Below, in pieces: positions 1-64,000 of a stretch of 64,000 nt of DNA (position 1 is the first letter of the stretch; every line of letters starts with the position of its first letter). The notes under the pieces were generated by a model that saw nothing but the letters and a program-made list of their open reading frames with translations, did not search any database and was not told where the DNA came from. Position numbers and translations under genes: made by a program. This stretch comes from Pseudomonadota bacterium (GTDB taxonomy: Bacteria; Pseudomonadota; Alphaproteobacteria; Dongiales; Dongiaceae): the NCBI GenBank assembly GCA_016183985.1, contig JACPDN010000006.1, positions 124,001 through 188,000 on the forward strand. Reading direction: 5' to 3'.

Positions 1-291
1 TCGGGCCTCTCCATCGGCCATGCCTCGCCGGAAGCCGCCGAGGGCGGTCTCATCGCGCTGGTCGAGAATGGCGACCGCATTGAGATCGACATCCCCAACC
101 GCACCATCAAGCTGGCCGTGCCGGACAATGTGCTCGCCGAACGCAAGAAGGCGATGGACGCCAAGGGCAAGGATGGCTGGAAGCCCGCTTATGTCAGGAA
201 GCGCAACGTCTCACCGGCCTTGAAGGCCTACGCCCATTTCGCCACCAGCGCCGCCAAGGGCGCAGTGCGCGATGTCGATCAGGTGAAATAA
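1..291 (+). CDS. ilvD: Dihydroxy-acid dehydratase, C-terminal fragment
   Basis: The window opens inside this gene; 96 residues and the TAA stop are present. The product converts 2,3-dihydroxy acids to 2-keto acids in valine and isoleucine synthesis and is a cytosolic Fe-S enzyme. The visible part is the typical C-terminal swivelling beta domain: [16 protein letters not shown], then [19 protein letters not shown], then the final segment on [11 protein letters not shown]. The active-site and cluster cysteines lie upstream of the window and cannot be checked. It ends 84 bp before the convergent gene at 376-864, with a hairpin between them. Confidence 0.93.
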
Positions 292-311
292 ATCTCTCTG
301 CTCTTCTGAGC

Positions 312-341
312 GCCATTCCCGGCTCTGTGCCCGGGGATGGC
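312..341. terminator. Hairpin between convergent ilvD and membrane-protein genes
   Basis: Arms 312-322 and 331-341 pair over 11 bases with one G-T wobble around an 8-base loop. It sits between two converging genes, so it could stop transcripts from both sides. There is no clear T-run on either side, so a factor-independent terminator is only a possibility. Confidence 0.35.
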
Positions 342-375
342 GAAATCGGATTGTCGTCCGGGGCCGGGGCCAGTC

Positions 376-864
376 TCAGTCCTCTTCCTTCTTGACCTCG
401 CGCACGCCATGCAGGCCACGGACAGCTTCGCCCCATTCTTCGATGAGGCGTTCCTGCTCCTTGGTGACGTTGCGCAGGCGCAAGGCGGTTTGGGTCTCGG
501 CGATCTTGCCGATGACGGCCGGCATGAAGCCGAACACGACCCAGCCGATACCGGCGCCGAGCAAAGCGCAGAGCCAGCCGAAGCTGTCGCCCAGTGTCGG
601 CTGAATGTCGTCCATCCCCTGCCCCATCGCCCAGATGCGATGCAGGAAATAGAGGCTACCGATCAGGTTGAAGCCGCCCACCGTGATGGAAAGGCGCTTG
701 CCGGGCGAGGTATCGACGACGCGAGCCACCAAAGTCGGGATCATGCCGACACCCATCACGATGGCGCTCGGCAGGAAGATGAGGCCGATCAGCACCACGG
801 GGACGATGATGACCCAGGCCTTGATGCCGGTGTGGCCGGCGGCGTTGACGCTGTTATCCGACAT
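376..864 (-). CDS. Small membrane protein of unknown function, paired with the pseudokinase
   Basis: A 162-residue protein I do not recognise. Hydrophobic stretches cover about residues 17-50 (AWVIIVPVVLIGLIFLP and onward), a weaker one lies near 60-75, and another covers about 95-118 (FGWLCALLGAGIGWVVFGF). The C-terminal 40 residues are charged and probably cytoplasmic, ending VREVKKEED. The start lies 13 bp after the stop of the upstream pseudokinase gene on the same strand, so the two are almost certainly co-transcribed. A membrane partner or receptor for the pseudokinase is a reasonable inference, but nothing in the sequence proves it. Confidence 0.75.
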   Translation of the reverse strand: MSDNSVNAAGHTGIKAWVIIVPVVLIGLIFLPSAIVMGVGMIPTLVARVVDTSPGKRLSITVGGFNLIGSLYFLHRIWAMGQGMDDIQPTLGDSFGWLCALLGAGIGWVVFGFMPAVIGKIAETQTALRLRNVTKEQERLIEEWGEAVRGLHGVREVKKEED

Positions 865-877
865 GTCGCACCGTCAT

Positions 878-2911
878 CTAGAACAACATCGCGAAAAGAC
901 CATAGGCAGCGATACTCGCCGTGCTGCACAGCGTCGCCGTCATCGCCGCGACCTTATGCGCGATGCCACGCACCCGCGGCGTATCGGTCAAGCCGCCATT
1001 GACCAGCCAAGACCGCCCGCGCTCGAAATTGGCGTATTCCTGGACCGCCTGGGCAAAGCCGTCATTGTCGGCCCTCTTCAGCGATCCTTCGCCGTCGAGC
1101 AGCAGCAACATCTCGTCGAAGCGGCAGTCATCGGCATGCTTGGCGATCTCATTGCGAATGTGATCGCGCATGGCCGTATTGTGAAAGGCCGCGATCACCG
1201 GCTCCAGCATCTCCGCCACCACCTGGCCGAGGCGCGGCAGATTGTATTGCTGATGCACGCGTTGCACGATGGCGAGCAGTCGCAGGATGGCGGTGCGATA
1301 GGCGATGTCGTCGGCGCGATTGCCGAGCGCCGTCATCTCATTGTCCATCTGCCGCTTCATATTGGTGGCGATGAAGGCCGCGATGTGCCGATCCATCGGT
1401 AGCGTGCCATGTGGCGCGCCGGGGATGGCAGCATCGATCGCCGGCAGCAAATCCGTCATCTCGACCACGTAGTAATCGGCGACGAGCGGCGATTTGCAGG
1501 GCGTGCCGCGATCGAGTTCGTAGAGCACGCGCTCGATGCCATAGCCGGGGCCCTGCCGGTCGATCACCTTGTCGATGACCTCCAGCGATCGCCGCAGCTG
1601 CATCTGCTCGGGCCGCAGATTGGGCTGCTCCTCGAACCAGGCATGAGGCAGCCGGGCGCGCATCGCCTCTGCGATCTGCTGCACCTTGTCCTTGCGCTCA
1701 TAGTAATGCGACAGCATCGCACCCATGCCCATCAGGCTGGTGCGGACGTCCTTGTAGCAAAGCGGCAGATGACCGCCCAGATGGATGATGAAGCGCGACA
1801 CCGCGCGATCGCGAATGCCCGATTGCGGACCATAGGCAGCGGCGAGGCCATGGATGCGCGTCATCTTGTCCGGCGCCTTTTCGTCACCGAAGCCGCGCTT
1901 GTACCAATTGTCGAAGTCGCTGTTGAAGATCAGCACGATCGCTTCGTTCCAATGCCGCGACATGGCATGGGCGATCGCCGGTCTGTTGAGGTAATCGACG
2001 CCACAGAATTTCAGCGGCCGCGATGCGCGTTGCGGGACGCTGGGCAAGGTCGGGTTGAAATGCGCGCCGGTCATCCAGCCTTCCAGATGCTTGATGGTCC
2101 AGCGGTCGGCAACCTTGTCGCACAGCACACCGCGGAAGAACTCAGCCAGGCTCGGCGCCAATTTCTCACCACCGGCAAGCGTCGAGAAGGAGCCGGAATT
2201 GATCTTGGCGTTGATGATCTGCTCGTCAGTCATTTGCGCCACGGGATCGCGGCCGAGATAGAGCATCAGCGCCGTGACACCCATCGCATAGATATCGTCG
2301 GCGATGGAACCGCCGCCACGGCCGATGGGGTCGGAAATCGCGGCATCGATCGTCTCCAGCGCCGCCGATTGGTGGCTGCCCGGCGGCGAGGCCAGGCAGT
2401 CGCCGAACATGATGTCGCCGGCATTGCCGCCTTGATAATAGAGGTTCTGCGGACGGATCGCCCGATGCGGCAAGCCGAGCAGCACGAGATCGCGCAAGGT
2501 CTGAATGGCCGGCTGGATGAAGTTCTTGATCAGTTGGGATTCGTTCAGCGTCGGCAGCTGGTTGTTGGCACCCACCACCTTCTCGCCCGCCGGGATGGAA
2601 TAGATGAAGGCGGGGCGCCGGCCCCAGAGCACTTCGCTGCCCTCTATGCCGACCGGCCAATCGACGATGCCGCTGGTGACCGGCCACATCAGATAGGCGC
2701 CGGCCGCATTGCGTGTCGGTGCCATCGCAAGGCCGCGATTGGCCAGATGCCCCGGCGCGATCAGCGCAAAGACCTTGCGCGAGGTGTCGATGCGGTCGGT
2801 GGCGGCAAAAGCTTCCGCCATGCCGTTGTCCAAGGCGGCAAGGCGCTGACTGGGCTGGATCTCATAACGATCCCCCAGTTCCACTGCTTCCATGACACCT
2901 GCTGCCGCCAT
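878..2911 (-). CDS. Tail-anchored protein with a degenerate protein-kinase (pseudokinase) domain
   Basis: A 677-residue protein. Residues 149-156 (HRAIRPQN) align with the catalytic-loop motif HRDxKPxN of Hanks-type kinases, but the catalytic Asp is Ala151. The region DDIYAMGVTALMLYLGRDP (205-223) matches the subdomain IX helix. The usual VAIK lysine region appears as VFALIAP (47-53) with no lysine, and the DFG site reads FGD (169-171). Phosphotransfer is therefore unlikely. Residues 300-640 are a long alpha-rich region without a family I can name. The last 25 residues form a hydrophobic segment, suggesting a C-terminal membrane anchor. An alternative start is Met7 at 2893. It is followed after 13 bp by the membrane-protein gene. 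Confidence 0.72.
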   Translation of the reverse strand: MAAAGVMEAVELGDRYEIQPSQRLAALDNGMAEAFAATDRIDTSRKVFALIAPGHLANRGLAMAPTRNAAGAYLMWPVTSGIVDWPVGIEGSEVLWGRRPAFIYSIPAGEKVVGANNQLPTLNESQLIKNFIQPAIQTLRDLVLLGLPHRAIRPQNLYYQGGNAGDIMFGDCLASPPGSHQSAALETIDAAISDPIGRGGGSIADDIYAMGVTALMLYLGRDPVAQMTDEQIINAKINSGSFSTLAGGEKLAPSLAEFFRGVLCDKVADRWTIKHLEGWMTGAHFNPTLPSVPQRASRPLKFCGVDYLNRPAIAHAMSRHWNEAIVLIFNSDFDNWYKRGFGDEKAPDKMTRIHGLAAAYGPQSGIRDRAVSRFIIHLGGHLPLCYKDVRTSLMGMGAMLSHYYERKDKVQQIAEAMRARLPHAWFEEQPNLRPEQMQLRRSLEVIDKVIDRQGPGYGIERVLYELDRGTPCKSPLVADYYVVEMTDLLPAIDAAIPGAPHGTLPMDRHIAAFIATNMKRQMDNEMTALGNRADDIAYRTAILRLLAIVQRVHQQYNLPRLGQVVAEMLEPVIAAFHNTAMRDHIRNEIAKHADDCRFDEMLLLLDGEGSLKRADNDGFAQAVQEYANFERGRSWLVNGGLTDTPRVRGIAHKVAAMTATLCSTASIAAYGLFAMLF

Positions 2912-3037
2912 CGCTCCATCCAGATCAGATCAGGCAAATTCTACCCCGCCACGGTGGGAGTCCAGGCGGGTCGAATGATCAGATGCAGTTTTGATGCCGG
3001 ATTGGTTAATAACGGGTTTAGGAACCCGATCCGAGCC

Positions 3038-3526
3038 CTATTTGCCGACGTAAAGCGTTACCTTGGCAACGCCCGCCGCCACCGCGACACCGACATTGCC
3101 GCTGACCGTCACGGGCTGCAAAGCGATCTGGCGGGAGCTGCCGCCGAAAAGCGCATTGGCCCCGACACCGAGCCCGGCCGCGACATCGGCCCCGGCCCCG
3201 CCATAGGTTCCTTCAAGAGCGCCCTTTTCGACATGGCCAGGAGCCACCACGCCCCAGAACATGCGCGATTCACGGCTGAAGCCGATATCGAGGCCCCAGC
3301 GCCGGATCTCGCCATGGTAGTTTTCGACGGTGCCGTCATTGCGCTTGAACTGGCAGGCCATGCTGCGGTTTGAGCCGATGATATAGCCGATGCCCTCGCC
3401 CACGGTGCAATCGAGCACGCCAATATTGACGCCTGTGCCGGCACCGACGGCATGAGTGGCCGGCAAGCCGAAGGTGGCCGCGGCAATGCCTAAAGCGGCG
3501 ATGGATCGCATGATCTTGGCAAACAT
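3038..3526 (-). CDS. DUF992 family exported protein
   Basis: A 162-residue protein with an N-terminal signal peptide (about residues 1-29, ending near HAVGAG). The mature part carries the DUF992 pattern: NIGVLDCTVGEGIGYIIGS, two cysteines, a small beta-rich domain, then a glycine- and alanine-rich stretch with GGAGADVAAGLGVGANAL. Members are common in Alphaproteobacteria and their function is not known. The gene diverges from the lyase-like operon. The SD-like GGAGAGAG lies just upstream of the start, directly beside a tandem 13-bp repeat. Confidence 0.85.
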   Translation of the reverse strand: MFAKIMRSIAALGIAAATFGLPATHAVGAGTGVNIGVLDCTVGEGIGYIIGSNRSMACQFKRNDGTVENYHGEIRRWGLDIGFSRESRMFWGVVAPGHVEKGALEGTYGGAGADVAAGLGVGANALFGGSSRQIALQPVTVSGNVGVAVAAGVAKVTLYVGK

Positions 3527-3535
3527 GAACTCTCT

Positions 3536-3561
3536 CCGAATCAGCGGGCCGAATCAGCGGG
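3536..3561. repeat. Perfect tandem 13-bp duplication upstream of the DUF992 gene
   Basis: CCGAATCAGCGGG occurs twice back to back at 3536-3548 and 3549-3561, ending 9 bases before the DUF992 start codon on the minus strand. It would lie in the 5' leader immediately before the SD. It could be a slippage product or a binding site. Confidence 0.7.
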
Positions 3562-3721
3562 TCGTTCCGTCCCGCTTCAGTGTAGCCGGGCTTTGTCCGG
3601 TCCAACAGCTTCAGTCGGAGAAAGTTCCGGTAACCCTGCCCGGCGTTTTGGCCCCTGCTGCACCGGCCTGGAATCGCTTAAGAATTGGCGCGCGATCATT
3701 CCGAAAAGGGGGCTTTCGTCC

Positions 3722-5152
3722 ATGCCGTTGGAACTTAACCGTCGCGCCGACCTCACCCTCGGCAATTACCAGCGCGTGGCCTGGGAAGGCGCCACTGTAC
3801 GACTGGGTTCTGCTGCACAGGCGGCGATGGCCAAGGCCAGGACAGCCTTCATCCACCTGCTCGACACCGATCCCGAGATCACCATCTATGGCGTCACCAG
3901 TGGCTACGGCCAGCACGCCAACAAGCGCTACACCGGCGAGGCGCGACGGGCCCATGCCCAGCGACCACCGCGCAGCCCCGCGGTTGCATTCGGCGAGGCG
4001 GCACCAGAGCGTGTCGCGCGCGGCATCATCTTCGCACGGCTGGCCAATTTCATCGAAGGGCATGCCGCGATCACACCGGCTTTGGCAGATGCCGTGGCGG
4101 CGCTGCTCGATGACAAGCTGCCATCGGTTTCGATCAGCGGCCAGGGTGGCGCTGGTGAGATTCTGTGGATGGCGCCGCTCATCGTCGATCTCGCCGAAAG
4201 CTTTCCGCTCGGTGAAAAGGATGCGCTCTCGCTCATCAACGGCTCGCCGGCGGCAAGCGCGCTGATTGCCGATGCGGCGATCGCCATGCGCCGACGTCTC
4301 GATCTCGCCGAGCGTGTCTTTGCGCTCTCGGCCGAAGCAATCAAGGCGCCACTCGAAGCCTATGACGCAGCCTTTGAAGATCTGTGGGGCGATGCGTTCG
4401 AGGCAGAGGCCCTGCAGCGCCTGCGCGCATTGCTGAGCGGCGGCGCCAATCCGCGCCGGCCCTATCAGGCGCCGGTCTCCTATCGCATCCTGCCGCGCGT
4501 GCTGGGCCAGATGCGCCGCGCCGTGGCTCAGGCTGAAGAGATCGCACTTGGCTCGCTGCAATCGGTCACCGACAACCCGGTCTTCCTGATGCCCGATGCC
4601 GCGAACCCGAAGGCACGCGTCTATAGCAATGGCGGCTATCACAACGCCCGCGCCTATCCGGCACTCGACAATCTTGCCGCCGCCGCCGCCGATCTCTGCG
4701 TGCTTGCCGAGCGGCACAATACCAAGCTGCTCGATGGCCGTTATTCGCTGCTGCCCGATCAATTGCAGGCAGCTGAAGAGGCTTATATCGGCATCATGGG
4801 CTTTGCCCATATCGGCTATGTCGAAGAGGCCAAGCGCGCGGCGCAGCGCAACTTCCTGCCCGGCAGCGAGGCGGGCGGCTTCGGCCAGAACGATGTGGCG
4901 CCGATGACGGGCCTTGCCTGGAAAGCACAGGAAGAGGCCGGCCGTTGCCTCGACGCAGGCCTTGCCATGCTGGGCGCGGTCGCTTCGCAAGGCTTGCATA
5001 TGACGGATCGCGCGGCACCGCCGGCGCTTGCCGAAACACTGGCAACCATTCGCCGGCATTTCCCGCCGATGACCGCCGCACGTGTCTTCGGGCCCGATCT
5101 CAAATCGCTTGCCGACGCGTTCCGCGCCGAAATCTATCGAGGTCAGTCATGA
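3722..5152 (+). CDS. Aromatic amino acid ammonia-lyase homologue lacking the MIO triad
   Basis: A 476-residue protein with the full-length histidine/phenylalanine ammonia-lyase fold. Conserved landmarks are YGVTSGYG (56-63), LINGSPAASAL (N173) and the YSL segment at 341-343. The segment that normally reads GASGDLAPL reads GGAGEILWMAPL, so the Ser that forms the MIO electrophile is Ala144. The Arg of YSLR is Leu344, and the Glu of the QEDH motif is Asn390 (GQNDVAPM). Histidine or aromatic lyase activity by the normal route is therefore unlikely. The start at 3722 has AAGGGGG about 10 bases upstream; an upstream in-frame extension to 3593 has no homology. The stop overlaps the next start (ATGA). 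Confidence 0.85.
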   Translation: MPLELNRRADLTLGNYQRVAWEGATVRLGSAAQAAMAKARTAFIHLLDTDPEITIYGVTSGYGQHANKRYTGEARRAHAQRPPRSPAVAFGEAAPERVARGIIFARLANFIEGHAAITPALADAVAALLDDKLPSVSISGQGGAGEILWMAPLIVDLAESFPLGEKDALSLINGSPAASALIADAAIAMRRRLDLAERVFALSAEAIKAPLEAYDAAFEDLWGDAFEAEALQRLRALLSGGANPRRPYQAPVSYRILPRVLGQMRRAVAQAEEIALGSLQSVTDNPVFLMPDAANPKARVYSNGGYHNARAYPALDNLAAAAADLCVLAERHNTKLLDGRYSLLPDQLQAAEEAYIGIMGFAHIGYVEEAKRAAQRNFLPGSEAGGFGQNDVAPMTGLAWKAQEEAGRCLDAGLAMLGAVASQGLHMTDRAAPPALAETLATIRRHFPPMTAARVFGPDLKSLADAFRAEIYRGQS

Positions 5153-5598
5153 GCGATCTTCTCTATCTCGAAGACCTTACCGTCGGACTGAAATTCACCA
5201 GCCCGACGCATGCGCTGGACGTGGCGCAGATCAAGGCCTTTGCGCGAGAATTCGATCCACAGCCTTTTCATACCGACGAAGGGGCGGCGAAGAACACATT
5301 CTTCGGCGGCCTTGCGGCGAGCGGCTGGCACACGGCGGCGATCACGATGAAGCTGCTGACGGCGACGAAACCGGGCATTGCCGGCGGGCTCATCGGTGCA
5401 GGCGGAGAAATCTCCTGGCCGCAACCGACGCGACCCGACGATGTGCTGCAGGTGACGAGCGAGATCTTGGAAGTGAAACCATCGCGCTCGAAACCGGAAC
5501 GCGGCATGGCGGTGATGCGGAGCGAAACGAAGAACCAGCGGGGTGAGGTGCTGCAGATTCTCACCTCGCGCCTCATCGTGCCGAAACGTGTGGTCTAG
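5149..5598 (+). CDS. MaoC-like hydratase/dehydratase (hot-dog fold)
   Basis: A 149-residue single hot-dog domain protein of the MaoC/R-specific enoyl hydratase type. The catalytic signature is FDPQPFHTDE with the Asp and His in place, followed by FFGGLAASGWHT, which normally lines the substrate tunnel. Members hydrate or dehydrate acyl-CoA-like substrates, though some have other thioester substrates. The start codon overlaps the stop of the MIO-less lyase homologue by 4 bases, so the two are translationally coupled and probably act on the same compound. The specific substrate cannot be read from sequence. Confidence 0.87.
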   Translation: MSDLLYLEDLTVGLKFTSPTHALDVAQIKAFAREFDPQPFHTDEGAAKNTFFGGLAASGWHTAAITMKLLTATKPGIAGGLIGAGGEISWPQPTRPDDVLQVTSEILEVKPSRSKPERGMAVMRSETKNQRGEVLQILTSRLIVPKRVV

Positions 5599-5617
5599 TG
5601 GCGGGGCCGAGCGCGCG

Positions 5618-6169
5618 CTACTTCAAGAAATCGGCGACCAGCTGCCGGCTGTAGGGAATGTCGAGTGGTTTCGCGCTGAAGAGGATGCGGTACATGATCG
5701 GCGCCACGATCTGGTCCATGGCGCGCTCGAGATCGAACGGCTTCTCACCACGCGCCTCGGCGCGTTCGACGATGACCTGCAGCTGATCCTGGATGAAGCC
5801 GCAGCATTGCTTGGTGTCGTTCGGGTTGGCGCAGGCATCGCGGATCATGCCGCGACAGGCATCCGACGACATTTCCTCCATGAATTGCTCAGTCCAGGCA
5901 GCAAGGTCCGCTTCCTGCGAACCGCAATCGGCGGGATCGGCGATGGGGCGCAGGCGCGAGACAGCAACATCAGACAAAAGCTCGGCAAGGTCGCCCCAGC
6001 GGCGATAGATGGTCGAGGGCGTCACCCCCGCCTTCGCGGCGATCATCGGGATCGTAAGGTCGGCGCGCGGTGTTCTGGCGGAAAGATCCTTCACCGCCTG
6101 ATGCACCGCCTCCTGGATACGGGCCGAACGCCCACCAAACCGGACTCTCTCCCTGGTGCTCATACCCAT
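5618..6169 (-). CDS. TetR family transcriptional regulator
   Basis: A 183-residue regulator. The N-terminal helix-turn-helix is at about residues 38-58 (TIPMIAAKAGVTPSTIYRRW), and the rest is the helical ligand-binding and dimer domain with the DPADCGSQ and ACRGMIRDAC segments. It is divergently transcribed from the MFS exporter, the common arrangement in which the TetR protein represses the neighbouring pump until an inducer binds. A 9-bp perfect inverted repeat in the shared gap is a good candidate operator. A second possible start is Met3 at 6163. Confidence 0.9.
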   Translation of the reverse strand: MGMSTRERVRFGGRSARIQEAVHQAVKDLSARTPRADLTIPMIAAKAGVTPSTIYRRWGDLAELLSDVAVSRLRPIADPADCGSQEADLAAWTEQFMEEMSSDACRGMIRDACANPNDTKQCCGFIQDQLQVIVERAEARGEKPFDLERAMDQIVAPIMYRILFSAKPLDIPYSRQLVADFLK

Positions 6170-6200
6170 CGCTCCGTCAGGGTCTCTATTTCACACTAAA

Positions 6201-6250
6201 GCAAATTATTTGCATTAGAAGTGGAGATCACCTACATCTCACTAATGCAA
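6201..6250. promoter_or_regulatory. Candidate TetR operator between regulator and MFS genes
   Basis: TTGCATTAG (6210-6218) and CTAATGCAA (6242-6250) form a perfect 9-bp inverted repeat; GAGAT/ATCTC inside extends the symmetry. A second short palindrome, GCAAA-TTA-TTTGC (6201-6213), overlaps the left arm. The region is AT-rich compared with its surroundings and lies between divergent start codons at 6169 and 6280. Confidence 0.6.
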
Positions 6251-6279
6251 TTCCTTAGCTTTAAGGATGGAAGGTCGAA

Positions 6280-7470
6280 ATGTCGAGTGCCGACGCCGCT
6301 TTAGCCCCCGTGACCAGCCGTCGCGCCATGGCGTTTTTCGCGGGGCTCAGCCTGGCGGCGATCCTTGCCGGGTCGGCCGCTCCGACGCCGATTTACCGGC
6401 TTTATCAAGAGGCCTGGTCCCTTTCGCCGCTGACGCTCACCCTCATCTTCTCGATCTATGCGATCACACTGTTGCTGTCGCTGCTGACCGTCGGTTCGCT
6501 TTCCGACTATGTCGGGCGGCGTCCGATGATCTCGGCCGGCCTGCTCCTCAGCGCCGTTGCCATGGTTCTCTTCATCGAAGCGGATTCCGCCCCCTGGCTG
6601 ATCGCGGCACGCGCCGTTCAGGGCCTCGCCACCGGTGCGCTCACCAGCACGCTCGGCGCCACCATCCTTGATAGCAATCGCGAGAAAGGCGCCATGCTCA
6701 ACAGCCTGATGCCGTTCTTCGGCATGGCGGCTGGCGCACTGGGTGCCAGCTCGTTGGTCACCTTTGCCCCCGCCCCGCTGCAACTCGTCTATGTCGTGAT
6801 GATGACCCTGTTCCTGGCACTGGCCGCCATCGTCTGGCAGATGCCGGAAACGGCGAGCCCGATGGCAGGCGCCTGGGCCTCGCTGAAGCCCCATGTCGCC
6901 GTGCCGGTGCAGGCGCGCCGCCCACTCCTCCTCATCTCGCCGGTCAATATCGCGGCTTGGGCGCTCGGCGGTTTCTATCTGTCGCTGATGCCGTCGCTCT
7001 TTCGCGTGGCGACGGGCCTGACTTCGCCGTTGCTGGGTGGCAGTGTCGTCGCTGTGCTGACCCTGAGTGGTGCGGCAGCCGTGCTGATTGCCCGCACATG
7101 GCATGCGCGCCGCACGCTCATCCTAGGGACGGCGACACTCATCCCCGGCGTCGCGATAACGCTGAGCGGTGTCTATTTCGAAGCGGCACCGCTGCTCCTC
7201 GTCGGCACGATCCTGTCCGGCCTCGGCATGGGCGCCAGCTTCTTCGGCGCCTCGCGCAAGGTGATGCCGCTGGCCGAGCTGCATGAACGCGCCGGATTGC
7301 TCGCCGCCTTTTATGTCGAAAGCTATCTGGCGTTCAGCCTGCCGGTGATTCTCATCGGACTTGTGGCACCGCATCTCGGCCTGCCGGTCGCCAGCTATCT
7401 CTATGGCGGCACGCTGATGATGCTAGCCGCCATGTCATTGCTGGCAACCCTGCTCTCGCGCCAGAATTAA
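6280..7470 (+). CDS. MFS efflux transporter
   Basis: A 396-residue protein with about 12 hydrophobic segments. The loop 2-3 motif A of the major facilitator superfamily is visible as GSLSDYVGRRP, and the first helices carry SAAPTPIYRLYQ. Proton-driven export of a small molecule is the usual role for this group. The SD AAGGATGGAAGG is just upstream of the ATG. It diverges from a TetR gene that probably controls it. Its last 4 bases overlap the 3' end of the convergent Crp/Fnr gene. The exported substrate is unknown. Confidence 0.88.
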   Translation: MSSADAALAPVTSRRAMAFFAGLSLAAILAGSAAPTPIYRLYQEAWSLSPLTLTLIFSIYAITLLLSLLTVGSLSDYVGRRPMISAGLLLSAVAMVLFIEADSAPWLIAARAVQGLATGALTSTLGATILDSNREKGAMLNSLMPFFGMAAGALGASSLVTFAPAPLQLVYVVMMTLFLALAAIVWQMPETASPMAGAWASLKPHVAVPVQARRPLLLISPVNIAAWALGGFYLSLMPSLFRVATGLTSPLLGGSVVAVLTLSGAAAVLIARTWHARRTLILGTATLIPGVAITLSGVYFEAAPLLLVGTILSGLGMGASFFGASRKVMPLAELHERAGLLAAFYVESYLAFSLPVILIGLVAPHLGLPVASYLYGGTLMMLAAMSLLATLLSRQN

Positions 7471-8168
7471 AGCCTTCTGAGCGCCGCGCGATCGAAGAGT
7501 TCGAGCCGCCCGCGATGGAGCGACAGCACGCCTTCGCGGCGGAAGCGACGCAGCACGCGCCCGGCATGGATCGAGGTGAGACCCAATGCGTCGGCGATAT
7601 GCGTCTGGCCCAGCGGGAAGAACATCGGATTGCTCGTCGGCAATCCCTTGGCTTCCATCCGCGTCACCAATTCCAGGATGAGCCGCCCCACCCGCTCGTA
7701 AGCTGAACGACGGCCGAGGTCGATCAGCCGCTCATCTGCCGAGGTCTGTGCCGACACGCAGGAAACATCGGCCTGAAAGGCTATTTGGCGATGCTCCGCG
7801 ACAAAATTGGCAAAGCAGCTGCGATCGAACGTACAAGCCGTGATCGATGTCAGCGATTGCACGGAGAATGGCAGCCGATCGACGGTGAGCAGCGGCAAGC
7901 AGATCGGATCGCCCGGCAACAGGAAAGAGAGAATCTGACGCCGGCCACCCGGCAGCAGCTTGTAGCGGAAGGCCCAGCCGTCGAAGATCATCAGCATCTC
8001 GCTGGCAATCTCGCCTTCACGATAGATCGTGCGCTTGGCTGGGAAATGGCGATGGCCGGAGCGCAATTGTTCCATCGCTACCAGCGTTTCGTGTTCACTG
8101 CGATAGAACGCCGTCTTGAGGCGCGGACATTGCGCGCACGATATCGGCAAGGCGGACATAACCGTCAT
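7467..8168 (-). CDS. Crp/Fnr family transcriptional regulator
   Basis: A 233-residue regulator. It has an N-terminal cyclic-nucleotide-type sensor barrel (about 30-130, with FPAKRTIYREGEIASEM and LPGGRRQILSFLLPGD), a dimer helix, and a C-terminal winged helix (LGQTHIADALGLTSIHAGRVLRRFRREG, quoted in part here as THIADALGLTSIHAGRVLRR). Two N-terminal cysteines (CAQC, 11-14) recall Fnr, but the full four-cysteine Fe-S set is not evident, so oxygen sensing through a cluster is unproven. Met4 at 8159 is an alternative start. It diverges from the PAS kinase gene, and an Fnr-type palindrome lies between them. Confidence 0.88.
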   Translation of the reverse strand: MTVMSALPISCAQCPRLKTAFYRSEHETLVAMEQLRSGHRHFPAKRTIYREGEIASEMLMIFDGWAFRYKLLPGGRRQILSFLLPGDPICLPLLTVDRLPFSVQSLTSITACTFDRSCFANFVAEHRQIAFQADVSCVSAQTSADERLIDLGRRSAYERVGRLILELVTRMEAKGLPTSNPMFFPLGQTHIADALGLTSIHAGRVLRRFRREGVLSLHRGRLELFDRAALRRL

Positions 8169-8331
8169 TTACGTCACTCGCACTAGTTTCATTTAGCTAA
8201 TTCCGCCTGAGTCGCCCTGATAAGGCACGAACACATGACAGCGCGGCGCGCCACTCTCAACGCGTCGGTGCAACAAGTCCATTGGACGTTTGCGTACTTA
8301 GGTATCGTATGCAGATTGTCATCATCATCCT

Positions 8332-8345
8332 ATGATCTAGATCAA
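8332..8345. promoter_or_regulatory. Fnr/FixK-type box upstream of the PAS kinase gene
   Basis: ATGATCTAGATCAA matches the Fnr/FixK consensus TTGAT-N4-ATCAA except at the first base; the central TGATCTAGATCA is a perfect 12-bp palindrome. It is 94 bases before the kinase start (8440) and 163 bases from the Crp/Fnr start (8168), in an AT-rich 271-bp gap. The neighbouring Crp/Fnr regulator is an obvious candidate to bind it. Confidence 0.6.
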
Positions 8346-8439
8346 TTCCAATTATTATTTATGCGAGTGTAAAACATAGGCGTGGTTGGGTCACTCCTAT
8401 CGATCGCAGCTCTAAAATGTGGTGGCATAGAGAAGTCGC

Positions 8440-10422
8440 ATGCCGAAGAAGCATCCACCTTCCCGGCGCACCAACGTGACACGCCCTCGGCAAGACAGCC
8501 GAAAGTCAGGCGGCGAGTTACCTGACAGCACGCTTATCGTGGACGGCGCCGCCGGTGCCATCATTCTTATTCGCCCCAGCGGCCGCATCATTCGTTTGAA
8601 CGCCGATGCGGTGCGGCTTTTCAAATGTCGCCCGAGCGAACTGATCGACAGTGATATCGCCGATATCCTGCCGCAGATCGGCCCGTTGCTGGAGCAAACG
8701 CCCGCAAAATCCGATCGTGCACCACGTTGGCGACAGATCAGTGGGCGCACCAAGAGCGGTCGCGCGCTGGATCTGCGCGTCGCCTGCCGGCGGCTGCGGC
8801 TCGACCGCAAACCTGTCATCGCCCTGACAGTCGATGATGCGGCCCCGGCACGGCGCATGCGCAAGCAGTTGCGCGCGACACAAACCTATCTCGCCAAAAT
8901 CGTCGAGCTCAGTGATGACGGCATCGTGTCGGTGACGACCGACGGCACCATCCAGATCTTCAGCAATGGTGCCGAGCGCATGTTCGGCTATGCGGCCAGC
9001 GAAGTGGTCGGCCGCAAGCTCGACATGCTGCTGCCCCCCAGCCTGCGCGCGTCGCACGGCAAACACATGACTGATTTCGTGGCCAGCCGCGGCTATACGC
9101 GGCGCATGGGCCAGCGCACCGAAATCCTGGCGCGCCGCAAATCCGGCGAGGCTTTCCCGGTCGACGCCTCGATCATGCATTTCAACGCCGAAGGCGAGCC
9201 GATACTTACCGCAATCTTGCGCGACGTCACTGAGCGCAAGCGCAGCGAACAGGCTTTGAAGGCGAGCGAACGCCTCTTTCGTGCCGTTTTCGAACAGACC
9301 TTTCAGCTCGTCGGCTTATTGACGCCGGACGGCATCGTGGTCGAGCTTAACCGCAGTGCCCTTGAGCTCGGCGGCCTGGCACGCAATGCCACGGTCGGGC
9401 GGCCATTTGGCGAGGCTGGCTGGTGGGCACGCCCGGAGAGCGGACAGGCGCTGGAGATCGACGCCCTGATTACCCGTGCCGCTGCTGGCGAAACCATCCG
9501 CACCGAGCTGGAAATCCAAGGCGCCGACCAACGCAGCCACGTCATCGATTTTTCACTGAAGCCCATTCAAGACGAACATGGAATCGTCACCCTGCTGATC
9601 GCGGAAGGCCGCGATATCAGCGAACGAGTCGGTGCCGAACTGGCGATGAGCGAGGCCAAACGTCATGCCGAACTCGCCAACCGTGCCAAATCCGAATTTC
9701 TCGCCAATATGAGCCACGAATTGCGGACGCCGCTCAACGCCATCATCGGCTTTGCCGAGGTGATGCAGCGGGAGACGTTCGGTCCGCTCGGCTCCACACG
9801 CTATCGCACTTATTGCGCCGATATCCACCACGCCGGTACGCATCTCCTCAGTGTCATCAACGACGTGCTCGACGTCGCCAAGATCGAAGCCGGCCAGTTG
9901 ATGGCGCATTACGACGACATCGACGTGCAAGCGGTCATCCTCGCCTGCGTGCAGATGGTCCGCGAACGCGCCACGGCTGCCGGGCTTCATCTCGTCGTCG
10001 ATGTGGCGCCGGATCTGCCATTCCTCCATGCCGACGAGCGCCTGATGAAGCAGATGCTGCTCAACCTGTTGTCCAACGCCGTGAAGTTCACACCGCAGGG
10101 CGGCATCACCGTCGGCGCCAAGAAATCCAGCGCCGGCGAATTGCTGATCGAGGTCAAGGACACCGGCATCGGCATCGCGCCCGCCGATATTCCGAAGGCC
10201 ATGCAAGCCTTCGGGCAGATCGACAGCACGTTCAATCGCAAAGTCGGCGGTACCGGCCTCGGGCTCCACCTCGTCCGCAACATGGTGGAACTGCAGGGTG
10301 GCTCGCTGCAATTGGAGAGTGCTCCCGCCATCGGCACGACGGCCAGGCTGGTCTTCAGTGCCGATCGCCTGCAGACGACCCAGCCGCGCCCACAATCGGA
10401 GGCGATGGCAAGCACGCATTAG
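8440..10422 (+). CDS. Multi-PAS sensor histidine kinase
   Basis: A 660-residue kinase. There are three PAS-like domains at about 29-115, 140-270 (with MFGYAASEVVGRKLDMLLP) and 280-400 (FEQTFQLVGLLTPDGIV). Next come a HisKA domain with the phospho-accepting His426 in FLANMSHELRTPLNAIIGF and an HATPase domain (LLNLLSNAVKFTPQGG, DTGIGIA, GTGLGLHLVRNMVELQGG). No transmembrane segment and no receiver domain were seen, so it is probably cytoplasmic and signals to a response regulator encoded elsewhere. The bound ligand or cofactor of the PAS domains is unknown. It is followed after 83 bp by the globin-coupled transducer. Confidence 0.92.
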   Translation: MPKKHPPSRRTNVTRPRQDSRKSGGELPDSTLIVDGAAGAIILIRPSGRIIRLNADAVRLFKCRPSELIDSDIADILPQIGPLLEQTPAKSDRAPRWRQISGRTKSGRALDLRVACRRLRLDRKPVIALTVDDAAPARRMRKQLRATQTYLAKIVELSDDGIVSVTTDGTIQIFSNGAERMFGYAASEVVGRKLDMLLPPSLRASHGKHMTDFVASRGYTRRMGQRTEILARRKSGEAFPVDASIMHFNAEGEPILTAILRDVTERKRSEQALKASERLFRAVFEQTFQLVGLLTPDGIVVELNRSALELGGLARNATVGRPFGEAGWWARPESGQALEIDALITRAAAGETIRTELEIQGADQRSHVIDFSLKPIQDEHGIVTLLIAEGRDISERVGAELAMSEAKRHAELANRAKSEFLANMSHELRTPLNAIIGFAEVMQRETFGPLGSTRYRTYCADIHHAGTHLLSVINDVLDVAKIEAGQLMAHYDDIDVQAVILACVQMVRERATAAGLHLVVDVAPDLPFLHADERLMKQMLLNLLSNAVKFTPQGGITVGAKKSSAGELLIEVKDTGIGIAPADIPKAMQAFGQIDSTFNRKVGGTGLGLHLVRNMVELQGGSLQLESAPAIGTTARLVFSADRLQTTQPRPQSEAMASTH

Positions 10423-10505
10423 CCGCCTTTGCCGATCGGGGGGAGCCGACAGGTAAAGGCGTTTGATCCAATCCGAGTGACACTTCACCCAGGGGAGATG
10501 TTGAG

Positions 10506-11861
10506 TTGGAACAGCGAGCGACGATTTCTGATCTCACCGATGAATATACCGAGCGCCTAGCCTATCTCGGCATCACGGCAGAGACCAGCCGCCTGCTCAG
10601 AGGCTTCTGGCCGCAGGTGGAGCCGGCTTTGCCCGGTATCCTCGACGATTTCTACAACCACATTACCACCGTGCCACAGCTCGCCAGCCTTATCGGCGAT
10701 CAACGCAGGCGATTGATGAAAGCGCAGTCAGGGCATTGGGCGACACTTTTCTCCGGCCGCTTCGACCAGGCATATTTCGACAGCGCCCGCGCCATCGGCC
10801 ATGCCCATAACCGCATCGGTCTGGAGCCGCGCTGGTATATCGGCGCCTATGGCTTCGTGCTGCGGCGGCTGCTGGCCCTCGCCACCAGGCAATTCACCTT
10901 CAGCCGGACGCAGAGCGGCACTTTGAGCGGGGCCATCACGACCGTCGTCATGCTGGACATCGACCTGTCGATCTCGACCTATCAGGAGGCGATGCTTGCC
11001 GATCGGCAGAAGCGCCAGAGGCTGGTTGGCGAGGCTGTCACCAACTTCGCCGATATCATCCAGAATGCCTTGAAATCGGTCGATGCCGCGGCGGTGGAAT
11101 TGCAGGCCATGGCGAAGTCGCTGGGTGACAGCACCAGTCTCACTACCGATACCGCACGCAATGTCAGCGACGCTTCGCAACGCGCCACCAGCAATGTGCA
11201 TGCGGTGGCGGCAGCGGCCGACCAACTCTCCGCCTCGATCGTCGAGATCAGCAATCAGGTGCAGCAGTCAAAAGGCATTTCCGGCCAGGCGGTCAGCGAA
11301 GCGCGCAATGCCGATGGGTCGGTCCAGGGCCTGCGCCATGCGGCGGAGAAAATCGGCGATGTGGTGAAACTGATCAATGCCATCGCCAACCAGACCAACC
11401 TGCTGGCGCTCAACGCCACCATCGAGGCGGCCCGTGCCGGCGAGGCCGGCAAGGGCTTCACCGTGGTGGCGGCCGAGGTGAAGAACCTCGCCGGGCAGAC
11501 CGGCCGCGCCACCGAAGAGATCGGCGGGCAGATCAGCACCATTCAGGAAGAGACGCGGAAATCCGTGACGCTCATCGACAGCATCGCCGCCACCATCGCC
11601 CGCATGAGCGACGTGACCGCCACCATCGCCGCCGCCGTCGAGCAACAGAGTGCGGCAACGCAGGAAATCGCCCGCAATGTGCAGCAGGCTGCCGACAGCA
11701 CCAGCTCGATGGGCGAACATATCGTCAATGTCAGCAATTGCGCGGCCGAGGCCACTGAGGCCGCCGGCAACATGCTCATCGCCGCCAACGAACTCAACAG
11801 ACAGACGACGCTGGTGCGCCAGGAGATCGAGATGTTCCTGAGGCGCGTGGAAGGGTGTTGA
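10506..11861 (+). CDS. Globin-coupled methyl-accepting chemotaxis protein (HemAT-like)
   Basis: A 451-residue soluble transducer. Residues 1-165 form a sensor globin; [19 protein letters not shown] (97-115) carries the expected proximal heme His101. The C-terminal half is the MCP signalling domain, with the hairpin tip [20 protein letters not shown] followed by [19 protein letters not shown]. No membrane segments are present, as in HemAT. The expected role is binding O2 (or another gas) at heme and signalling to CheA. The start is a TTG with GGGGAGA 7 bases upstream; the nearby ATG at 10498 is out of frame and soon stops. Confidence 0.92.
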
Positions 11862-11876
11862 GGGGTATTCTCTATT

Positions 11877-11965
11877 GTCATGGCCCGCTTCAGGCGGGCC
11901 ATCCACGAGTTTGCCCGCAGGCGAACAAAGTAACTCGTGGATCTCCCGCCTTCGCGGGGGATGAC
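11877..11965. repeat. Cloverleaf-like palindromic repeat, copy 1
   Basis: An 89-bp element begins GTCAT and ends ATGAC. It contains three internal stems: TGGCCCGC-TTCAG-GCGGGCCA, CCACGAGTT paired with AACTCGTGG, and a CCCGC/GCGGG stem near the right end. It fills the gap between the convergent globin-transducer and purA genes. It is about the same size and layout as the copy at 18286-18373. Confidence 0.85.
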
Positions 11966-11981
11966 AACAAAAGAGAGTTCA

Positions 11982-13277
11982 TCAATCCGCGAACGGATCC
12001 TTCACCAGGATCGTGTCGTCGCGTTCCGGGCTAGTGGAGAGCAGTGCCACCGGCACTTCAATGAGTTCCTCGACGCGGCGGACATATTTGATCGCGGTTG
12101 CCGGCAGCTGCGCCCAGGAGCGCGCCCCTTGGGTCGATTCCTGCCAGCCTTCGAGCGTTTCATAGACCGGCTTGGCACGGGCCTGGAGATCTGAGGCGGC
12201 GGGGAGATAGGCGTAGGATTTGCCGTCGATCTCGTAGCCGGTACAGATCTTCAATTCCTTCATGCCGTCGAGGACATCGAGTTTGGTGAAAGCGATGCCA
12301 CTGATGCCGGCGACCTTGGCCGCCCGGCGCACGAGGGCGGCGTCGAACCAGCCACAGCGGCGCTTGCGGCCCGTGACCACGCCGAACTCCTTGCCGCGCG
12401 CACCCAGCAATTCGCCGATCTCGTCGGTAAGTTCGCTGGGGAACGGGCCGGAGCCGACGCGGGTCGTATAGGCCTTGGTGATGCCGAGCACATAGCCGAT
12501 GCCGGAGGGGCCGAGGCCGGAGCCGGTCGCCGCCTGGCCGGTCACCGTGTTCGATGAGGTGACGTAAGGATAGGTGCCGTGATCGATGTCGAGCATGACG
12601 CCTTGCGCACCCTCGAAGAGGATGCGGTCGCCGCGTTTGCGGGCGGTATCCAGCATTTCCCACACCGGGCGCACGAAGGGTGCGATCTGCGGGGCGATGG
12701 CGCGGAGCTTTGCCAGCAATTCGGCACCATCGACCAGGGGTGCCCCCATGCCCTTCAGCAAGGCGTTGTGATGGCGGAGCAGATTCTCGACCTTGGCATC
12801 AAGGCCTTTGCTGTCGGCCAGATCACAGACGCGGATGGCGCGGCGTGCCACCTTGTCTTCATAGGCCGGACCGATGCCGCGACCGGTGGTGCCGATCTTG
12901 GCACCGCCTTCAGCAGCACCTTCGCGCAGCTTATCAAGCTCGCTGTGGAGCGGCAGGATGAGGGCGGCGTTTTCAGCGACGACGAGATTGTCAGGCGTGA
13001 TGGTGACGCCCTGCCCACGCAGACCTTCCATCTCCTTGATGAGATGCCAGGGATCGACCACGACGCCATTGCCGATGACCGACAGCTTACCCGGGCGCAC
13101 GATGCCGGAGGGCAGCAGCGACAGCTTGTAGGTGACGCCGCCGATGACCAGCGTATGACCCGCATTGTGGCCACCCTGGAAGCGCACGACGACGTCGGCG
13201 CGCTCGGAGAGCCAGTCGACAATCTTGCCCTTACCCTCGTCGCCCCATTGCGAGCCGATTACCGCGACATTAGCCAT
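11982..13277 (-). CDS. purA: Adenylosuccinate synthetase
   Basis: A 431-residue cytosolic enzyme that joins IMP and aspartate using GTP in the first step from IMP to AMP. The GTP-binding loop [16 protein letters not shown] is at residues 8-23, GGHNAGHT at about 35-42, [11 protein letters not shown] near 130, and [12 protein letters not shown] near 300. Length and motifs are those of the normal bacterial enzyme. It lies 19 bp downstream of hisZ on the same strand, a pairing common in Alphaproteobacteria. Confidence 0.97.
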
Positions 13278-13296
13278 GATATTCCTCTAACAAAGA

Positions 13297-14439
13297 TCAG
13301 TCTTTGAGCGCGACAACGCGACCGCTCTCGAGATAATGCGAACAATTGAGTCGGGTTGCTTCCGCGCGCGCATCGGCGACGGCGCCAAGCCCCTGCACCG
13401 TCACCCAGCCATCGGCGCGCAATTTCATCGCCACCTGCGCATCGCTGCCCAGGGCCACGAAAACGCGCTTGGGCCCCGCCGGAATCGGCAAGGTGCCCAG
13501 CAGCGTGTCGAGATAGAGAGAGAAGCCGGTCGCCGCCTCGCCCGCGTGATTGACATAGCGGCCGCCGCGACCGAATTCGCCGCGCACGCCGCGACCCAAC
13601 AGGGTGAAGGCGATGCCACTGTGATATTCGAAACCGCGATGATCAGTGGGATCGATGGTGAGCGTGAGATCCGGTGCCGCCTTGCGGATGAGCGTGATGA
13701 TAGCGGCGAGGTTGGCGCGTACGTCGGCACCGGGCGGCGGTAGATCGAGACTCTCAAGAACCGGCAGCGCCGTTTCGACCGGCCCCACCGCGCGCAGCAG
13801 CCCCAACAGCATGGGCGCCTGATCGCCGGCGAGTTCGGCAACCTTGGCCGTGTCCTTGCGATCGAGTGCCGCGATCAGCTCACGGCGATGTGCCTCGCCC
13901 AGAATGCTGGGCGCCAGGCGCGGCACGTTGAGATCGACGGCAAGCTCGCGGACACCGAGGCTCGTCAGCGCCTCAACGGCCAGCAACACCACTTCGGCAT
14001 CGGCGGCTGCACCGTCAACGCCGATCAATTCGACACCGACCTGGCCCAATTGCCGCTCGGGGCGCATCTGCTCGCCCTTCACACGCAGCACCTGCCCCGC
14101 ATAAGAGAGGCGCAACGGGCGTGGCATGTTCTGCAGGCGCGAGGCGGCGATGCGGCCGACCTGCGGTGTCATATCGGCGCGCAGGCCCATCATGCGCTGC
14201 GAGATCGGGTCCATCAGGCGAAAGGTATGCGCGGCCATCGCCTCGCCGGGACCGGCCAGCAGCGAATCTTCAAACTCGATGAGCGGCGGCTTCACCCGCT
14301 CATAGCCCCAGCGCGCGAAGGAGGCTACCAGCCGCTCGACGATCGCGGCTTCGAAGCCCGCTTCCGGCGGCAGGCCATCGCCTAGCCCCGCGGGCAGCAG
14401 GAACTTCTCACCGGCATTGTTGCTGGATGCGCTGGTCAT
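13297..14439 (-). CDS. hisZ: ATP phosphoribosyltransferase regulatory subunit
   Basis: A 380-residue HisRS-like protein without tRNA-charging function. It forms a complex with short-form HisG and is needed for the first step of histidine synthesis and its feedback control. Class II synthetase motifs are recognisable (LRADMTPQVGRIAASRLQN, LRLSYAGQVLRVKG, and the C-terminal GRGGRYVNHAGEAATGF). Its presence implies that this organism uses the short HisG. It is upstream of purA with a 19-bp gap, so the two are probably co-transcribed. Confidence 0.95.
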   Translation of the reverse strand: MTSASSNNAGEKFLLPAGLGDGLPPEAGFEAAIVERLVASFARWGYERVKPPLIEFEDSLLAGPGEAMAAHTFRLMDPISQRMMGLRADMTPQVGRIAASRLQNMPRPLRLSYAGQVLRVKGEQMRPERQLGQVGVELIGVDGAAADAEVVLLAVEALTSLGVRELAVDLNVPRLAPSILGEAHRRELIAALDRKDTAKVAELAGDQAPMLLGLLRAVGPVETALPVLESLDLPPPGADVRANLAAIITLIRKAAPDLTLTIDPTDHRGFEYHSGIAFTLLGRGVRGEFGRGGRYVNHAGEAATGFSLYLDTLLGTLPIPAGPKRVFVALGSDAQVAMKLRADGWVTVQGLGAVADARAEATRLNCSHYLESGRVVALKD

Positions 14440-14614
14440 GACTGGTTCGGGCTCGAGCTAGGTCGCAAACTGAGCCCAAACGAAGGTGGCGCGAGACGCG
14501 AGCCTCATCGCCTGACCGCTTGGGCAAGGGCTATTAGCGCAAAGCCTTCCGCGGTGCAAGAGCGGCAGGGGTCGCAGACGCCGGGAGGGTCGCGTCCACT
14601 GCCCTCCTAACTCA

Positions 14615-15418
14615 TTAATTTACTTCGATTTCCCCGGTGAGTACGCAGACCGCGTGGCCGGCAATCTTGAGCCGGTCGCCCTGCCGCTCGAGCCACAAAT
14701 CGCCGCCCCGCTTCGAGACCTGGCGGGCATGGAATCGCGTCTTGCCCGTCAGCCCCTGCCAGTAAGGGGCGAGCACGCAATGCGAGGATCCCGTGACGGG
14801 ATCCTCCGGAATGCCATGGAGGGGTGCGAAAAAGCGGCTGACGAAATCGACGCCCTCCCCGCCGCCATCGGCCGTGATGATGAGGTCGAGGCCGAGAGCT
14901 TCGAGTGCCGGGAAATTGGGAACCGCGGCGCGGACGGCGGCAACATCCTTAAGGCGCGCCAAGAAGGAATCGTAACCGGGGCTCACGACGACGTCGACCG
15001 GTTGCTGGCCGATCGCCTGGGCGATTCGCGCCGGAACGCCTGCGTCCTTGTTCGCCTCGAAGGTGTAGAGCGGGAAATCGAGGACGAAGCGATCGCCGTC
15101 AACATCGACGAAAAGCGGCCCCGACAGGCTGTCGAAGCGCATTTGACGGATGCTGGAATCCATCAGGCGATTCAGCACGAAGGCCGAGGCCAAGGTGGCG
15201 TGACCGCACAGCTTGATCTCGACCGTCGGCGTGAACCAGCGCAGGTGATAGCCGTCCGCCGTGCGTACAAAGAAGGCGGTCTCGGCCAGATTCATCTCGG
15301 CGGCGATGGATTGGAGGACTTGATCGGGCAGCCAGGTTTTGAGCGGCATCACCCCAGCCGGATTCCCGGCGAAGGCGCGGTCGGTGAAGGCATCTACCTG
15401 GTAAATCGGGTACTTCAT
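14615..15418 (-). CDS. PhzF family epimerase/isomerase-like enzyme
   Basis: A 267-residue protein with the PhzF double-hairpin fold. The N-terminus reads YQVDAFTDRAFAGNPAGV, the expected catalytic Glu is in EMNLAETAFFV, and the C-terminal half carries GIPEDPVTGSSHCVLAPYW. Members catalyse isomerisations without cofactor; the substrate of this one is unknown. The ATG at 15418 is preferred because GGGAG lies 9 bases upstream; an in-frame start at 15433 would include that SD in the coding region. It is downstream of the DUF1127 gene on the same strand. Confidence 0.9.
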   Translation of the reverse strand: MKYPIYQVDAFTDRAFAGNPAGVMPLKTWLPDQVLQSIAAEMNLAETAFFVRTADGYHLRWFTPTVEIKLCGHATLASAFVLNRLMDSSIRQMRFDSLSGPLFVDVDGDRFVLDFPLYTFEANKDAGVPARIAQAIGQQPVDVVVSPGYDSFLARLKDVAAVRAAVPNFPALEALGLDLIITADGGGEGVDFVSRFFAPLHGIPEDPVTGSSHCVLAPYWQGLTGKTRFHARQVSKRGGDLWLERQGDRLKIAGHAVCVLTGEIEVN

Positions 15419-15443
15419 GATCAACTCTCCCATCCCATCCGCA

Positions 15444-15671
15444 TCATCGCCAGAACGGGCGCGAGACCTCGGCTTCGACGTCGCAGCGCGAGACGCCGAT
15501 ATCCTTGAGCATGCGATCGTCCAACGCTTCCAGCGCCCGGCGCTGGCGATAGATGTCGATGCAATCGAACAGAAACGCGATGAAGCGCCGGCCCGGCGAC
15601 AGGCGTTCCGACGTCCTAGATCGGCCGAAGATGGGCGATCCGCCGATCGCCGGCGATTTGTATCGAGACAT
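15444..15671 (-). CDS. DUF1127 (YjiS-like) small protein
   Basis: A 75-residue protein ending in the DUF1127 pattern: an arginine-rich helix (YRQRRALEALDDRMLKDIGV) followed by SRCDVEAEVSRPFW. Such small proteins are common in Alphaproteobacteria; some studied members bind RNA and affect phosphate and carbon metabolism, but the role here is not known. It diverges from the MocR regulator and precedes the PhzF gene by 25 bp. Confidence 0.88.
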   Translation of the reverse strand: MSRYKSPAIGGSPIFGRSRTSERLSPGRRFIAFLFDCIDIYRQRRALEALDDRMLKDIGVSRCDVEAEVSRPFWR

Positions 15672-15746
15672 TTAGTTCTCCTATGTTGATATGTTTAGAC
15701 GCGCCGGGACAATCAAACGAATTGTACCCGTGACTGGATAATTGTT

Positions 15747-15789
15747 TTGACAAGAAATGAAGTCAATCGATACATTGTCACCATGACAA
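15747..15789 (+). promoter_or_regulatory. Sigma70-type promoter and candidate MocR operator
   Basis: TTGACA (15747-15752) and TACATT (15771-15776) are spaced by 18 bases and resemble -35 and -10 boxes. The expected transcription start falls at or next to the ATG at 15783, so the mRNA could be leaderless. TTGTCA-CCA-TGACAA (15775-15789) is a perfect inverted repeat across the start codon, and another TTGACAA covers the -35 box, giving three copies of one half-site. Confidence 0.5.
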
Positions 15790-17180
15790 ACTGGCAGCCA
15801 GATCTTTCGACCTTTCCCGGACCGCGCTATCTCGCGATCGCTGACGCGCTGTCCGAAGACATCCGCCAACAGCGCATGGCGCCGGGCACCCGGCTGCCCA
15901 CCCATCGCGAACTCGCCTTCCGTCTTGGCGTCACGGTTGGCACCGTGACGCGCGCCTATGCCGAAGCCGAGCGGCGCGGCCTGATCGGCGGCGAGGTTGG
16001 GCGCGGCACCTTCGTGCGCCCCGATGTGCGGCGCCGGCCCGAAATGCCGATCGACCGCGAGGTTGAAATCGATTCCGGCGGCTTCATCGATCTCTCGATC
16101 AATTTCCCGACTCCGCGCGCCAATGATGCGCTGCTCTCGACGGCGCTGCAGCGTGTCGCGGCGCGGCCGGGCATTCATACCCTGCTCGATTATCATCACC
16201 ATGTCGGCCTGCCCCGCCATCGCGCGGCGGGTGCGCAGTGGCTTGCCGAACAGCGCTATTCCGTTTCGGCCGAGCGCGTGATCGTGACGGCGGGCGGCCA
16301 ACACGCGATGACGGCGGCCCTCGGCGCCATCACGGAACCGGGCGATGTCGTGGTCACCGAATGCGTCACTTATCCAGGACTCCGGCGTCTTGCCGACTTC
16401 CTGCGCATCCGTCTCCACGGCGTGCAGATGGATGAAGACGGTGTCGATCCGGAAGCCTTTGAGGCCGCCTGCATCAACTTCCGGCCCAAGGCGTTCTATT
16501 GCGTCGTCAACATGCACAACCCGACCGGCATCATCGTCTCGGCCGAGCGGCGCAAGGCACTCGCTGAAATCGCGCGCCGCCACGGTGTGAAGATCGTCGA
16601 GGATGACGTCTACGGCTTCCTCCTCGGCACGCGCAACATTGAGCCGCTCTCGTCGCATGCCCCGGAGCTTGGCCATTATTTCACCAGCGTCTCGAAATCG
16701 ATGGCGCCGGGCCTGCGTGTGGGCTATCTCGCGATTCCCGAAGGTGCGCTCGATTCATTCGCACAAGTGGTCCGTTCGACCACCTGGATGGCGGCGCCGC
16801 TCACTGCCGAGATCGCGGCGGATTGGGTTGAAGACGGCACCGGCATGGATCTGGCCGAAGCGCACCGCATCGAAGCAATTGCACGCCAGCGCATGGCGCG
16901 GCGCATTCTCGGCAATCTGCCGATCTGCGGCGATGAGGCGAGCTATCATATCTGGCTGAAGCTGCCCGAACCCTGGACGTCGGACAGCTTTGCCCTGCAG
17001 GCACGCTTGCGCGGCGTCGGCGTTTCCCCGGCGACGATCTTCTCGCTCACCCGCAATGCACCCAACGGCGTACGCCTGTGCCTGTGCGCGCCCGCCGACC
17101 GGCGCGTGCTTGAGGTGGCCCTGCAGCGTATCGGCGAATTGCTGCGCTCGCAGCCCGACGGCTCCTACGGCATCGTGTGA
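15783..17180 (+). CDS. MocR-type (GntR/aminotransferase fusion) regulator
   Basis: A 465-residue fusion. Residues 1-75 form a GntR winged helix (GTRLPTHRELAFRLGVTVGT, AYAEAERRGLI). Residues about 90-460 form a fold-type I aminotransferase domain with MHNPTGIIVSAERR, EDDVYGFLL and the PLP-lysine segment SVSKSMAPGLRVGYLA. MocR proteins normally control nearby amino-acid or vitamin B6 genes, sensing PLP or an amino compound. Its stop overlaps or abuts azlC, so the amino-acid exporter is the likely target. An in-frame ATG at 15747 is inside the -35 box and is less likely as the start. Confidence 0.9.
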   Translation: MTNWQPDLSTFPGPRYLAIADALSEDIRQQRMAPGTRLPTHRELAFRLGVTVGTVTRAYAEAERRGLIGGEVGRGTFVRPDVRRRPEMPIDREVEIDSGGFIDLSINFPTPRANDALLSTALQRVAARPGIHTLLDYHHHVGLPRHRAAGAQWLAEQRYSVSAERVIVTAGGQHAMTAALGAITEPGDVVVTECVTYPGLRRLADFLRIRLHGVQMDEDGVDPEAFEAACINFRPKAFYCVVNMHNPTGIIVSAERRKALAEIARRHGVKIVEDDVYGFLLGTRNIEPLSSHAPELGHYFTSVSKSMAPGLRVGYLAIPEGALDSFAQVVRSTTWMAAPLTAEIAADWVEDGTGMDLAEAHRIEAIARQRMARRILGNLPICGDEASYHIWLKLPEPWTSDSFALQARLRGVGVSPATIFSLTRNAPNGVRLCLCAPADRRVLEVALQRIGELLRSQPDGSYGIV

Positions 17181-17185
17181 CGCGC

Positions 17186-17932
17186 ATGACGGATCTTGCC
17201 AAAGAAAGCCCGAGCACCATCGGCGCTGAATTCGCGCGCGGGCTTGCCGCCACCTTCCCGCTCATGGTCTCCGCCATCCCCTTCGGCGTGATCTTCGGGA
17301 CACTCGCCACCAATGCCGGGCTCTCGCCGCTCGCCGTCATGGCCATGTCGGTGTTTGTCTTCTCCGGTTCGGCACAGTTCATCGCCATCCTGCTGCTTGG
17401 CACCGGTTCGGCTCTGGGCGTGATCTGGCTTGCAACCTTGATCCTCAACCTCAGGCACCTGCTTTACGCGGCGACACTGGTCGATCATGTGCGGCACCTC
17501 AGCCAGACCTGGCGCTTCGGGCTCTCCGCGACCCTGACCGATGAGACCTTCGCCATCATGGAGCGCCGCTATCGCGAGGAAGGCGGCGGGCCCAATGCAC
17601 ATTGGTACTATCTCGCCTCGTGCCTCGGCATGTATCTCAACTGGCAGTTCTGGACCTATATCGGCATCGTGCTCGGCACCGAGTTTCCACAAGTCAAGAA
17701 TTGGGGCCTCGAATTCGCGATGATCGTGACCTTCACCGGCATCGTCATGCCGGCCCTGCGCTCATCTCCCTTCTGGGCGGCGGCGATCATCGCCGGCATC
17801 GTGGCGACACTCGGCAATTTCCTGCCCTACAAACTGGGGCTGATGTTGGGGGCGCTCGCCGGCATTCTCGCCGGGTTGGGCTTGCAAGAATGGCGCCGGC
17901 GCAAAGCACGCGGCGAACAGGTGATGTCATGA
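17186..17932 (+). CDS. azlC: Branched-chain amino acid exporter, large subunit (AzlC family)
   Basis: A 248-residue inner-membrane protein with several hydrophobic segments. The family hallmarks are FPLMVSAIPFGVIFGTLA, FVFSGSAQFIAI and LNLRHLLYAATL. With AzlD it forms an exporter of branched-chain amino acids or related compounds. The ATG at 17186 is used here; a GTG at 17177 would overlap the MocR stop by 3 bases and add MTR. The 3' end overlaps azlD by 4 bases (ATGA), so the pair is translationally coupled. Confidence 0.92.
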   Translation: MTDLAKESPSTIGAEFARGLAATFPLMVSAIPFGVIFGTLATNAGLSPLAVMAMSVFVFSGSAQFIAILLLGTGSALGVIWLATLILNLRHLLYAATLVDHVRHLSQTWRFGLSATLTDETFAIMERRYREEGGGPNAHWYYLASCLGMYLNWQFWTYIGIVLGTEFPQVKNWGLEFAMIVTFTGIVMPALRSSPFWAAAIIAGIVATLGNFLPYKLGLMLGALAGILAGLGLQEWRRRKARGEQVMS

Positions 17933-18264
17933 GCGGCATGGAAGTCATGCTGATGATTGCCGGCATGGCACTCATCAATCTCGCCATCCGCTGGCCGGTC
18001 TATCTCTTTGCCGATCACGTGCGCTTTCCGCCACTGGTCGAACGGGCGCTTGCCTTCGTGCCGGTCGCAGTGCTGACCGCAATCATCGTGCCGGCAACAC
18101 TCTATCCGGACGCCGATAAGGGCCTTCAGCTGACCTATATGAACCCCTATCTGGTGGGCGCCGTGGTCGCCGCGGTCGTGAGCTGGAAATGGAAGAAGCT
18201 GATGCCGACGATCCTTATCGGCATGGCGGTGTTCTTCGTGACGCGGTGGATGGTGGGCGTTTGA
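17929..18264 (+). CDS. azlD: Branched-chain amino acid exporter, small subunit (AzlD family)
   Basis: A 111-residue membrane protein with three or four hydrophobic helices. The AzlD pattern is visible in LINLAIRWPVYLF, RALAFVPVAVLTAIIVPATL and NPYLVGAVVAAVVSWKWK. It partners AzlC, whose stop codon it overlaps. It is the last gene of the MocR-azlC-azlD unit and is followed by cloverleaf-like repeat copy 2 before the convergent fabZ. Confidence 0.9.
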   Translation: MSGMEVMLMIAGMALINLAIRWPVYLFADHVRFPPLVERALAFVPVAVLTAIIVPATLYPDADKGLQLTYMNPYLVGAVVAAVVSWKWKKLMPTILIGMAVFFVTRWMVGV

Positions 18265-18285
18265 CAAACACAGACGCTGCTTCTT

Positions 18286-18373
18286 GTCACGGCCCGCGAA
18301 GGCGGGCCATCCACGAGTTTGTCGACAACTGATGAAAGCAAGTCGTGGATCCCCCGCCTACGCGGGGGATGAC
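18286..18373. repeat. Cloverleaf-like palindromic repeat, copy 2
   Basis: An 88-bp element begins GTCAC and ends ATGAC. Its stems are GGCCCGC-GAAG-GCGGGCC, CCACGAGTT with AAGTCGTGG (one mismatch), and CCCCCGC-CTAC-GCGGGGG. Many positions are identical to copy 1, and the differences largely keep pairing. It lies between convergent azlD and fabZ. Confidence 0.85.
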
Positions 18374-18389
18374 AATCGAGGCTGATACC

Positions 18390-18851
18390 CTACCTGTCCC
18401 GGATCATCGCAGCGAAGGTCGCTTCGGCGACGACTTGACCGTCGACCTTGGCGCTGCCTACGAAGCGCCAGACCGGACCGCGGGCGCGGTCCTTCTTTAC
18501 TTCGAGCCGCAGCTGATCGCCGGGCGTCACCGGCCTGCGGAACCTGCAATCATCGATGCTCATGAAGAGCACGATCTTGCCCTCGGCTTCCGAACCCAAT
18601 GCATGAACGGCGATCACCGCCGCGGTCTGCGCCATCGCCTCGACGATAAGCACGCCCGGCATCACCGGCGCGCCTGGAAAGTGACCCGGAAAGAAGGGCT
18701 CGTTGACGGTCACGTTCTTGATGCCGGTGGCGCTGTCGCCCGAGACGACATCGATCACCCGGTCGATCAGCAGGAACGGATAACGATGCGGGATCATGCG
18801 CATGATCGACGCAATATCGATAACTCCGCCCGTGGCTGCCTGGTCCGCCAT
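18390..18851 (-). CDS. fabZ: 3-hydroxyacyl-ACP dehydratase
   Basis: A 153-residue hot-dog dehydratase of fatty acid synthesis. The active-site segment PFFPGHFPGAPVMPGVLIVE holds the catalytic His, and the Glu follows in VEAMAQTAA. The N-terminal MIPHRYPFLLIDRV is diagnostic. In most Alphaproteobacteria fabZ sits between lpxD and lpxA; here it is directly after skp and is the last gene of the run, with convergent azlD beyond. Confidence 0.96.
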   Translation of the reverse strand: MADQAATGGVIDIASIMRMIPHRYPFLLIDRVIDVVSGDSATGIKNVTVNEPFFPGHFPGAPVMPGVLIVEAMAQTAAVIAVHALGSEAEGKIVLFMSIDDCRFRRPVTPGDQLRLEVKKDRARGPVWRFVGSAKVDGQVVAEATFAAMIRDR

Positions 18852-18887
18852 CCAAAAACCCTTTTCCCCGTATTCCCCGAAAATCGA

Positions 18888-18913
18888 GCGCGCCGCCTTG
18901 TGGGACGGCGCGC
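18888..18913 (-). other. GC-rich hairpin between skp and fabZ
   Basis: GCGCGCCG (18888-18895) and CGGCGCGC (18906-18913) form a perfect 8-bp stem with a 10-base loop. Read leftward it is followed by TCGATTTTCG, a weak T-run. It could attenuate transcription into fabZ. It occupies the place where lpxD is usually found. Confidence 0.5.
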
Positions 18914-18937
18914 AATCCGATCGATCCTGAAGCCGCC

Positions 18938-19498
18938 TTACATCTTGACGGCGGGCAGCACTTTGTTGAGCTGCGCCAGTGCTGAGTCACTGATATCCCA
19001 AGCCGAAGCGCTCACAATTACGACCGATTTGTTAAGAACCAAGGTCAGCCGCTTCTGCACGGCGATGTCGCCAATGACCTTCTGCAGGGTTTCGAAGATC
19101 TGCTTCTGGGCCGTGCCATAGGCGACCTCGAAGGCCTTCGACTTCTGCTCGGCACCCTGGCGCCAGGCCGCCAGCTTCTGCTGGAACGCCTGCTGCTTGG
19201 TGGCGAAATCCGGCGCACCGCGCTGGGTGTTGAGCTGGTCGTTCTCAGCCCGCAGCTTCTTTTCCTCCGCCAGAAGCTCGGCCTGATTCTGCTTGCGGCG
19301 AGCATCGGCCTGCTTTTTCAGCGACTGGCCGGCGGTTGATTTCTTCACCACGTCCTGGACATTTACAATGCCGATCGCAACGGGAATGGCTGCGGGCGCA
19401 GTGGCATCCTGTGCCATTGCGGACGGAACCAGCGGCATCACGATCAGCGCCGCGGCGAGGGCCATGGCGGCCTTCGACATCATTCGGAAATTGAGCAC
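18938..19498 (-). CDS. skp: OmpH/Skp family periplasmic chaperone
   Basis: A 186-residue exported protein. A signal peptide ends near SAMAQD (about residue 30). The mature chain begins with the short beta segment IGIVNVQDVV, continues as a long charged helical arm (about 60-140, with RRKQNQAELLAEEKKLRAEN), and closes with LTLVLNKSVVIV, the OmpH layout. It delivers unfolded outer-membrane proteins to the Bam complex, in keeping with bamA immediately upstream (30 bp gap). Confidence 0.92.
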   Translation of the reverse strand: MLNFRMMSKAAMALAAALIVMPLVPSAMAQDATAPAAIPVAIGIVNVQDVVKKSTAGQSLKKQADARRKQNQAELLAEEKKLRAENDQLNTQRGAPDFATKQQAFQQKLAAWRQGAEQKSKAFEVAYGTAQKQIFETLQKVIGDIAVQKRLTLVLNKSVVIVSASAWDISDSALAQLNKVLPAVKM

Positions 19499-19528
19499 GC
19501 GCGTAACTCCACAGATAACTGTTAACTT

Positions 19529-21907
19529 TTAAAAGGAGGTGCCGACACTGAACCGGAACCATTCCGTGTTGTCGTAGCTTTCCTTCATCACCGGATAAGC
19601 GACGTCAATAGCAATCGGCCCGAAAGGCGATACCCAGGTCAAGCCGAGGCCGGCCGAAACACGCAGACTGGCATCATCATCAATGTCTATGTTGCTGCTG
19701 AGATCCGTTTCGGTCAGCGTGCCAAAATCCGTAAAGGCACGGCCGCGGACGTTGAATTCCTCCGGCAGGCCGATTGGGAAGGTGGCCTGGAGCGTGCCGT
19801 CGAACAGAACCTGGCCGCCCAGCGAATCGTTGGTGTCATGATCACGAGGGCCGACGCCGGAGCTTTCGAAGCCACGGAGATTCTGACCACCCAGGGTGAA
19901 GGCGTCGGTCACACGCACGTCGCCACTGCCCAAGGCACGGATATAGCCTGCCTCCGCCGACAAGCCGATCGAGATATCGTCGGTGACGGGATAGAAATAG
20001 CCACCCTTCACCAAGCTTTGCAGGTTGAAGTCTTCATTGCCGAAATCGGGGCGGATCGAGATCAGGTCATTCGATAGTGCAACGAAATAACCGTCCCGTG
20101 GATCGTTCGGATTGTCGCGCCGGTCATAGATGATGTCGGAGCTGAAGGTTGTCCGTAGTGTCCAGCCCTTCTCGTCCTGAATCGCCTCCGACAAATCATT
20201 GTCGACATCCGAGATCTTGTCGGCGCTGACACGGAAACCCAGGGTCTGGCGCGTGAACTCGGTCAGTTCGTAACCCATGCGCAGGCCGAAGCCGCTCTGC
20301 GACAGATCGTAATTGTCGCCGCGCACGTCGTTGTAGCGACGGTGGAATAGATCGACGCCGGCCGACAGATCCTTATCGAGGAAGTAAGGGTCGGTGAAGC
20401 TGACATCGAGCTGCGAGCGCTTGCCCGACAGGGTGAAGTTGGCGCGGAGATCCTGGCCCTTGCCCAGCAGGTTGCGTTCGCGGATGCCGACATTGCCCAA
20501 GGGGCCGTCGGCGGTTGAGAAGCCGGCGCCAAAGGTAAATTCACCGGTCGATTGCTCGGCGACCTTCACCTTGATGACGGTTTTGTCCGGTGCGCTGCCC
20601 GGTGTGGTCTGGATGTCGACCGATTCAAAGAAGCCCAGATTGCGCAGGCGCTGCTCGGTGCGCTTCATCTTCGTGGTCGAGAAGGCATCGCCTTCCGCCA
20701 AGCGGAATTCGCGGCGAATCACCTTGTCCTGGGTGCGGATGTTGCCAGTGATCTCGATGCGCTCGACATAGACCTTCGGGCCTTCCTGGATGTCGTAAGT
20801 GAGGTCCAGTGTGTGGTTCTTGGCATCGCGCTTGATACGCGGGCGCACGTCGACGAAAGCGTAACCCAAGGCGCCGACCCGGTTGGCAATCGCCTGGACC
20901 GACTTGTCGACCAGCGTCGCATTGTACCAGTCGCCATCGGCCGTCTGGACTTCGCTCCACAGCGAGTTCGGATCGAGATCCTTGAGGGTCGATTTGATCT
21001 CGACCTTGCCGAGCTTGTAGCGCTCGCCTTCATCGACCGTGAAGGTGATGAAGAAGGCCTCCTGGTCCGGTGACAGTTCGGCAACGGCCGATACCACGCG
21101 AAAGTCGGCGTAACCTTCCTCGAGGTAGAATTTGCGGAGGTTTTCCTTATCGACCGTCAGGCGATCCGGGTCGTAGCTGTCGTTGTTGGTGAGGAAGCGG
21201 TAGAAGGCGCTTTCCTTGGTGATGATGACGTCGCGCAAATCGTCGTCATCGAAGACCTTATTGCCGACGAAATCGATGCGCTCGATATCGGTCGTGTCGC
21301 CTTCATTGATTTCGAACACCAGATCGACGCGATTCTGGTCGAGCTTGATGACCTTGGGATCGACGGTCGCGGCGAAACGGCCGTTGCGGCGATAGAGATC
21401 CAGAAGGCGCTTCACATCCGACTGGACGCGCTGCTGCGTGTAGACGACGCGCGGGCGCAGCTGGATTTCGGTCTGCAGCTGGTCGTCATCCAGCTTGTCG
21501 TTACCTTCAAAGGCGATGCGGTTGATGATCGGGTTTTCCGTCACCTGGACGATCAGCGACCCGCCTTCGCGGCGGAAATTGACGTCGGCAAAGAGGCCAG
21601 TCGCGAACAGGTTCTTCAGCGCCTTATCGATCGCCTTGGCGTCGAACGGGTCGCCCGGGTTGATCGCCATGTAGCTGCGCACCGTATCGGGTTCGATACG
21701 TTGGCTGCCTTCGATGCGAATCTCCTGGATCGGGTCGCCGGCGCTGATCGATTGCGCCTGGGCGATACGCGGCAGCCCGCCGGATGCGGCGACAAGCAGG
21801 AGGCCAACCAGGAAGACGCGAAAAAGGCCGCCAGAAGCCCCAGCTGTCGTGGCCTTCCCCCGGGAGGCGCAAAGCAGCGTACGCAAAAAAGCCATTTTAC
21901 GCATCAT
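19529..21907 (-). CDS. bamA: Outer membrane protein assembly factor BamA
   Basis: A 792-residue outer-membrane protein. A hydrophobic signal segment ends near RIAQAQ; five POTRA domains follow (EIRIEGSQRIEPDTV opens the first), then a beta barrel from about residue 440. The barrel shows FGAGFSTADGPLG, NLRGFESSGVGPRD and the C-terminal phenylalanine (SVGTSF). It inserts beta-barrel proteins in the outer membrane. The start at 21907 is chosen because it is 4 bp after rseP; an upstream start at 21940 would overlap rseP by 29 bp. Confidence 0.95.
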   Translation of the reverse strand: MMRKMAFLRTLLCASRGKATTAGASGGLFRVFLVGLLLVAASGGLPRIAQAQSISAGDPIQEIRIEGSQRIEPDTVRSYMAINPGDPFDAKAIDKALKNLFATGLFADVNFRREGGSLIVQVTENPIINRIAFEGNDKLDDDQLQTEIQLRPRVVYTQQRVQSDVKRLLDLYRRNGRFAATVDPKVIKLDQNRVDLVFEINEGDTTDIERIDFVGNKVFDDDDLRDVIITKESAFYRFLTNNDSYDPDRLTVDKENLRKFYLEEGYADFRVVSAVAELSPDQEAFFITFTVDEGERYKLGKVEIKSTLKDLDPNSLWSEVQTADGDWYNATLVDKSVQAIANRVGALGYAFVDVRPRIKRDAKNHTLDLTYDIQEGPKVYVERIEITGNIRTQDKVIRREFRLAEGDAFSTTKMKRTEQRLRNLGFFESVDIQTTPGSAPDKTVIKVKVAEQSTGEFTFGAGFSTADGPLGNVGIRERNLLGKGQDLRANFTLSGKRSQLDVSFTDPYFLDKDLSAGVDLFHRRYNDVRGDNYDLSQSGFGLRMGYELTEFTRQTLGFRVSADKISDVDNDLSEAIQDEKGWTLRTTFSSDIIYDRRDNPNDPRDGYFVALSNDLISIRPDFGNEDFNLQSLVKGGYFYPVTDDISIGLSAEAGYIRALGSGDVRVTDAFTLGGQNLRGFESSGVGPRDHDTNDSLGGQVLFDGTLQATFPIGLPEEFNVRGRAFTDFGTLTETDLSSNIDIDDDASLRVSAGLGLTWVSPFGPIAIDVAYPVMKESYDNTEWFRFSVGTSF

Positions 21908-21911
21908 CCGA

Positions 21912-23048
21912 TCAGGTGAAAAGCCAACGGAAATAATCAACGACTTTCAGATAAACCAAGTCGTTCCAGGTGGCAAATAACATGAGGCTAAGTACCATGG
22001 CGAGGCCGATTTTCAGCCCCCATTCCTGGGCGCCCTCACTCAAGGGCCGCCCACGGGCGGCCTCGACCGCGTAATAGGCCAAATGCCCGCCATCCAGCAT
22101 CGGAACGGGGAAAAGATTAATGAGACCGAGATTGATCGAGAGCAGCACAGCGAGCATGGTCAGCTCGTAAAAGCCGATTCCCGCGACTGCCCCCGACACG
22201 CTGGCGATCCGCAGGACGCCGCCGATCTCGCTCGCCGGCCGCACGCCAGACACCATCTGCCACAGCCCTTTGAGCATGTCGGCGGCCTTGAGATAGGTGA
22301 AGCTCGCCGCCTCACCTACCGCTTCGGCGGGGCCCAAGCGCTGCACGGGACCGCGATGGTTGCTGCCCACACCGAGCAGCGCAGAACGCACATCCTTTCC
22401 CAGAATGTCCTTGCGAACAACGATCTTAGGGACAGCTGTTACCGTCAGTTCCTGGCCGTCCCGCTCGACGGTCAGCTGCAAGGGCTGGTCGAGGTTGAGG
22501 GGGATGAACTCCGCCACTTCCTCGAAGGTCGAGATGCCGCGACCGTTCAGGGCCACGATCTTGTCGCCCGGCAACAATCCGGCCTCCTGGGCGGCCGAAC
22601 CCATCTTCACCTCATCGATCACCGGCGAGGTGAAGACCTTGCCGAAGGCCGCGAACAGGATGGCGAGCACGATGATCGCAAAGAGGAAATTGGCAACTGG
22701 GCCCGCAGCCACAATGGCGGCGCGGCGGCCGACATTCTTGTGCATGAAAGAGACGGCCTTGTCGGCCGGCGTCATGGCGACGGTCTTTTCCCCACCCTCA
22801 AGCTCGTTGGGCGCCTGGCCGAACATACGGACATACCCACCGAGGGGCAGCAGGCTGAACTTCCAGCGCGTCCCGTGCTTGTCCGTGAAACCGAAGAGCT
22901 CGCGGCCGAAACCGATCGAGAAGACCTCGACCCGGACGCCGCACCAGCGGGCGACCAGGAAGTGGCCGAGTTCGTGAACGAAGACCAGGGGGGTCAAAAG
23001 AACAAGGAACCAAAAGCCGTTGCGCGAGATTTCCGCGACGATATCCAT
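21912..23048 (-). CDS. rseP: RIP metalloprotease RseP (site-2 protease)
   Basis: A 378-residue inner-membrane zinc protease. HELGH at residues 25-29 gives two zinc ligands, and the LDG motif near the end (NLFPVPMLDGGH) gives the third. A PDZ domain occupies about 125-200 (AGLLPGDKIVALNGRGI). It cleaves anti-sigma factors and remnant signal peptides within the membrane. It sits between dxr and bamA in the usual order. Confidence 0.95.
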   Translation of the reverse strand: MDIVAEISRNGFWFLVLLTPLVFVHELGHFLVARWCGVRVEVFSIGFGRELFGFTDKHGTRWKFSLLPLGGYVRMFGQAPNELEGGEKTVAMTPADKAVSFMHKNVGRRAAIVAAGPVANFLFAIIVLAILFAAFGKVFTSPVIDEVKMGSAAQEAGLLPGDKIVALNGRGISTFEEVAEFIPLNLDQPLQLTVERDGQELTVTAVPKIVVRKDILGKDVRSALLGVGSNHRGPVQRLGPAEAVGEAASFTYLKAADMLKGLWQMVSGVRPASEIGGVLRIASVSGAVAGIGFYELTMLAVLLSINLGLINLFPVPMLDGGHLAYYAVEAARGRPLSEGAQEWGLKIGLAMVLSLMLFATWNDLVYLKVVDYFRWLFT

Positions 23049-23118
23049 GCCAGCTTTGCTCCCTGTTACCGCAACTCGTTATCCGACAGCTCTCTGACCA
23101 TGACCTGTCAATTCAGGC

Positions 23119-24324
23119 CTAGCTGTTCTTGCGCCGTGCTGCCACCTCGGCCCGGGCCACATCGCGGGCCTCGCCATCGGTCGCCAGCACATCGTCGATG
23201 CTCTCGAGGCGGCCCACCGGCAGCTTCTCCAGCACCGTTTCGACCACAGCAGCGATATCCGTGAAGCGGATCTCGTTGCCGAGGAAGGACGCCACCGCGA
23301 TCTCATTCGCGGCATTGAGGATGGTCGGTGCGCGACCGCCGGCTTTGAGCGCTTCACGCGCCAGACGGAGTGCCGGAAATCTTTCAGGATCAGGCGCTTC
23401 GAAGGTGAACTGCGCAATCTTGGCGAAATCCAGCTTGGCGGACGGCGCCTCGATGCGGTTCGGCCAGCCCAGGGCATAGGCGATGGGTGTGCGCATATCC
23501 GGGGTGCCGAGCTGCGCCAGCACCGAGCCGTCGCGATAGGCGACCATGGAATGGATGACCGATTGCGGGTGAACCAGGATGTCGATCTGGCTTTCCGGCA
23601 GACCAAAAAGGTGGTGCGCCTCAATGAGTTCGAGGCCCTTGTTCATCATGGAGGCGGAATCGACCGAGATCTTGGCGCCCATTGACCAGTTGGGATGGGC
23701 GACGGCCTGGGCCGGCGTCATCGCCATCATCTCGGCATAGGTCTTGGTGCGGAACGGACCGCCCGAGGCCGTGAGGATGATCTTCTCAATCGCCTCGATC
23801 TTGTCGAAGTCAAAAACCTGGAAGATCGCCGAATGCTCGGAATCCACCGGGAGCATGGTGGCCTTGTGCTTGGCCACCTCCTTCATCATCAGCGCGCCGG
23901 CGCAGACCAATGTTTCCTTGTTGGCGAGGCCGATGAGGGCGCCACGGCGCACGGCGGCCAGCGTCGGCTCGAGGCCGGCGGCGCCGACGATCGAGGCCAT
24001 GACCCATTCGGCCGGACGCTCGGCGGCTTCGATGACCGCGGCGCGGCCGGCGGCCACTTCGATGCCTGTACCAGCGAGGCCGGCTTTCAGCTTGTCGTAA
24101 TTCTCAGGCCTGCCGGTGACGGCGAGGCGGGGTTTCAGGCGCAGGGATTGCTCGATCAGGAGATCGACATTGCCATGGGCAGTCAGCGCCTCGACCCGGT
24201 AGGCGCCGGGGTTGCGCTCGATCATGTCGATGGTGTTGGTGCCGACCGACCCGGTCGAGCCCAGAACCGTGACGCTGCGGGGGCCAGTTGCTGGAGCCCT
24301 AAGCTCCGTCACCGTTCCGGTCAT
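23119..24324 (-). CDS. dxr: 1-deoxy-D-xylulose 5-phosphate reductoisomerase
   Basis: A 401-residue enzyme of the MEP isoprenoid pathway, converting DXP to MEP with NADPH. The NADPH-binding VLGSTGSVGTNTIDM is at the N-terminus; GLANKETLVCAG and LPVDSEHSAIFQ hold substrate and metal ligands. The ATG at 24324 overlaps the cdsA stop as ATGA and is preferred to the in-frame ATG at 24330. It supplies precursor for UppS, encoded upstream in the same run. Confidence 0.96.
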   Translation of the reverse strand: MTGTVTELRAPATGPRSVTVLGSTGSVGTNTIDMIERNPGAYRVEALTAHGNVDLLIEQSLRLKPRLAVTGRPENYDKLKAGLAGTGIEVAAGRAAVIEAAERPAEWVMASIVGAAGLEPTLAAVRRGALIGLANKETLVCAGALMMKEVAKHKATMLPVDSEHSAIFQVFDFDKIEAIEKIILTASGGPFRTKTYAEMMAMTPAQAVAHPNWSMGAKISVDSASMMNKGLELIEAHHLFGLPESQIDILVHPQSVIHSMVAYRDGSVLAQLGTPDMRTPIAYALGWPNRIEAPSAKLDFAKIAQFTFEAPDPERFPALRLAREALKAGGRAPTILNAANEIAVASFLGNEIRFTDIAAVVETVLEKLPVGRLESIDDVLATDGEARDVARAEVAARRKNS

Positions 24325-25208
24325 AACCATGAGAGCACGCTACCTTCGCCAAAATAGTCCAACGCTGCGACCGCGACGGATACCGCCAGCAGCCCATCAA
24401 CCCGGTCCAGGACGCCCCCATGGCCCGGGATTATATGGCTGCTGTCCTTCATTCCAAAGCGCCGTTTGAAGGCCGATTCAGCCAAATCACCGACCTGCTC
24501 TATCACAGCCAATCCGCCGCTCAAAATCATTAATTTCCAAGTATTTGGCAGATCCAGCAGCAGCCCGGCAATAAGCCCGACAATGGCCGCCGAGACTACC
24601 CCGCCCAGAAGCCCTGCCCAGGTCTTGTTGGGCGAGATGCGGGGCGCCAGTTTCGGCCCCCCGATGGACCGGCCGGCAGCATAGGCGCCGGTATCGGTGG
24701 CGATCACCAGAGCGAGGATCCAGGCCAGCAGCTCGATCCCCTGCCCCGTCACCGGATCGTCACGAACCCAGAGGATGGCCATGGACGGCACCGCCACATA
24801 GAGGATGCCGAGGCCGAACCACAGAGAGCGACGGCGATGGCCGGGCCAAGCGACTGCCAGGGCGACCAGCGTGCCAACGGTAATGAGAACCCAGCTCGGA
24901 ATGCCGAACGGGAAGCACTCAGGAAAGCGATCGATCAGCAGGGCAGCCACGACGATGACGACCGACAGCACACCTGCCAGCGCCCAATTCCCGACCGGCA
25001 ATCTTGCAGCGGGGCTAGGATCGGCGGGGTTGCGGCGGCGGCCGGCGATGCGGGCCCATTCCCAGGCCATGATCGCAGCAAAGAGGATGACCAGGGCGTC
25101 GAACCAGGGATGGCCGACATAGGCCGCGATCACGACGACCGGGATCAGCACCAGCGCCGACGCAATGCGTACGGTGAGGTTGCTGGGTTTCTTACTCGGA
25201 GGCGCCAT
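24321..25208 (-). CDS. cdsA: Phosphatidate cytidylyltransferase
   Basis: A 295-residue integral membrane enzyme making CDP-diacylglycerol from CTP and phosphatidate. About eight hydrophobic segments; the family signature near the C-terminus is GGPKLAPRISPNKTWAGLLG, followed by the conserved SAFKRRFGMKDSS. The start at 25208 (MAPPSKKPSNLTVRI) overlaps uppS by 17 bp; a longer reading to 25502 only covers the uppS gene in another frame. It overlaps dxr by 4 bp. Confidence 0.94.
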   Translation of the reverse strand: MAPPSKKPSNLTVRIASALVLIPVVVIAAYVGHPWFDALVILFAAIMAWEWARIAGRRRNPADPSPAARLPVGNWALAGVLSVVIVVAALLIDRFPECFPFGIPSWVLITVGTLVALAVAWPGHRRRSLWFGLGILYVAVPSMAILWVRDDPVTGQGIELLAWILALVIATDTGAYAAGRSIGGPKLAPRISPNKTWAGLLGGVVSAAIVGLIAGLLLDLPNTWKLMILSGGLAVIEQVGDLAESAFKRRFGMKDSSHIIPGHGGVLDRVDGLLAVSVAVAALDYFGEGSVLSWL

Positions 25209-25965
25209 ATCGCCGGTTCCGGCCGAAATATTCCGCGATGGCGGCCCGGAGATCTTCCTGGCCGAAATCCGGCCAATGCTTGTCGAGGAAGACGAACTCG
25301 GCATAGGCGCATTGCCACAGCAGGAAGTTGCTGATGCGCTTCTCGCCGCTGGTGCGGATGAGGAGATCCGGGTCCGGCATGTCGGCGGTGAAGAGGAAAC
25401 GCTCGAAGCGCGCCTCATCGACCTGGTCCGGCGAAAGCTCACCGCGCTGCACGGCTTCGGCGAGACGCTTGGCGGCCAGTACGATCTCGGCCCGCGAGCC
25501 ATAGGACAGTGCGATGGTAAGGGTGAGTTTCTTGTTGGCGGCGGTCTTGGTCTCGGCCGCCTCGATCAGTTTCACCACATCGGGCCCAAGGCGCGAGCGA
25601 TCGCCGATCACCTGCATCTTGACGCCGTTCTGGTGCAACTCCTCTATCTCGCGACGGAGATAGAGCTTCAGAAGGCCCATGAGATCATCGATCTCGGCGG
25701 TCGGGCGCTTCCAGTTTTCAGAGGAGAAGCCGAACAGTGTCAGGTATTCGACGCCGCAAGTCACGGCACCTTTGACGGCCTGGCGAACCGCTTCGGCGCC
25801 GCTGTTATGGCCGACCGTCCGCGGCAGCCCGCGCGCGCGCGCCCAGCGCCCGTTGCCATCCATGATGATGGCGACATGGCGCGGCGGGCGCATCGCATCG
25901 CCCACCCCGGGGGTCTCCCCCTTGGACGCGGCAATCGGCTCGGCAATGAGGCGCGGTTGGCTCAC
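25192..25965 (-). CDS. uppS: Undecaprenyl diphosphate synthase
   Basis: A 257-residue cis-prenyltransferase making the C55 carrier for peptidoglycan and other wall polymers. HVAIIMDGNGRWA carries the catalytic Asp; the C-terminal LLIRTSGEKRISNFLLWQ is diagnostic. The start is a GTG at 25965 with GAGG 7 bases upstream; a TTG at 25971 is too close to that SD. It lies between frr and cdsA. Confidence 0.95.
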   Translation of the reverse strand: MSQPRLIAEPIAASKGETPGVGDAMRPPRHVAIIMDGNGRWARARGLPRTVGHNSGAEAVRQAVKGAVTCGVEYLTLFGFSSENWKRPTAEIDDLMGLLKLYLRREIEELHQNGVKMQVIGDRSRLGPDVVKLIEAAETKTAANKKLTLTIALSYGSRAEIVLAAKRLAEAVQRGELSPDQVDEARFERFLFTADMPDPDLLIRTSGEKRISNFLLWQCAYAEFVFLDKHWPDFGQEDLRAAIAEYFGRNRRYGASE

Positions 25966-25993
25966 AATCAAACCTCGAGGCAGACCTTGGGTC

Positions 25994-26551
25994 TCAAACC
26001 TGCAGGATTTCCTTTTCCTTGGACGCCAGCACCTCGTCGACCTTCTTCACATGCTCGTCGGTGAGCTTTTGCATCAGATCGGCGAGCTTCTTATGCTCGT
26101 CCTCGGTGATCTTGTGGTCCTTTTCCTGCTTCTTCAGGAAATCCATGCCGTCGCGACGGACATTGCGAACCGCAACACGCCCCTGCTCGGCGTATTTATG
26201 CGCAACCTTGGTCAGCTCCTGGCGGCGCTCCTGCGAGAGTTCCGGCAGCGGCACGCGGACGGTGGTGCCGTCGCTCGCCGGATTGAGGCCGAGGCCGGCG
26301 TCGCGGATGGCCTTTTCGACCGCGCCCACCATGCTCTTGTCCCAGACCTGGACGGTGATCATGCGCGGCTCCGGCACGCTCACCGTGCCGACCTGATTGA
26401 GCGGCATGTTGTTGCCATAGGCGCTGACCTGCACGGGATCGAGCAGGTTGACCGACGCACGGCCCGTACGCAGGCCCGCGAATTCCTTGCGCAGGGCATC
26501 AAGTGCGCCGTCCATACGGCGCTTGTAATCTTCGAGACGCGGATCGCTCAT
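25994..26551 (-). CDS. frr: Ribosome recycling factor
   Basis: A 185-residue cytosolic factor that, with EF-G, splits the post-termination ribosome. The typical opening is [42 protein letters not shown] is the conserved central part, and the C-terminal helix contains [17 protein letters not shown]. Length is normal. It follows pyrH by 18 bp. Confidence 0.97.
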
Positions 26552-26569
26552 GGAACCCCCTCCTAAACT

Positions 26570-27382
26570 TCAGCTCGCGAGTTTTTCTTTGCGGTGGCCG
26601 ATCACGGTGAAGCGGCCGCGATCCTGCAGCACCTCGGCCATCATGCCGGGCGTGTGGACCGAGAAGACGATGATCGGAATGCCATTGTCGCGCGCCAGCG
26701 CAATCGCCGTCGCGTCCATGACCTTGAGGTCGCGTGCCAGGACGTCCTGGTGCGAGAGTTGCTGATAGCGCTCGGCATCCTTATGCACCTTCGGGTCGGC
26801 GCTGTAGACGCCATCGACCTTGGTGCCCTTCAGAAGCGCTTCGCAGCCCATTTCCGAGGCGCGCAAGGCGGCGGCGGTATCGGTGGTGAAATACGGGTTG
26901 CCGGTGCCGGCGGCGAAAATGACGACGCGGCGCTTTTCCAAATGGCGCACGGCGCGGCGGCGGATATAGGGCTCGCACACCGTCTGCATCGGGATGGCGG
27001 ACAGCACACGCGTGTCGACGCCCAATTGTTCGAGCGCGTTCTGCATGGCGAGCGCGTTCATCACGGTGGCCAGCATGCCCATATAGTCGGCCGAGGCGCG
27101 TTGCATGCCCTCCGATGCGCCGGCAATACCACGGAAGATGTTGCCGCCGCCGATGACGAGGCAGCATTCGACACCGAGCTCGTGGACGGTCTTCACTTCC
27201 TGGGCGACGCGGTTCACCGTCGCCGGCTCCAGGCCGTATTCGCGCTGGCCCATCAGGGCTTCGCCGGAAATTTTCAGAAGCACACGCTTATAGGTGAGAC
27301 CCGGCGGCGGTGCGGATGGGGCATGGGCAACGGTCGGATGTTCACCTTCAGCGACCGTCGTCGATGCACCAGCCTTGGACAT
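26570..27382 (-). CDS. pyrH: UMP kinase
   Basis: A 270-residue amino-acid-kinase-fold enzyme phosphorylating UMP. Motifs: [25 protein letters not shown], and the C-terminal [17 protein letters not shown]. It has an N-terminal extension of about 35 residues before the core. The ATG at 27382 is chosen because AGGGAG lies 8 bases upstream; upstream in-frame codons to 27475 lack support. It follows tsf after a 170-bp gap and precedes frr. Confidence 0.95.
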
Positions 27383-27552
27383 ACGCATATCTCCCTGCGT
27401 CATTTCTCGTTCTTGGACCCGGTCCGGGTTGGGTAGCCGGGTGAGCCGCCGGAGCTTGAGGCGGCTGGCGGACAATGGCCGATTTCAGACCATCGCCCGC
27501 CGAACTATACCCCGATTCGGCGGCGCAGGAAGCACCCGCCGAAGCGCGACTT

Positions 27553-28473
27553 TTAGGCGCGGAGCTGAGCCGCGACTTCGGACGCGAAGTCCTTTTCTTC
27601 CTTCTCGATGCCCTCGCCCAGAGCCATGCGGGCAAAGCCCACCAGCTTCACGGGGGCGCCGATTTCCTTGGCGGCCTTTTCCACGACCTGCTTCACGCGG
27701 CTTTCGCCGTCGATGACGTAGACCTGCTCGAGGAGGACGACTTCCTCATAGAACTTGCGGACACGGCCTTCGACCATCTTGCCGATGATCTCTTCCGGCT
27801 TGCCGGAGGCACGGGCCTGCTCGGTCAGAACCGCGCGCTCGCGGTCGAGGGCGGTCGGGTCGACGCTGCTGATGTCGAGCGACTGCGGGTTGGCAGCGGC
27901 CACATGCATGGCGATCTGCTTGCCCAGCGCCTGGAGCTTCGCAACGTCGCCGGTCGACTCAAGAGCCACCAGCACGCCGATCTTGCCCATGCCCGGGGCG
28001 GCGGCGTTATGCACGTAGGAAGCCACCACGCCATTCTCGACCGAGAGGCGCTTCGAGCGGCGCAGGTTCATGTTTTCGCCGATGGTCGCCACCAGATTGG
28101 TGACCTTCTCGGCGACGGTGCCGCCTTCCGGGTGCTTGGCGTTGGCGAGCGCTTCGACCGTGTCATGGGCGAGCGCCAGGCGCGATACCGCCGAGACGAG
28201 GCCCTGGAACTGCTCGTTGCGAGCAACGAAATCGGTTTCGGAGTTCACTTCGACGAGCGCACCGACCTTGCCTTCGGCGGCAGCGCCGACGAGGCCTTCG
28301 GCAGCGACGCGGCCGGCCTTCTTGGCGGCGGCAGCGAGGCCCTTCTTGCGGAGCCAGTCGATCGCTTCTTCGATGTTGCCGTTGGTTTCACCGAGCGCCT
28401 TTTTGCAATCCATCATGCCGGCGCCCGAGGCTTCGCGCAGCTCCTTCACGAGTGCCGCAGTAATCTCGGCCAT
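27553..28473 (-). CDS. tsf: Translation elongation factor Ts
   Basis: A 306-residue nucleotide exchange factor for EF-Tu. The N-terminal UBA-like domain reads [20 protein letters not shown], followed by [11 protein letters not shown] and [13 protein letters not shown], all standard. It is downstream of rpsB with a strong intercistronic hairpin between. Confidence 0.97.
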
Positions 28474-28527
28474 GGTCTTTTCCTTCCGTCTTAATTCGGT
28501 AACGAAACCGGGTGTTCAGATGTGGCA

Positions 28528-28564
28528 ATGGGGTCCGGGGCATGTCTTGCACCCCGGACCCCAT
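28528..28564 (-). other. Intercistronic hairpin between rpsB and tsf
   Basis: A perfect 13-bp stem (28528-28540 with 28552-28564, containing GGGGTCCGGGG/CCCCGGACCCC) encloses an 11-base loop. No T-run follows in the leftward direction, so it is more likely an attenuator, processing site or 3' stabiliser than a full terminator. It would allow rpsB and tsf levels to differ. Confidence 0.65.
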
Positions 28565-28580
28565 GCAAAGCCAGAGCGAC

Positions 28581-29363
28581 TTAGGCCGAAGCCGCGTTCT
28601 CGGCGCCGTCGGCGACCGGGAGCTGTTCAGCCGGCAGTTCTTCGGACTCGCCGATATCGGCGCCCGAGGAGATCGCTTCCTGCTGCAGACCGTCGAGCAC
28701 GGCGCCCGAGAACAGATCGCAATAGAGCGAGATCGCGCGGATCGCATCGTCATTGCCCGGGACCGGGAAATTGATGCCTTCCGGCGAGGAGTTCGAATCA
28801 AGGATGGCGACGATCGGAATGCCAAGCTTGTTGGCTTCCTTCACCGCGAGCGATTCCTTGTTGGTGTCGATGATGACGAGGATGTCGGGCTGGCCGCCCA
28901 TGTCCTTGATGCCGCCGAGCGCACGCTCGAGCTTGTCGCGATCGCGGGTCATCATGAGAAGCTCTTTCTTGGTCAGACCGACCGTGTTGGTCGAGAGCTT
29001 CTCTTCGATTTCCCGGAGGCGCTTAATTGACTGCGAGATGGTCTTCCAGTTTGAGAGCATGCCGCCCAGCCAACGATGGTTGACGTAATACTGGCCGCAA
29101 CGCTTGGCAGCTTCCGCGACCTTGTCGGCGGCAGCGCGCTTGGTGCCGACGAAGAGGACACGACCGCCGGCCGCGGCGATGTCGCGCACGGTCTTGATCG
29201 CCTGCTCGAGCATCGGAGCGGTGTATTCGAGATTAATGATATGCACGCCGTTGCGCACGCCGAACAGATAGGGGGCCATCTGCGGGTTCCAACGACGGGT
29301 GTGGTGACCAAAGTGAACGCCAGCTTCCAAGAGCTGACGCATGCTGAATTGTGGCAGCGCCAT
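28581..29363 (-). CDS. rpsB: 30S ribosomal protein S2
   Basis: A 260-residue ribosomal protein. [20 protein letters not shown] and [12 protein letters not shown]-like N-terminal sequence, [22 protein letters not shown] and [20 protein letters not shown] are diagnostic. It is the first gene of the leftward run rpsB to fabZ. The C-terminal tail is rich in Glu and Ala, as in related bacteria. Confidence 0.97.
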
Positions 29364-29632
29364 TTCAAAAGTCCTTTTCCGGTTAAGCCTCTGCGGATTT
29401 TGCGGCCAAAATCCCAGTATTTTCTGAGACTTAAGCCACCGGAGCGAAGTCTGCCGGGATGTCTCCCCAGCAGCGCGCGAACCCGCATGCGGTTTGTTAG
29501 TGGCGGTGAAATACTAGGTTATGGCCAAAATCGCAACCCCTCGCCCATGGCGGGGCTTGAAGTCGGGGGCAATTGCGCCATTTATATCGTGTCCGATTTA
29601 ATCTTGTTCGATATTATGTGAGGAGATGGGCG

Positions 29633-30157
29633 ATGCGGTGGACGATGGCGGGCCTGGTGGCCGTGGGGGTTCTTGCCGGGGCGGCGACCTATATGGCGCC
29701 CACTTCTGGTGCAGATGAGGGCGCCGCCGTGCCGATCTTCGGCATCAAGCTGCCTGCGGATTATCGTGACTGGCGGCTGATTTCGGTGGCGCGTGAGGAG
29801 GGCAAACTCAACGACCTCCGCGCCGTTCTCGGCAACGATATCGCGATCGCGGCAGCGCGGCGCGGCGATGCCGTCTATCCCGACGGGGCGATCATCGCGC
29901 GGCTGGCCTGGGACTACACGCCGCTGCCCGAAAGCGCGGCCGCCTTCGGCCAAGCGCAATCCCATGTCGCGCTGCACCCCAAGAACGGCGTGCAGTTCAT
30001 GGTGAAGGATTCGAAGAAATATGCCGCGACCGGCGGCTGGGGCTACGCGCATTTCAATGACGGCCAGCCGGGCGATGCGAAGGTCCACGGCACCTGCTTT
30101 GCCTGCCATCAGACGGTGGCGTCGCGGGACTATGTCTTCAACCGCTACGCCCCATGA
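29633..30157 (+). CDS. Cytochrome P460 family protein
   Basis: A 174-residue exported protein. The signal peptide or anchor is AGLVVAVGVLAGAATYM-like (about residues 5-22). The mature part shows the P460 pattern: LPADYRDWRLISVAREE, QFMVKDSKKYAATGGWGY and a C-terminal heme-attachment motif CFACH. P460 proteins are periplasmic c-type hemes linked to oxidation of hydroxylamine or detoxification of nitrogen oxides; the role here is not proven. AGGAG lies 7 bases before the ATG. It diverges from rpsB and overlaps a micro-ORF. Confidence 0.85.
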   Translation: MRWTMAGLVAVGVLAGAATYMAPTSGADEGAAVPIFGIKLPADYRDWRLISVAREEGKLNDLRAVLGNDIAIAAARRGDAVYPDGAIIARLAWDYTPLPESAAAFGQAQSHVALHPKNGVQFMVKDSKKYAATGGWGYAHFNDGQPGDAKVHGTCFACHQTVASRDYVFNRYAP

Positions 30158-30276
30158 GCGGAGACAGCGCTATGAACAGACTGATCAAGATATCCGGCGT
30201 GATGGCGATCGGCCTGGTCCTGGCAGCAACGGCCTTTGCGGAGGGTGCGGCGCTGCTGACATGTGTGTTGGGGTAG
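30154..30276 (+). CDS. Possible 40-residue secreted or membrane micro-protein
   Basis: A short frame whose ATG overlaps the P460 stop (ATGA). It encodes 40 residues, MSGDSAMNRLIKISGVMAIG at the start, then a hydrophobic stretch LVLAATAFAEGAALLTC, so it resembles a signal peptide or a single membrane helix. A second ATG at 30172 with GGAG upstream would give 34 residues. It could also be the remnant of a longer gene. No homology can be named. Confidence 0.35.
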   Translation: MSGDSAMNRLIKISGVMAIGLVLAATAFAEGAALLTCVLG

Positions 30277-30309
30277 ATAGACCCGTGATGCCCCCGATCC
30301 TTCCAAATT

Positions 30310-30338
30310 GTCATGGCCCGCTTCAGACGGGCCATGAC
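30310..30338. repeat. Single-arm derivative of the palindromic repeat, copy 3
   Basis: GTCATGGCCCG-CTTCAGA-CGGGCCATGAC is a perfect 11-bp stem with a 7-base loop. It matches the outer ends and first arm of copies 1 and 2, as if the other two arms were lost. It lies between the convergent P460/micro-ORF unit and dnaE, and may act as a terminator. Confidence 0.8.
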
Positions 30339-30362
30339 AAATAGACCTAAGGCTGGTCGTCG

Positions 30363-33300
30363 CTACGTGTCCAGCACCTCATTCACGCCCTGCATGGCGC
30401 GGATGGCGCCCCTGACGGCCGGGGTGACGGCGAAGTGTTCGCGCAGCACGATGTCGACCTCGCGCTTCTGTTCGGGCAAGTCGACAACGAATTCGATGCG
30501 GCCCTTGCCCCTGCCCGCCTTGCCGAGGATCTGCTTGATCGTGTCGACGGGGCTGGCGTCTTTGAGGAAAATTTTGAGACCGGCGGCAGTCGCGGCCGCG
30601 GCCTGATCGAGGCTGGAGACCTCGTTGATCATGAGCCGCAGGCCACCCTCTTCTTCCTGGCGGCAATCGACGTTGAGCAACAAGGCGCGGCCCGGCTCCA
30701 GCATCTCGCGCGCTTGCGTGAGGCGTTCGGAGAAAATGGTCGCTTCATACATGCCGCTCGCATCTGTCAATTGGATGAAGGCGAAGCGGTTGCCTTTCTG
30801 TGAAGTCCGTTCCTGCTTGCCGACGACAAGGCCAGCGACGCGGGCGCGGGAGGCGCCCTTGGATTTCAGCCATTGCGGCAGATCGGCAAAGGCCACCACA
30901 TCGAGCCGCTTCAAACTGGCGCCGTAGGAATCCAGGGGGTGCGCCGAGAGGTAGAAACCGATGGCGCCGAATTCATGCTGCAGCCGTTCCATCGGCAGCC
31001 AGTCGGGAAGCGACGACAAGGTGAGGCGCACCTGCGTCGTCTCGGCGAACATGCTGGATTGGTTGCTGCCCTTGGCCTCATGTGCCGCCTGCGCCTGACG
31101 CAGCATCTGCTCGACCGCGTCATGGACCTGGCGGCGGTTCGCATTGAGGCTGTCGAAAGCGCCGGCCAGCACGAGATTTTCCATCTGCCGCTTGTTGAGG
31201 CCCTTGGGATCGACACGCTCGGAGAAATCCTCGAGGCTCTTAAACGGGCCGCCTTCATTGCGGGCCCGCACGATCGCCTCGACCGGACCCATGCCGACAT
31301 TCTTCACCGCCCCCAGCGCATAGCGGACCGCCAGCGCTCCATCGGCCTGTTGCTCCACCGAGAAAGTGGGGTCCGACTTGTTGACGTCGGGTTGCAGCAG
31401 CTTGATGCCGATACGGTTGAGTTCCTGACGGAAGACATTGAGCTTGTCAGTATTACCCATGTCGTAGGTCATCGAGGCGGCGAAGAACTCGACCGGGTAA
31501 TTGGCCTTCAGCCAAGCCGTCTGATAGGAGACGAAGGCATAGGCCGCCGCATGGCTCTTATTGAAGCCGTAGCCGGCAAATTTGTTGACCTGATCGAAGA
31601 TCTCGGCCGCCTTGTCGGCCTTCACCTTGCGCTCGACGGCGCCATCGACGAACAGCTTGCGCTGGGCCTCCATCTCCTCCTTGATCTTCTTGCCCATGGC
31701 ACGGCGCAAGAGATCGGCGCCGCCCAAGCTGTATCCCGACAGCACCTGGGCGATCTGCATGACCTGTTCCTGGTAGATCATGATGCCGAAGGTTTCCTTC
31801 AAGATTCCTTCGAGCGAGGGATGGAGATAGTCCGGTTCCTCGCGGCCGTGTTTGCAATTGATGTATTTCGGGATGTTGTCCATCGGGCCGGGGCGATAGA
31901 GCGCCACGACGGCGATGATGTCCTCGAAACGGTCGGGCTTCAGCTTGCGCAACACATCGCGCATGCCGGAACTTTCCAACTGGAACACGCCGGTCGCATC
32001 GCCCTTCCCAAGCATGGTGAAGGTGTTTTCGTCATCGAGCGGCAGATGATCGATGTCGAGCTCGATGCCGCGCTTCCGCAACAGCTTATCGGCGGTGCGA
32101 AGGACTGAAAGAGTCTTGAGGCCGAGGAAGTCGAACTTCACCAGGCCCGCTTTTTCGACGTCCTTCATGTTGAACTGGGTGACCGGCATATCCGAGCGCG
32201 GATCTCGGTACATCGGCACCAATTCGTCGAGCGGGCGATCGCCGATGACGACGCCGGCGGCGTGGGTCGAGGCGTGGCGATAGAGACCTTCGAGTTTCTG
32301 CGCCACTTCCATCAGGCGCTTGACGCTGGGATCTTCATCCATCGCATCGCGCAATTGCCGCTCGCCCTCGATCGCCTCTTTCAAAGTGATCGGGTTGGCC
32401 GGGTTGTTGGGGATGAGCTTCGAGAGCCGGTCGACCTGACCATAGGGCATCTGCAACACGCGGCCCACGTCGCGCACGGCAGCGCGCGCCTGCAGCTTAC
32501 CGAAGGTGATGATCTGCCCAACCTTGTCGCGACCATAGCGTTCCTGCACATGGCGGATCACTTCTTCGCGGCGGTCCTGGCAGAAGTCGATGTCGAAATC
32601 GGGCATCGAGATACGTTCGGGGTTGAGGAAACGCTCGAACAGCAGGCCCCAGCGCAAGGGATCTAGATCGGTGATGGTGAGCGACCAGGCGACCACGGAA
32701 CCGGCACCGGAGCCGCGGCCCGGACCGACTGGAATGCTTTCCTTCTTCGCCCACTGGATGAACTCGGCAACGATGAGGAAATAGCCCGGAAAGCCCATCT
32801 GAATGATGACACCAAGCTCGAACTCCAGACGGTCGCGATAGGTCTGGCGCGCATCTTCGGCGATCCTGTCGGTCTCGAAGCGGCGTTCGAGACCGGCGCG
32901 CGCCATCTCCTTCAGCGCCTCATCCTCGCTCTTGCCATCCGAGAAGGCCGGCAGAATGGGTTTGCGTGCCGGCGGCATGTAGGCGCAACGCTGGGCGATG
33001 ACGAGCGTGTTCTGGATCGCTTCCGGAATGTCGGCAAAGAGTTGCGCCATTTCAGCGCCGGATTTGAAGCGATGCTCGCGCGTCACCTTGCGGCGGTTGC
33101 CTTCGGCGACATAGGTGCCGCCGGCGATGCAGAGCAGCGCGTCATGGGCCTGATACATGCCCTCATCGCTGAAATAGACGTCATTGGTGGCGACCAGCGG
33201 CAGATCCAGCGCATAGGCGAGGTTGATGAGGCTTTCCTCGATGCGCGTCTCGTCCTCAAGCCCGTGGCGCATCAGTTCGACATAAAGCCGGCCAGGGAAG

Positions 33301-33797
33301 AGCTCGGCGAGACGCTTGAGCGCCGCTTCCGCCGCCGCATCCTGGCCCTCCAGCAGCAGGCGGCCGACGAGCCCCTTCGGCCCGCCGGTCAATGCAATGA
33401 GGCCATCGGTATGCTTGCCGATCTCCTCCAACGAAACCTGCGGCGCGGTCCCCGGCTCGCTCAGCAGATAGGCATCGCTGGAGAGTTTCGTGAGATTGGC
33501 GTAGCCAGCCTCGTTCTGGACCAGCAGCACGATCTGGTCCGGCGCCGGGATCTGCATCTGATGCGGGTCGCGCTCGCGCGCCAGGCCCAGCTGGCAACCG
33601 ATGATGGGCTGCACGCCCGCATCCTTGGCAAGACCGGAAAACTCCATCGCGCCAAAGAGGTTGCCGGTATCGGTAACAGCCACCGCCGGCATGGAATTGC
33701 GCTTGCACAGATCCACCAGCTGCTTGTTCTTGATCGCCCCTTCCGAGAGGGAATAGGCGGAATGAACACGCAAATGGACAAAATCGGCATGCGCCAT
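30363..33797 (-). CDS. dnaE: DNA polymerase III alpha subunit
   Basis: A 1144-residue replicative polymerase. N-terminal PHP domain (FVHLRVHSAYSLSEGAIK); palm with the catalytic aspartates in MPDFDIDFCQDRR; KSHAAAYAFVSYQTAWLKAN in the fingers/beta-binding region; C-terminal OB fold (VAGLVVGKQERTSQKGNRFA). Length and order match DnaE1 rather than the error-prone DnaE2. In related genomes it follows lolD; here about 5.6 kb with phoX genes and an unknown gene intervene. Confidence 0.97.
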   Translation of the reverse strand: MAHADFVHLRVHSAYSLSEGAIKNKQLVDLCKRNSMPAVAVTDTGNLFGAMEFSGLAKDAGVQPIIGCQLGLARERDPHQMQIPAPDQIVLLVQNEAGYANLTKLSSDAYLLSEPGTAPQVSLEEIGKHTDGLIALTGGPKGLVGRLLLEGQDAAAEAALKRLAELFPGRLYVELMRHGLEDETRIEESLINLAYALDLPLVATNDVYFSDEGMYQAHDALLCIAGGTYVAEGNRRKVTREHRFKSGAEMAQLFADIPEAIQNTLVIAQRCAYMPPARKPILPAFSDGKSEDEALKEMARAGLERRFETDRIAEDARQTYRDRLEFELGVIIQMGFPGYFLIVAEFIQWAKKESIPVGPGRGSGAGSVVAWSLTITDLDPLRWGLLFERFLNPERISMPDFDIDFCQDRREEVIRHVQERYGRDKVGQIITFGKLQARAAVRDVGRVLQMPYGQVDRLSKLIPNNPANPITLKEAIEGERQLRDAMDEDPSVKRLMEVAQKLEGLYRHASTHAAGVVIGDRPLDELVPMYRDPRSDMPVTQFNMKDVEKAGLVKFDFLGLKTLSVLRTADKLLRKRGIELDIDHLPLDDENTFTMLGKGDATGVFQLESSGMRDVLRKLKPDRFEDIIAVVALYRPGPMDNIPKYINCKHGREEPDYLHPSLEGILKETFGIMIYQEQVMQIAQVLSGYSLGGADLLRRAMGKKIKEEMEAQRKLFVDGAVERKVKADKAAEIFDQVNKFAGYGFNKSHAAAYAFVSYQTAWLKANYPVEFFAASMTYDMGNTDKLNVFRQELNRIGIKLLQPDVNKSDPTFSVEQQADGALAVRYALGAVKNVGMGPVEAIVRARNEGGPFKSLEDFSERVDPKGLNKRQMENLVLAGAFDSLNANRRQVHDAVEQMLRQAQAAHEAKGSNQSSMFAETTQVRLTLSSLPDWLPMERLQHEFGAIGFYLSAHPLDSYGASLKRLDVVAFADLPQWLKSKGASRARVAGLVVGKQERTSQKGNRFAFIQLTDASGMYEATIFSERLTQAREMLEPGRALLLNVDCRQEEEGGLRLMINEVSSLDQAAAATAAGLKIFLKDASPVDTIKQILGKAGRGKGRIEFVVDLPEQKREVDIVLREHFAVTPAVRGAIRAMQGVNEVLDT

Positions 33798-33920
33798 GGG
33801 GATATCGGTACCGGGTGAGTCGCGGGATGGCCGAGTCTAGTGGGATTCACCTGGGGATGGAAGGATTGGGAAGTCCGCCGAAATCCGTCACTTGAGCGGC
33901 GAAGCGCACCGACCTCACAG

Positions 33921-33963
33921 AACAAAAAAAGAAAAAGCCCTCCGTGGACAGGACGGAGGGCTT
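33921..33963 (-). terminator. Rho-independent terminator downstream of the unknown gene at 34069
   Basis: Read leftward, an 11-bp perfect stem (33935-33945 with 33953-33963; core GCCCTCCGT/ACGGAGGGC) is followed by TTTTTCTTTTTTTG. This is a strong intrinsic terminator, isolating the gene at 34069-34779 from dnaE. Confidence 0.9.
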
Positions 33964-34068
33964 CAGTGAGGCCGAGATCAATCGTTCGGGGGACGATCTC
34001 GGCTTGACCCGGACGAAACAGGCCGGGACGGGAAACGTGCAAAGAGGATTTGGAGGAAAAGTTTAGTA

Positions 34069-34779
34069 TTACCAGGGCTGTGAAAAGAGAGCGGCAAGGC
34101 CCGTCGGCATCTGCTCGGCGGCAGGCGCGCCGAAGCCGTAGCTCATCGGCGCATCCTGCTCGGTCCAGGCGAAGCGGCGGGCCTGCGGGTAGCGATGGTC
34201 GCCGATATTGGGCGGGGTCAGGTCAAGGGTCAGCGGCTCGTTGCCGCCAGCCGAGATCATGCGCAGGCCGCCCACGGTCTTGAGCGGCGACAAGGCAAAG
34301 ATGCGGCGCAGCGGCGTGGCACCCAGGCGCAGCGCGGTCTCGCGCACATGTATCACGTCACGGGCGGCGGCAATGGGGATCCATTCAAGGATACCGTTGG
34401 CAACGAAGCGTGCCGCCGCAACCTCGCCGCTCTCGATCAGCGCAGCCAGACTGAGCTGCCGGTCGAGGGCGCGCGACGAGAGGACGCGGTAGAGGAAAAT
34501 CTCGTTGCCGACGTCGATGGCATAGGCCAGGCCGTTGGCGACGTCGACCAGCGCGGTACCGATGCCAAGGCGCTGGCGCGCCAGGCGCTCCCAGGCGAGG
34601 TCGGTATCGCGCTCTGTCCAATTGCGCTCAAGATCGACGCCGAAATGCGCTTCGCCATCCGGGCCGTCAAGCCAGCGGTCGCGGCGCAAGGCGACGATTT
34701 CGGAAAGGTCGGGCGAGAGACCGACGGCAGGAGACGCCGATTTGCTGTCGATGCCGACGATGTTGGAATGTACGGTCAT
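34069..34779 (-). CDS. Hypothetical protein, unrecognised
   Basis: A 236-residue protein I cannot assign. It has no signal peptide or membrane segment and appears cytosolic. Visible segments are EIVALRRDRWLDGPDGEAHF, LARQRLGIGTALVDVANGLA and a C-terminal part rich in Pro and Gly (LTLDLTPPNIGDHRYPQARR, FGAPAAEQMPTGL). The ATG at 34779 has a very good SD (GGGAGGT) 6 bases upstream; a longer frame to 34920 runs through the leader hairpin. It stands alone between a strong terminator and a long structured leader. Confidence 0.7.
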   Translation of the reverse strand: MTVHSNIVGIDSKSASPAVGLSPDLSEIVALRRDRWLDGPDGEAHFGVDLERNWTERDTDLAWERLARQRLGIGTALVDVANGLAYAIDVGNEIFLYRVLSSRALDRQLSLAALIESGEVAAARFVANGILEWIPIAAARDVIHVRETALRLGATPLRRIFALSPLKTVGGLRMISAGGNEPLTLDLTPPNIGDHRYPQARRFAWTEQDAPMSYGFGAPAAEQMPTGLAALFSQPW

Positions 34780-34810
34780 GGCGGCACCTCCCTTTCTAAT
34801 CCTGCGATGC

Positions 34811-34858
34811 CCTGGCCCCGGCAAGACATCCTCGTAAGGATTTTTTGCCGGGACCAGG
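34811..34858 (-). promoter_or_regulatory. Long hairpin in the leader of the unknown gene
   Basis: Arms 34811-34824 and 34845-34858 (CCTGGCCCCGGCAA / TTGCCGGGACCAGG) pair over 14 bases with one mismatch. A smaller stem ATCCT/AGGAT lies inside. The structure ends about 30 bases before the start codon of the gene at 34069-34779, so it may control its translation, or it may be the terminator of an upstream leader. Confidence 0.55.
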
Positions 34859-34941
34859 CACCCTCTCTGAAACCGATACTGACCGATTCTGGTTGCTAGC
34901 CTCTTGCAGCAGCATGACAAGTCGATGACTGGGCCCCGAAG

Positions 34942-35045
34942 CCCCTCACCCCTACCCTCTCCCCGCTATCGCGGGGCGAGGGAGTCCCGAGCGAGCCTGG
35001 TTTCGAGCCCCTCGCACCTCGGGGGAAAGGGGTTGGGATGAGGGG
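34942..35045. repeat. Second type of palindromic intergenic repeat, downstream of phoX
   Basis: Outer arms CCCCTCACCCCTACCC and its imperfect complement ending GGGTTGGGATGAGGGG enclose an inner stem CCCTCTCCCCGC-TATC-GCGGGGCGAGGG. It lies 32 bp past the phoX stop. The sequence is unrelated to the GTCAT repeats. It may stop phoX transcripts. Confidence 0.7.
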
Positions 35046-35077
35046 ACTTTCGGTAGGACGAGTGTTTAATCCAAAAA

Positions 35078-36973
35078 TCAGCCGCCGATGTCGCCGCCAT
35101 CCTGCTTGGTGATGGCAACGACGCTGGGACGCGGCAGGCTGTCGCCGAAATCGGGCCAGCGCGTCGTCAGCTTGTCGGTGTTCTCCGAATCCTCGGCCGG
35201 ATGCTGGACCGAGACGAAGAGCGTCTTTCCGTCCGGCGTGAAGGCCGGGCCGCACATTTCCGCACCCGTCGGGCAGGCGAAGAAGAAGCGCGGCAAGGCG
35301 CGGCCGTCACCCAACGTGTCGGCACCATAGAGGCCATCGGCGATATCGAAGTCGTTGGCACCGTCGCTGGCGATCCAGATGCGGCCCTTCGGATCAAAGG
35401 CGATGTTGTCGGGCGCCACGAACCAGCCATTGGGGCTGATGCCCGGATTATATTTCGCCCCCTCCTCCGGCTTTGCCGGATTGCCGGCAAGGAGGAACAC
35501 ATCCCATTTGAAGCTGTCGGCGGCGTGATCGGCGTCCTTACCTTCACCTGGCGGCAGCATCTCCAGGATATGGCCATATTTGTTTTCGGCGCGCGGGTTG
35601 GCGGCGTCGACCTCATCGACCTTGCGCTTCTTGTTCTTCGTCATGACGGCATAGACGCGGCCGGTGACGGGGTTCGGCTCGATGTCTTCCGGGCGGTCCA
35701 TCTTTGTGGCTCCCACCTGGTCGCCGGCAAAGCGCGCCTTGATGAACACTTCCGCCTGGTCGGCAAAGCCGTTCTCGGGCGTCAGACCATTTTGGCCATG
35801 AATCAGCGGGATCCAGGTCAGCGTGCCGTCATCGTTGAACTTCGCCGCCGACAGCGTGCCCTCATCGAGCAGCTTCTTGTTGGCGGCGCGATCGTCCGGG
35901 TTGAACTTGCCGGCACTGACGAAGCGGTAGATGTGCTCGAAATAATCATCATCGCCGGTATAGACCACGACGCGGCCATCCTTGTTGATGATCGAGGTCG
36001 CGGCTTCGTGGCCCATGCGACCCAAGGCGGTGCGCTTCACCGGCAATTCATCGGGGGCATAGGGATCGATCTCGACCACCCAGTCGAAACGGTTGGGCTC
36101 GTTGGGCGTCTTGTCGAGGATGAAACGGTCGTCGATGCGCGAGAAGCCGTAGAGATCGGTGCCGTCATAGAGATAGCGCTCGAGCAATTTCGGGTCGTCG
36201 CCCTTGGCTGGATCGCCGCCGAACGTATCGGAAAGGCCTTCCTCGCAAGTGAGGATGGTGCCCCAGGGGGTGACACCGCCCGAGCAGTTGTAGCCGGTAC
36301 CGAACACACGGGTACCGGTCGGATCGGCCGCCGTCTGCAGCAGCTTGTGGCCCGAGGCGGGGCCGGAGATCGCGATCTCGGTCGTGCCGGTGATACGGCG
36401 GTTATATTTGCTGTCCTTCACCACCTGCCATTTGCCGCCCTCCTTCTTGATCTCGACGATGGAGTGGCCCCAGGCCTGCTGTACTGCCTTGATCTGCTCC
36501 GGCGTCATCTTCTGGCCGGCGTCGTCCTCGGTCAGCCCCGGGAACATGATGTGCGGATCGGGGTATTCGTTGTTGACGCAAAGCAGGCCATGCTCGCTGT
36601 TGTTCGAGCCCAGCGGCAGCGGCAGATAGCCGATGAAATCGCAATTGTAGCCGAACTGCTTCGACTGGCTGTCGGCGCTCTGCGCGCCAGCATCAAGCTC
36701 GGCGCCGCCTTGCAGGATCGCCTCGCCCCAGCGTACCAGGATGTCAGCGTCATAGCCTTCGGCGACGTGATGGGTCTGGTCGTAAATCTTGGTGAGTTCC
36801 GGGAAGGTCAGTGTCGAGGCGCTGGCAGCTGCCTGCGCGCCCGGCAGCCGGAACGACATGGCCGAAGCGGCCGCAGCGCCGGCGGCGCCCAGCAACATCG
36901 TGCGACGCGAGAAGCGTGCTGAAACCAGCTGGGCATATGTGGGTGTCGATGCATTCTGCGGATGGTCCGCCAT
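35078..36973 (-). CDS. phoX: PhoX-type alkaline phosphatase (Tat-exported)
   Basis: A 631-residue periplasmic phosphatase of the PhoX/DUF839 family. A twin-arginine signal (SRRTMLLGAAGAAAASA) starts near residue 22. Conserved parts: LLCVNNEYPDPHIMFPG, the Cys-containing NCSGGVTPWGTILTCEEG that supplies the iron ligand in PhoX, GRMGHEAATSI, VVVYTGDDDYFEHIYRF and DNIAFDPKGRIWIASDGAND. PhoX enzymes release phosphate from phosphomonoesters using iron and calcium. A Pho-box-like repeat lies 72 bp before the start, and it diverges from a second DUF839 gene. Confidence 0.93.
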   Translation of the reverse strand: MADHPQNASTPTYAQLVSARFSRRTMLLGAAGAAAASAMSFRLPGAQAAASASTLTFPELTKIYDQTHHVAEGYDADILVRWGEAILQGGAELDAGAQSADSQSKQFGYNCDFIGYLPLPLGSNNSEHGLLCVNNEYPDPHIMFPGLTEDDAGQKMTPEQIKAVQQAWGHSIVEIKKEGGKWQVVKDSKYNRRITGTTEIAISGPASGHKLLQTAADPTGTRVFGTGYNCSGGVTPWGTILTCEEGLSDTFGGDPAKGDDPKLLERYLYDGTDLYGFSRIDDRFILDKTPNEPNRFDWVVEIDPYAPDELPVKRTALGRMGHEAATSIINKDGRVVVYTGDDDYFEHIYRFVSAGKFNPDDRAANKKLLDEGTLSAAKFNDDGTLTWIPLIHGQNGLTPENGFADQAEVFIKARFAGDQVGATKMDRPEDIEPNPVTGRVYAVMTKNKKRKVDEVDAANPRAENKYGHILEMLPPGEGKDADHAADSFKWDVFLLAGNPAKPEEGAKYNPGISPNGWFVAPDNIAFDPKGRIWIASDGANDFDIADGLYGADTLGDGRALPRFFFACPTGAEMCGPAFTPDGKTLFVSVQHPAEDSENTDKLTTRWPDFGDSLPRPSVVAITKQDGGDIGG

Positions 36974-37044
36974 CGTTGCCTCCTAATCCTTTTGCGTGGA
37001 AAGGCGACCTGCGTAGACCGAGCAAATGACGGACAACGCGCCCG

Positions 37045-37066
37045 AATCATGAAGGATATGTGACGG
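37045..37066 (-). promoter_or_regulatory. Pho-box-like site for leftward phoX
   Basis: Read on the minus strand: CCGTCACATAT followed by CCTTCATGATT, two 11-base units resembling the PhoB half-site CTGTCATNNNN. It is 72 bases before the phoX start at 36973, a plausible promoter position. One more possible unit (CCGTCATTTGC) lies two turns downstream. Confidence 0.5.
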
Positions 37067-37072
37067 CAAAAA

Positions 37073-37109
37073 GCCTGGCCGGAAGCATCCGGCCGGGGCC
37101 CTTTTCTTT
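37073..37109. terminator. Hairpin with T-runs between divergent phosphatase genes
   Basis: A stem of about 10 bp, core GGCCGGA-AGCA-TCCGGCC, is followed rightward by TTTTCTTT and leftward by TTTTT. It looks like a bidirectional intrinsic terminator, although both flanking genes start away from it. It might end a short unannotated transcript or insulate the two promoters. Confidence 0.55.
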
Positions 37110-37194
37110 CGCAACAGGTCAGAAAATCAGGCGCCGATTTTGCCGCTGTCATCCTCGGCAACAGTCACAACAGAGAAAGTGGCGTGACTTATTT

Positions 37195-37227
37195 TCGTCA
37201 TGACCACATCATGTAACGGTCATGATC
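37195..37227 (+). promoter_or_regulatory. Triple Pho-box-like repeat for the rightward PhoX-like gene
   Basis: Three successive 11-base units, TCGTCATGACC, ACATCATGTAA and CGGTCATGATC, each place TCAT at the same position. The spacing is that of PhoB half-sites (CTGTCATNNNN). It lies 158 bases before the ATG at 37385. The rest of the 411-bp gap (36974-37384) shows no gene. Confidence 0.55.
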
Positions 37228-37384
37228 GAGGCGCTAGGGTCGCCGCGCCGGCGGCTTGCGCATCCGGGTTTCCGCAACGCCACATGGTCAGATCTGCAAC
37301 AGGCAATCGCAAACCAGGGGAACTGGCCGGCGGGAATGGAATGCCCCCGGTTCAACCCGCGACACTCACTTGGGATATTCAGCC

Positions 37385-39337
37385 ATGACACATGCTATCG
37401 ACGCCTCGCGCCGTCAGGCGCTCAAGCTTCTGGCCGGCGCACCGCTGCTGCCGCTGGCCGGTTCGTTCGCCGGGTCGGCGCTCTTCGCCCGCCGGGCAGG
37501 TGCCGCCGCCCAGCTGGCCGGCGCCCGCTTCCTGTCGATGCCCGCGCCCGAACTGGGCAATCCGGCGGCGATGGCGACCACCACGGTCGCATCCGGCCTG
37601 GAACTCAATTTCGCTGACGGCACCAAGCAGAGTTTCAAACTGACCTATACCCCGTTCTTCGTCAGCGGCACCAAGGTGCCGGACGGCAAAGGTGGCGAGA
37701 TCATCGCCGGCGGCTATTACGACATCGACGGCAAGCCGATCCTGGATGCCTCGTCCGGTGCCGCGACGAAACCGCAATTCTTCTCCGACTGCCCGGATGG
37801 CATGAGCCTTATCCAGCTGGAAGGCGCCAAGGTCGAGGGCGTCAAGGGCAACCCGGTCTTCGCCGTGGTGCAGTTCGAATACACCAGCGAGGATGCGGCC
37901 GGCGAAGATATGTATGGCAAGCTGCCCTCGCCCATCGCCGTGCTGACCCTGGACCAGGATCCCAAGAGCGGCGCGTTGTCGCTGGTCAAATATCACAATG
38001 TCAACACGACGCCGGTGCATGGCCTGTGGATCACCTGCGGCGCCAGCCTCTCGCCCTGGAACACGCACCTCTCCAGCGAGGAATACGAGCCGGACGCCAC
38101 CAAGATCGACAAGAATGAAGAGTTCCAGGCCTTCAGCCAGAACCTCTATGGCGACCCGAAGAAGGCTAACCCCTATCACTACAACCATCTGCCGGAAGTG
38201 ACCGTCAATGCCGATGGCACCGGCAGCATCAAGAAGCATTACTGCATGGGCCGCATCTCGCACGAGCTGGTGCAGGTTATGCCCGATGAGCGGACCGTGC
38301 TGATGGGCGACGACGCCAGCAATGGCGGCCTGTTCGTCTTCGTCGCCGACAAGCCGCGCGATCTCAGCGCCGGCTCGCTCTATGTCGCCAAGTGGAATCA
38401 GAAGTCGGAAGAGAACGGCGGTTCCGCCGACCTCACCTGGATCCATCTCGGCCACGCCACCAGCGGCGAGATCGAAGCCCTGGCCGACAAGCTCAAGGCC
38501 GCCGACATCGTCGAGGCGAAATCGGAAGACCCCAACGATGCCGGCTTCACCAAGATTCCGCTGAGCGGCAAGGACAACTGGGTCAAGTTCGTGCCGGGCC
38601 AGGAAAAGGCCGCAGCCTTCTTGGAAACCCATCGTTATGCCGCCTTCAAGGGCGGCAGCATGGGCTTCACCAAGATGGAAGGCACCACGGTTAACACCAA
38701 GGACAAGGTCGCCTACAGCGCCATCAGCGCGGTGAAGAAGGAAATGACCAACGGCTCCGGCGACGTCAAGATCAAGGGGCCGGCTTCTGGCATCGTCTAC
38801 GCGCTCAACCTGACCGGTGGCCAGAAGGATACCGACGGCACCGCCATCGACAGCGAGTGGATGCCGGTACACATGGCGCCCGTGCCTGACCTGATCGGCG
38901 AGGATCTCAAGGAAGCCGATGCGCTGGGCAACCTCGCCCATGCCGACAAGATCGCCAACCCGGACAACCTCAAATTCTCGGAGAAGCTGCGCACCCTGTT
39001 CATCGGCGAGGACAGCGGAATGCACGTCAACAACTTCCTCTGGGCCTATAACGTGGACACCAAGGAATTGTCGCGCCTCCTCTCCACCCCGTCGGGCGCC
39101 GAATCGACTGGCCTGCATGCGGTGGATGAGGTGAACGGCTTCACCTACATCATGAGCAACTTCCAGCATGTCGGCGATTGGGAGCTGAAGAAGGATGACA
39201 GCGGCAAGGTCACAGGCGGCCTGCACGTCAAGGTCTATGAGACCCTGGACCCGCTGATCAAAGCCAATTACGGTGATGCCGCCGGCAAGCTGGGCGGTGG
39301 CGTCGGCTATCTGGCCGGCACACCGACCACGGCCTGA
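37385..39337 (+). CDS. Second PhoX-like (DUF839) Tat-exported phosphatase homologue
   Basis: A 650-residue protein starting with a Tat-type signal (SRRQALKLLAGAPLLPLAGS). The DUF839 domain covers most of the chain: FFSDCPDGMSLIQLEG, HGLWITCGASLSPWNTHLSS with the conserved Cys and Glu, GRISHELVQVMPDERTVLMG, FIGEDSGMHVNNFLWAYN. It is a distant paralogue of the phosphatase at 35078-36973; the substrate may be different. The ATG at 37385 precedes the Tat motif; earlier in-frame codons to 37256 lack support. A good terminator follows. Confidence 0.85.
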   Translation: MTHAIDASRRQALKLLAGAPLLPLAGSFAGSALFARRAGAAAQLAGARFLSMPAPELGNPAAMATTTVASGLELNFADGTKQSFKLTYTPFFVSGTKVPDGKGGEIIAGGYYDIDGKPILDASSGAATKPQFFSDCPDGMSLIQLEGAKVEGVKGNPVFAVVQFEYTSEDAAGEDMYGKLPSPIAVLTLDQDPKSGALSLVKYHNVNTTPVHGLWITCGASLSPWNTHLSSEEYEPDATKIDKNEEFQAFSQNLYGDPKKANPYHYNHLPEVTVNADGTGSIKKHYCMGRISHELVQVMPDERTVLMGDDASNGGLFVFVADKPRDLSAGSLYVAKWNQKSEENGGSADLTWIHLGHATSGEIEALADKLKAADIVEAKSEDPNDAGFTKIPLSGKDNWVKFVPGQEKAAAFLETHRYAAFKGGSMGFTKMEGTTVNTKDKVAYSAISAVKKEMTNGSGDVKIKGPASGIVYALNLTGGQKDTDGTAIDSEWMPVHMAPVPDLIGEDLKEADALGNLAHADKIANPDNLKFSEKLRTLFIGEDSGMHVNNFLWAYNVDTKELSRLLSTPSGAESTGLHAVDEVNGFTYIMSNFQHVGDWELKKDDSGKVTGGLHVKVYETLDPLIKANYGDAAGKLGGGVGYLAGTPTTA

Positions 39338-39365
39338 TGCGATACGACTAATGCCCGCCACAAAG

Positions 39366-39400
39366 AACGGGCCGTCGGCAATCGCCGGCGGCCCGTTTTC
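39366..39400 (+). terminator. Intrinsic terminator after the PhoX-like gene
   Basis: AACGGGCCGTCGGC-AATC-GCCGGCGGCCCGTT gives a 14-bp stem with one mismatch, followed by TTTCCTT. It is 28 bp past the stop and also lies past the end of convergent lolD. Confidence 0.88.
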
Positions 39401-39421
39401 CTTACACCCAAATAAACCGAG

Positions 39422-40138
39422 CTAAACTGCAACCAACTCGCCATCACGCAGGGTGACGATGCGGTCCATGCGCTGGGCGATTTCCATGTTGTGCGTGGCG
39501 ATCAGAGCGGCAACGCCCAGATCGTGCACCAAAGCGCCCAACATGCCGAAGACCTCTTCCGAGGTGTGATGGTCGAGATTGCCCGTGGGCTCGTCGGCCA
39601 GTAGGATTTTCGGATCATTTGCCAAGGCGCGGGCAATGGCGACGCGCTGCTGCTCGCCGCCCGATAGCTTGCCGGGACGATGGTCGAGGCGTTTGCCGAG
39701 GCCGACACGCGTCAGCAGATCGGCCGCACGGGGTGCCGCTTCTTTGCGCGATTTGCCGGCGATCATCTGCGGGATGATGACATTTTCCAGCGCCGAGAAT
39801 TCGGGCAGCAGGTGATGGTACTGATAGACGAAGCCCATGGTCTCACGGCGCATCGATGTTTTAGCATCATCACCGAGCGCGTTCATGACCTTGCCGCCGA
39901 TCAGGATTTCGCCTGCGACGGCTTTTTCCAACATGCCGGTGATGTGGAGCAGCGTCGATTTGCCGGAGCCGGAGGGGCCGATAAGCGCCACCATTTCGCC
40001 GCGATGAAGCGTGAGGTCCGCGCGACGGATGACTTCGAGCCGGCCTTCGGCCTGTGCGAAGCTTTGCTGGATACCTTTCAGTTCCAGCACGACATCGCCG
40101 TTATTGGCGTGGCCCCGGCCCATGGCGCCCTTACTCAT
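39422..40138 (-). CDS. lolD: Lipoprotein-releasing ABC transporter ATPase
   Basis: A 238-residue ATPase of the Lol system, which extracts outer-membrane lipoproteins from the inner membrane. Walker [13 protein letters not shown], the Q-loop at [13 protein letters not shown], signature [15 protein letters not shown], Walker [13 protein letters not shown] and the H-loop ATHNM are all intact. The start overlaps the lolC stop by 8 bp. Confidence 0.95.
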
Positions 40139-41378
40139 AGCGAAGGGCCTCCACCGGATCGAGACGTGCTGCGCGCCAGGCGGGATAGATCGAAGCCAGC
40201 AGGGTGAGGACCAGTGACATGGCGGAGATCAGCGCCACCTCAACCGGGTCGACAATGGCCGGAAGCTTGGAGAGGAAATAGATCGTCTCGTTGAAGAGCT
40301 CGGTGCCGGTGATGCTCTCGAGCCCGCGCCGGATGGTTTCGATATTGGCAGCGAATGCCACCCCCAGCAGGCAACCGAAGATCGTGCCGACAATGCCGAT
40401 GCTGGCGCCGGAAAGCAGGAAGATGCGTAGGATCATACCCTGCGTGGCACCCATGGTGCGCATGATGGCGATGTTCCGCGCCTTATCTTTCACCATCATG
40501 ATCTGGCCGCTGATGATGTTGAAGGCGGCGACGACGATGATGAGCGTCAGGATCAGGAACATGACGTTGCGTTCAACCTCGACCGCCGTGAAGAAGTCGC
40601 GGTTGGCTTCCTGCCAGTCGCCGATATGAAAGCCGGGGCCGATGGAGTCAGTAACGGCCGTCTTCAGTTGCGGCAAGCGGTTGATGTTCTTCGCCATCAC
40701 CTCGATGTTGGTCGCGCCCTGCTTCACCTTGAAATAGATCTGCGCCATTTCGAGATTCGAGAAGGCGATGGTGTTGTCGTACTGATACATGCCGACATTG
40801 AAGATGCCGACCACCTTGAATGTCTTCATGCGCGGGATCGCGCCGCCGATCGTCACATTGATGTCGGGTGAGATGGCCGTCACTTCGGAGCCGATACCGG
40901 CACGCAGTGCGCGCGCCATAGCCTGGCCAATGATGATGCCATCCCGGTCGCGCAGGCCGTCGATGGTGCCGGCGACCAAGCTGTCGGCGATGAGCGTCTT
41001 CATCTTGAGGTCTTCAAGGCGGACACCGCGCAGGATCGCGCCAACGCCCCCCTCGGTGCCGGTCAAGAAGACCTGACCTTCGACAATCGGCGTTGCCGAG
41101 GCGACGTCCGGCAAGGCACGCAGGATGTTCGTGACCTTGTCGTAGTCGGCGACCGGCCCGCCATTGGCGCTGATGGAAAGATGCGCGTTGAATCCAAGGA
41201 TGCGATCGAGCAGTTCGGCCCGGAAACCGTTCATCACCGACATGACGACGATGAGGGTCGCGACACCCAACCCGATGCCCAGCAGCGAGAAGAGCGCGAT
41301 GACGGAAACGAAACCTTCCTGGCGGCGCGCACGCAAATAGCGCATCGCCACCAGGCGCTCGAAGGCAGAAAAGATCAT
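40131..41378 (-). CDS. lolC: Lipoprotein-releasing system permease LolC/LolE
   Basis: A 415-residue inner-membrane permease. The N-terminal [20 protein letters not shown] precedes the first helix; a periplasmic domain spans about 50-265; three more helices lie at about 270-300, 320-345 and 375-400, the MacB/FtsX-like layout. Only one permease gene is present, as in most Alphaproteobacteria, so it probably works as a homodimer with LolD. It overlaps proS by 4 bp. Confidence 0.94.
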
Positions 41379-42691
41379 GCGCCGAGCTTCTTCAGCGCCG
41401 CTTCGGCCGAGATTTCTTCAACGGCACCGGTCTTGCGGAGCTTGAACTCCACTTCGCCCTTGGCAGCACCACGCGGACCGACGACCACCTGATACGGCAG
41501 GCCGATCAAATCCATCTGCGCGAACTTCTCGCCGGCGCGGACATCGCGGTCGTCATAGAGGACTTCGACGCCGGCCTTTTTCAGCTTGGCATAGAGATCG
41601 TCAGCCATCGGCGTGGTCACGGCATCGCCGGCCTTGAGATTGATGAGGCCGACCTTGAACGGCGCCACGCTCTCCGGCCAGATGATGCCCTTGTCGTCAT
41701 GGCTCGCCTCGATGATACCGCCCACCAGGCGCGACACACCGATGCCGTAGGAGCCCATATGGACCGAAACGGTCTGGCCTTCCGGATTCTGCACCTGGGC
41801 CTTCAGCGGCTCGGAGTATTTGGTGCCGAAATAGAAGATGTGGCCAACTTCGATGCCGCGCGCTTCGACCTGGCGGTCCTTCGGCAATGCGCCAAACTTC
41901 CCCGTGTCATGCTTCTCATCGGTCGCGGCGTAATCGGTCGTCCACTGCTTCACCAACGGCTCGAGATCGCTGTCGTAGTCGATGTCGAGCGACAGCACGT
42001 CACGCTCGATGAAACTCTTGTCGCAGAAGACGGCGCTTTCGCCGGTATCGGCGAGGATGATGAATTCGTGGCTGAGGTCGCCGCCGATCGGCCCGGTATC
42101 CGCCGCCATCGGGATAGCGCGCAGACCCATTCGCGCGAAGGTGCGCAAGTAAGCCACGAACATCTTGTTGTAGGCACGTTTCGCACCGGCCTGATCGAGG
42201 TCGAAGCTATAGGCGTCCTTCATCAGGAACTCGCGGCCGCGCATGACGCCGAAACGGGGACGCACTTCGTCGCGGAACTTCCACTGAATGTGATAGAGCA
42301 TCTTGGGCACGTCGCGGTAGCTCTTGGCGGCGTTGCGGAAGATCTCGGTGATCTGCTCTTCGTTGGTGGGGCCATAGAGCATTTCGCGTTCATGGCGGTC
42401 GGTGATGCGCAGCATCTCCTTGCCGTAATCGTCGTAACGGCCGCTTTCACGCCAGAGGTCCGCCGACTGGATGGTCGGCATCAGGACTTCCTGGCAGCCG
42501 GCGCGGTCCTGTTCTTCACGGACGATGCGCTCGATATTCTTCAGCACCTTGAAGCCTAGCGGGAGCCAGGAATAAATACCTGCACTAGCCTGCCGCACCA
42601 TGCCGGCGCGAAGCATCAGGCGATGGGAGACGATCTGGGCTTCCGAGGGGTTTTCCCGGAGGGTGGGCATGAAGAACTGACTGGAACGCAT
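41375..42691 (-). CDS. proS: Prolyl-tRNA synthetase (short alphaproteobacterial form)
   Basis: A 438-residue class II synthetase. Motif segments: [20 protein letters not shown]-like start (residues about 22-42), [32 protein letters not shown] and [20 protein letters not shown]. The roughly 180-residue editing insertion of the long bacterial form is absent, as is usual in Alphaproteobacteria. The ATG at 42691 (RSSQFF) has AAGG upstream; an extension to 42775 is unlikely. First gene of proS-lolC-lolD. Confidence 0.95.
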
Positions 42692-42813
42692 GGGAAGGCC
42701 TTGGCTGGAAAAGAGTTTGATTGGAAGGGTCGGATCGGGCGGGACTTTAGGCAAAGGGCCTGTTGCTGTCCACAACAGCCGGGCCCGTTGGAGCCGGGGT
42801 CATTGTACGACGC

Positions 42814-43281
42814 TCACTGGGCCGGCATTTGCTCGCGGCACAGCTGTTCGAGGGCGGCGGTCTCCTGATCGCCCAGAAGCTGGCCCTCGTAATAGACCTG
42901 GTCCCCCTTCACCGTGACCACCCCCACCTGCGCCTCGGCATTCCACAACACCGAATTGCTGGGGATATGGAAGCGGTCCTGGACCAGGATTTCGATGGGA
43001 ATGACGATGGTTTCAGGCGGCTTGATATTGTAACCGCCCCCAAGATCCGCCGGAGCCACGGGCTGGCCATGGGCATCGACTCCGGCCCGATATTCGACGC
43101 CGGGGGCCTGCTGATACTTCACCAGCCTGTCGCAATCACGCCTGGAAACGGCGATATCTGCCGCCGCTGGCAATACACTCACGAAGTAGGTAAGAATGAC
43201 CATCATCGCGTTAACAACCGCGACTCGGAAACGGGCGATCGCAGGGATGGGGTCCGCCCGGGACTGGACGATGGGGTGCAT
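42814..43281 (-). CDS. Conserved-looking exported protein of unknown function
   Basis: A 155-residue protein with a signal-like hydrophobic stretch (about residues 20-41, ending LPAAADIA). The mature domain has two cysteines (RRDCDRLV and EQLCREQM), a segment KYQQAPGVEYRAGVDAHGQP, and a beta-rich middle ending VYYEGQLLGD. I do not recognise the family. It precedes proS on the same strand by 122 bp, but the gap argues for separate control. Confidence 0.7.
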   Translation of the reverse strand: MHPIVQSRADPIPAIARFRVAVVNAMMVILTYFVSVLPAAADIAVSRRDCDRLVKYQQAPGVEYRAGVDAHGQPVAPADLGGGYNIKPPETIVIPIEILVQDRFHIPSNSVLWNAEAQVGVVTVKGDQVYYEGQLLGDQETAALEQLCREQMPAQ

Positions 43282-43407
43282 GGCCGCAGTCTAGCAGCTT
43301 GGCCCCCGGACCGCGAATAACGCTGTGGTGATGCGTAAATTTGAAGCCCCTAGGCTCGGATCACGTGCCGCCGGGGTGCTGGTGCTGGGGAAGCTGGAGA
43401 TAGCTGG

Positions 43408-44769
43408 ATGGCAGGGGCCTTTTCGGAGGAGCCAGCGGCCAATACGATGACGCGGTTGCGTCAGATCGGCCTGGCGACGGTCGCCCTGGGCGTGATGGTT
43501 GCCGATTGCCTACCGGTATTGCGCCCGGAACTGGGGCCGCAACCCTGGCCCGTGGCCATCGCCTGGCTCGCCCTCGCCTTCCCATTGCTGGTACCCGCCA
43601 CCATCATCGACCGTTTGCCAGCATTTAAAGCAATTGCCCGCCGCGACCTGCTGGTAGGCCCAGCCGTCGTCATCGCGCTGATCCTCTTCCCGCTGCTGAC
43701 CATGCTGGGCTGGGTCGGCGTCGCCATTGCCGGTGTCGCTACGGCCGTGGCCCTGGCCGAGCATGTGGTGGCCTGTATCGACCGCCATGGCATCGACCTG
43801 CTCTGGCTGTGGGTGCCGGTGATCATCCTGGCCGGCATCGCCATTGCGCTTTTCGCGGCACCGCCGGCCATGGAGCATGCTTTCGGCCTGTGGGTCGGCA
43901 CGCTGCATAGCCCAGGCATGGAGAGCGATCCGCGCGTTATCCTGTTGGTGACGGCCTTGCCTTTCCTGGTGGGGAGCCTCGCCATGGCCGGCACTTTGAT
44001 CGGCAGCACTTTGCGCGAGCACAGCACGACCTCGATCGTGGCGCTGCTGGGCGCCTTGTTCCTGGCCGTCAGCCTGCCCTCGCTGGGATTGGGGCCGAGC
44101 GCACTCACCAACGGCACGATGCTGCTGGCCGCCGCCGTCCTGTCTCTCGGCATTGCACCGCTCTTCGTACTGGCGTCCGATGCCACTGCCGAACCGCCAG
44201 CGCCAGAGCTGGTCATCTGGGGCTTCGCCTTGGCGATGGTTCTTATTCTCTCGGCGCTCGACAGCGCCATGGGCCTCACCTGGGCCGTCGTGCTGCTTGC
44301 CTGGATCTATCGCCATTACGGCGCCAAGGCGCGCTTCTTCCAGATCATGGCCGGGGCGTCCTTCGTCATCTGGGCCGGGGCCGAAACCATCGTCGGGCAT
44401 TGGCAGATGCTGGACGGCGCCATTCCGTTCCGCCCGCCCTTCCCCATCGCGCTGTGGCACGAAGGCCGGACCGAAATACTTGTCGGCGGCCATGTCATTG
44501 TCATCGCCACGCTGATGCTGACGGCACTCGGCTTCCAGCGCGGCGCCAATGACGTGCGCAAATATGCCGTGCTGACCTTGCTGGTGGCCCTGGTCGCCAT
44601 CGACTTGCTGGTACTGGTGACAGGCCTCGCGCAAGCACCAGCCTTGGGCTTCCTCGCCGCATCCGGCTGGCTTGCCATGCCGTTTCTGCTGGCCGAGATG
44701 CTGGCTTTGCTACCGGCCGGACCGATCGTCTATCTCTTCGGCCGCAGCACGTCCTTCACACGCGGATGA
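43408..44769 (+). CDS. Polytopic membrane protein of unknown function
   Basis: A 453-residue protein with about 11-12 hydrophobic segments from residue 20 to the end and almost no long soluble loops. No transporter motif is evident. The DRHGIDLLWLWVPVIILAGI region and FQIMAGASFVIWAGAETIVG are distinctive but unassigned. An SD (GGAG) is about 9 bases upstream. Its last 14 bases overlap the end of rnj tail to tail. It sits in the interval between rnj and proS. Confidence 0.75.
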   Translation: MAGAFSEEPAANTMTRLRQIGLATVALGVMVADCLPVLRPELGPQPWPVAIAWLALAFPLLVPATIIDRLPAFKAIARRDLLVGPAVVIALILFPLLTMLGWVGVAIAGVATAVALAEHVVACIDRHGIDLLWLWVPVIILAGIAIALFAAPPAMEHAFGLWVGTLHSPGMESDPRVILLVTALPFLVGSLAMAGTLIGSTLREHSTTSIVALLGALFLAVSLPSLGLGPSALTNGTMLLAAAVLSLGIAPLFVLASDATAEPPAPELVIWGFALAMVLILSALDSAMGLTWAVVLLAWIYRHYGAKARFFQIMAGASFVIWAGAETIVGHWQMLDGAIPFRPPFPIALWHEGRTEILVGGHVIVIATLMLTALGFQRGANDVRKYAVLTLLVALVAIDLLVLVTGLAQAPALGFLAASGWLAMPFLLAEMLALLPAGPIVYLFGRSTSFTRG

Positions 44770-46423
44770 CGTGGATCTTGGTCACCGGCTTCTTATCGTA
44801 AGTCTTGTTGTACCAACGACGGGCGGCAAGACGTGCCGCTTCTGAAAACTCCGCATCGTCGGCGCGCTTGGTCTTGGGCAACTCGCCCAAGGCGCTGACG
44901 ATCGCCGCACCGATTTCGGCGATGGCCATGGCGGCCTCATCGCCGTCAAGCAACCCTTCCAGCGAGACCTGCGGCGGCGCCAGCAGCTTGCCGGTCTTGT
45001 CGGCGACGACCGAGGCGATGATGACGCCATTGAAGCCAAGGCGGTGGCGATGGCGGATCGCCTCGCTGTCGGCAGGCACCAATGCCCTGCCATCGAGGGC
45101 CAGCCTTCCGGCCGGCACGCGGGCGATGATCTCCGCCGCGCCCGGCGCCAGGCGAATGAGCGTGCCGTTCTCCGGCGCCAAGGCTTCGGGCACCTGGCAT
45201 TCACGCGCGAAGGCAACATGTTCCTGGATGTGCCGCGCTTCGCCATGGACCGGCAAAGCAATACGCGGGCGCACCATGTGATACATCTCGGCCAGCTCGT
45301 CACGGGCCGGATGGCCGGAGACGTGTACGTTCTCATCGCGATCAGTGATGATCTCGACACCGCGCTTGGTGAGATCGTTGAAGAGCCGATTGATCGACAT
45401 CTCGTTGCCCGGGATGACCCGGGAAGAGAAGATCGCGGCATCACCTGCTTCGAGCGAAACCTGCGGATGCTCGCCGCGGGCAATGCGGGTCAAGGCAGAG
45501 CGCGGTTCGCCCTGGCTACCGGTGCAGATCATCACGATGTTCTCGCGCGGGAAGTAGCCGATATCATGCTCGGTGATGAATTTCGGCAGATCGGTCAGAT
45601 AGCCATTCTCCTGCGCTGATTCCAACATGCGCCACAGCGAGCGGCCGACCAGCGCGCAATGGCGGCCATGGGCTTCGGCGACACGGGCGATGGTTTCAAC
45701 GCGGGCGAGGTTGCTGGCAAAACAGCCGACGGCGACGCGGTTCCGAAGGCGCCCTACCACATCCATCAGGGAATCGCGGACATCGGCTTCGGAGCCTGAC
45801 GTGCCGGAGACGAACACATTGGTTGAATCGCAGACCATGGCGAGCACGCCGCCGTCACCAAGCTTGCGCAAGGCGGCGATATCGGTCGTCTCGCCCACCA
45901 GCGGCTCGGGGTCGAGCTTCCAATCGCCCGTGTGCAGCACAGCACCATGAGGCGTGCGGATGACGACTGCATTGGGCTCCGGGATGGAATGCGTCAGCGT
46001 GATGAGTTCGACCATGAACGGGCCGATTTCGCGGCTGCCCGACATGGGGATGATGGTGATTTTGGCTTCCTTCTCGAGCCCGACTTCGGCGAGCTTCCGC
46101 CGCAGCACCGAGGCCGTGAATGGTGTCGCGTAAAGCGGGCAGCGAAAGCGGTCCCAAAGATAAGGTACGGCGCCGATATGATCTTCATGCGCATGGGTCA
46201 GCACGATGCCGACAAGATCGGCTGCACGTTCCGTGATGAATTCGGGGTTGGGCATGACGACGTCGATGCCGGGCGTGCTGTCATCCCCAAAAGAGATGCC
46301 AAGATCGAGCATCAGCCATTTGCCGTCGTGGCCGTAGAGGTTGAGGTTCATGCCGATCTCGCCCGACCCGCCCAGAGGCAGGAACAGAAGCTCGTCTTTA
46401 CCTGGCTTGAAGGGATCGATCAT
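44756..46423 (-). CDS. rnj: Ribonuclease J
   Basis: A 555-residue metallo-beta-lactamase/beta-CASP nuclease that degrades and matures RNA. THAHEDHIGAVPYLW carries the zinc-binding motif; HTGDWKLDPEP, CDSTNVFVSG and the beta-CASP SGHPARDELAEMYHMVRPR with PVHGEARH are intact. Its start overlaps the coaX stop by 4 bases. Alphaproteobacteria commonly carry this gene behind nuo-birA-coaX. Confidence 0.95.
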   Translation of the reverse strand: MIDPFKPGKDELLFLPLGGSGEIGMNLNLYGHDGKWLMLDLGISFGDDSTPGIDVVMPNPEFITERAADLVGIVLTHAHEDHIGAVPYLWDRFRCPLYATPFTASVLRRKLAEVGLEKEAKITIIPMSGSREIGPFMVELITLTHSIPEPNAVVIRTPHGAVLHTGDWKLDPEPLVGETTDIAALRKLGDGGVLAMVCDSTNVFVSGTSGSEADVRDSLMDVVGRLRNRVAVGCFASNLARVETIARVAEAHGRHCALVGRSLWRMLESAQENGYLTDLPKFITEHDIGYFPRENIVMICTGSQGEPRSALTRIARGEHPQVSLEAGDAAIFSSRVIPGNEMSINRLFNDLTKRGVEIITDRDENVHVSGHPARDELAEMYHMVRPRIALPVHGEARHIQEHVAFARECQVPEALAPENGTLIRLAPGAAEIIARVPAGRLALDGRALVPADSEAIRHRHRLGFNGVIIASVVADKTGKLLAPPQVSLEGLLDGDEAAMAIAEIGAAIVSALGELPKTKRADDAEFSEAARLAARRWYNKTYDKKPVTKIHVIRV

Positions 46424-47193
46424 GTGCGGTTACGGCGATAAATTTCTACAAGGCCACGCATGGTGATGTCGGGGTCGAGATGCGTGATGACAGGTGTGTT
46501 GCCGTGGAAGAGCGGCGCCAAGCCGCCGGTTGCCACGACATCGAGCGGGCCGCCGAATTCTTCCGCGATGCGCTTCACCATGCCCTCGACCAAGCCGACA
46601 TAACCCCAGAAGATACCGGATTGCATGGCCTCGGTGGTGCTCTTGCCGATAACGCGGCCGGGGCGCTCGACGACGATACGCGGCAGCATGGCGGTGGCGC
46701 TATGCAGAATTTCGACCGACAGCACAATGCCGGGGGCGATGGCGCCGCCGATATAGTTGCCGCCCTGGTCGACCACATCGAAGGTTGTCGCCGTGCCAAA
46801 ATCGACGACGATCAATGGGCGCCTGTAGGTGAGATGCCCGCCCACGGCATTGGCAAGGCGATCGGCACCGACGGTGGACATTGGAATGTCCATCTTCACC
46901 TCGATGCCGAGCTTTACCGCCGGATCGCCCACCACCATCGGCTTGGTCCCGAGATGATTTTCGCAGAGGAGGTTGAGATGGAACAGCGATTGCGGGACGA
47001 CCGTCGCGATGATCGCCGCGTCGATGACTTTAAGGGTCAGCCCCTTCATGGTGAGAAGCTGGTTGAGCCAGACGACATATTGGTCGGCAGTGCGGCCGGC
47101 TTCGGTCTTGATGCGCCAGTCGCCGACGGCCTTGTCGCCGTCATAGAGGGCGAACTTCACGTTGGTGTTGTTGGCGTTGATTGCGAGAAGCAT
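46420..47193 (-). CDS. coaX: Type III pantothenate kinase
   Basis: A 257-residue kinase of the ASKHA fold, making 4'-phosphopantothenate for CoA. The second phosphate site VVDFGTATTFDVV and VGADRLANAVGG are normal. The first phosphate loop, usually DxGNTN, reads NANNTN (residues 6-11), so Asp6 is Asn and the Gly is Asn. This may be a lineage variant. It overlaps rnj by 4 bp and follows birA after 19 bp. Confidence 0.92.
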   Translation of the reverse strand: MLLAINANNTNVKFALYDGDKAVGDWRIKTEAGRTADQYVVWLNQLLTMKGLTLKVIDAAIIATVVPQSLFHLNLLCENHLGTKPMVVGDPAVKLGIEVKMDIPMSTVGADRLANAVGGHLTYRRPLIVVDFGTATTFDVVDQGGNYIGGAIAPGIVLSVEILHSATAMLPRIVVERPGRVIGKSTTEAMQSGIFWGYVGLVEGMVKRIAEEFGGPLDVVATGGLAPLFHGNTPVITHLDPDITMRGLVEIYRRNRT

Positions 47194-47212
47194 CTGTCCC
47201 TTCCCTCTCGTC

Positions 47213-47959
47213 CTAGGCAGCCGGGCGTGGCGCCATGAAGATATCGCCAGCGGCGATGCGCTTCAGAATGCCGTCATCCGTCCTCAGTAGCAGCGTACCA
47301 TCGCCGTCGATATCTTCGAAACGGCCGGAAATTTCCTCACGCTCCAAGCGAGCAACGATCGGATCGCCAAGCCCATGGCAATGAGCCAGCCAATCGGCCC
47401 GCAGGTTCGCAAAACCGCCACTGAGCCAAGCTTCGTAAAGCGGACGAAATTCCGCCAGCAGCAGATCGAGCGCCTGGTCCGGCGTCAAAGATGGTCCACC
47501 TGCCGCTAGAAGATCCGTCGTGGGATAAAGCGTCTGTGCCGGATGGTGGCGCAGATTGACACCGATCCCCAGCACCAGCCAATCGACCTTGCCGCCGGTG
47601 ATCCCGCCGGATTCCAACAGGATGCCGGAGATCTTGCACCCGTCGACCAGGACGTCGTTCGGCCATTTGTGATGGACCGGAACCGAGAGCACCGCCCGCA
47701 GCAACCGCCCCAAAGCGATCGCAGCAACAAAGCCCAGCGTCGCCGCGTCTGCCGGCGATTTTTGAGGGCGCAGAAGGATCGACATGTAGAGATTGCCGGC
47801 TTCGGAGACCCAACCGCGGCCGCGCCTGCCCTTACCTGCCGTCTGCACATCGGCACGCAGCACAATACCCTCCTCGGCGCCGAGATGGGCACGCGCCTTC
47901 AGCGCGTCATTGGTGCTGTCGATTTCCGCTTGGTGTTGGACGCGGAAGATCAGGCTCAT
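47213..47959 (-). CDS. birA: Biotin-acetyl-CoA-carboxylase ligase
   Basis: A 248-residue biotin protein ligase lacking the N-terminal DNA-binding domain of E. coli BirA. The biotinyl-AMP loop GKGRRGRGW and [19 protein letters not shown] are present, and IDSTNDALK opens the domain. It attaches biotin to acyl-CoA carboxylases. The start overlaps the nuoN stop by 4 bp, so its expression is coupled to the nuo operon. Confidence 0.95.
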
Positions 47960-49392
47960 TCGACGAAGAGCACACTCGCAGCATCAGCCGTCATGTCGAC
48001 GAAAGGCGACGCCGCAAGGAAGCCGAAGGTGATGACAATTGCCGTCACCGCCAGCACCAGGCGCAAAGTCGGGGCAACCCGGTCGAAGCTTTCGGTCGGC
48101 TGGTCGAAGAACATCACCTTGATGATGCGGATGTAGTAGAAGGCCGACACCACGCTGGCCAGAACGCCAATCACGGCGGTGACATTCAGCCCTGCCTGGA
48201 TTGCCGCCATGAAGACGAAGAGCTTGCCGAAGAAGCCGGCGAAGGGCGGAATACCGGCCATCGAAAACATGAAGATCGCGAGTGCATAGGCCAGAGCCGG
48301 CTGCGAGCGCGAAAGGCCGGCAAGGTCACCGATCTCTTCGACCGCCTCGCCCTTGCGGCGCATGGCGAGGATAACGGCAAAAGAGCCAATCGTCATGACG
48401 ATATAGATCGCCATATAGGTGAGCAGACCCGAAACGCCTTCCTGTGTGCCGGAGGCAAGGCCCACCAGCGCGTAACCAACATTGCCGATCGAGGAATAGG
48501 CCATCAGGCGCTTGATGTTCTTCTGATAGATCGCCGCCACGGCGCCGAGGATCATCGACGCCACGGAGATGAAGATAATAATCTGCTGCCACTGGCCGAC
48601 CATGTCGCCGAACGGCCCGACAAGCACGCGGGTGAAGAGCGCGATGGCGGCCATTTTCGGCGCGGCGGCAAAGAAGGCGGTGATCGGCGTCGGCGCACCT
48701 TCATAGACATCCGGCGTCCACATATGGAACGGCACGGCCGAGACCTTGAAGGCAAGGCCTGCACAGAGGAAGACGATGCCGACGATGAGGCCGAGACCGG
48801 CATCGCCGGTAAGTGCGCTGGCAAGGATCGAGAAGTTGGTCGAGCCGGTGAAGCCATAGATCAGCGACGAGCCGTAAAGCAACATGCCCGAGCTCAGTGC
48901 ACCGAGAACGAAATACTTGAGGCCGGCTTCCGTCGACTTCACCGTATCGCGACGGATGGCCGCCACCACGTAAAGCGCCAACGATTGCAGTTCCAGGCCG
49001 ACATAGAGCGAGATGAGGTCGTTGGCCGAGATCATCAGTCCCATGCCGAGGCTGGCCAGTAGCATCAACAGCGGCAGTTCGAAACGCGCCATGTTCTCGC
49101 GCTCGGCGTAATCCAGCGACATGACGATCGCGACAGCCGCCGCACCGAAGGAGAGTATCTTGGCAAAGCGGGCGAAGCCGTCAGCCACGAAGAGGCCCTG
49201 GAAAGCGAGGCCGCTGTTGGAATCGGAGGCAGTCAGAAAGATAGCGACGACGAGGGCAAGGACGCTTGCCCAGGCAACGAGGCGCATACGCTTGTCACCC
49301 AGCGAGACGCCGATGACAAGGAGCACAAGGCTGGCGATCGCCAGGAAGATCTCCGGCGTGGCGAGACCAAGATTGAGGTCGGTGAACGTCAT
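47956..49392 (-). CDS. nuoN: NADH dehydrogenase I subunit N
   Basis: A 478-residue antiporter-like proton-pumping subunit of complex I with about 14 helices. Conserved: [17 protein letters not shown] with the TM5 Glu, [20 protein letters not shown] with the TM7 Lys, and [14 protein letters not shown]. Last nuo gene; its stop overlaps birA. Confidence 0.97.
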
Positions 49393-49411
49393 GACGGGAT
49401 TGCCCTCGCCT

Positions 49412-50944
49412 TTACTGCGTTGCTTCGGCAGGAGCCGCAGCCGCCGGAGCCGCCTGGGCCTCCATGCGTGGCGCGTAATCCTGGATGAAATCGGTGACCG
49501 TGGGGCCGAAGATCGAGGTGAAGCTGATCGGATAGATGCCCATCCAGAAAACCAGGACCAGCAACGGCGCGAAGACGATCTTCTCGCGCAGCGACAGGTC
49601 GAGCATGGTCTTCAGGTCTTCCTTCACCAATTCGCCGAAGATGATGCGGCGGTAGAGCCACAGCATGTAGGCCGCACCAAGGATGACGCCGGTCGCGATC
49701 AGCAGTGCCACCCAAGTGTTGTCCTGGAAGACGCCGACCATGACCAGGAATTCACCGATGAAGCCGCTGGTGCCGGGGAGCCCCACCGAAGCCATGGTGA
49801 AGATCATGAACACCACGGCATATTTCGGCATGCGATGCACGAGGCCGCCGTAACGCGCGATCTCGCGGGTATGCAGGCGGTCATAGATGACGCCGACGCA
49901 AAGGAAGAGCGCGCCGGAGACAATGCCGTGCGAGAGCATCTGGAACAGCGCACCTTCAAGACCCTGCTGGGTCATCGAGAAGATGCCGGCCGTGACGAAG
50001 CCCATATGCGCCACCGAGGAATAGGCGATGAGCTTCTTCATATCCTCCTGGGCGAGCGCCACGAGCGAGGTGTAGATGACGGCGACAATGCTGAGGCCGT
50101 AGACCAGCGGCGTGAAATAGGCCGAAGCCTCGGGCAGCATCGGGATCGAGAATCGCAGGAAACCGTAGGCGCCCATCTTCAAGAGCACGCCGGCGAGGAT
50201 GACGGAGCCCGCGGTCGGCGCTTCGACGTGGGCATCCGGCAACCAGGTATGAACCGGCCACATCGGCACTTTCACGGCGAAGGAGGCAAAGAGCGCCAAC
50301 CATAGCCATTTCTGAATGCCCGTGTCGAAGCCGTAGGCCATGAGCGTCGGGATATCGGCGGTACCGGCGATGGAATACATGGCCAGGATCGCCAGCAGCA
50401 TCAGCACCGAACCGGCCAGCGTGAAGAGAAAGAACTTGATCGAAGCATAGACGCGGCGCGGGCCACCCCAGATGCCGATGATGAGATACATCGGGATGAG
50501 GACGCCTTCGAAGAAGATATAGAAAGTGATGAAGTCGAGCGCGCAGAAGGTGCCGACCATCAGCGTCTCAAGGCCGAGAAACGCGATCATGTATTCCTTG
50601 ACGCGCTTCTCGATCGCTTCCCAGCTGGCCAGGATGCAAATCGGGGTCAGCAGGGTGGAGAGCAGCACGAAGGTCATCGAGATGCCGTCGATGCCCATGT
50701 GGTAGTTGATGTCGAGCGCCGGCAGCCAATCTGCCTTTTCCTCGAACTGGAAGCCGACGATCGAACGGTCGAATTCGAACCAGATCACCAGCGAGATGGC
50801 AAAGACGATAAGCGAGGTCCACAACGCAATATAGCGGGCGTTGCGCGCGACTGCCTTGTCCTCACCTCGCAGGATGAGAATGAGCGCCGCGCCCACTAGC
50901 GGCAGGAACGTCGTCAGGCTGAGGATGGGCATGCTGGCGCTCAT
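49412..50944 (-). CDS. nuoM: NADH dehydrogenase I subunit M
   Basis: A 510-residue antiporter-like subunit of complex I. Landmarks: [18 protein letters not shown] (Glu of TM5), [20 protein letters not shown] (Lys of TM7) and [16 protein letters not shown]. The ATG at 50944 has GAGAG upstream; a GTG at 50956 would overlap nuoL by 4 bp and is an alternative. Confidence 0.97.
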
Positions 50945-50952
50945 CACGTCTC

Positions 50953-52905
50953 TCACTTAAAGGCGAAAATGTACCAGCTGACCATGGCGACAATGCCGAT
51001 CAGCATGACGAAAGCGTAGTGGTAGACATACCCCGACTGCAGCGCACTGGCGCGCCTGGCGGCCCAGATGCCGGTGAGCCAGGCAAAACCATCCACGGCA
51101 CCATCAACCACAGCACCATCACCCTTCTTCCACAGGAAGCGACCAAGCGCCTTCACTGGGTTGACGAAGATGGCGTCATAGAGCTCGTCGAAATACCACT
51201 TGTTGTAGGAAAGCAGATAAAGCGGACGCAGCGTCGCGGCGATGGCCGCCGGCAGGCCCCGTGCCTGCAGATAGGCATAGGTCGCAAAGAGAATGCCGAA
51301 GAGACCTGCCGCGAGCGGCAGCAGCTTCACCCAGAGCGGGACGTCATGTGCGTGATGCGGCACTTCGTTGGTCGCGGCGAAATGGATCGCCTCGCCCCAG
51401 AAATGCTCCATCCCGGCGCCGACGAAGCCTTCATGCCAGAAGAAGCCGGCGAAGATGGCACCCGCCGCCAACACAAAGAGCGGAATGAGCATCACTTTCG
51501 GGCTTTCATGGACGTGATGCATCACGTCATGGCTGGCGCGCGGCTCGTTGTGGAAGGTGAGATAGATGAGGCGCCAGGAATAGAACGCCGTCATCACCGC
51601 ACCGATGATGCCGAGCCAGAACGCATACATGCCGACACCGCTATGGGCGGCAAAGGCGGATTCGAGGATGCTGTCCTTGGAATAGAAGCCGGCGAACCCG
51701 AACACACCCGGGATGCCGACACCGGCAAGCGCAATATTGCCGATCCACATCAGAGTATAGGTCGTCGGGATCAGCTTGTAGATGCCGCCCATCTTGCGCA
51801 TGTCCTGCTCACCCGACATGGCGTGGATGACCGAACCGGCGCACAAGAACAGCAGCGCCTTGAAGAAGGCATGCGTGAACAGGTGGAACATGGCGGCGCC
51901 ATAGGCGCCGACGCCAGCCGCAAAGAACATGTAGCCGAGCTGTGAGCAGGTCGAATAGGCAATGACGCGCTTGATGTCGTTCTGCGTCAGGCCCACCGTC
52001 GCCGCGAAGAAGGCAGTCGAGGCGCCGACGACGGTGACGACTTCCTTGGCGTAGGGCGCGTATTCGAACATCGGCGACAGGCGGCAGACCATGAAGACGC
52101 CCGCGGTCACCATGGTGGCGGCATGAATGAGGGCCGAAACCGGGGTTGGGCCTTCCATGGCATCCGGCAGCCAGGTGTGCAGGAAAAGCTGCGCCGACTT
52201 GCCCATGGCGCCCACGAAGAGCAGCAGGCAGAGGGTGGTCAGCGTATCAAGCTCATAGCCTAAGAAATTGAAGGTCGGCGGCGTCTGGCCCGAGATCACA
52301 GTTTCGAAGATCGGCTTGAACTCGACCGTATGGAAGACCAGGAAGCAGCCCATGATACCCAGGGCAAAACCAAAATCGCCGACGCGGTTGACGAGGAAGG
52401 CCTTGATCGCAGCCGCATTGGCGCTGGGGCGGTCGAACCAGAAGCCGATGAGGAGGTAGGAGCTGAGGCCCACGCCTTCCCAACCGAAGAACATCTGGAT
52501 GAAGTTGTCCGCCGTGATCAGCATCAGCATGCAGAAGGTGAAGAACGACAGATAGGCCATGAAACGCGGGACCGATTTGTCGTGATGCATGTAGCCGATC
52601 GAATAGACATGCACCATGGCAGAGACCGTGTTGACGACGATCAGCATGACCGCCGAAAGCTGGTCGATGCGGAGCGCCCAGGCAGCGCGGAAGTCGCCGG
52701 TCTCGAACCAGGTGAACAGCTCCGTCGTGCGCACAGTGCCGTTGCCGGTCACGTCGAAGAAGGTCATCCAGGAGATTGCCATGACGACCAGCATCAGGCC
52801 TGCCGTGATGTATTGCGCGGCGTGGTCGCCGATACGGCGATTGCCGATGCCGGCAATGAGGGCGCCCAGCAGTGGAAGGGCAACGATGGCGACGTCGAGA
52901 TTCAT
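50953..52905 (-). CDS. nuoL: NADH dehydrogenase I subunit L
   Basis: A 650-residue membrane subunit, the largest antiporter-like part of complex I, with the long lateral helix in its C-terminal region. Conserved: [56 protein letters not shown] and [11 protein letters not shown]. Starts 1 bp after nuoK. Confidence 0.97.
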
Positions 52906-52906
52906 G

Positions 52907-53215
52907 TCAGCCCTTCATCACGTTGACGTCCTCGACGGCGATCGAGCCGCGAGTCCGGAAGAAGACCACCAGGATGGCGAGACCGATCGCAGCTTCGGCA
53001 GCGGCGACGGTGAGGATCAGCATGGCGAAGACCTGCCCGACCATGTCGTTGAGGTAATGCGAGAAGGCTACCATGTTGACGTTGACCGAGAGCAGCATCA
53101 ACTCGACCGACATCAGGATGATGATGACGTTCTTGCGGTTGAGGAAGATACCAAAGATGCCGATCGTGAAGAGGATCGCGGACAGCGTCAGGTAGTGTTC
53201 GAGACCGATGCTCAT
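52907..53215 (-). CDS. nuoK: NADH dehydrogenase I subunit K
   Basis: A 102-residue, three-helix subunit ([39 protein letters not shown], and [17 protein letters not shown]). The Glu residues in helices 2 and 3 needed for proton transfer are present. It overlaps the nuoJ stop by one base. Confidence 0.97.
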
Positions 53216-53847
53216 TATTTGACACCTCCGCCAGTAACGCCACCGGTGGCACCTTCGCCAGTCTTGACCTTGGTCAGCTGGACGGAGGCGCGAGTACGGT
53301 CGACTTGGGCGGCGATGCGCTGGCGGCGGACACCTTCACGCTCGCGATGGGTCAGCACGATGGCGCCCATCATGGCGACCAGCAGCACGAGGCCGGCGAC
53401 CTGGAACAGGTAGAAATACTGCGTGTACATGATGTTGCCGAGCGCCTCGGTGTTGCTCACCTGGTCGATGGGCGGCGTGGGCGAGCCGGCGACCGCCGTG
53501 CCGAGGCCGGTGCCAACCATCACGAAGATGAGCTCGGCAGCGAGGATCACCCCGACGACGGCGCCGATCGGCAGATAGCGCACGAAGCCCTGGCGCAATT
53601 CGACGAAGTTGATGTCGAGCATCATGACAACGAAGAGGAACAGCACCGCGACAGCACCGACATAGACGACGACCAGCATCATCGCCAGGAACTCGGCACC
53701 GATCAGCACGAAGAGCGCCGCGACATTGAAGAAGGTCAGGATCAAGAACAGCACCGAATAGACCGGGTTGCGGTTTCCGACGACCAGCAGCGCCGAGACC
53801 ACGGCCACGGCGGCAAAGACATAAAAGGCGATGGTCTGAACGATCAT
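53215..53847 (-). CDS. nuoJ: NADH dehydrogenase I subunit J
   Basis: A 210-residue membrane subunit with five helices. The conserved [17 protein letters not shown] lies in helix 3. The tail after residue 170 is polar and rich in Gly and Thr. It starts 31 bp after nuoI. Confidence 0.96.
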
Positions 53848-53878
53848 CTTAAAGTTTCTCCCCCCACCCTATCCGGCA

Positions 53879-54367
53879 TCAACGATAGGGCGCGTCGGCG
53901 GCGATATTGCCGGCAATCTCAGCTTCCCAGCGCTCGCCGTTCCGCAGCAGCTTGTCCTTGTTGTAGAACAGCTCCTCACGGGTTTCGGTGGCAAATTCGA
54001 AATTCGGTCCTTCGACGATGGCATCGACCGGGCAGGCCTCCTGGCAGAAACCGCAATAGATGCACTTCGTCATGTCGATGTCGTAGCGCGTTGTCCGCCT
54101 ACTGCCGTCATCGCGCGGTTCGGCCTCGATCGTGATGGCCTGGGCGGGGCAGATCGCCTCGCACAGCTTGCAGGCGATGCAGCGTTCCTCGCCATTGGCA
54201 TAGCGGCGCAAAGCGTGCTCGCCACGGAAGCGCGGGCTGATCGGGCCTTTCTCATAGGGATAGTTGATCGTCACCTTTTCCTTGAAGAGATAGGAGAAGG
54301 TGAGCGCCATGCCCGAGACGAGTTCCTTGAGGAGGAAACTGTTAAGCGTGCGGCTGATGGCTGACAT
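53879..54367 (-). CDS. nuoI: NADH dehydrogenase I subunit I (2x[4Fe-4S])
   Basis: A 162-residue ferredoxin-like subunit of the peripheral arm. [12 protein letters not shown] and [12 protein letters not shown] bind the two tetranuclear clusters (N6a, N6b). The N-terminal amphipathic part and [11 protein letters not shown] are standard. It lies 12 bp after nuoH. Confidence 0.97.
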
Positions 54368-54379
54368 GATACCAAATCC

Positions 54380-55456
54380 TCAATTGCTGACCGGCGCGGT
54401 GTCTTCGACCGCAGGGGCTGGCATGACGTTGCCCTTCTTCGGCAGGCTGTCCGTGGCGATGAGCACGCCGGCGGTCAGGATCACCATGATGAGCGAGAGC
54501 GGCAGGAAGACCTTCCAGCCCAGGCGCATCAGCTGGTCGTAGCGATAGCGCGGGAAAGTGGCGCGCACCCAGACGAAGCTCGCGGCGATGAAGCTCGCCT
54601 TCAGTGCAAACCAGACAAAACCGGGCACCCAGGTGAACGGCACGACATTGAACGGCGCCTGCCAGCCACCCAAGAACAGGATCGAGGTCATGGCGCTCAT
54701 CATCCAGATATTGGCGTATTCGCCGAGGAAGAAGAGCGCGAAGGTGAAGGCCGAGTATTCGGAGAAGTAACCCGCCACAAGCTCCGATTCCGCTTCCGGT
54801 AGATCGAAAGGTGGACGGTTGGTTTCGGCGAGACCCGAGATATAGAAGACGACAAACATCGGCAGCAGCGGGATGCAGAACCAAACATTGGCCTGCGCCT
54901 TGACGATGTCATTGAGATTAAGCGAACCCACGCAGAGCAGGACGGTCACCAGCACGAAGCCAATCGAGACTTCATAGGAGACCATCTGTGCGGCTGAGCG
55001 CAGCGCGCCCAGGAACGGGTATTTCGAGTTCGACGCCCAGCCGGCGAGGACGATGCCGTAGACGCCCAGCGACGAGATGGCGAAGAGGTAGAGGATGCCG
55101 ACATTGAGGTCGGCCAACACCACGCCGTCATCGAAGGGGATGACTGCCCAAGAGATGAGCGACAGGATGAAGGTGATCATCGGCGCCACGACGAAGGCGA
55201 CACGGTTGGCACCCGAGGGGATGATCGTTTCCTTGAACAGCAGCTTCACGCCGTCAGCGATCGGCTGCAGCAAGCCAAAGGGGCCGACCACGTTCGGGCC
55301 GCGGCGGATCTGCATCGCCGCCATGATCTTGCGCTCGGCCAAGGTGAGGTAGGCAACGGCCAGCAGCAACGGCACGATGATGCACAGAATCATCAGCACC
55401 GTGAAGATGGTGGTCCCGAGATAGGGACCGAAGGTCGATGTGAAAAACTCAGCCAT
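54380..55456 (-). CDS. nuoH: NADH dehydrogenase I subunit H
   Basis: A 358-residue membrane subunit beside the quinone site. [39 protein letters not shown] and [20 protein letters not shown] are diagnostic. The start overlaps the nuoG stop by 8 bp. Confidence 0.97.
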
Positions 55457-57515
55457 GGGTGCCCGTCTTTCCGCCGGCAGCCGTGGGCACGAAGCGTTCC
55501 GTGCATTGCGCCATCGTCGCCGAGGCGCGGCTGATCGGGTCGGTCATGTAGTAATTGCTGATGGCAGGTCGGAAGTAATCGCGGCCGATCTCACCCTGCC
55601 CGCCAAAGGCGGTCCAGGCAGCGGGTTCGATGGCGCCGAGACGCTGGAATCGCGGGTTGGCCTGATAGAGCTTGCGGCGCAGCTGCTCGAGGCTGTCATA
55701 GCCGAGCTTCTTGCCGACCACTTCGGAGAGTGCACGCAAAATGCTCCAATCCGCCTTGGCATCGCCCGGCGGGAACACGGCGAGACGGCCGAGCTGGGCG
55801 CGCCCCTCGATGTTCATATAGGTGCCGTCCTTCTCGGTATAGGCAGCACCAGGGAGGATCACATCGGCGCGATGCGCGCCGCGGTCGCCGTGATGGCCCT
55901 GATAGATCACGAAGGCCTTGCCGAGACGGTTGGTATCGATCTCGTCGGCGCCGAGCAGGTAGACAACCTCGATCTCGCCCTTTGACGCACCGTCAAGGAT
56001 GCCGGCCACGTCGCGGCCGCCAGACTGCGGCACGAAACCGAGTTCGAGACCGGCAACACGAGATGCCGCGGTCTGCAGCACGTTGAAGCCGTTCCAGCCG
56101 TCGCGTACCACATTGGCGGCGTCGGCCAGCTTCTTGGCAAGACCCAGTACGGCCGATCCATCCGGACGCGCCAACACACCATTGCCGACGATGATCATCG
56201 GCGCCTTCGCGTTCTTTAAGACGTCAGCGAAGGAATGGCCGCCGCTCACCAGCTGGTTCAACGTGTCGCCGCCAGCACCCAGCATCTCGACCGGATAGGT
56301 GAGTTCGCCGACACCGCCGACGCTCGCGACCTTCAAGCCGCCCTTGAGGTGACGCTTGCGGATGCGGGCATTGAGGACCGGCGCTTCCCAGCGCGGATTG
56401 GTACCGATGAGCAGGATCACGTCGGCCTTGTCGATACCGGCGATCGTGCTGTTGAAAAGATAGGAGGCGCGCGCATTGGCATCGGCCGCAGAACCGTCCT
56501 GGCGGCAATCGATATTGGCTGAACCCAAGGCCAGCATCAATTCCTTGAGCGCGAACATGCTCTCGGCATCGCATTGGTCGCCGGCAATGGCAGCAACGCG
56601 CTTGCCGTCTAAACCTTTCAGCTTCGCGGCGATGGCACCGAAGGCCTCGTTCCAGGTAGCGGCGCGCAGCTTGCCGTTTTCGCGAATGAATGGACGATCG
56701 AGGCGCTGGCGCTTCAAGCCGTCGACCCAGAAACGGCCCTTATCGGCGAGCCATTCCTCGTTCACGTCCTCATTGAGGCGCGGGAGGACGCGCAGCACTT
56801 CGCGGCCACGGCTGTCGATGCGGATGTTGACGCCCACGGCATCGGCGACGTCGACCGATTCCGTCTTTGCCAGTTCCCAGGGGCGCGCGGTGAAGGCGTA
56901 GGGCTTCGAGGTCAGCGCACCGACCGGGCAAAGGTCGATGAGGTTGCCGGACAGCTCGGAAGCGATGCCCTTCTCCACATAGGTCGTGACTTCCATGTGT
57001 TCGCCGCGCGAGACGGCGCCCAGCACTTCGACGCCGGCTACTTCGGTCGCAAAGCGGATGCAGCGCGTGCATTGGATGCAGCGTGTCATCTCGGTCTTCA
57101 CCAACGGGCCGAAATCCTTGTCGGTAACGGCGCGCTTTTCCTCGTGGTAGCGCGAGAAGCTCTTGCCGAATGCCATCGCCTGATCCTGCAGATCGCATTC
57201 GCCGCCCTGGTCGCAGATCGGGCAGTCGAGCGGATGGTTGATCAGCAGAAATTCCATGACGCCCTTGCGGGCCTTCTGCACCAGCGGGCTGTCGGTCTTG
57301 ATCACCATGCCTTCGGCAACGGGCATCGCGCAGGAGGCCACCGGTTTGGGTGCCTTCTCCTGTTCGACCAGGCACATGCGGCAATTGCCGGCGACCGAGA
57401 GGCGTTCGTGATAGCAGAAGCGCGGGATTTCCTTGCCGGCGAGCTCGCAGGCCTGCAGGACGGTAATCCCCGCCGGCACCTCGATCTCAACTCCGTCGAT
57501 TGTCATCTTCGGCAT
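55449..57515 (-). CDS. nuoG: NADH dehydrogenase I subunit G
   Basis: A 688-residue Fe-S subunit. Cys34, Cys45 and Cys48 ([16 protein letters not shown]) belong to the 2Fe-2S cluster N1b; [17 protein letters not shown] binds N5, and [16 protein letters not shown] part of N4. The C-terminal two thirds is a molybdopterin-oxidoreductase-like fold without the cofactor. Length is that of the alphaproteobacterial/mitochondrial form. Confidence 0.97.
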
Positions 57516-57553
57516 GATCTAATCCCTATTCCCCTGCCCTACCCGGCAGTCTC

Positions 57554-58837
57554 TTATTCAGCAGCTTGGCGGCCGCGGAAGTCGCGCATGCGCTGCTCGA
57601 CCACCGGACGGAAGTGACGCATCAGCCCCTGGATCGGCCACGCCGCCGCGTCGCCCAGCGCGCAGATGGTGTGGCCTTCGATCTGCTTGGAAATCTCCAG
57701 CAGCATGTCGATTTCCGAAGGATCGGCATCGCCCTTCACGAAGCGCGTCATGATGCGGAACATCCAGCCGGTGCCTTCGCGGCACGGCGTGCACTGGCCG
57801 CAGCTTTCGTGCATGTAGAAATGAGCAAAGCGGGTGATCGCTTCGATGAGATCGGTCGACTTGTCCATGACGATGACAGCTGCCGTGCCGAGGCCCGATT
57901 GGACCGCGCGCAGGCTGTCGAAATCCATGAGGACATCGTCGCAGATATGCTTGGGCAGCATCGGCACCGAAGACCCACCGGGGATGACCGCCAGCAGATT
58001 GTCCCAGCCGCCGCGCACGCCGCCGCAATGCTTCTCGATGAGTTCCTTGAGGGGAATGCCCATCTCTTCTTCGACATTGCAGGGTTTGTTCACATGGCCC
58101 GAGACACAGAACAGCTTGGTGCCGACATTCTTCGGCCGGCCAAGCCCAGCGAACCACGACGCGCCGCGACGCAGGATGGTCGGCGTCACCGCGATGGTCT
58201 CGACATTGTTGACCGTGGTCGGGCAGCCATAGAGGCCGCAAGCGGCCGGGAACGGCGGCTTGAGGCGCGGCTGGCCCTTCTTGCCTTCTAGGCTTTCAAT
58301 GAGCGCCGATTCTTCGCCGCAGATATAGGCGCCCGCGCCGCGATGCAGATAGACGTCGAAATCATAGCCGGAGCCCGACGCATTCTTGCCGATGAGGCCG
58401 GCGTCATAGGCTTCGTCGATCGCCGCCTGGACGTGCATCGCCTCCTGGTAGAACTCGCCACGGATATAGATGTAAGCGGCCTTGCAACGCATGGCGAACC
58501 CGGCGATGAGGCAGCCTTCGATCAGCATGTGCGGGTCGAAGCGCAGGATCTCGCGGTCCTTGCAGGTACCGGGTTCGGATTCATCGGCATTGACGACGAG
58601 GTAGGACGGACGGCCATCCGACTGCTTGGGCATGAAGGACCACTTCATCCCGGTCGGGAAACCGGCGCCGCCACGGCCGCGCAATTCCGAGGCCTTGATC
58701 TCGTCGACGATCTTGTCGGGCCCCACTTCCAGCAGCGCCTTCGTGTTGTCCCAGATGCCGCGCCGACGGGCGCCGGCAAGGCGCCAATCGTCCTGGCAAT
58801 ACACGTTCTTGAAGATGCGATCCTTGTCCTGGAGCAT
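57554..58837 (-). CDS. nuoF: NADH dehydrogenase I subunit F
   Basis: A 427-residue subunit that binds FMN and [17 protein letters not shown] is the nucleotide site, [15 protein letters not shown] follows, and [10 protein letters not shown] with a later Cys binds cluster N3. The ATG at 58837 overlaps the nuoE TGA by one base; a GTG one codon earlier is possible. Confidence 0.97.
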
Positions 58838-59478
58838 CACTTACCTCCGGCCAAATCGGGCGACATGTCGTAGGAGAGCGGAATCTCCGAGAGCGTCGTC
58901 GGGCCGCCTTCGGCCATCGAACCGCGGCGGCCGTTTTGCGGACCGGTCTGCGGCTTGCGCCCGGCGGCCAATTCGTCGAGCACCTTGCCCAGCGTTTCCG
59001 GCGTCAGGTCTTCGTAGAAGTCGTCGTTGATCTGCACCATCGGCGCATTGCAGCAGGCCCCCAGGCATTCGACTTCCATCATCGAGAAGAGACCGTCCTT
59101 GGTCACTTCCTTCATGCCGACGCCGAGGCGCTTCTTGAGATAATCGGTGAGCCCGTCCGAGCCGCGCAGCCAGCAAGGCGTGGTGCGGCAGATCTGGATC
59201 AGATGCTTACCGACCGGCTGCAGATTGTACATCGTGTAGAAGGTCGCGACCTCGTAGACGCGGATCGGCGCCATATCGAGCATGCCGGCGATGACATCCA
59301 TCGCCACGCGCGAGATCCAACCCTCCTGGCGCTGCGCCATGTCGAGGAGCGGCATCACCGCGGATGGCTGACGCCCTTCCGGATAACGCGCGATGATCTT
59401 CTTGGCCTTTTCCAGATTCTCCGCGTTGAACGCGAAGCTGTCCGGCTGGACCACGTCGGTGTTTGCGTGTGCACTCAT
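58837..59478 (-). CDS. nuoE: NADH dehydrogenase I subunit E
   Basis: A 213-residue thioredoxin-like subunit with a 2Fe-2S cluster (N1a). The ligands are in [10 protein letters not shown] and [10 protein letters not shown]. About 45 extra residues at the C-terminus (after [11 protein letters not shown]) are low-complexity, as in relatives. It overlaps nuoD by 4 bp. Confidence 0.97.
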
Positions 59479-60653
59479 CTGTCGATCTCACCGAACACAA
59501 TGTCGAGGGAGCCGAGGATCGCCACCGAATCCGCCAGCATGTAGCCCTTGCAGAGGAAATCCATGGCCGCGAGATGCGGGAAACCAGGCGCACGGATCTT
59601 GCAGCGATGCGGCTTGTTGGTGCCGTCCGAGACCAGATAGACGCCGAACTCGCCCTTGGGCGCTTCGACGGCGGTATAGGTCTCGCCGGCGGGCACGTGA
59701 TAGCCCTCGGTATAGAGCTTGAAGTGATGGATCAGCGCTTCCATCGAATGCTTCATCTCGCCGCGGCTGGGCGGGGTCACCTTGTGGTCGACTGACGTCG
59801 CGGGACCGCCCGGCATTTCCTTGATGCACTGGCGCACGATCTTGAGGCTTTCGCGCATTTCGGCGACACGCACCAGATAGCGATCGTAGCAATCGCCATG
59901 CTTGCCGACCGGAATGTCGAAATCCATCTTGTCGTAGACGAGATAGGGCTGCGACTTCCTGAGATCCCACGGCACGCCCGAGGCACGCAGCACCGGGCCG
60001 GTGAAGCCCCAGGCGATGGCGTCTTCGGCTGTCACCGGGCAGACATCGACCAGACGCTGCTTGAAGATGCGGTTGTTGGTGAGCAGGCCTTCCATGTCGT
60101 CGACGACCTTGGGGAACTTCTCGCTCCACGCCCAGAGGTCTTCGAGGAGGCCCGCCGGCAGATCCTGATGCACGCCGCCCGGACGATAATAGGCTGCATG
60201 AAGGCGCGCACCGGAAACGCGCTCATAAAATTCCATCAGCAATTCGCGCTGCTCGAACACCCATAGGAACGGCGTCACAGCGCCGACATCCATGGCATAG
60301 GCTGGGATATTCAGCAGGTGATTGAGGATGCGCGTCACCTCGTCAAACATGACGCGGATGTACTGGCCGCGGATCGGCACTTCCAACCCCAAGAGCTTTT
60401 CGACGCCGAGCACGAACGCATGCTCCTGGCACATCGGGCTCACGTAATCGAGGCGGTCGAAATAGGGAATGGCCTGGGTGTAGGTCTTGTATTCGATCAG
60501 CTTCTCGGTGCCGCGATGCAGCAGGCCGACATGCGGATCGACGCGGCGCACGATTTCGCCGTCCATCTCCATGACCATGCGCAACACACCGTGGGCCGCA
60601 GGGTGCTGCGGCCCGAAGTTCATGGTCATCGGTTTGATATGCGTTTCGGCCAT
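59475..60653 (-). CDS. nuoD: NADH dehydrogenase I subunit D
   Basis: A 392-residue subunit of the quinone-binding module, related to NiFe hydrogenase large subunits but without the metal site. [14 protein letters not shown] with the quinone His, [15 protein letters not shown] and the C-terminal [12 protein letters not shown] are diagnostic. Separate from nuoC (one-base overlap), not fused. Confidence 0.97.
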
Positions 60654-61285
60654 CAGTTTGTCTTCCCAGCCGGGGCTTCCCCAGCTTTCTCATCACCCGG
60701 CAGAACAGGCCGTGGCTGCAGCATGCCTTCCCAGGGTGACAGGAAATCGAACGAGCGGAATTCCTGCGTCAGCTTCACCGGTTCGTAGACGACGCGCTTT
60801 TGCGTCTCGTCGTAGCGAACCTCGACATAGCCGGTAAGCGGGAAATCCTTACGGAACGGATGCCCTTCGAAACCGTAATCGGTCAGCAGGCGCCGCAGAT
60901 CCGGATTGCCTTCAAAGAAGATGCCGTAAAGGTCATAGGCTTCGCGCTCGAACCAGGCAGCGCTGGGATGGATATCGACCACGCTAGGGATCGCGTCATC
61001 CTCGGCCAGCGCCACTTTCACGCGGCAGCGGCGGTTGAGGCTGATGCTGAGCAGGTTGTAGATCACGTCGAAGCGCGCAGGCCGCTCCGGATAATCCACG
61101 CCGCACAGATCGATCAGCATCTTGAACTGGCAATTGGCATCGTCGCGCAGGAAGCCGAGCACCCGCTCGATGCGGTTCGCCGGCACATAAATCATCAGCT
61201 CGCCAAGAGCGATTTCGGTGCGCAGCACCGCGTCGCCGAGGGCGGCAGCGATATAGTCGCCGAGCTCGCGATAGACGTCCGTCAT
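60653..61285 (-). CDS. nuoC: NADH dehydrogenase I subunit C
   Basis: A 210-residue peripheral-arm subunit. [35 protein letters not shown] and [20 protein letters not shown] are the family signature. The ATG at 61285 (TDVYREL) is preferred; an in-frame codon at 61315 lies almost against nuoB and lacks homology. Confidence 0.96.
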
Positions 61286-61335
61286 GATGGTATTGTCCCT
61301 ACCCTTCCCTAGCACGCTTTTGGATCTGCGCCGTT

Positions 61336-61884
61336 TCAGCGCGCGATCGTCGAGGTACGTCGGATCTTCTTCTGCAGTTGCAGGATGCCATAGACCAGCG
61401 CCTCAGCCGTCGGCGGGCAGCCTGGGACATAGACATCGACCGGCACGATGCGGTCGCAGCCACGAACCACGGAATAGGAATAGTGATAATAGCCGCCGCC
61501 ATTGGCGCAGGAGCCCATCGAGATGACCCAGCGCGGCTCGGCCATCTGGTCGTAGACCTTGCGCAAGGCGGGCGCCATCTTGTTGGTAAGCGTGCCGGCC
61601 ACGATCATCACGTCTGACTGGCGGGGCGAGCCGCGCGGCACGACGCCGAACCGGTCGAGATCATAGCGTGCCATATAGGCATGCATCATTTCGACGGCGC
61701 AGCAAGCCAGACCAAAGGTCATCGGCCACAGCGAACCGGTACGCGCCCAGTTCACCAGCTTGTCCATCTGCGCGATGACGAAGCCTTTATCCTGCAGTTC
61801 GTCGGTGACTTGCGTAAGCACCTGGTCTTGGGCCGGACCGGGCCGCAAAATTCCACTGGCTGGCACCGTTTGGGGCTGGCTCAT
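61336..61884 (-). CDS. nuoB: NADH dehydrogenase I subunit B
   Basis: A 182-residue subunit carrying cluster N2, the last electron carrier before quinone. The ligands are in [18 protein letters not shown] and [15 protein letters not shown] is 8 bases before the ATG at 61884; earlier in-frame codons are not needed. Confidence 0.97.
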
Positions 61885-61904
61885 TTTACTTACTCCCACT
61901 CCCC

Positions 61905-62270
61905 TTATTCCCACTCAAGGGCGCCCTTTTTCCACTCGTAGATGAAACCTACGGTGAGGACGCCGAGGAAGATGATCATCGACCAGAAGCCGAAAACGCC
62001 GATGTTGCCCAGCGAAACCGCCCAGGGAAACAGGAAGGCCACTTCGAGGTCGAAGATGATGAAAAGGATCGAGACGAGATAAAAGCGCACGTCGAATTGG
62101 CGGCGGGCGTCGTCGAACGCCTCGAAGCCGCATTCATAGGGCGAAAGCTTCTCGGAATCGGGATTCTGCTTGCCGGCAATCAGCGACGCCGTGACCATCA
62201 CCAGCGTCAGGGCCGATGCGATGATCAGGAAGATCAAGACCGGCAGGTATTCTTTGAGTAGGTCGTCCAT
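61905..62270 (-). CDS. nuoA: NADH dehydrogenase I subunit A
   Basis: A 121-residue subunit with three helices; [20 protein letters not shown] is the loop near the quinone site and [20 protein letters not shown] the second helix. It is the first gene of the operon. Confidence 0.97.
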
Positions 62271-62550
62271 CCCGTGATGCTTTCCTACGCTTCACCCCAA
62301 ACTTCCCTCTCGCCGCGGCCGGGAAGCCGAAGATGAGGGCGCAATCATCCCGGATTGCTGCGGTCCTTTACGCTATTTTTTCGCAGCGCAAAAGACCCTG
62401 ATCGCAAGCAAAGTTACGACTCCGGGCTGGCCCCACTATAAAGACGTTAATCCGGCCAAGAAAGGGCAAAAACCACCAAAAGACAGCGCGAATTGGCTTC
62501 TAGCAGCCAATTAACCTTTTGAAATATCTGGTGATTTTCGAAAAGAGAAG
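62271..62550 (-). promoter_or_regulatory. Leader and probable promoter region of the nuo operon
   Basis: This gap holds no gene. Read leftward, TATAGT (62435-62440) could be a -10 box about 165 bases before nuoA, but the matching -35 is weak. ATTGGCT-TCTAGC-AGCCAAT (62492-62511) is a perfect 7-bp inverted repeat just past the tRNA gene; it may help end the tRNA transcript or serve as an operator. Confidence 0.35.
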
Positions 62551-62627
<77 letters not shown>

Positions 62628-62965
62628 GCATGACAGGATCGGGACCGGCTCGCGGCCTCGTCTGTTCGGCGGGGCAGCATGTACTGCAACCCCGCATGGG
62701 CTGTCAACACAGATGGCAGCAAATTCTGTCCGCGCGGGCAGAAAGAGAAAAGGGCGCCAGGGAATCTGGCAAATTGCGGCGTATTGCATGATGCAGCGCA
62801 GCACTTTGCCGTTCGGTCCTGTCACCTTTTGGGACTATGCTATGGACTGCACAGGGTTTTAGCGCAGCAAGCGTGTAAGGCTCGATGCCACGCAGCAATT
62901 CTCAAACTCTGCCGCGGCTTCGCGCCATTTCGCCAGCCAACCGATTCGGACGACCGACGCCCCAA
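62628..62965. other. Intergenic region between tRNA-Asp and the efflux adaptor gene
   Basis: A 338-bp stretch. Small open frames cross it but none has an SD, coding-like composition or recognisable product. It must hold the tRNA promoter (minus) and the adaptor-gene promoter (plus), but I see no convincing boxes or operator palindrome. Confidence 0.5.
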
Positions 62966-64000
62966 ATGACCAGATCGAAAAAACGATCCCACACCCCGCG
63001 TATCTTCGCGCTGATTTCAGTCGTTGTACTGGCGGGAGCCGTTTATTGGGCGCGCGATCGGCTGCCTGCCAACCTCATGCCAGCAAGCCTGATGCCCTCC
63101 TCGGCCGCCGCTCCCATCCCTGGCGCCGGCGCCAAGGCCCCACCGGTCACGGTCTTTGCCGCACAAGCCACCGCCGAGAAGCTGATCCGCCAGTCGCGCT
63201 CCGTCGGCAGCCTCAAGGCCTCCGATACGGTGACGGTCAGTCCCGAAATCGCCGGTCGCGTCGTTTCGATCTCCGACGCCCAAGGCGGGCAGGTGGCACG
63301 GGGCGACATGCTGGCCGAGTTGGATACGTCCATCTACGAAGCTCAGGTTGCCGAGGCAGACGCCAAGCGCAAGCTCTGGAAAGCCAATGCCGAGCGCGCC
63401 AACAATCTGATGGCCAAGGGCGCTGGCACGCCCAAAGCCGTGGATGAGGCTGCCTCCGAATTGGGCATTGCCGAAGCCGCCCTGAAGCTTGCCCAGGCCA
63501 ACCTCGCCAAGACGCGCATCACCGCTCCCTTCGGCGGTACTCTTGGCTTGCGCCAGGTTTCGACCGGCGAATATCTCTCGCCCGGTCAATCGATCTTCAC
63601 GCTGTCGCGTATCGACCCGCTCTATGTCGATTTCTCGGTGCCGCAGACTGAGCTTGCGGCCCTGCGCGAAGGCACACCCGTCAACATCACCACCGACGCG
63701 TTTCCGGGTGAGCAATTCGCCGGCAAGATCCTGGCGATTGACCCCGAACTTGACGCGGCTGCACGCGCTGTCTCCGTCCGCGCCGAGATCGGCAACCCGG
63801 ATGGGCGCCTGAAGCCCGGTCTTTTCATCGAGGTCGAGATCAATGCCGGCACGATCGACAATGCGGTCGTGATTCCCGAGGAAGCACTCGTGGCGCGCGG
63901 CGACCGCGTCTTCGTCTATGCCATCGAGGAGAACAAGGCGGTCATGAAGCCAGTGAAGACCGGCTTGCGCCAGGCCGGCAAGGTGCAAATCGTCGAAGGC
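62966..64000 (+). CDS. RND efflux periplasmic adaptor (membrane fusion protein), 5' part
   Basis: The frame is open to the window edge: 345 residues without a stop. An N-terminal membrane anchor (about residues 12-30, FALISVVVLAGAVYWA) is followed by a barrel-sandwich/lipoyl domain (SPEIAGRVVSISDAQGGQVA), a coiled-coil hairpin (about 125-170), the second lipoyl half (TRITAPFGGTLGLRQVSTGE) and a beta barrel (IDPLYVDFSVPQTELAAL). This is the HlyD/MexA layout. An RND pump gene is expected just beyond the window. The substrate is unknown. Confidence 0.92.
   Translation, partial: MTRSKKRSHTPRIFALISVVVLAGAVYWARDRLPANLMPASLMPSSAAAPIPGAGAKAPPVTVFAAQATAEKLIRQSRSVGSLKASDTVTVSPEIAGRVVSISDAQGGQVARGDMLAELDTSIYEAQVAEADAKRKLWKANAERANNLMAKGAGTPKAVDEAASELGIAEAALKLAQANLAKTRITAPFGGTLGLRQVSTGEYLSPGQSIFTLSRIDPLYVDFSVPQTELAALREGTPVNITTDAFPGEQFAGKILAIDPELDAAARAVSVRAEIGNPDGRLKPGLFIEVEINAGTIDNAVVIPEEALVARGDRVFVYAIEENKAVMKPVKTGLRQAGKVQIVEG

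Follow-up and report, generated by a model that had tools for sequence, protein, structure and literature searches.

What does a protein with the fold of the aromatic amino acid lyases do when it lacks the residues from which these enzymes make their MIO cofactor? The question is raised by a gene in the window, the whole stretch of 64,000 nucleotides analyzed here, which comes from a genome lying near Dongia. The gene product scores 182.7 bits against PF00221 (aromatic amino acid lyase; curated cut-off 27.3), and the gene is followed by one encoding a MaoC-like protein (PF01575, 43.1 bits; cut-off 27) whose nearest solved structure is 3exz (174 bits). The features of the locus are these:

3722..5152, + strand: MIO-less PF00221 lyase, 476 aa (P0002), from open frame, Pfam match, alignment and structure model
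3887..3889, + strand: Tyr56 (51/51 aligned rows)
4139..4162, + strand: loop G140-QGGAGE-I147 in place of the MIO loop, with no Ala-Ser-Gly (alignment)
4238..4240, + strand: Asn173 of LINGS (50/51 aligned rows)
4484..4486, + strand: Arg255, the Arg of YSLR (51/51 aligned rows)
4892..4894, + strand: Asp391 of QEDH, QND in the window protein (51/51 aligned rows)
5149..5598, + strand: MaoC-like dehydratase/hydratase domain protein (PF01575 match; start overlaps lyase stop)
5618..6169, - strand: TetR-type regulator, convergent neighbor, unit membership uncertain (PF16859, PF00440)
6280..7470, + strand: MFS transporter, unit membership uncertain (PF07690)

An earlier note on this DNA, made from the sequence alone, described an intact lyase-like frame, and the frame of 476 codons at 3722-5152 on the + strand agrees with it. 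The window protein does not belong to HutH: it reaches 145.8 bits against the HutH equivalog TIGR01225, far under the cut-off of 539.15. Structure prediction returned a confident model with the helical lyase fold, equal to the folds of HAL, tyrosine aminomutase and ergothionase, and structure comparison placed ergothionase as the top match of the model in a near tie.

The tripeptide Ala-Ser-Gly occurs nowhere in the 476 residues, so that the chain offers no other place for the intact triad whose discovery would have overturned the earlier reading. The loop of the window protein, GQGGA-GEIL, is one residue shorter than its counterpart in the HutH of the same genome, GSVGASGDL, and from G140 to I147 it contains neither Ser nor Cys nor Thr. 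By eye, its shortened length matches that of the ergothionase loop (6s7j, SSIGEGDI). The triad change had been described as Ser to Ala144; the loss of the triad stands, but with the loop one residue short Ala144 is just one valid placing of the gap, favored because a distant relative (L134) reads D-ASG-E there. The note was right that the protein retains YGVTSGYG, which includes Tyr56, as well as Asn173 of LINGSP and, as the alignment confirms, that Asn390 replaces the Glu of QEDH. It erred in assigning the Arg of YSLR to Leu344, which belongs to a different segment, RYSLLP. The true equivalent of YSLR is VSYR, in which Tyr is replaced by Val252 (Val in 50/51 aligned rows) and Arg is kept as Arg255. 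Tyr56 is the equivalent of the family's catalytic base Tyr.

Conservation was followed in two alignments, one covering 15 of the bacterial family's genes (A1) and one of 51 sequences (A2). The latter was built without L068 and L098, which had been wrongly taken to contain an inner stop, without the short L087 and the cut-ended L081 and L114, and without L101 and L103 to L107, which are near relatives of included rows. Tyr56, Gly145, Glu146, Arg255 and Asp391 are invariant in A2 (51/51) and Asn173 is found in 50/51, an agreement that arises partly by selection because the rows were chosen as hits of the window clade. All 51 rows read x-G-E at the loop, with position 144 occupied by Ala (40), Pro (8), Ser (2) or Glu (1). 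Among 11 further copies from a single genome, G101, x-G-E, Tyr56, Asn173 and Asp391 are each present in 11/11 and Arg255 in 10/11, while the L133 copy carries Asn in place of Arg255. Ser precedes Gly-Glu in two of these 11, one of them L134, and in 4/62 rows altogether, all from G101. The L134 protein (L134:8644-10074) has the loop GQD-ASG-E, with Ala-Ser-Gly at the MIO place, which the other examined rows of the clade do not have. Because of these rows with Ser before Gly-Glu, and of L134 and L133, the clade is not uniform.

Altered loops were also seen in other PF00221 proteins. The window's own genome encodes a further HutH-like protein (L042:4161-5684 = G000:C9:88208-89572; 528 bits to HutH models) that is without the three ASG residues, reading GSV---GYIVHGAHIG, and a relative in G013 (L020) has an identical loop. 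A paralogue in G010 (L027) reads GSIGASDLCQLAH, in which the Gly of the triad is missing.

Three named relatives of the window's genome, at 71-82%, are MAGs of Dongia sp., Dongia mobilis and Rhodospirillaceae. In a draw of 41 related genomes, the window's own among them, 21 had a match to the lyase at E 0.001 or better. In 12 of these E was below 1e-100; in the other genomes with a match it was more distant, about 25-38% identity where listed. The closest lyase relatives, at 91, 82 and 80% identity, have the same motif. Across the class at least 17 of 385 genomes, and across the phylum at least 4 of 398 (own included), have a match at E 1e-60; these counts are lower bounds because at most four candidates per genome were scored. 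At E 1e-100, one family of the class had 11 positive genomes of 16 and another 2 of 5. Purifying selection acts on the lyase: dN/dS is 0.072, 0.105 and 0.146 in comparison with the three genomes nearest to the window's and ranges from 0.158 to 0.265 for another three, with dS reaching 1.4. For the MaoC gene dN/dS was 0.055 and 0.166.

A tree of 40 rows, of which 23 family rows were taken from the 51 of A2, joined the window clade and the proteins of the L041 type into one group with support of 100/100. The tree is unrooted and its MIO side consists of HutH-type rows only. In the best tree ergothionase, together with a protein of L067 that resembles it, stands on the HutH side; forcing the two into the window clade cost 6.06 log units (p-AU 0.0748, not rejected). 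A weak branch (78/68) sets all MIO-less rows apart on one side. One switch of MIO state therefore suffices, and on an unrooted tree the MIO-free state could be the older one. Independent loss of MIO in several lineages was considered and is unsupported by this arrangement. With ergothionase represented by a fragment and L067 by a very long branch, the arrangement is provisional. The window clade is best read as a deeply branching, so far unnamed group of lyases independent of MIO; among the matches listed from the open-access literature, no title or abstract opening described it.

In HAL and PAL the Tyr removes the beta proton and the Arg binds the carboxylate. By analogy with ergothionase we put at roughly 0.5 the probability that the window protein is an MIO-independent enzyme of the aromatic amino acid lyase fold that expels a good leaving group, in the likeliest case the trimethylamine of an amino-acid betaine. 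Arg255 would bind the carboxylate of an alpha-amino-acid-like substrate and Tyr56 would take the beta proton. Being a good leaving group in its own right, the alpha substituent, probably trimethylamine as when ergothionase acts on ergothioneine, could then depart with no help from MIO. This would yield an alpha,beta-unsaturated acid (acrylate), consumed by a partner specific to each sub-clade, which may be a urocanase-type hydratase or a UbiD decarboxylase. The window branch would perhaps proceed through CoA activation to hydration by MaoC, with a thiolase in one relative, a route drawn from four loci. Hypaphorine was also considered as a substrate and set aside, the word being absent from the open-access papers among the matches listed.

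The gene neighbors that bear on this scheme were surveyed at 51 loci, 50 of them with a window-type lyase and some drawn from the same genome. Most of the 51 gave no match to the reference genes of the ergothioneine, urocanase-type, betaine and UbiD sets. At L071 a urocanate hydratase (945 bits; cut-off 375), by its scores an ordinary urocanase, ends 8 bp before the lyase, and at L077 an S-methyl thiourocanate hydratase (890.8; cut-off 880) lies upstream of five tandem lyases. At L044, in Rhizobium jaguaris, ErtD (760 bits; cut-off 600) and ErtE (575; cut-off 520) stand between a UbiD gene and the lyase, and the locus also has an OpuAC betaine-type binding protein. At L045, in Rhizobium tropici CIAT 899, the only ErtE match between UbiD and the lyase is a piece of 77 residues, and the locus gave no ErtD match, in contrast to R. 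jaguaris with both proteins. Among 49 genomes, one had a hydratase over the S-methyl cut-off and one (G260) an ErtD over its own, the ErtD and the lyase of G260 being on different contigs. For the relatives, the substrate class with the best support is that of betaines derived from histidine (hercynine, ergothioneine and S-methyl forms).

UbiD is found near the lyase in 8 of the 51 loci. It directly adjoins the lyase on the same strand at L070, L110, L102, L108 and L109, where both gene orders occur and the two genes, with the starts used, are about 3 to 31 bp apart; at L045 it is divergent, and at L067 a LysR gene intervenes. The UbiD of L070 scores too low for the cut-off of its family and is divided between two frames. 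UbiX is present at L044, L045 and L067. The UbiD-linked rows in the tree (L044, L067, L070, L102 and L110) fall in one sub-clade, so the eight loci represent few independent events. The role of UbiD is the least certain, because the nearest solved structure is 6h6x/6h6v (HmfF), a furan dicarboxylate decarboxylase and not an acrylate decarboxylase, and because L044 also has ErtD and ErtE, which would keep the carboxylate. Methylamine-type genes adjoin the lyase at L068 and L081 and lie 4-6 kb off at L067, where Etf-like frames were recognized by eye only. At L038 and L068 the partners are D-threonine-aldolase-like and peptide-type ABC genes. Carnitine-type and betaine-aldehyde-dehydrogenase-type genes beside the L105 lyase scored under their cut-offs and were set aside.

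At the window locus itself, a scan of the window with the reference set gave matches to the lyase, MaoC and, weakly, ABC ATPases, with no Ert protein, urocanase, UbiD or betaine importer. ErtD is absent from the window's genome at E 1e-60, and the genome has one HutU-type hydratase, under the S-methyl model cut-off and about 65 kb from the lyase. This gene, the genome's only HutU-type match at E 1e-100 (G000:C13:192697-194316; 724.6 bits to NF058531), lies about 4.7 kb past the end of the window. MFS-like frames of one cluster occur near the lyase at the loci of four relatives (L028, L029, L031 and L035), and the window MFS protein resembles them as judged by eye. A 677-residue protein at 878-2911 of the window (- strand) matches no Pfam family at E 0.001; near the lyase in four relatives there are frames, all of one cluster, that are like it in size (677-692 residues).

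The strongest alternative, which we hold to be possible and somewhat unlikely, is an MIO-free enzyme that uses the same Tyr/Arg pocket for another type of reaction, such as a hydratase or an isomerase, both suggested in the earlier note, or a lyase with a leaving group other than trimethylamine (sulfur, hydroxyl or phosphate). Against it, the clearest neighbors, those for (methyl-)thiourocanate and urocanate together with ErtD and ErtE, fit elimination to an imidazole acrylate. Rather doubtful is the broadest form of the elimination reading, in which a large, substrate-diversified family of MIO-free lyases would open trimethylated or similar amino acids and pass the acrylate to a consumer that differs from sub-clade to sub-clade, as a general bacterial entry route for amino-acid betaines that has expanded in one alphaproteobacterium.

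That the protein is a non-catalytic binding or regulatory protein descended from a dead lyase, one of the roles that the earlier note had entertained, is improbable. Both the MIO triad and the QEDH Glu have indeed been lost, but Tyr56, Arg255 and Asp391 stand in 51/51 rows and several relatives lie in catabolic gene clusters, and for these reasons such a role is disfavored. A sensor would also leave hard to explain the operonic pairing with enzymes and the 24 copies in one genome. That genome, G101 (2.7 Mb; L077, L078, L079 and L131 to L138), has, in 29 rows, 24 window-type lyase matches with E at most 3.3e-142, and 13 of these 24 were rows of the query alignment; it also has seven urocanase-family matches, two of them over the S-methyl cut-off. 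Its lyases lie partly in tandem arrays, and one is beside a peptide-type ABC importer.

A shade less probable still is a protein of an acyl-CoA pathway that depends on MaoC in general. The lyase stop and the MaoC start share ATGA at 5149-5152, just as the earlier note had it; G006 has a MaoC at 92% identity, and in G002 the lyase and MaoC are separated by a thiolase and by a frame that by eye resembles a regulator. MaoC is nevertheless present at the locus for only 4 of the 15 A1 genes (window, G006, G003 and G002), adjacent to the lyase in three, and the match in G003 is split over two frames; at the remaining loci of the 51-locus survey there was no MaoC match at E 1e-12. The partnership proposed in the note holds at most for the small branch of the window protein; elsewhere UbiD, a urocanate-type hydratase, ErtD/ErtE or nothing recognized takes the place of MaoC.

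A classical ammonia-lyase or aminomutase that builds its prosthetic group from other residues is very improbable: Ser stands before Gly-Glu in the four G101 rows and L134 reads ASG, but the window loop, a residue short, offers no Ser, Cys or Thr, and the HutH score of 145.8 is set against a cut-off of 539. Least credible of all is a decaying gene or sequencing artefact, for which one relative (L087, G498:C68) speaks by stopping after 407 codons where others run to about 476, but against which stand the open frame, the same motif at 91, 82 and 80% identity and a dN/dS well under 1; the conserved clade, purifying selection, retained Tyr, Asn, Arg and Asp and confident fold instead uphold the earlier view of a functional MIO-less protein.

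Proteins of the window clade score HutH-like in family searches, yet the window protein cannot make MIO, and names taken from such scores would therefore mislead. If the reading as a betaine lyase is true, MIO-free elimination is no longer confined to ergothionase, the one named enzyme, but extends to a large family. Copies are present on megaplasmids of two Rhizobium species, and on the same reading they would be among the candidate genes with which soil and root bacteria degrade amino-acid betaines.

Among known systems, tyrosine 2,3-aminomutase (2ohy, 3kdz) and tyrosine ammonia-lyase (2o6y) require MIO, and their MIO motif is absent from the window protein. HutH and the window protein are alike in fold and in their Tyr, Asn, Arg and Asp positions, and differ in that the window protein has no ASG, Val for the Tyr of YSLR and Asn for the Glu of QEDH. 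The L041-type proteins (PSEGLGMAGEI), the sister group of the window clade, have 32% identity to the window protein, and L041 is likewise without ASG. Genes of the ornithine-cyclodeaminase/mu-crystallin family lie near L041-type lyases, including L041 and L139, and near one window-type lyase and one urocanate hydratase (L041, L068, L129 and L139). Ergothionase of Treponema denticola (ergothioneine trimethylamine-lyase; PDB 6s7j/6s7q) has 18% identity to the window protein, and a passage of PMC13405746 describes its elimination of trimethylamine without MIO. The two differ in the loop (GEGD in ergothionase, GAGE in the window protein) and in the Asn of LING, which is retained in the window protein and not in ergothionase (SCN; by eye). 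The best tree separates ergothionase from the window clade, although a tree that unites the two is not rejected (p 0.075). By alignment and model, the window protein shares with ergothionase a PF00221 fold that lacks MIO.
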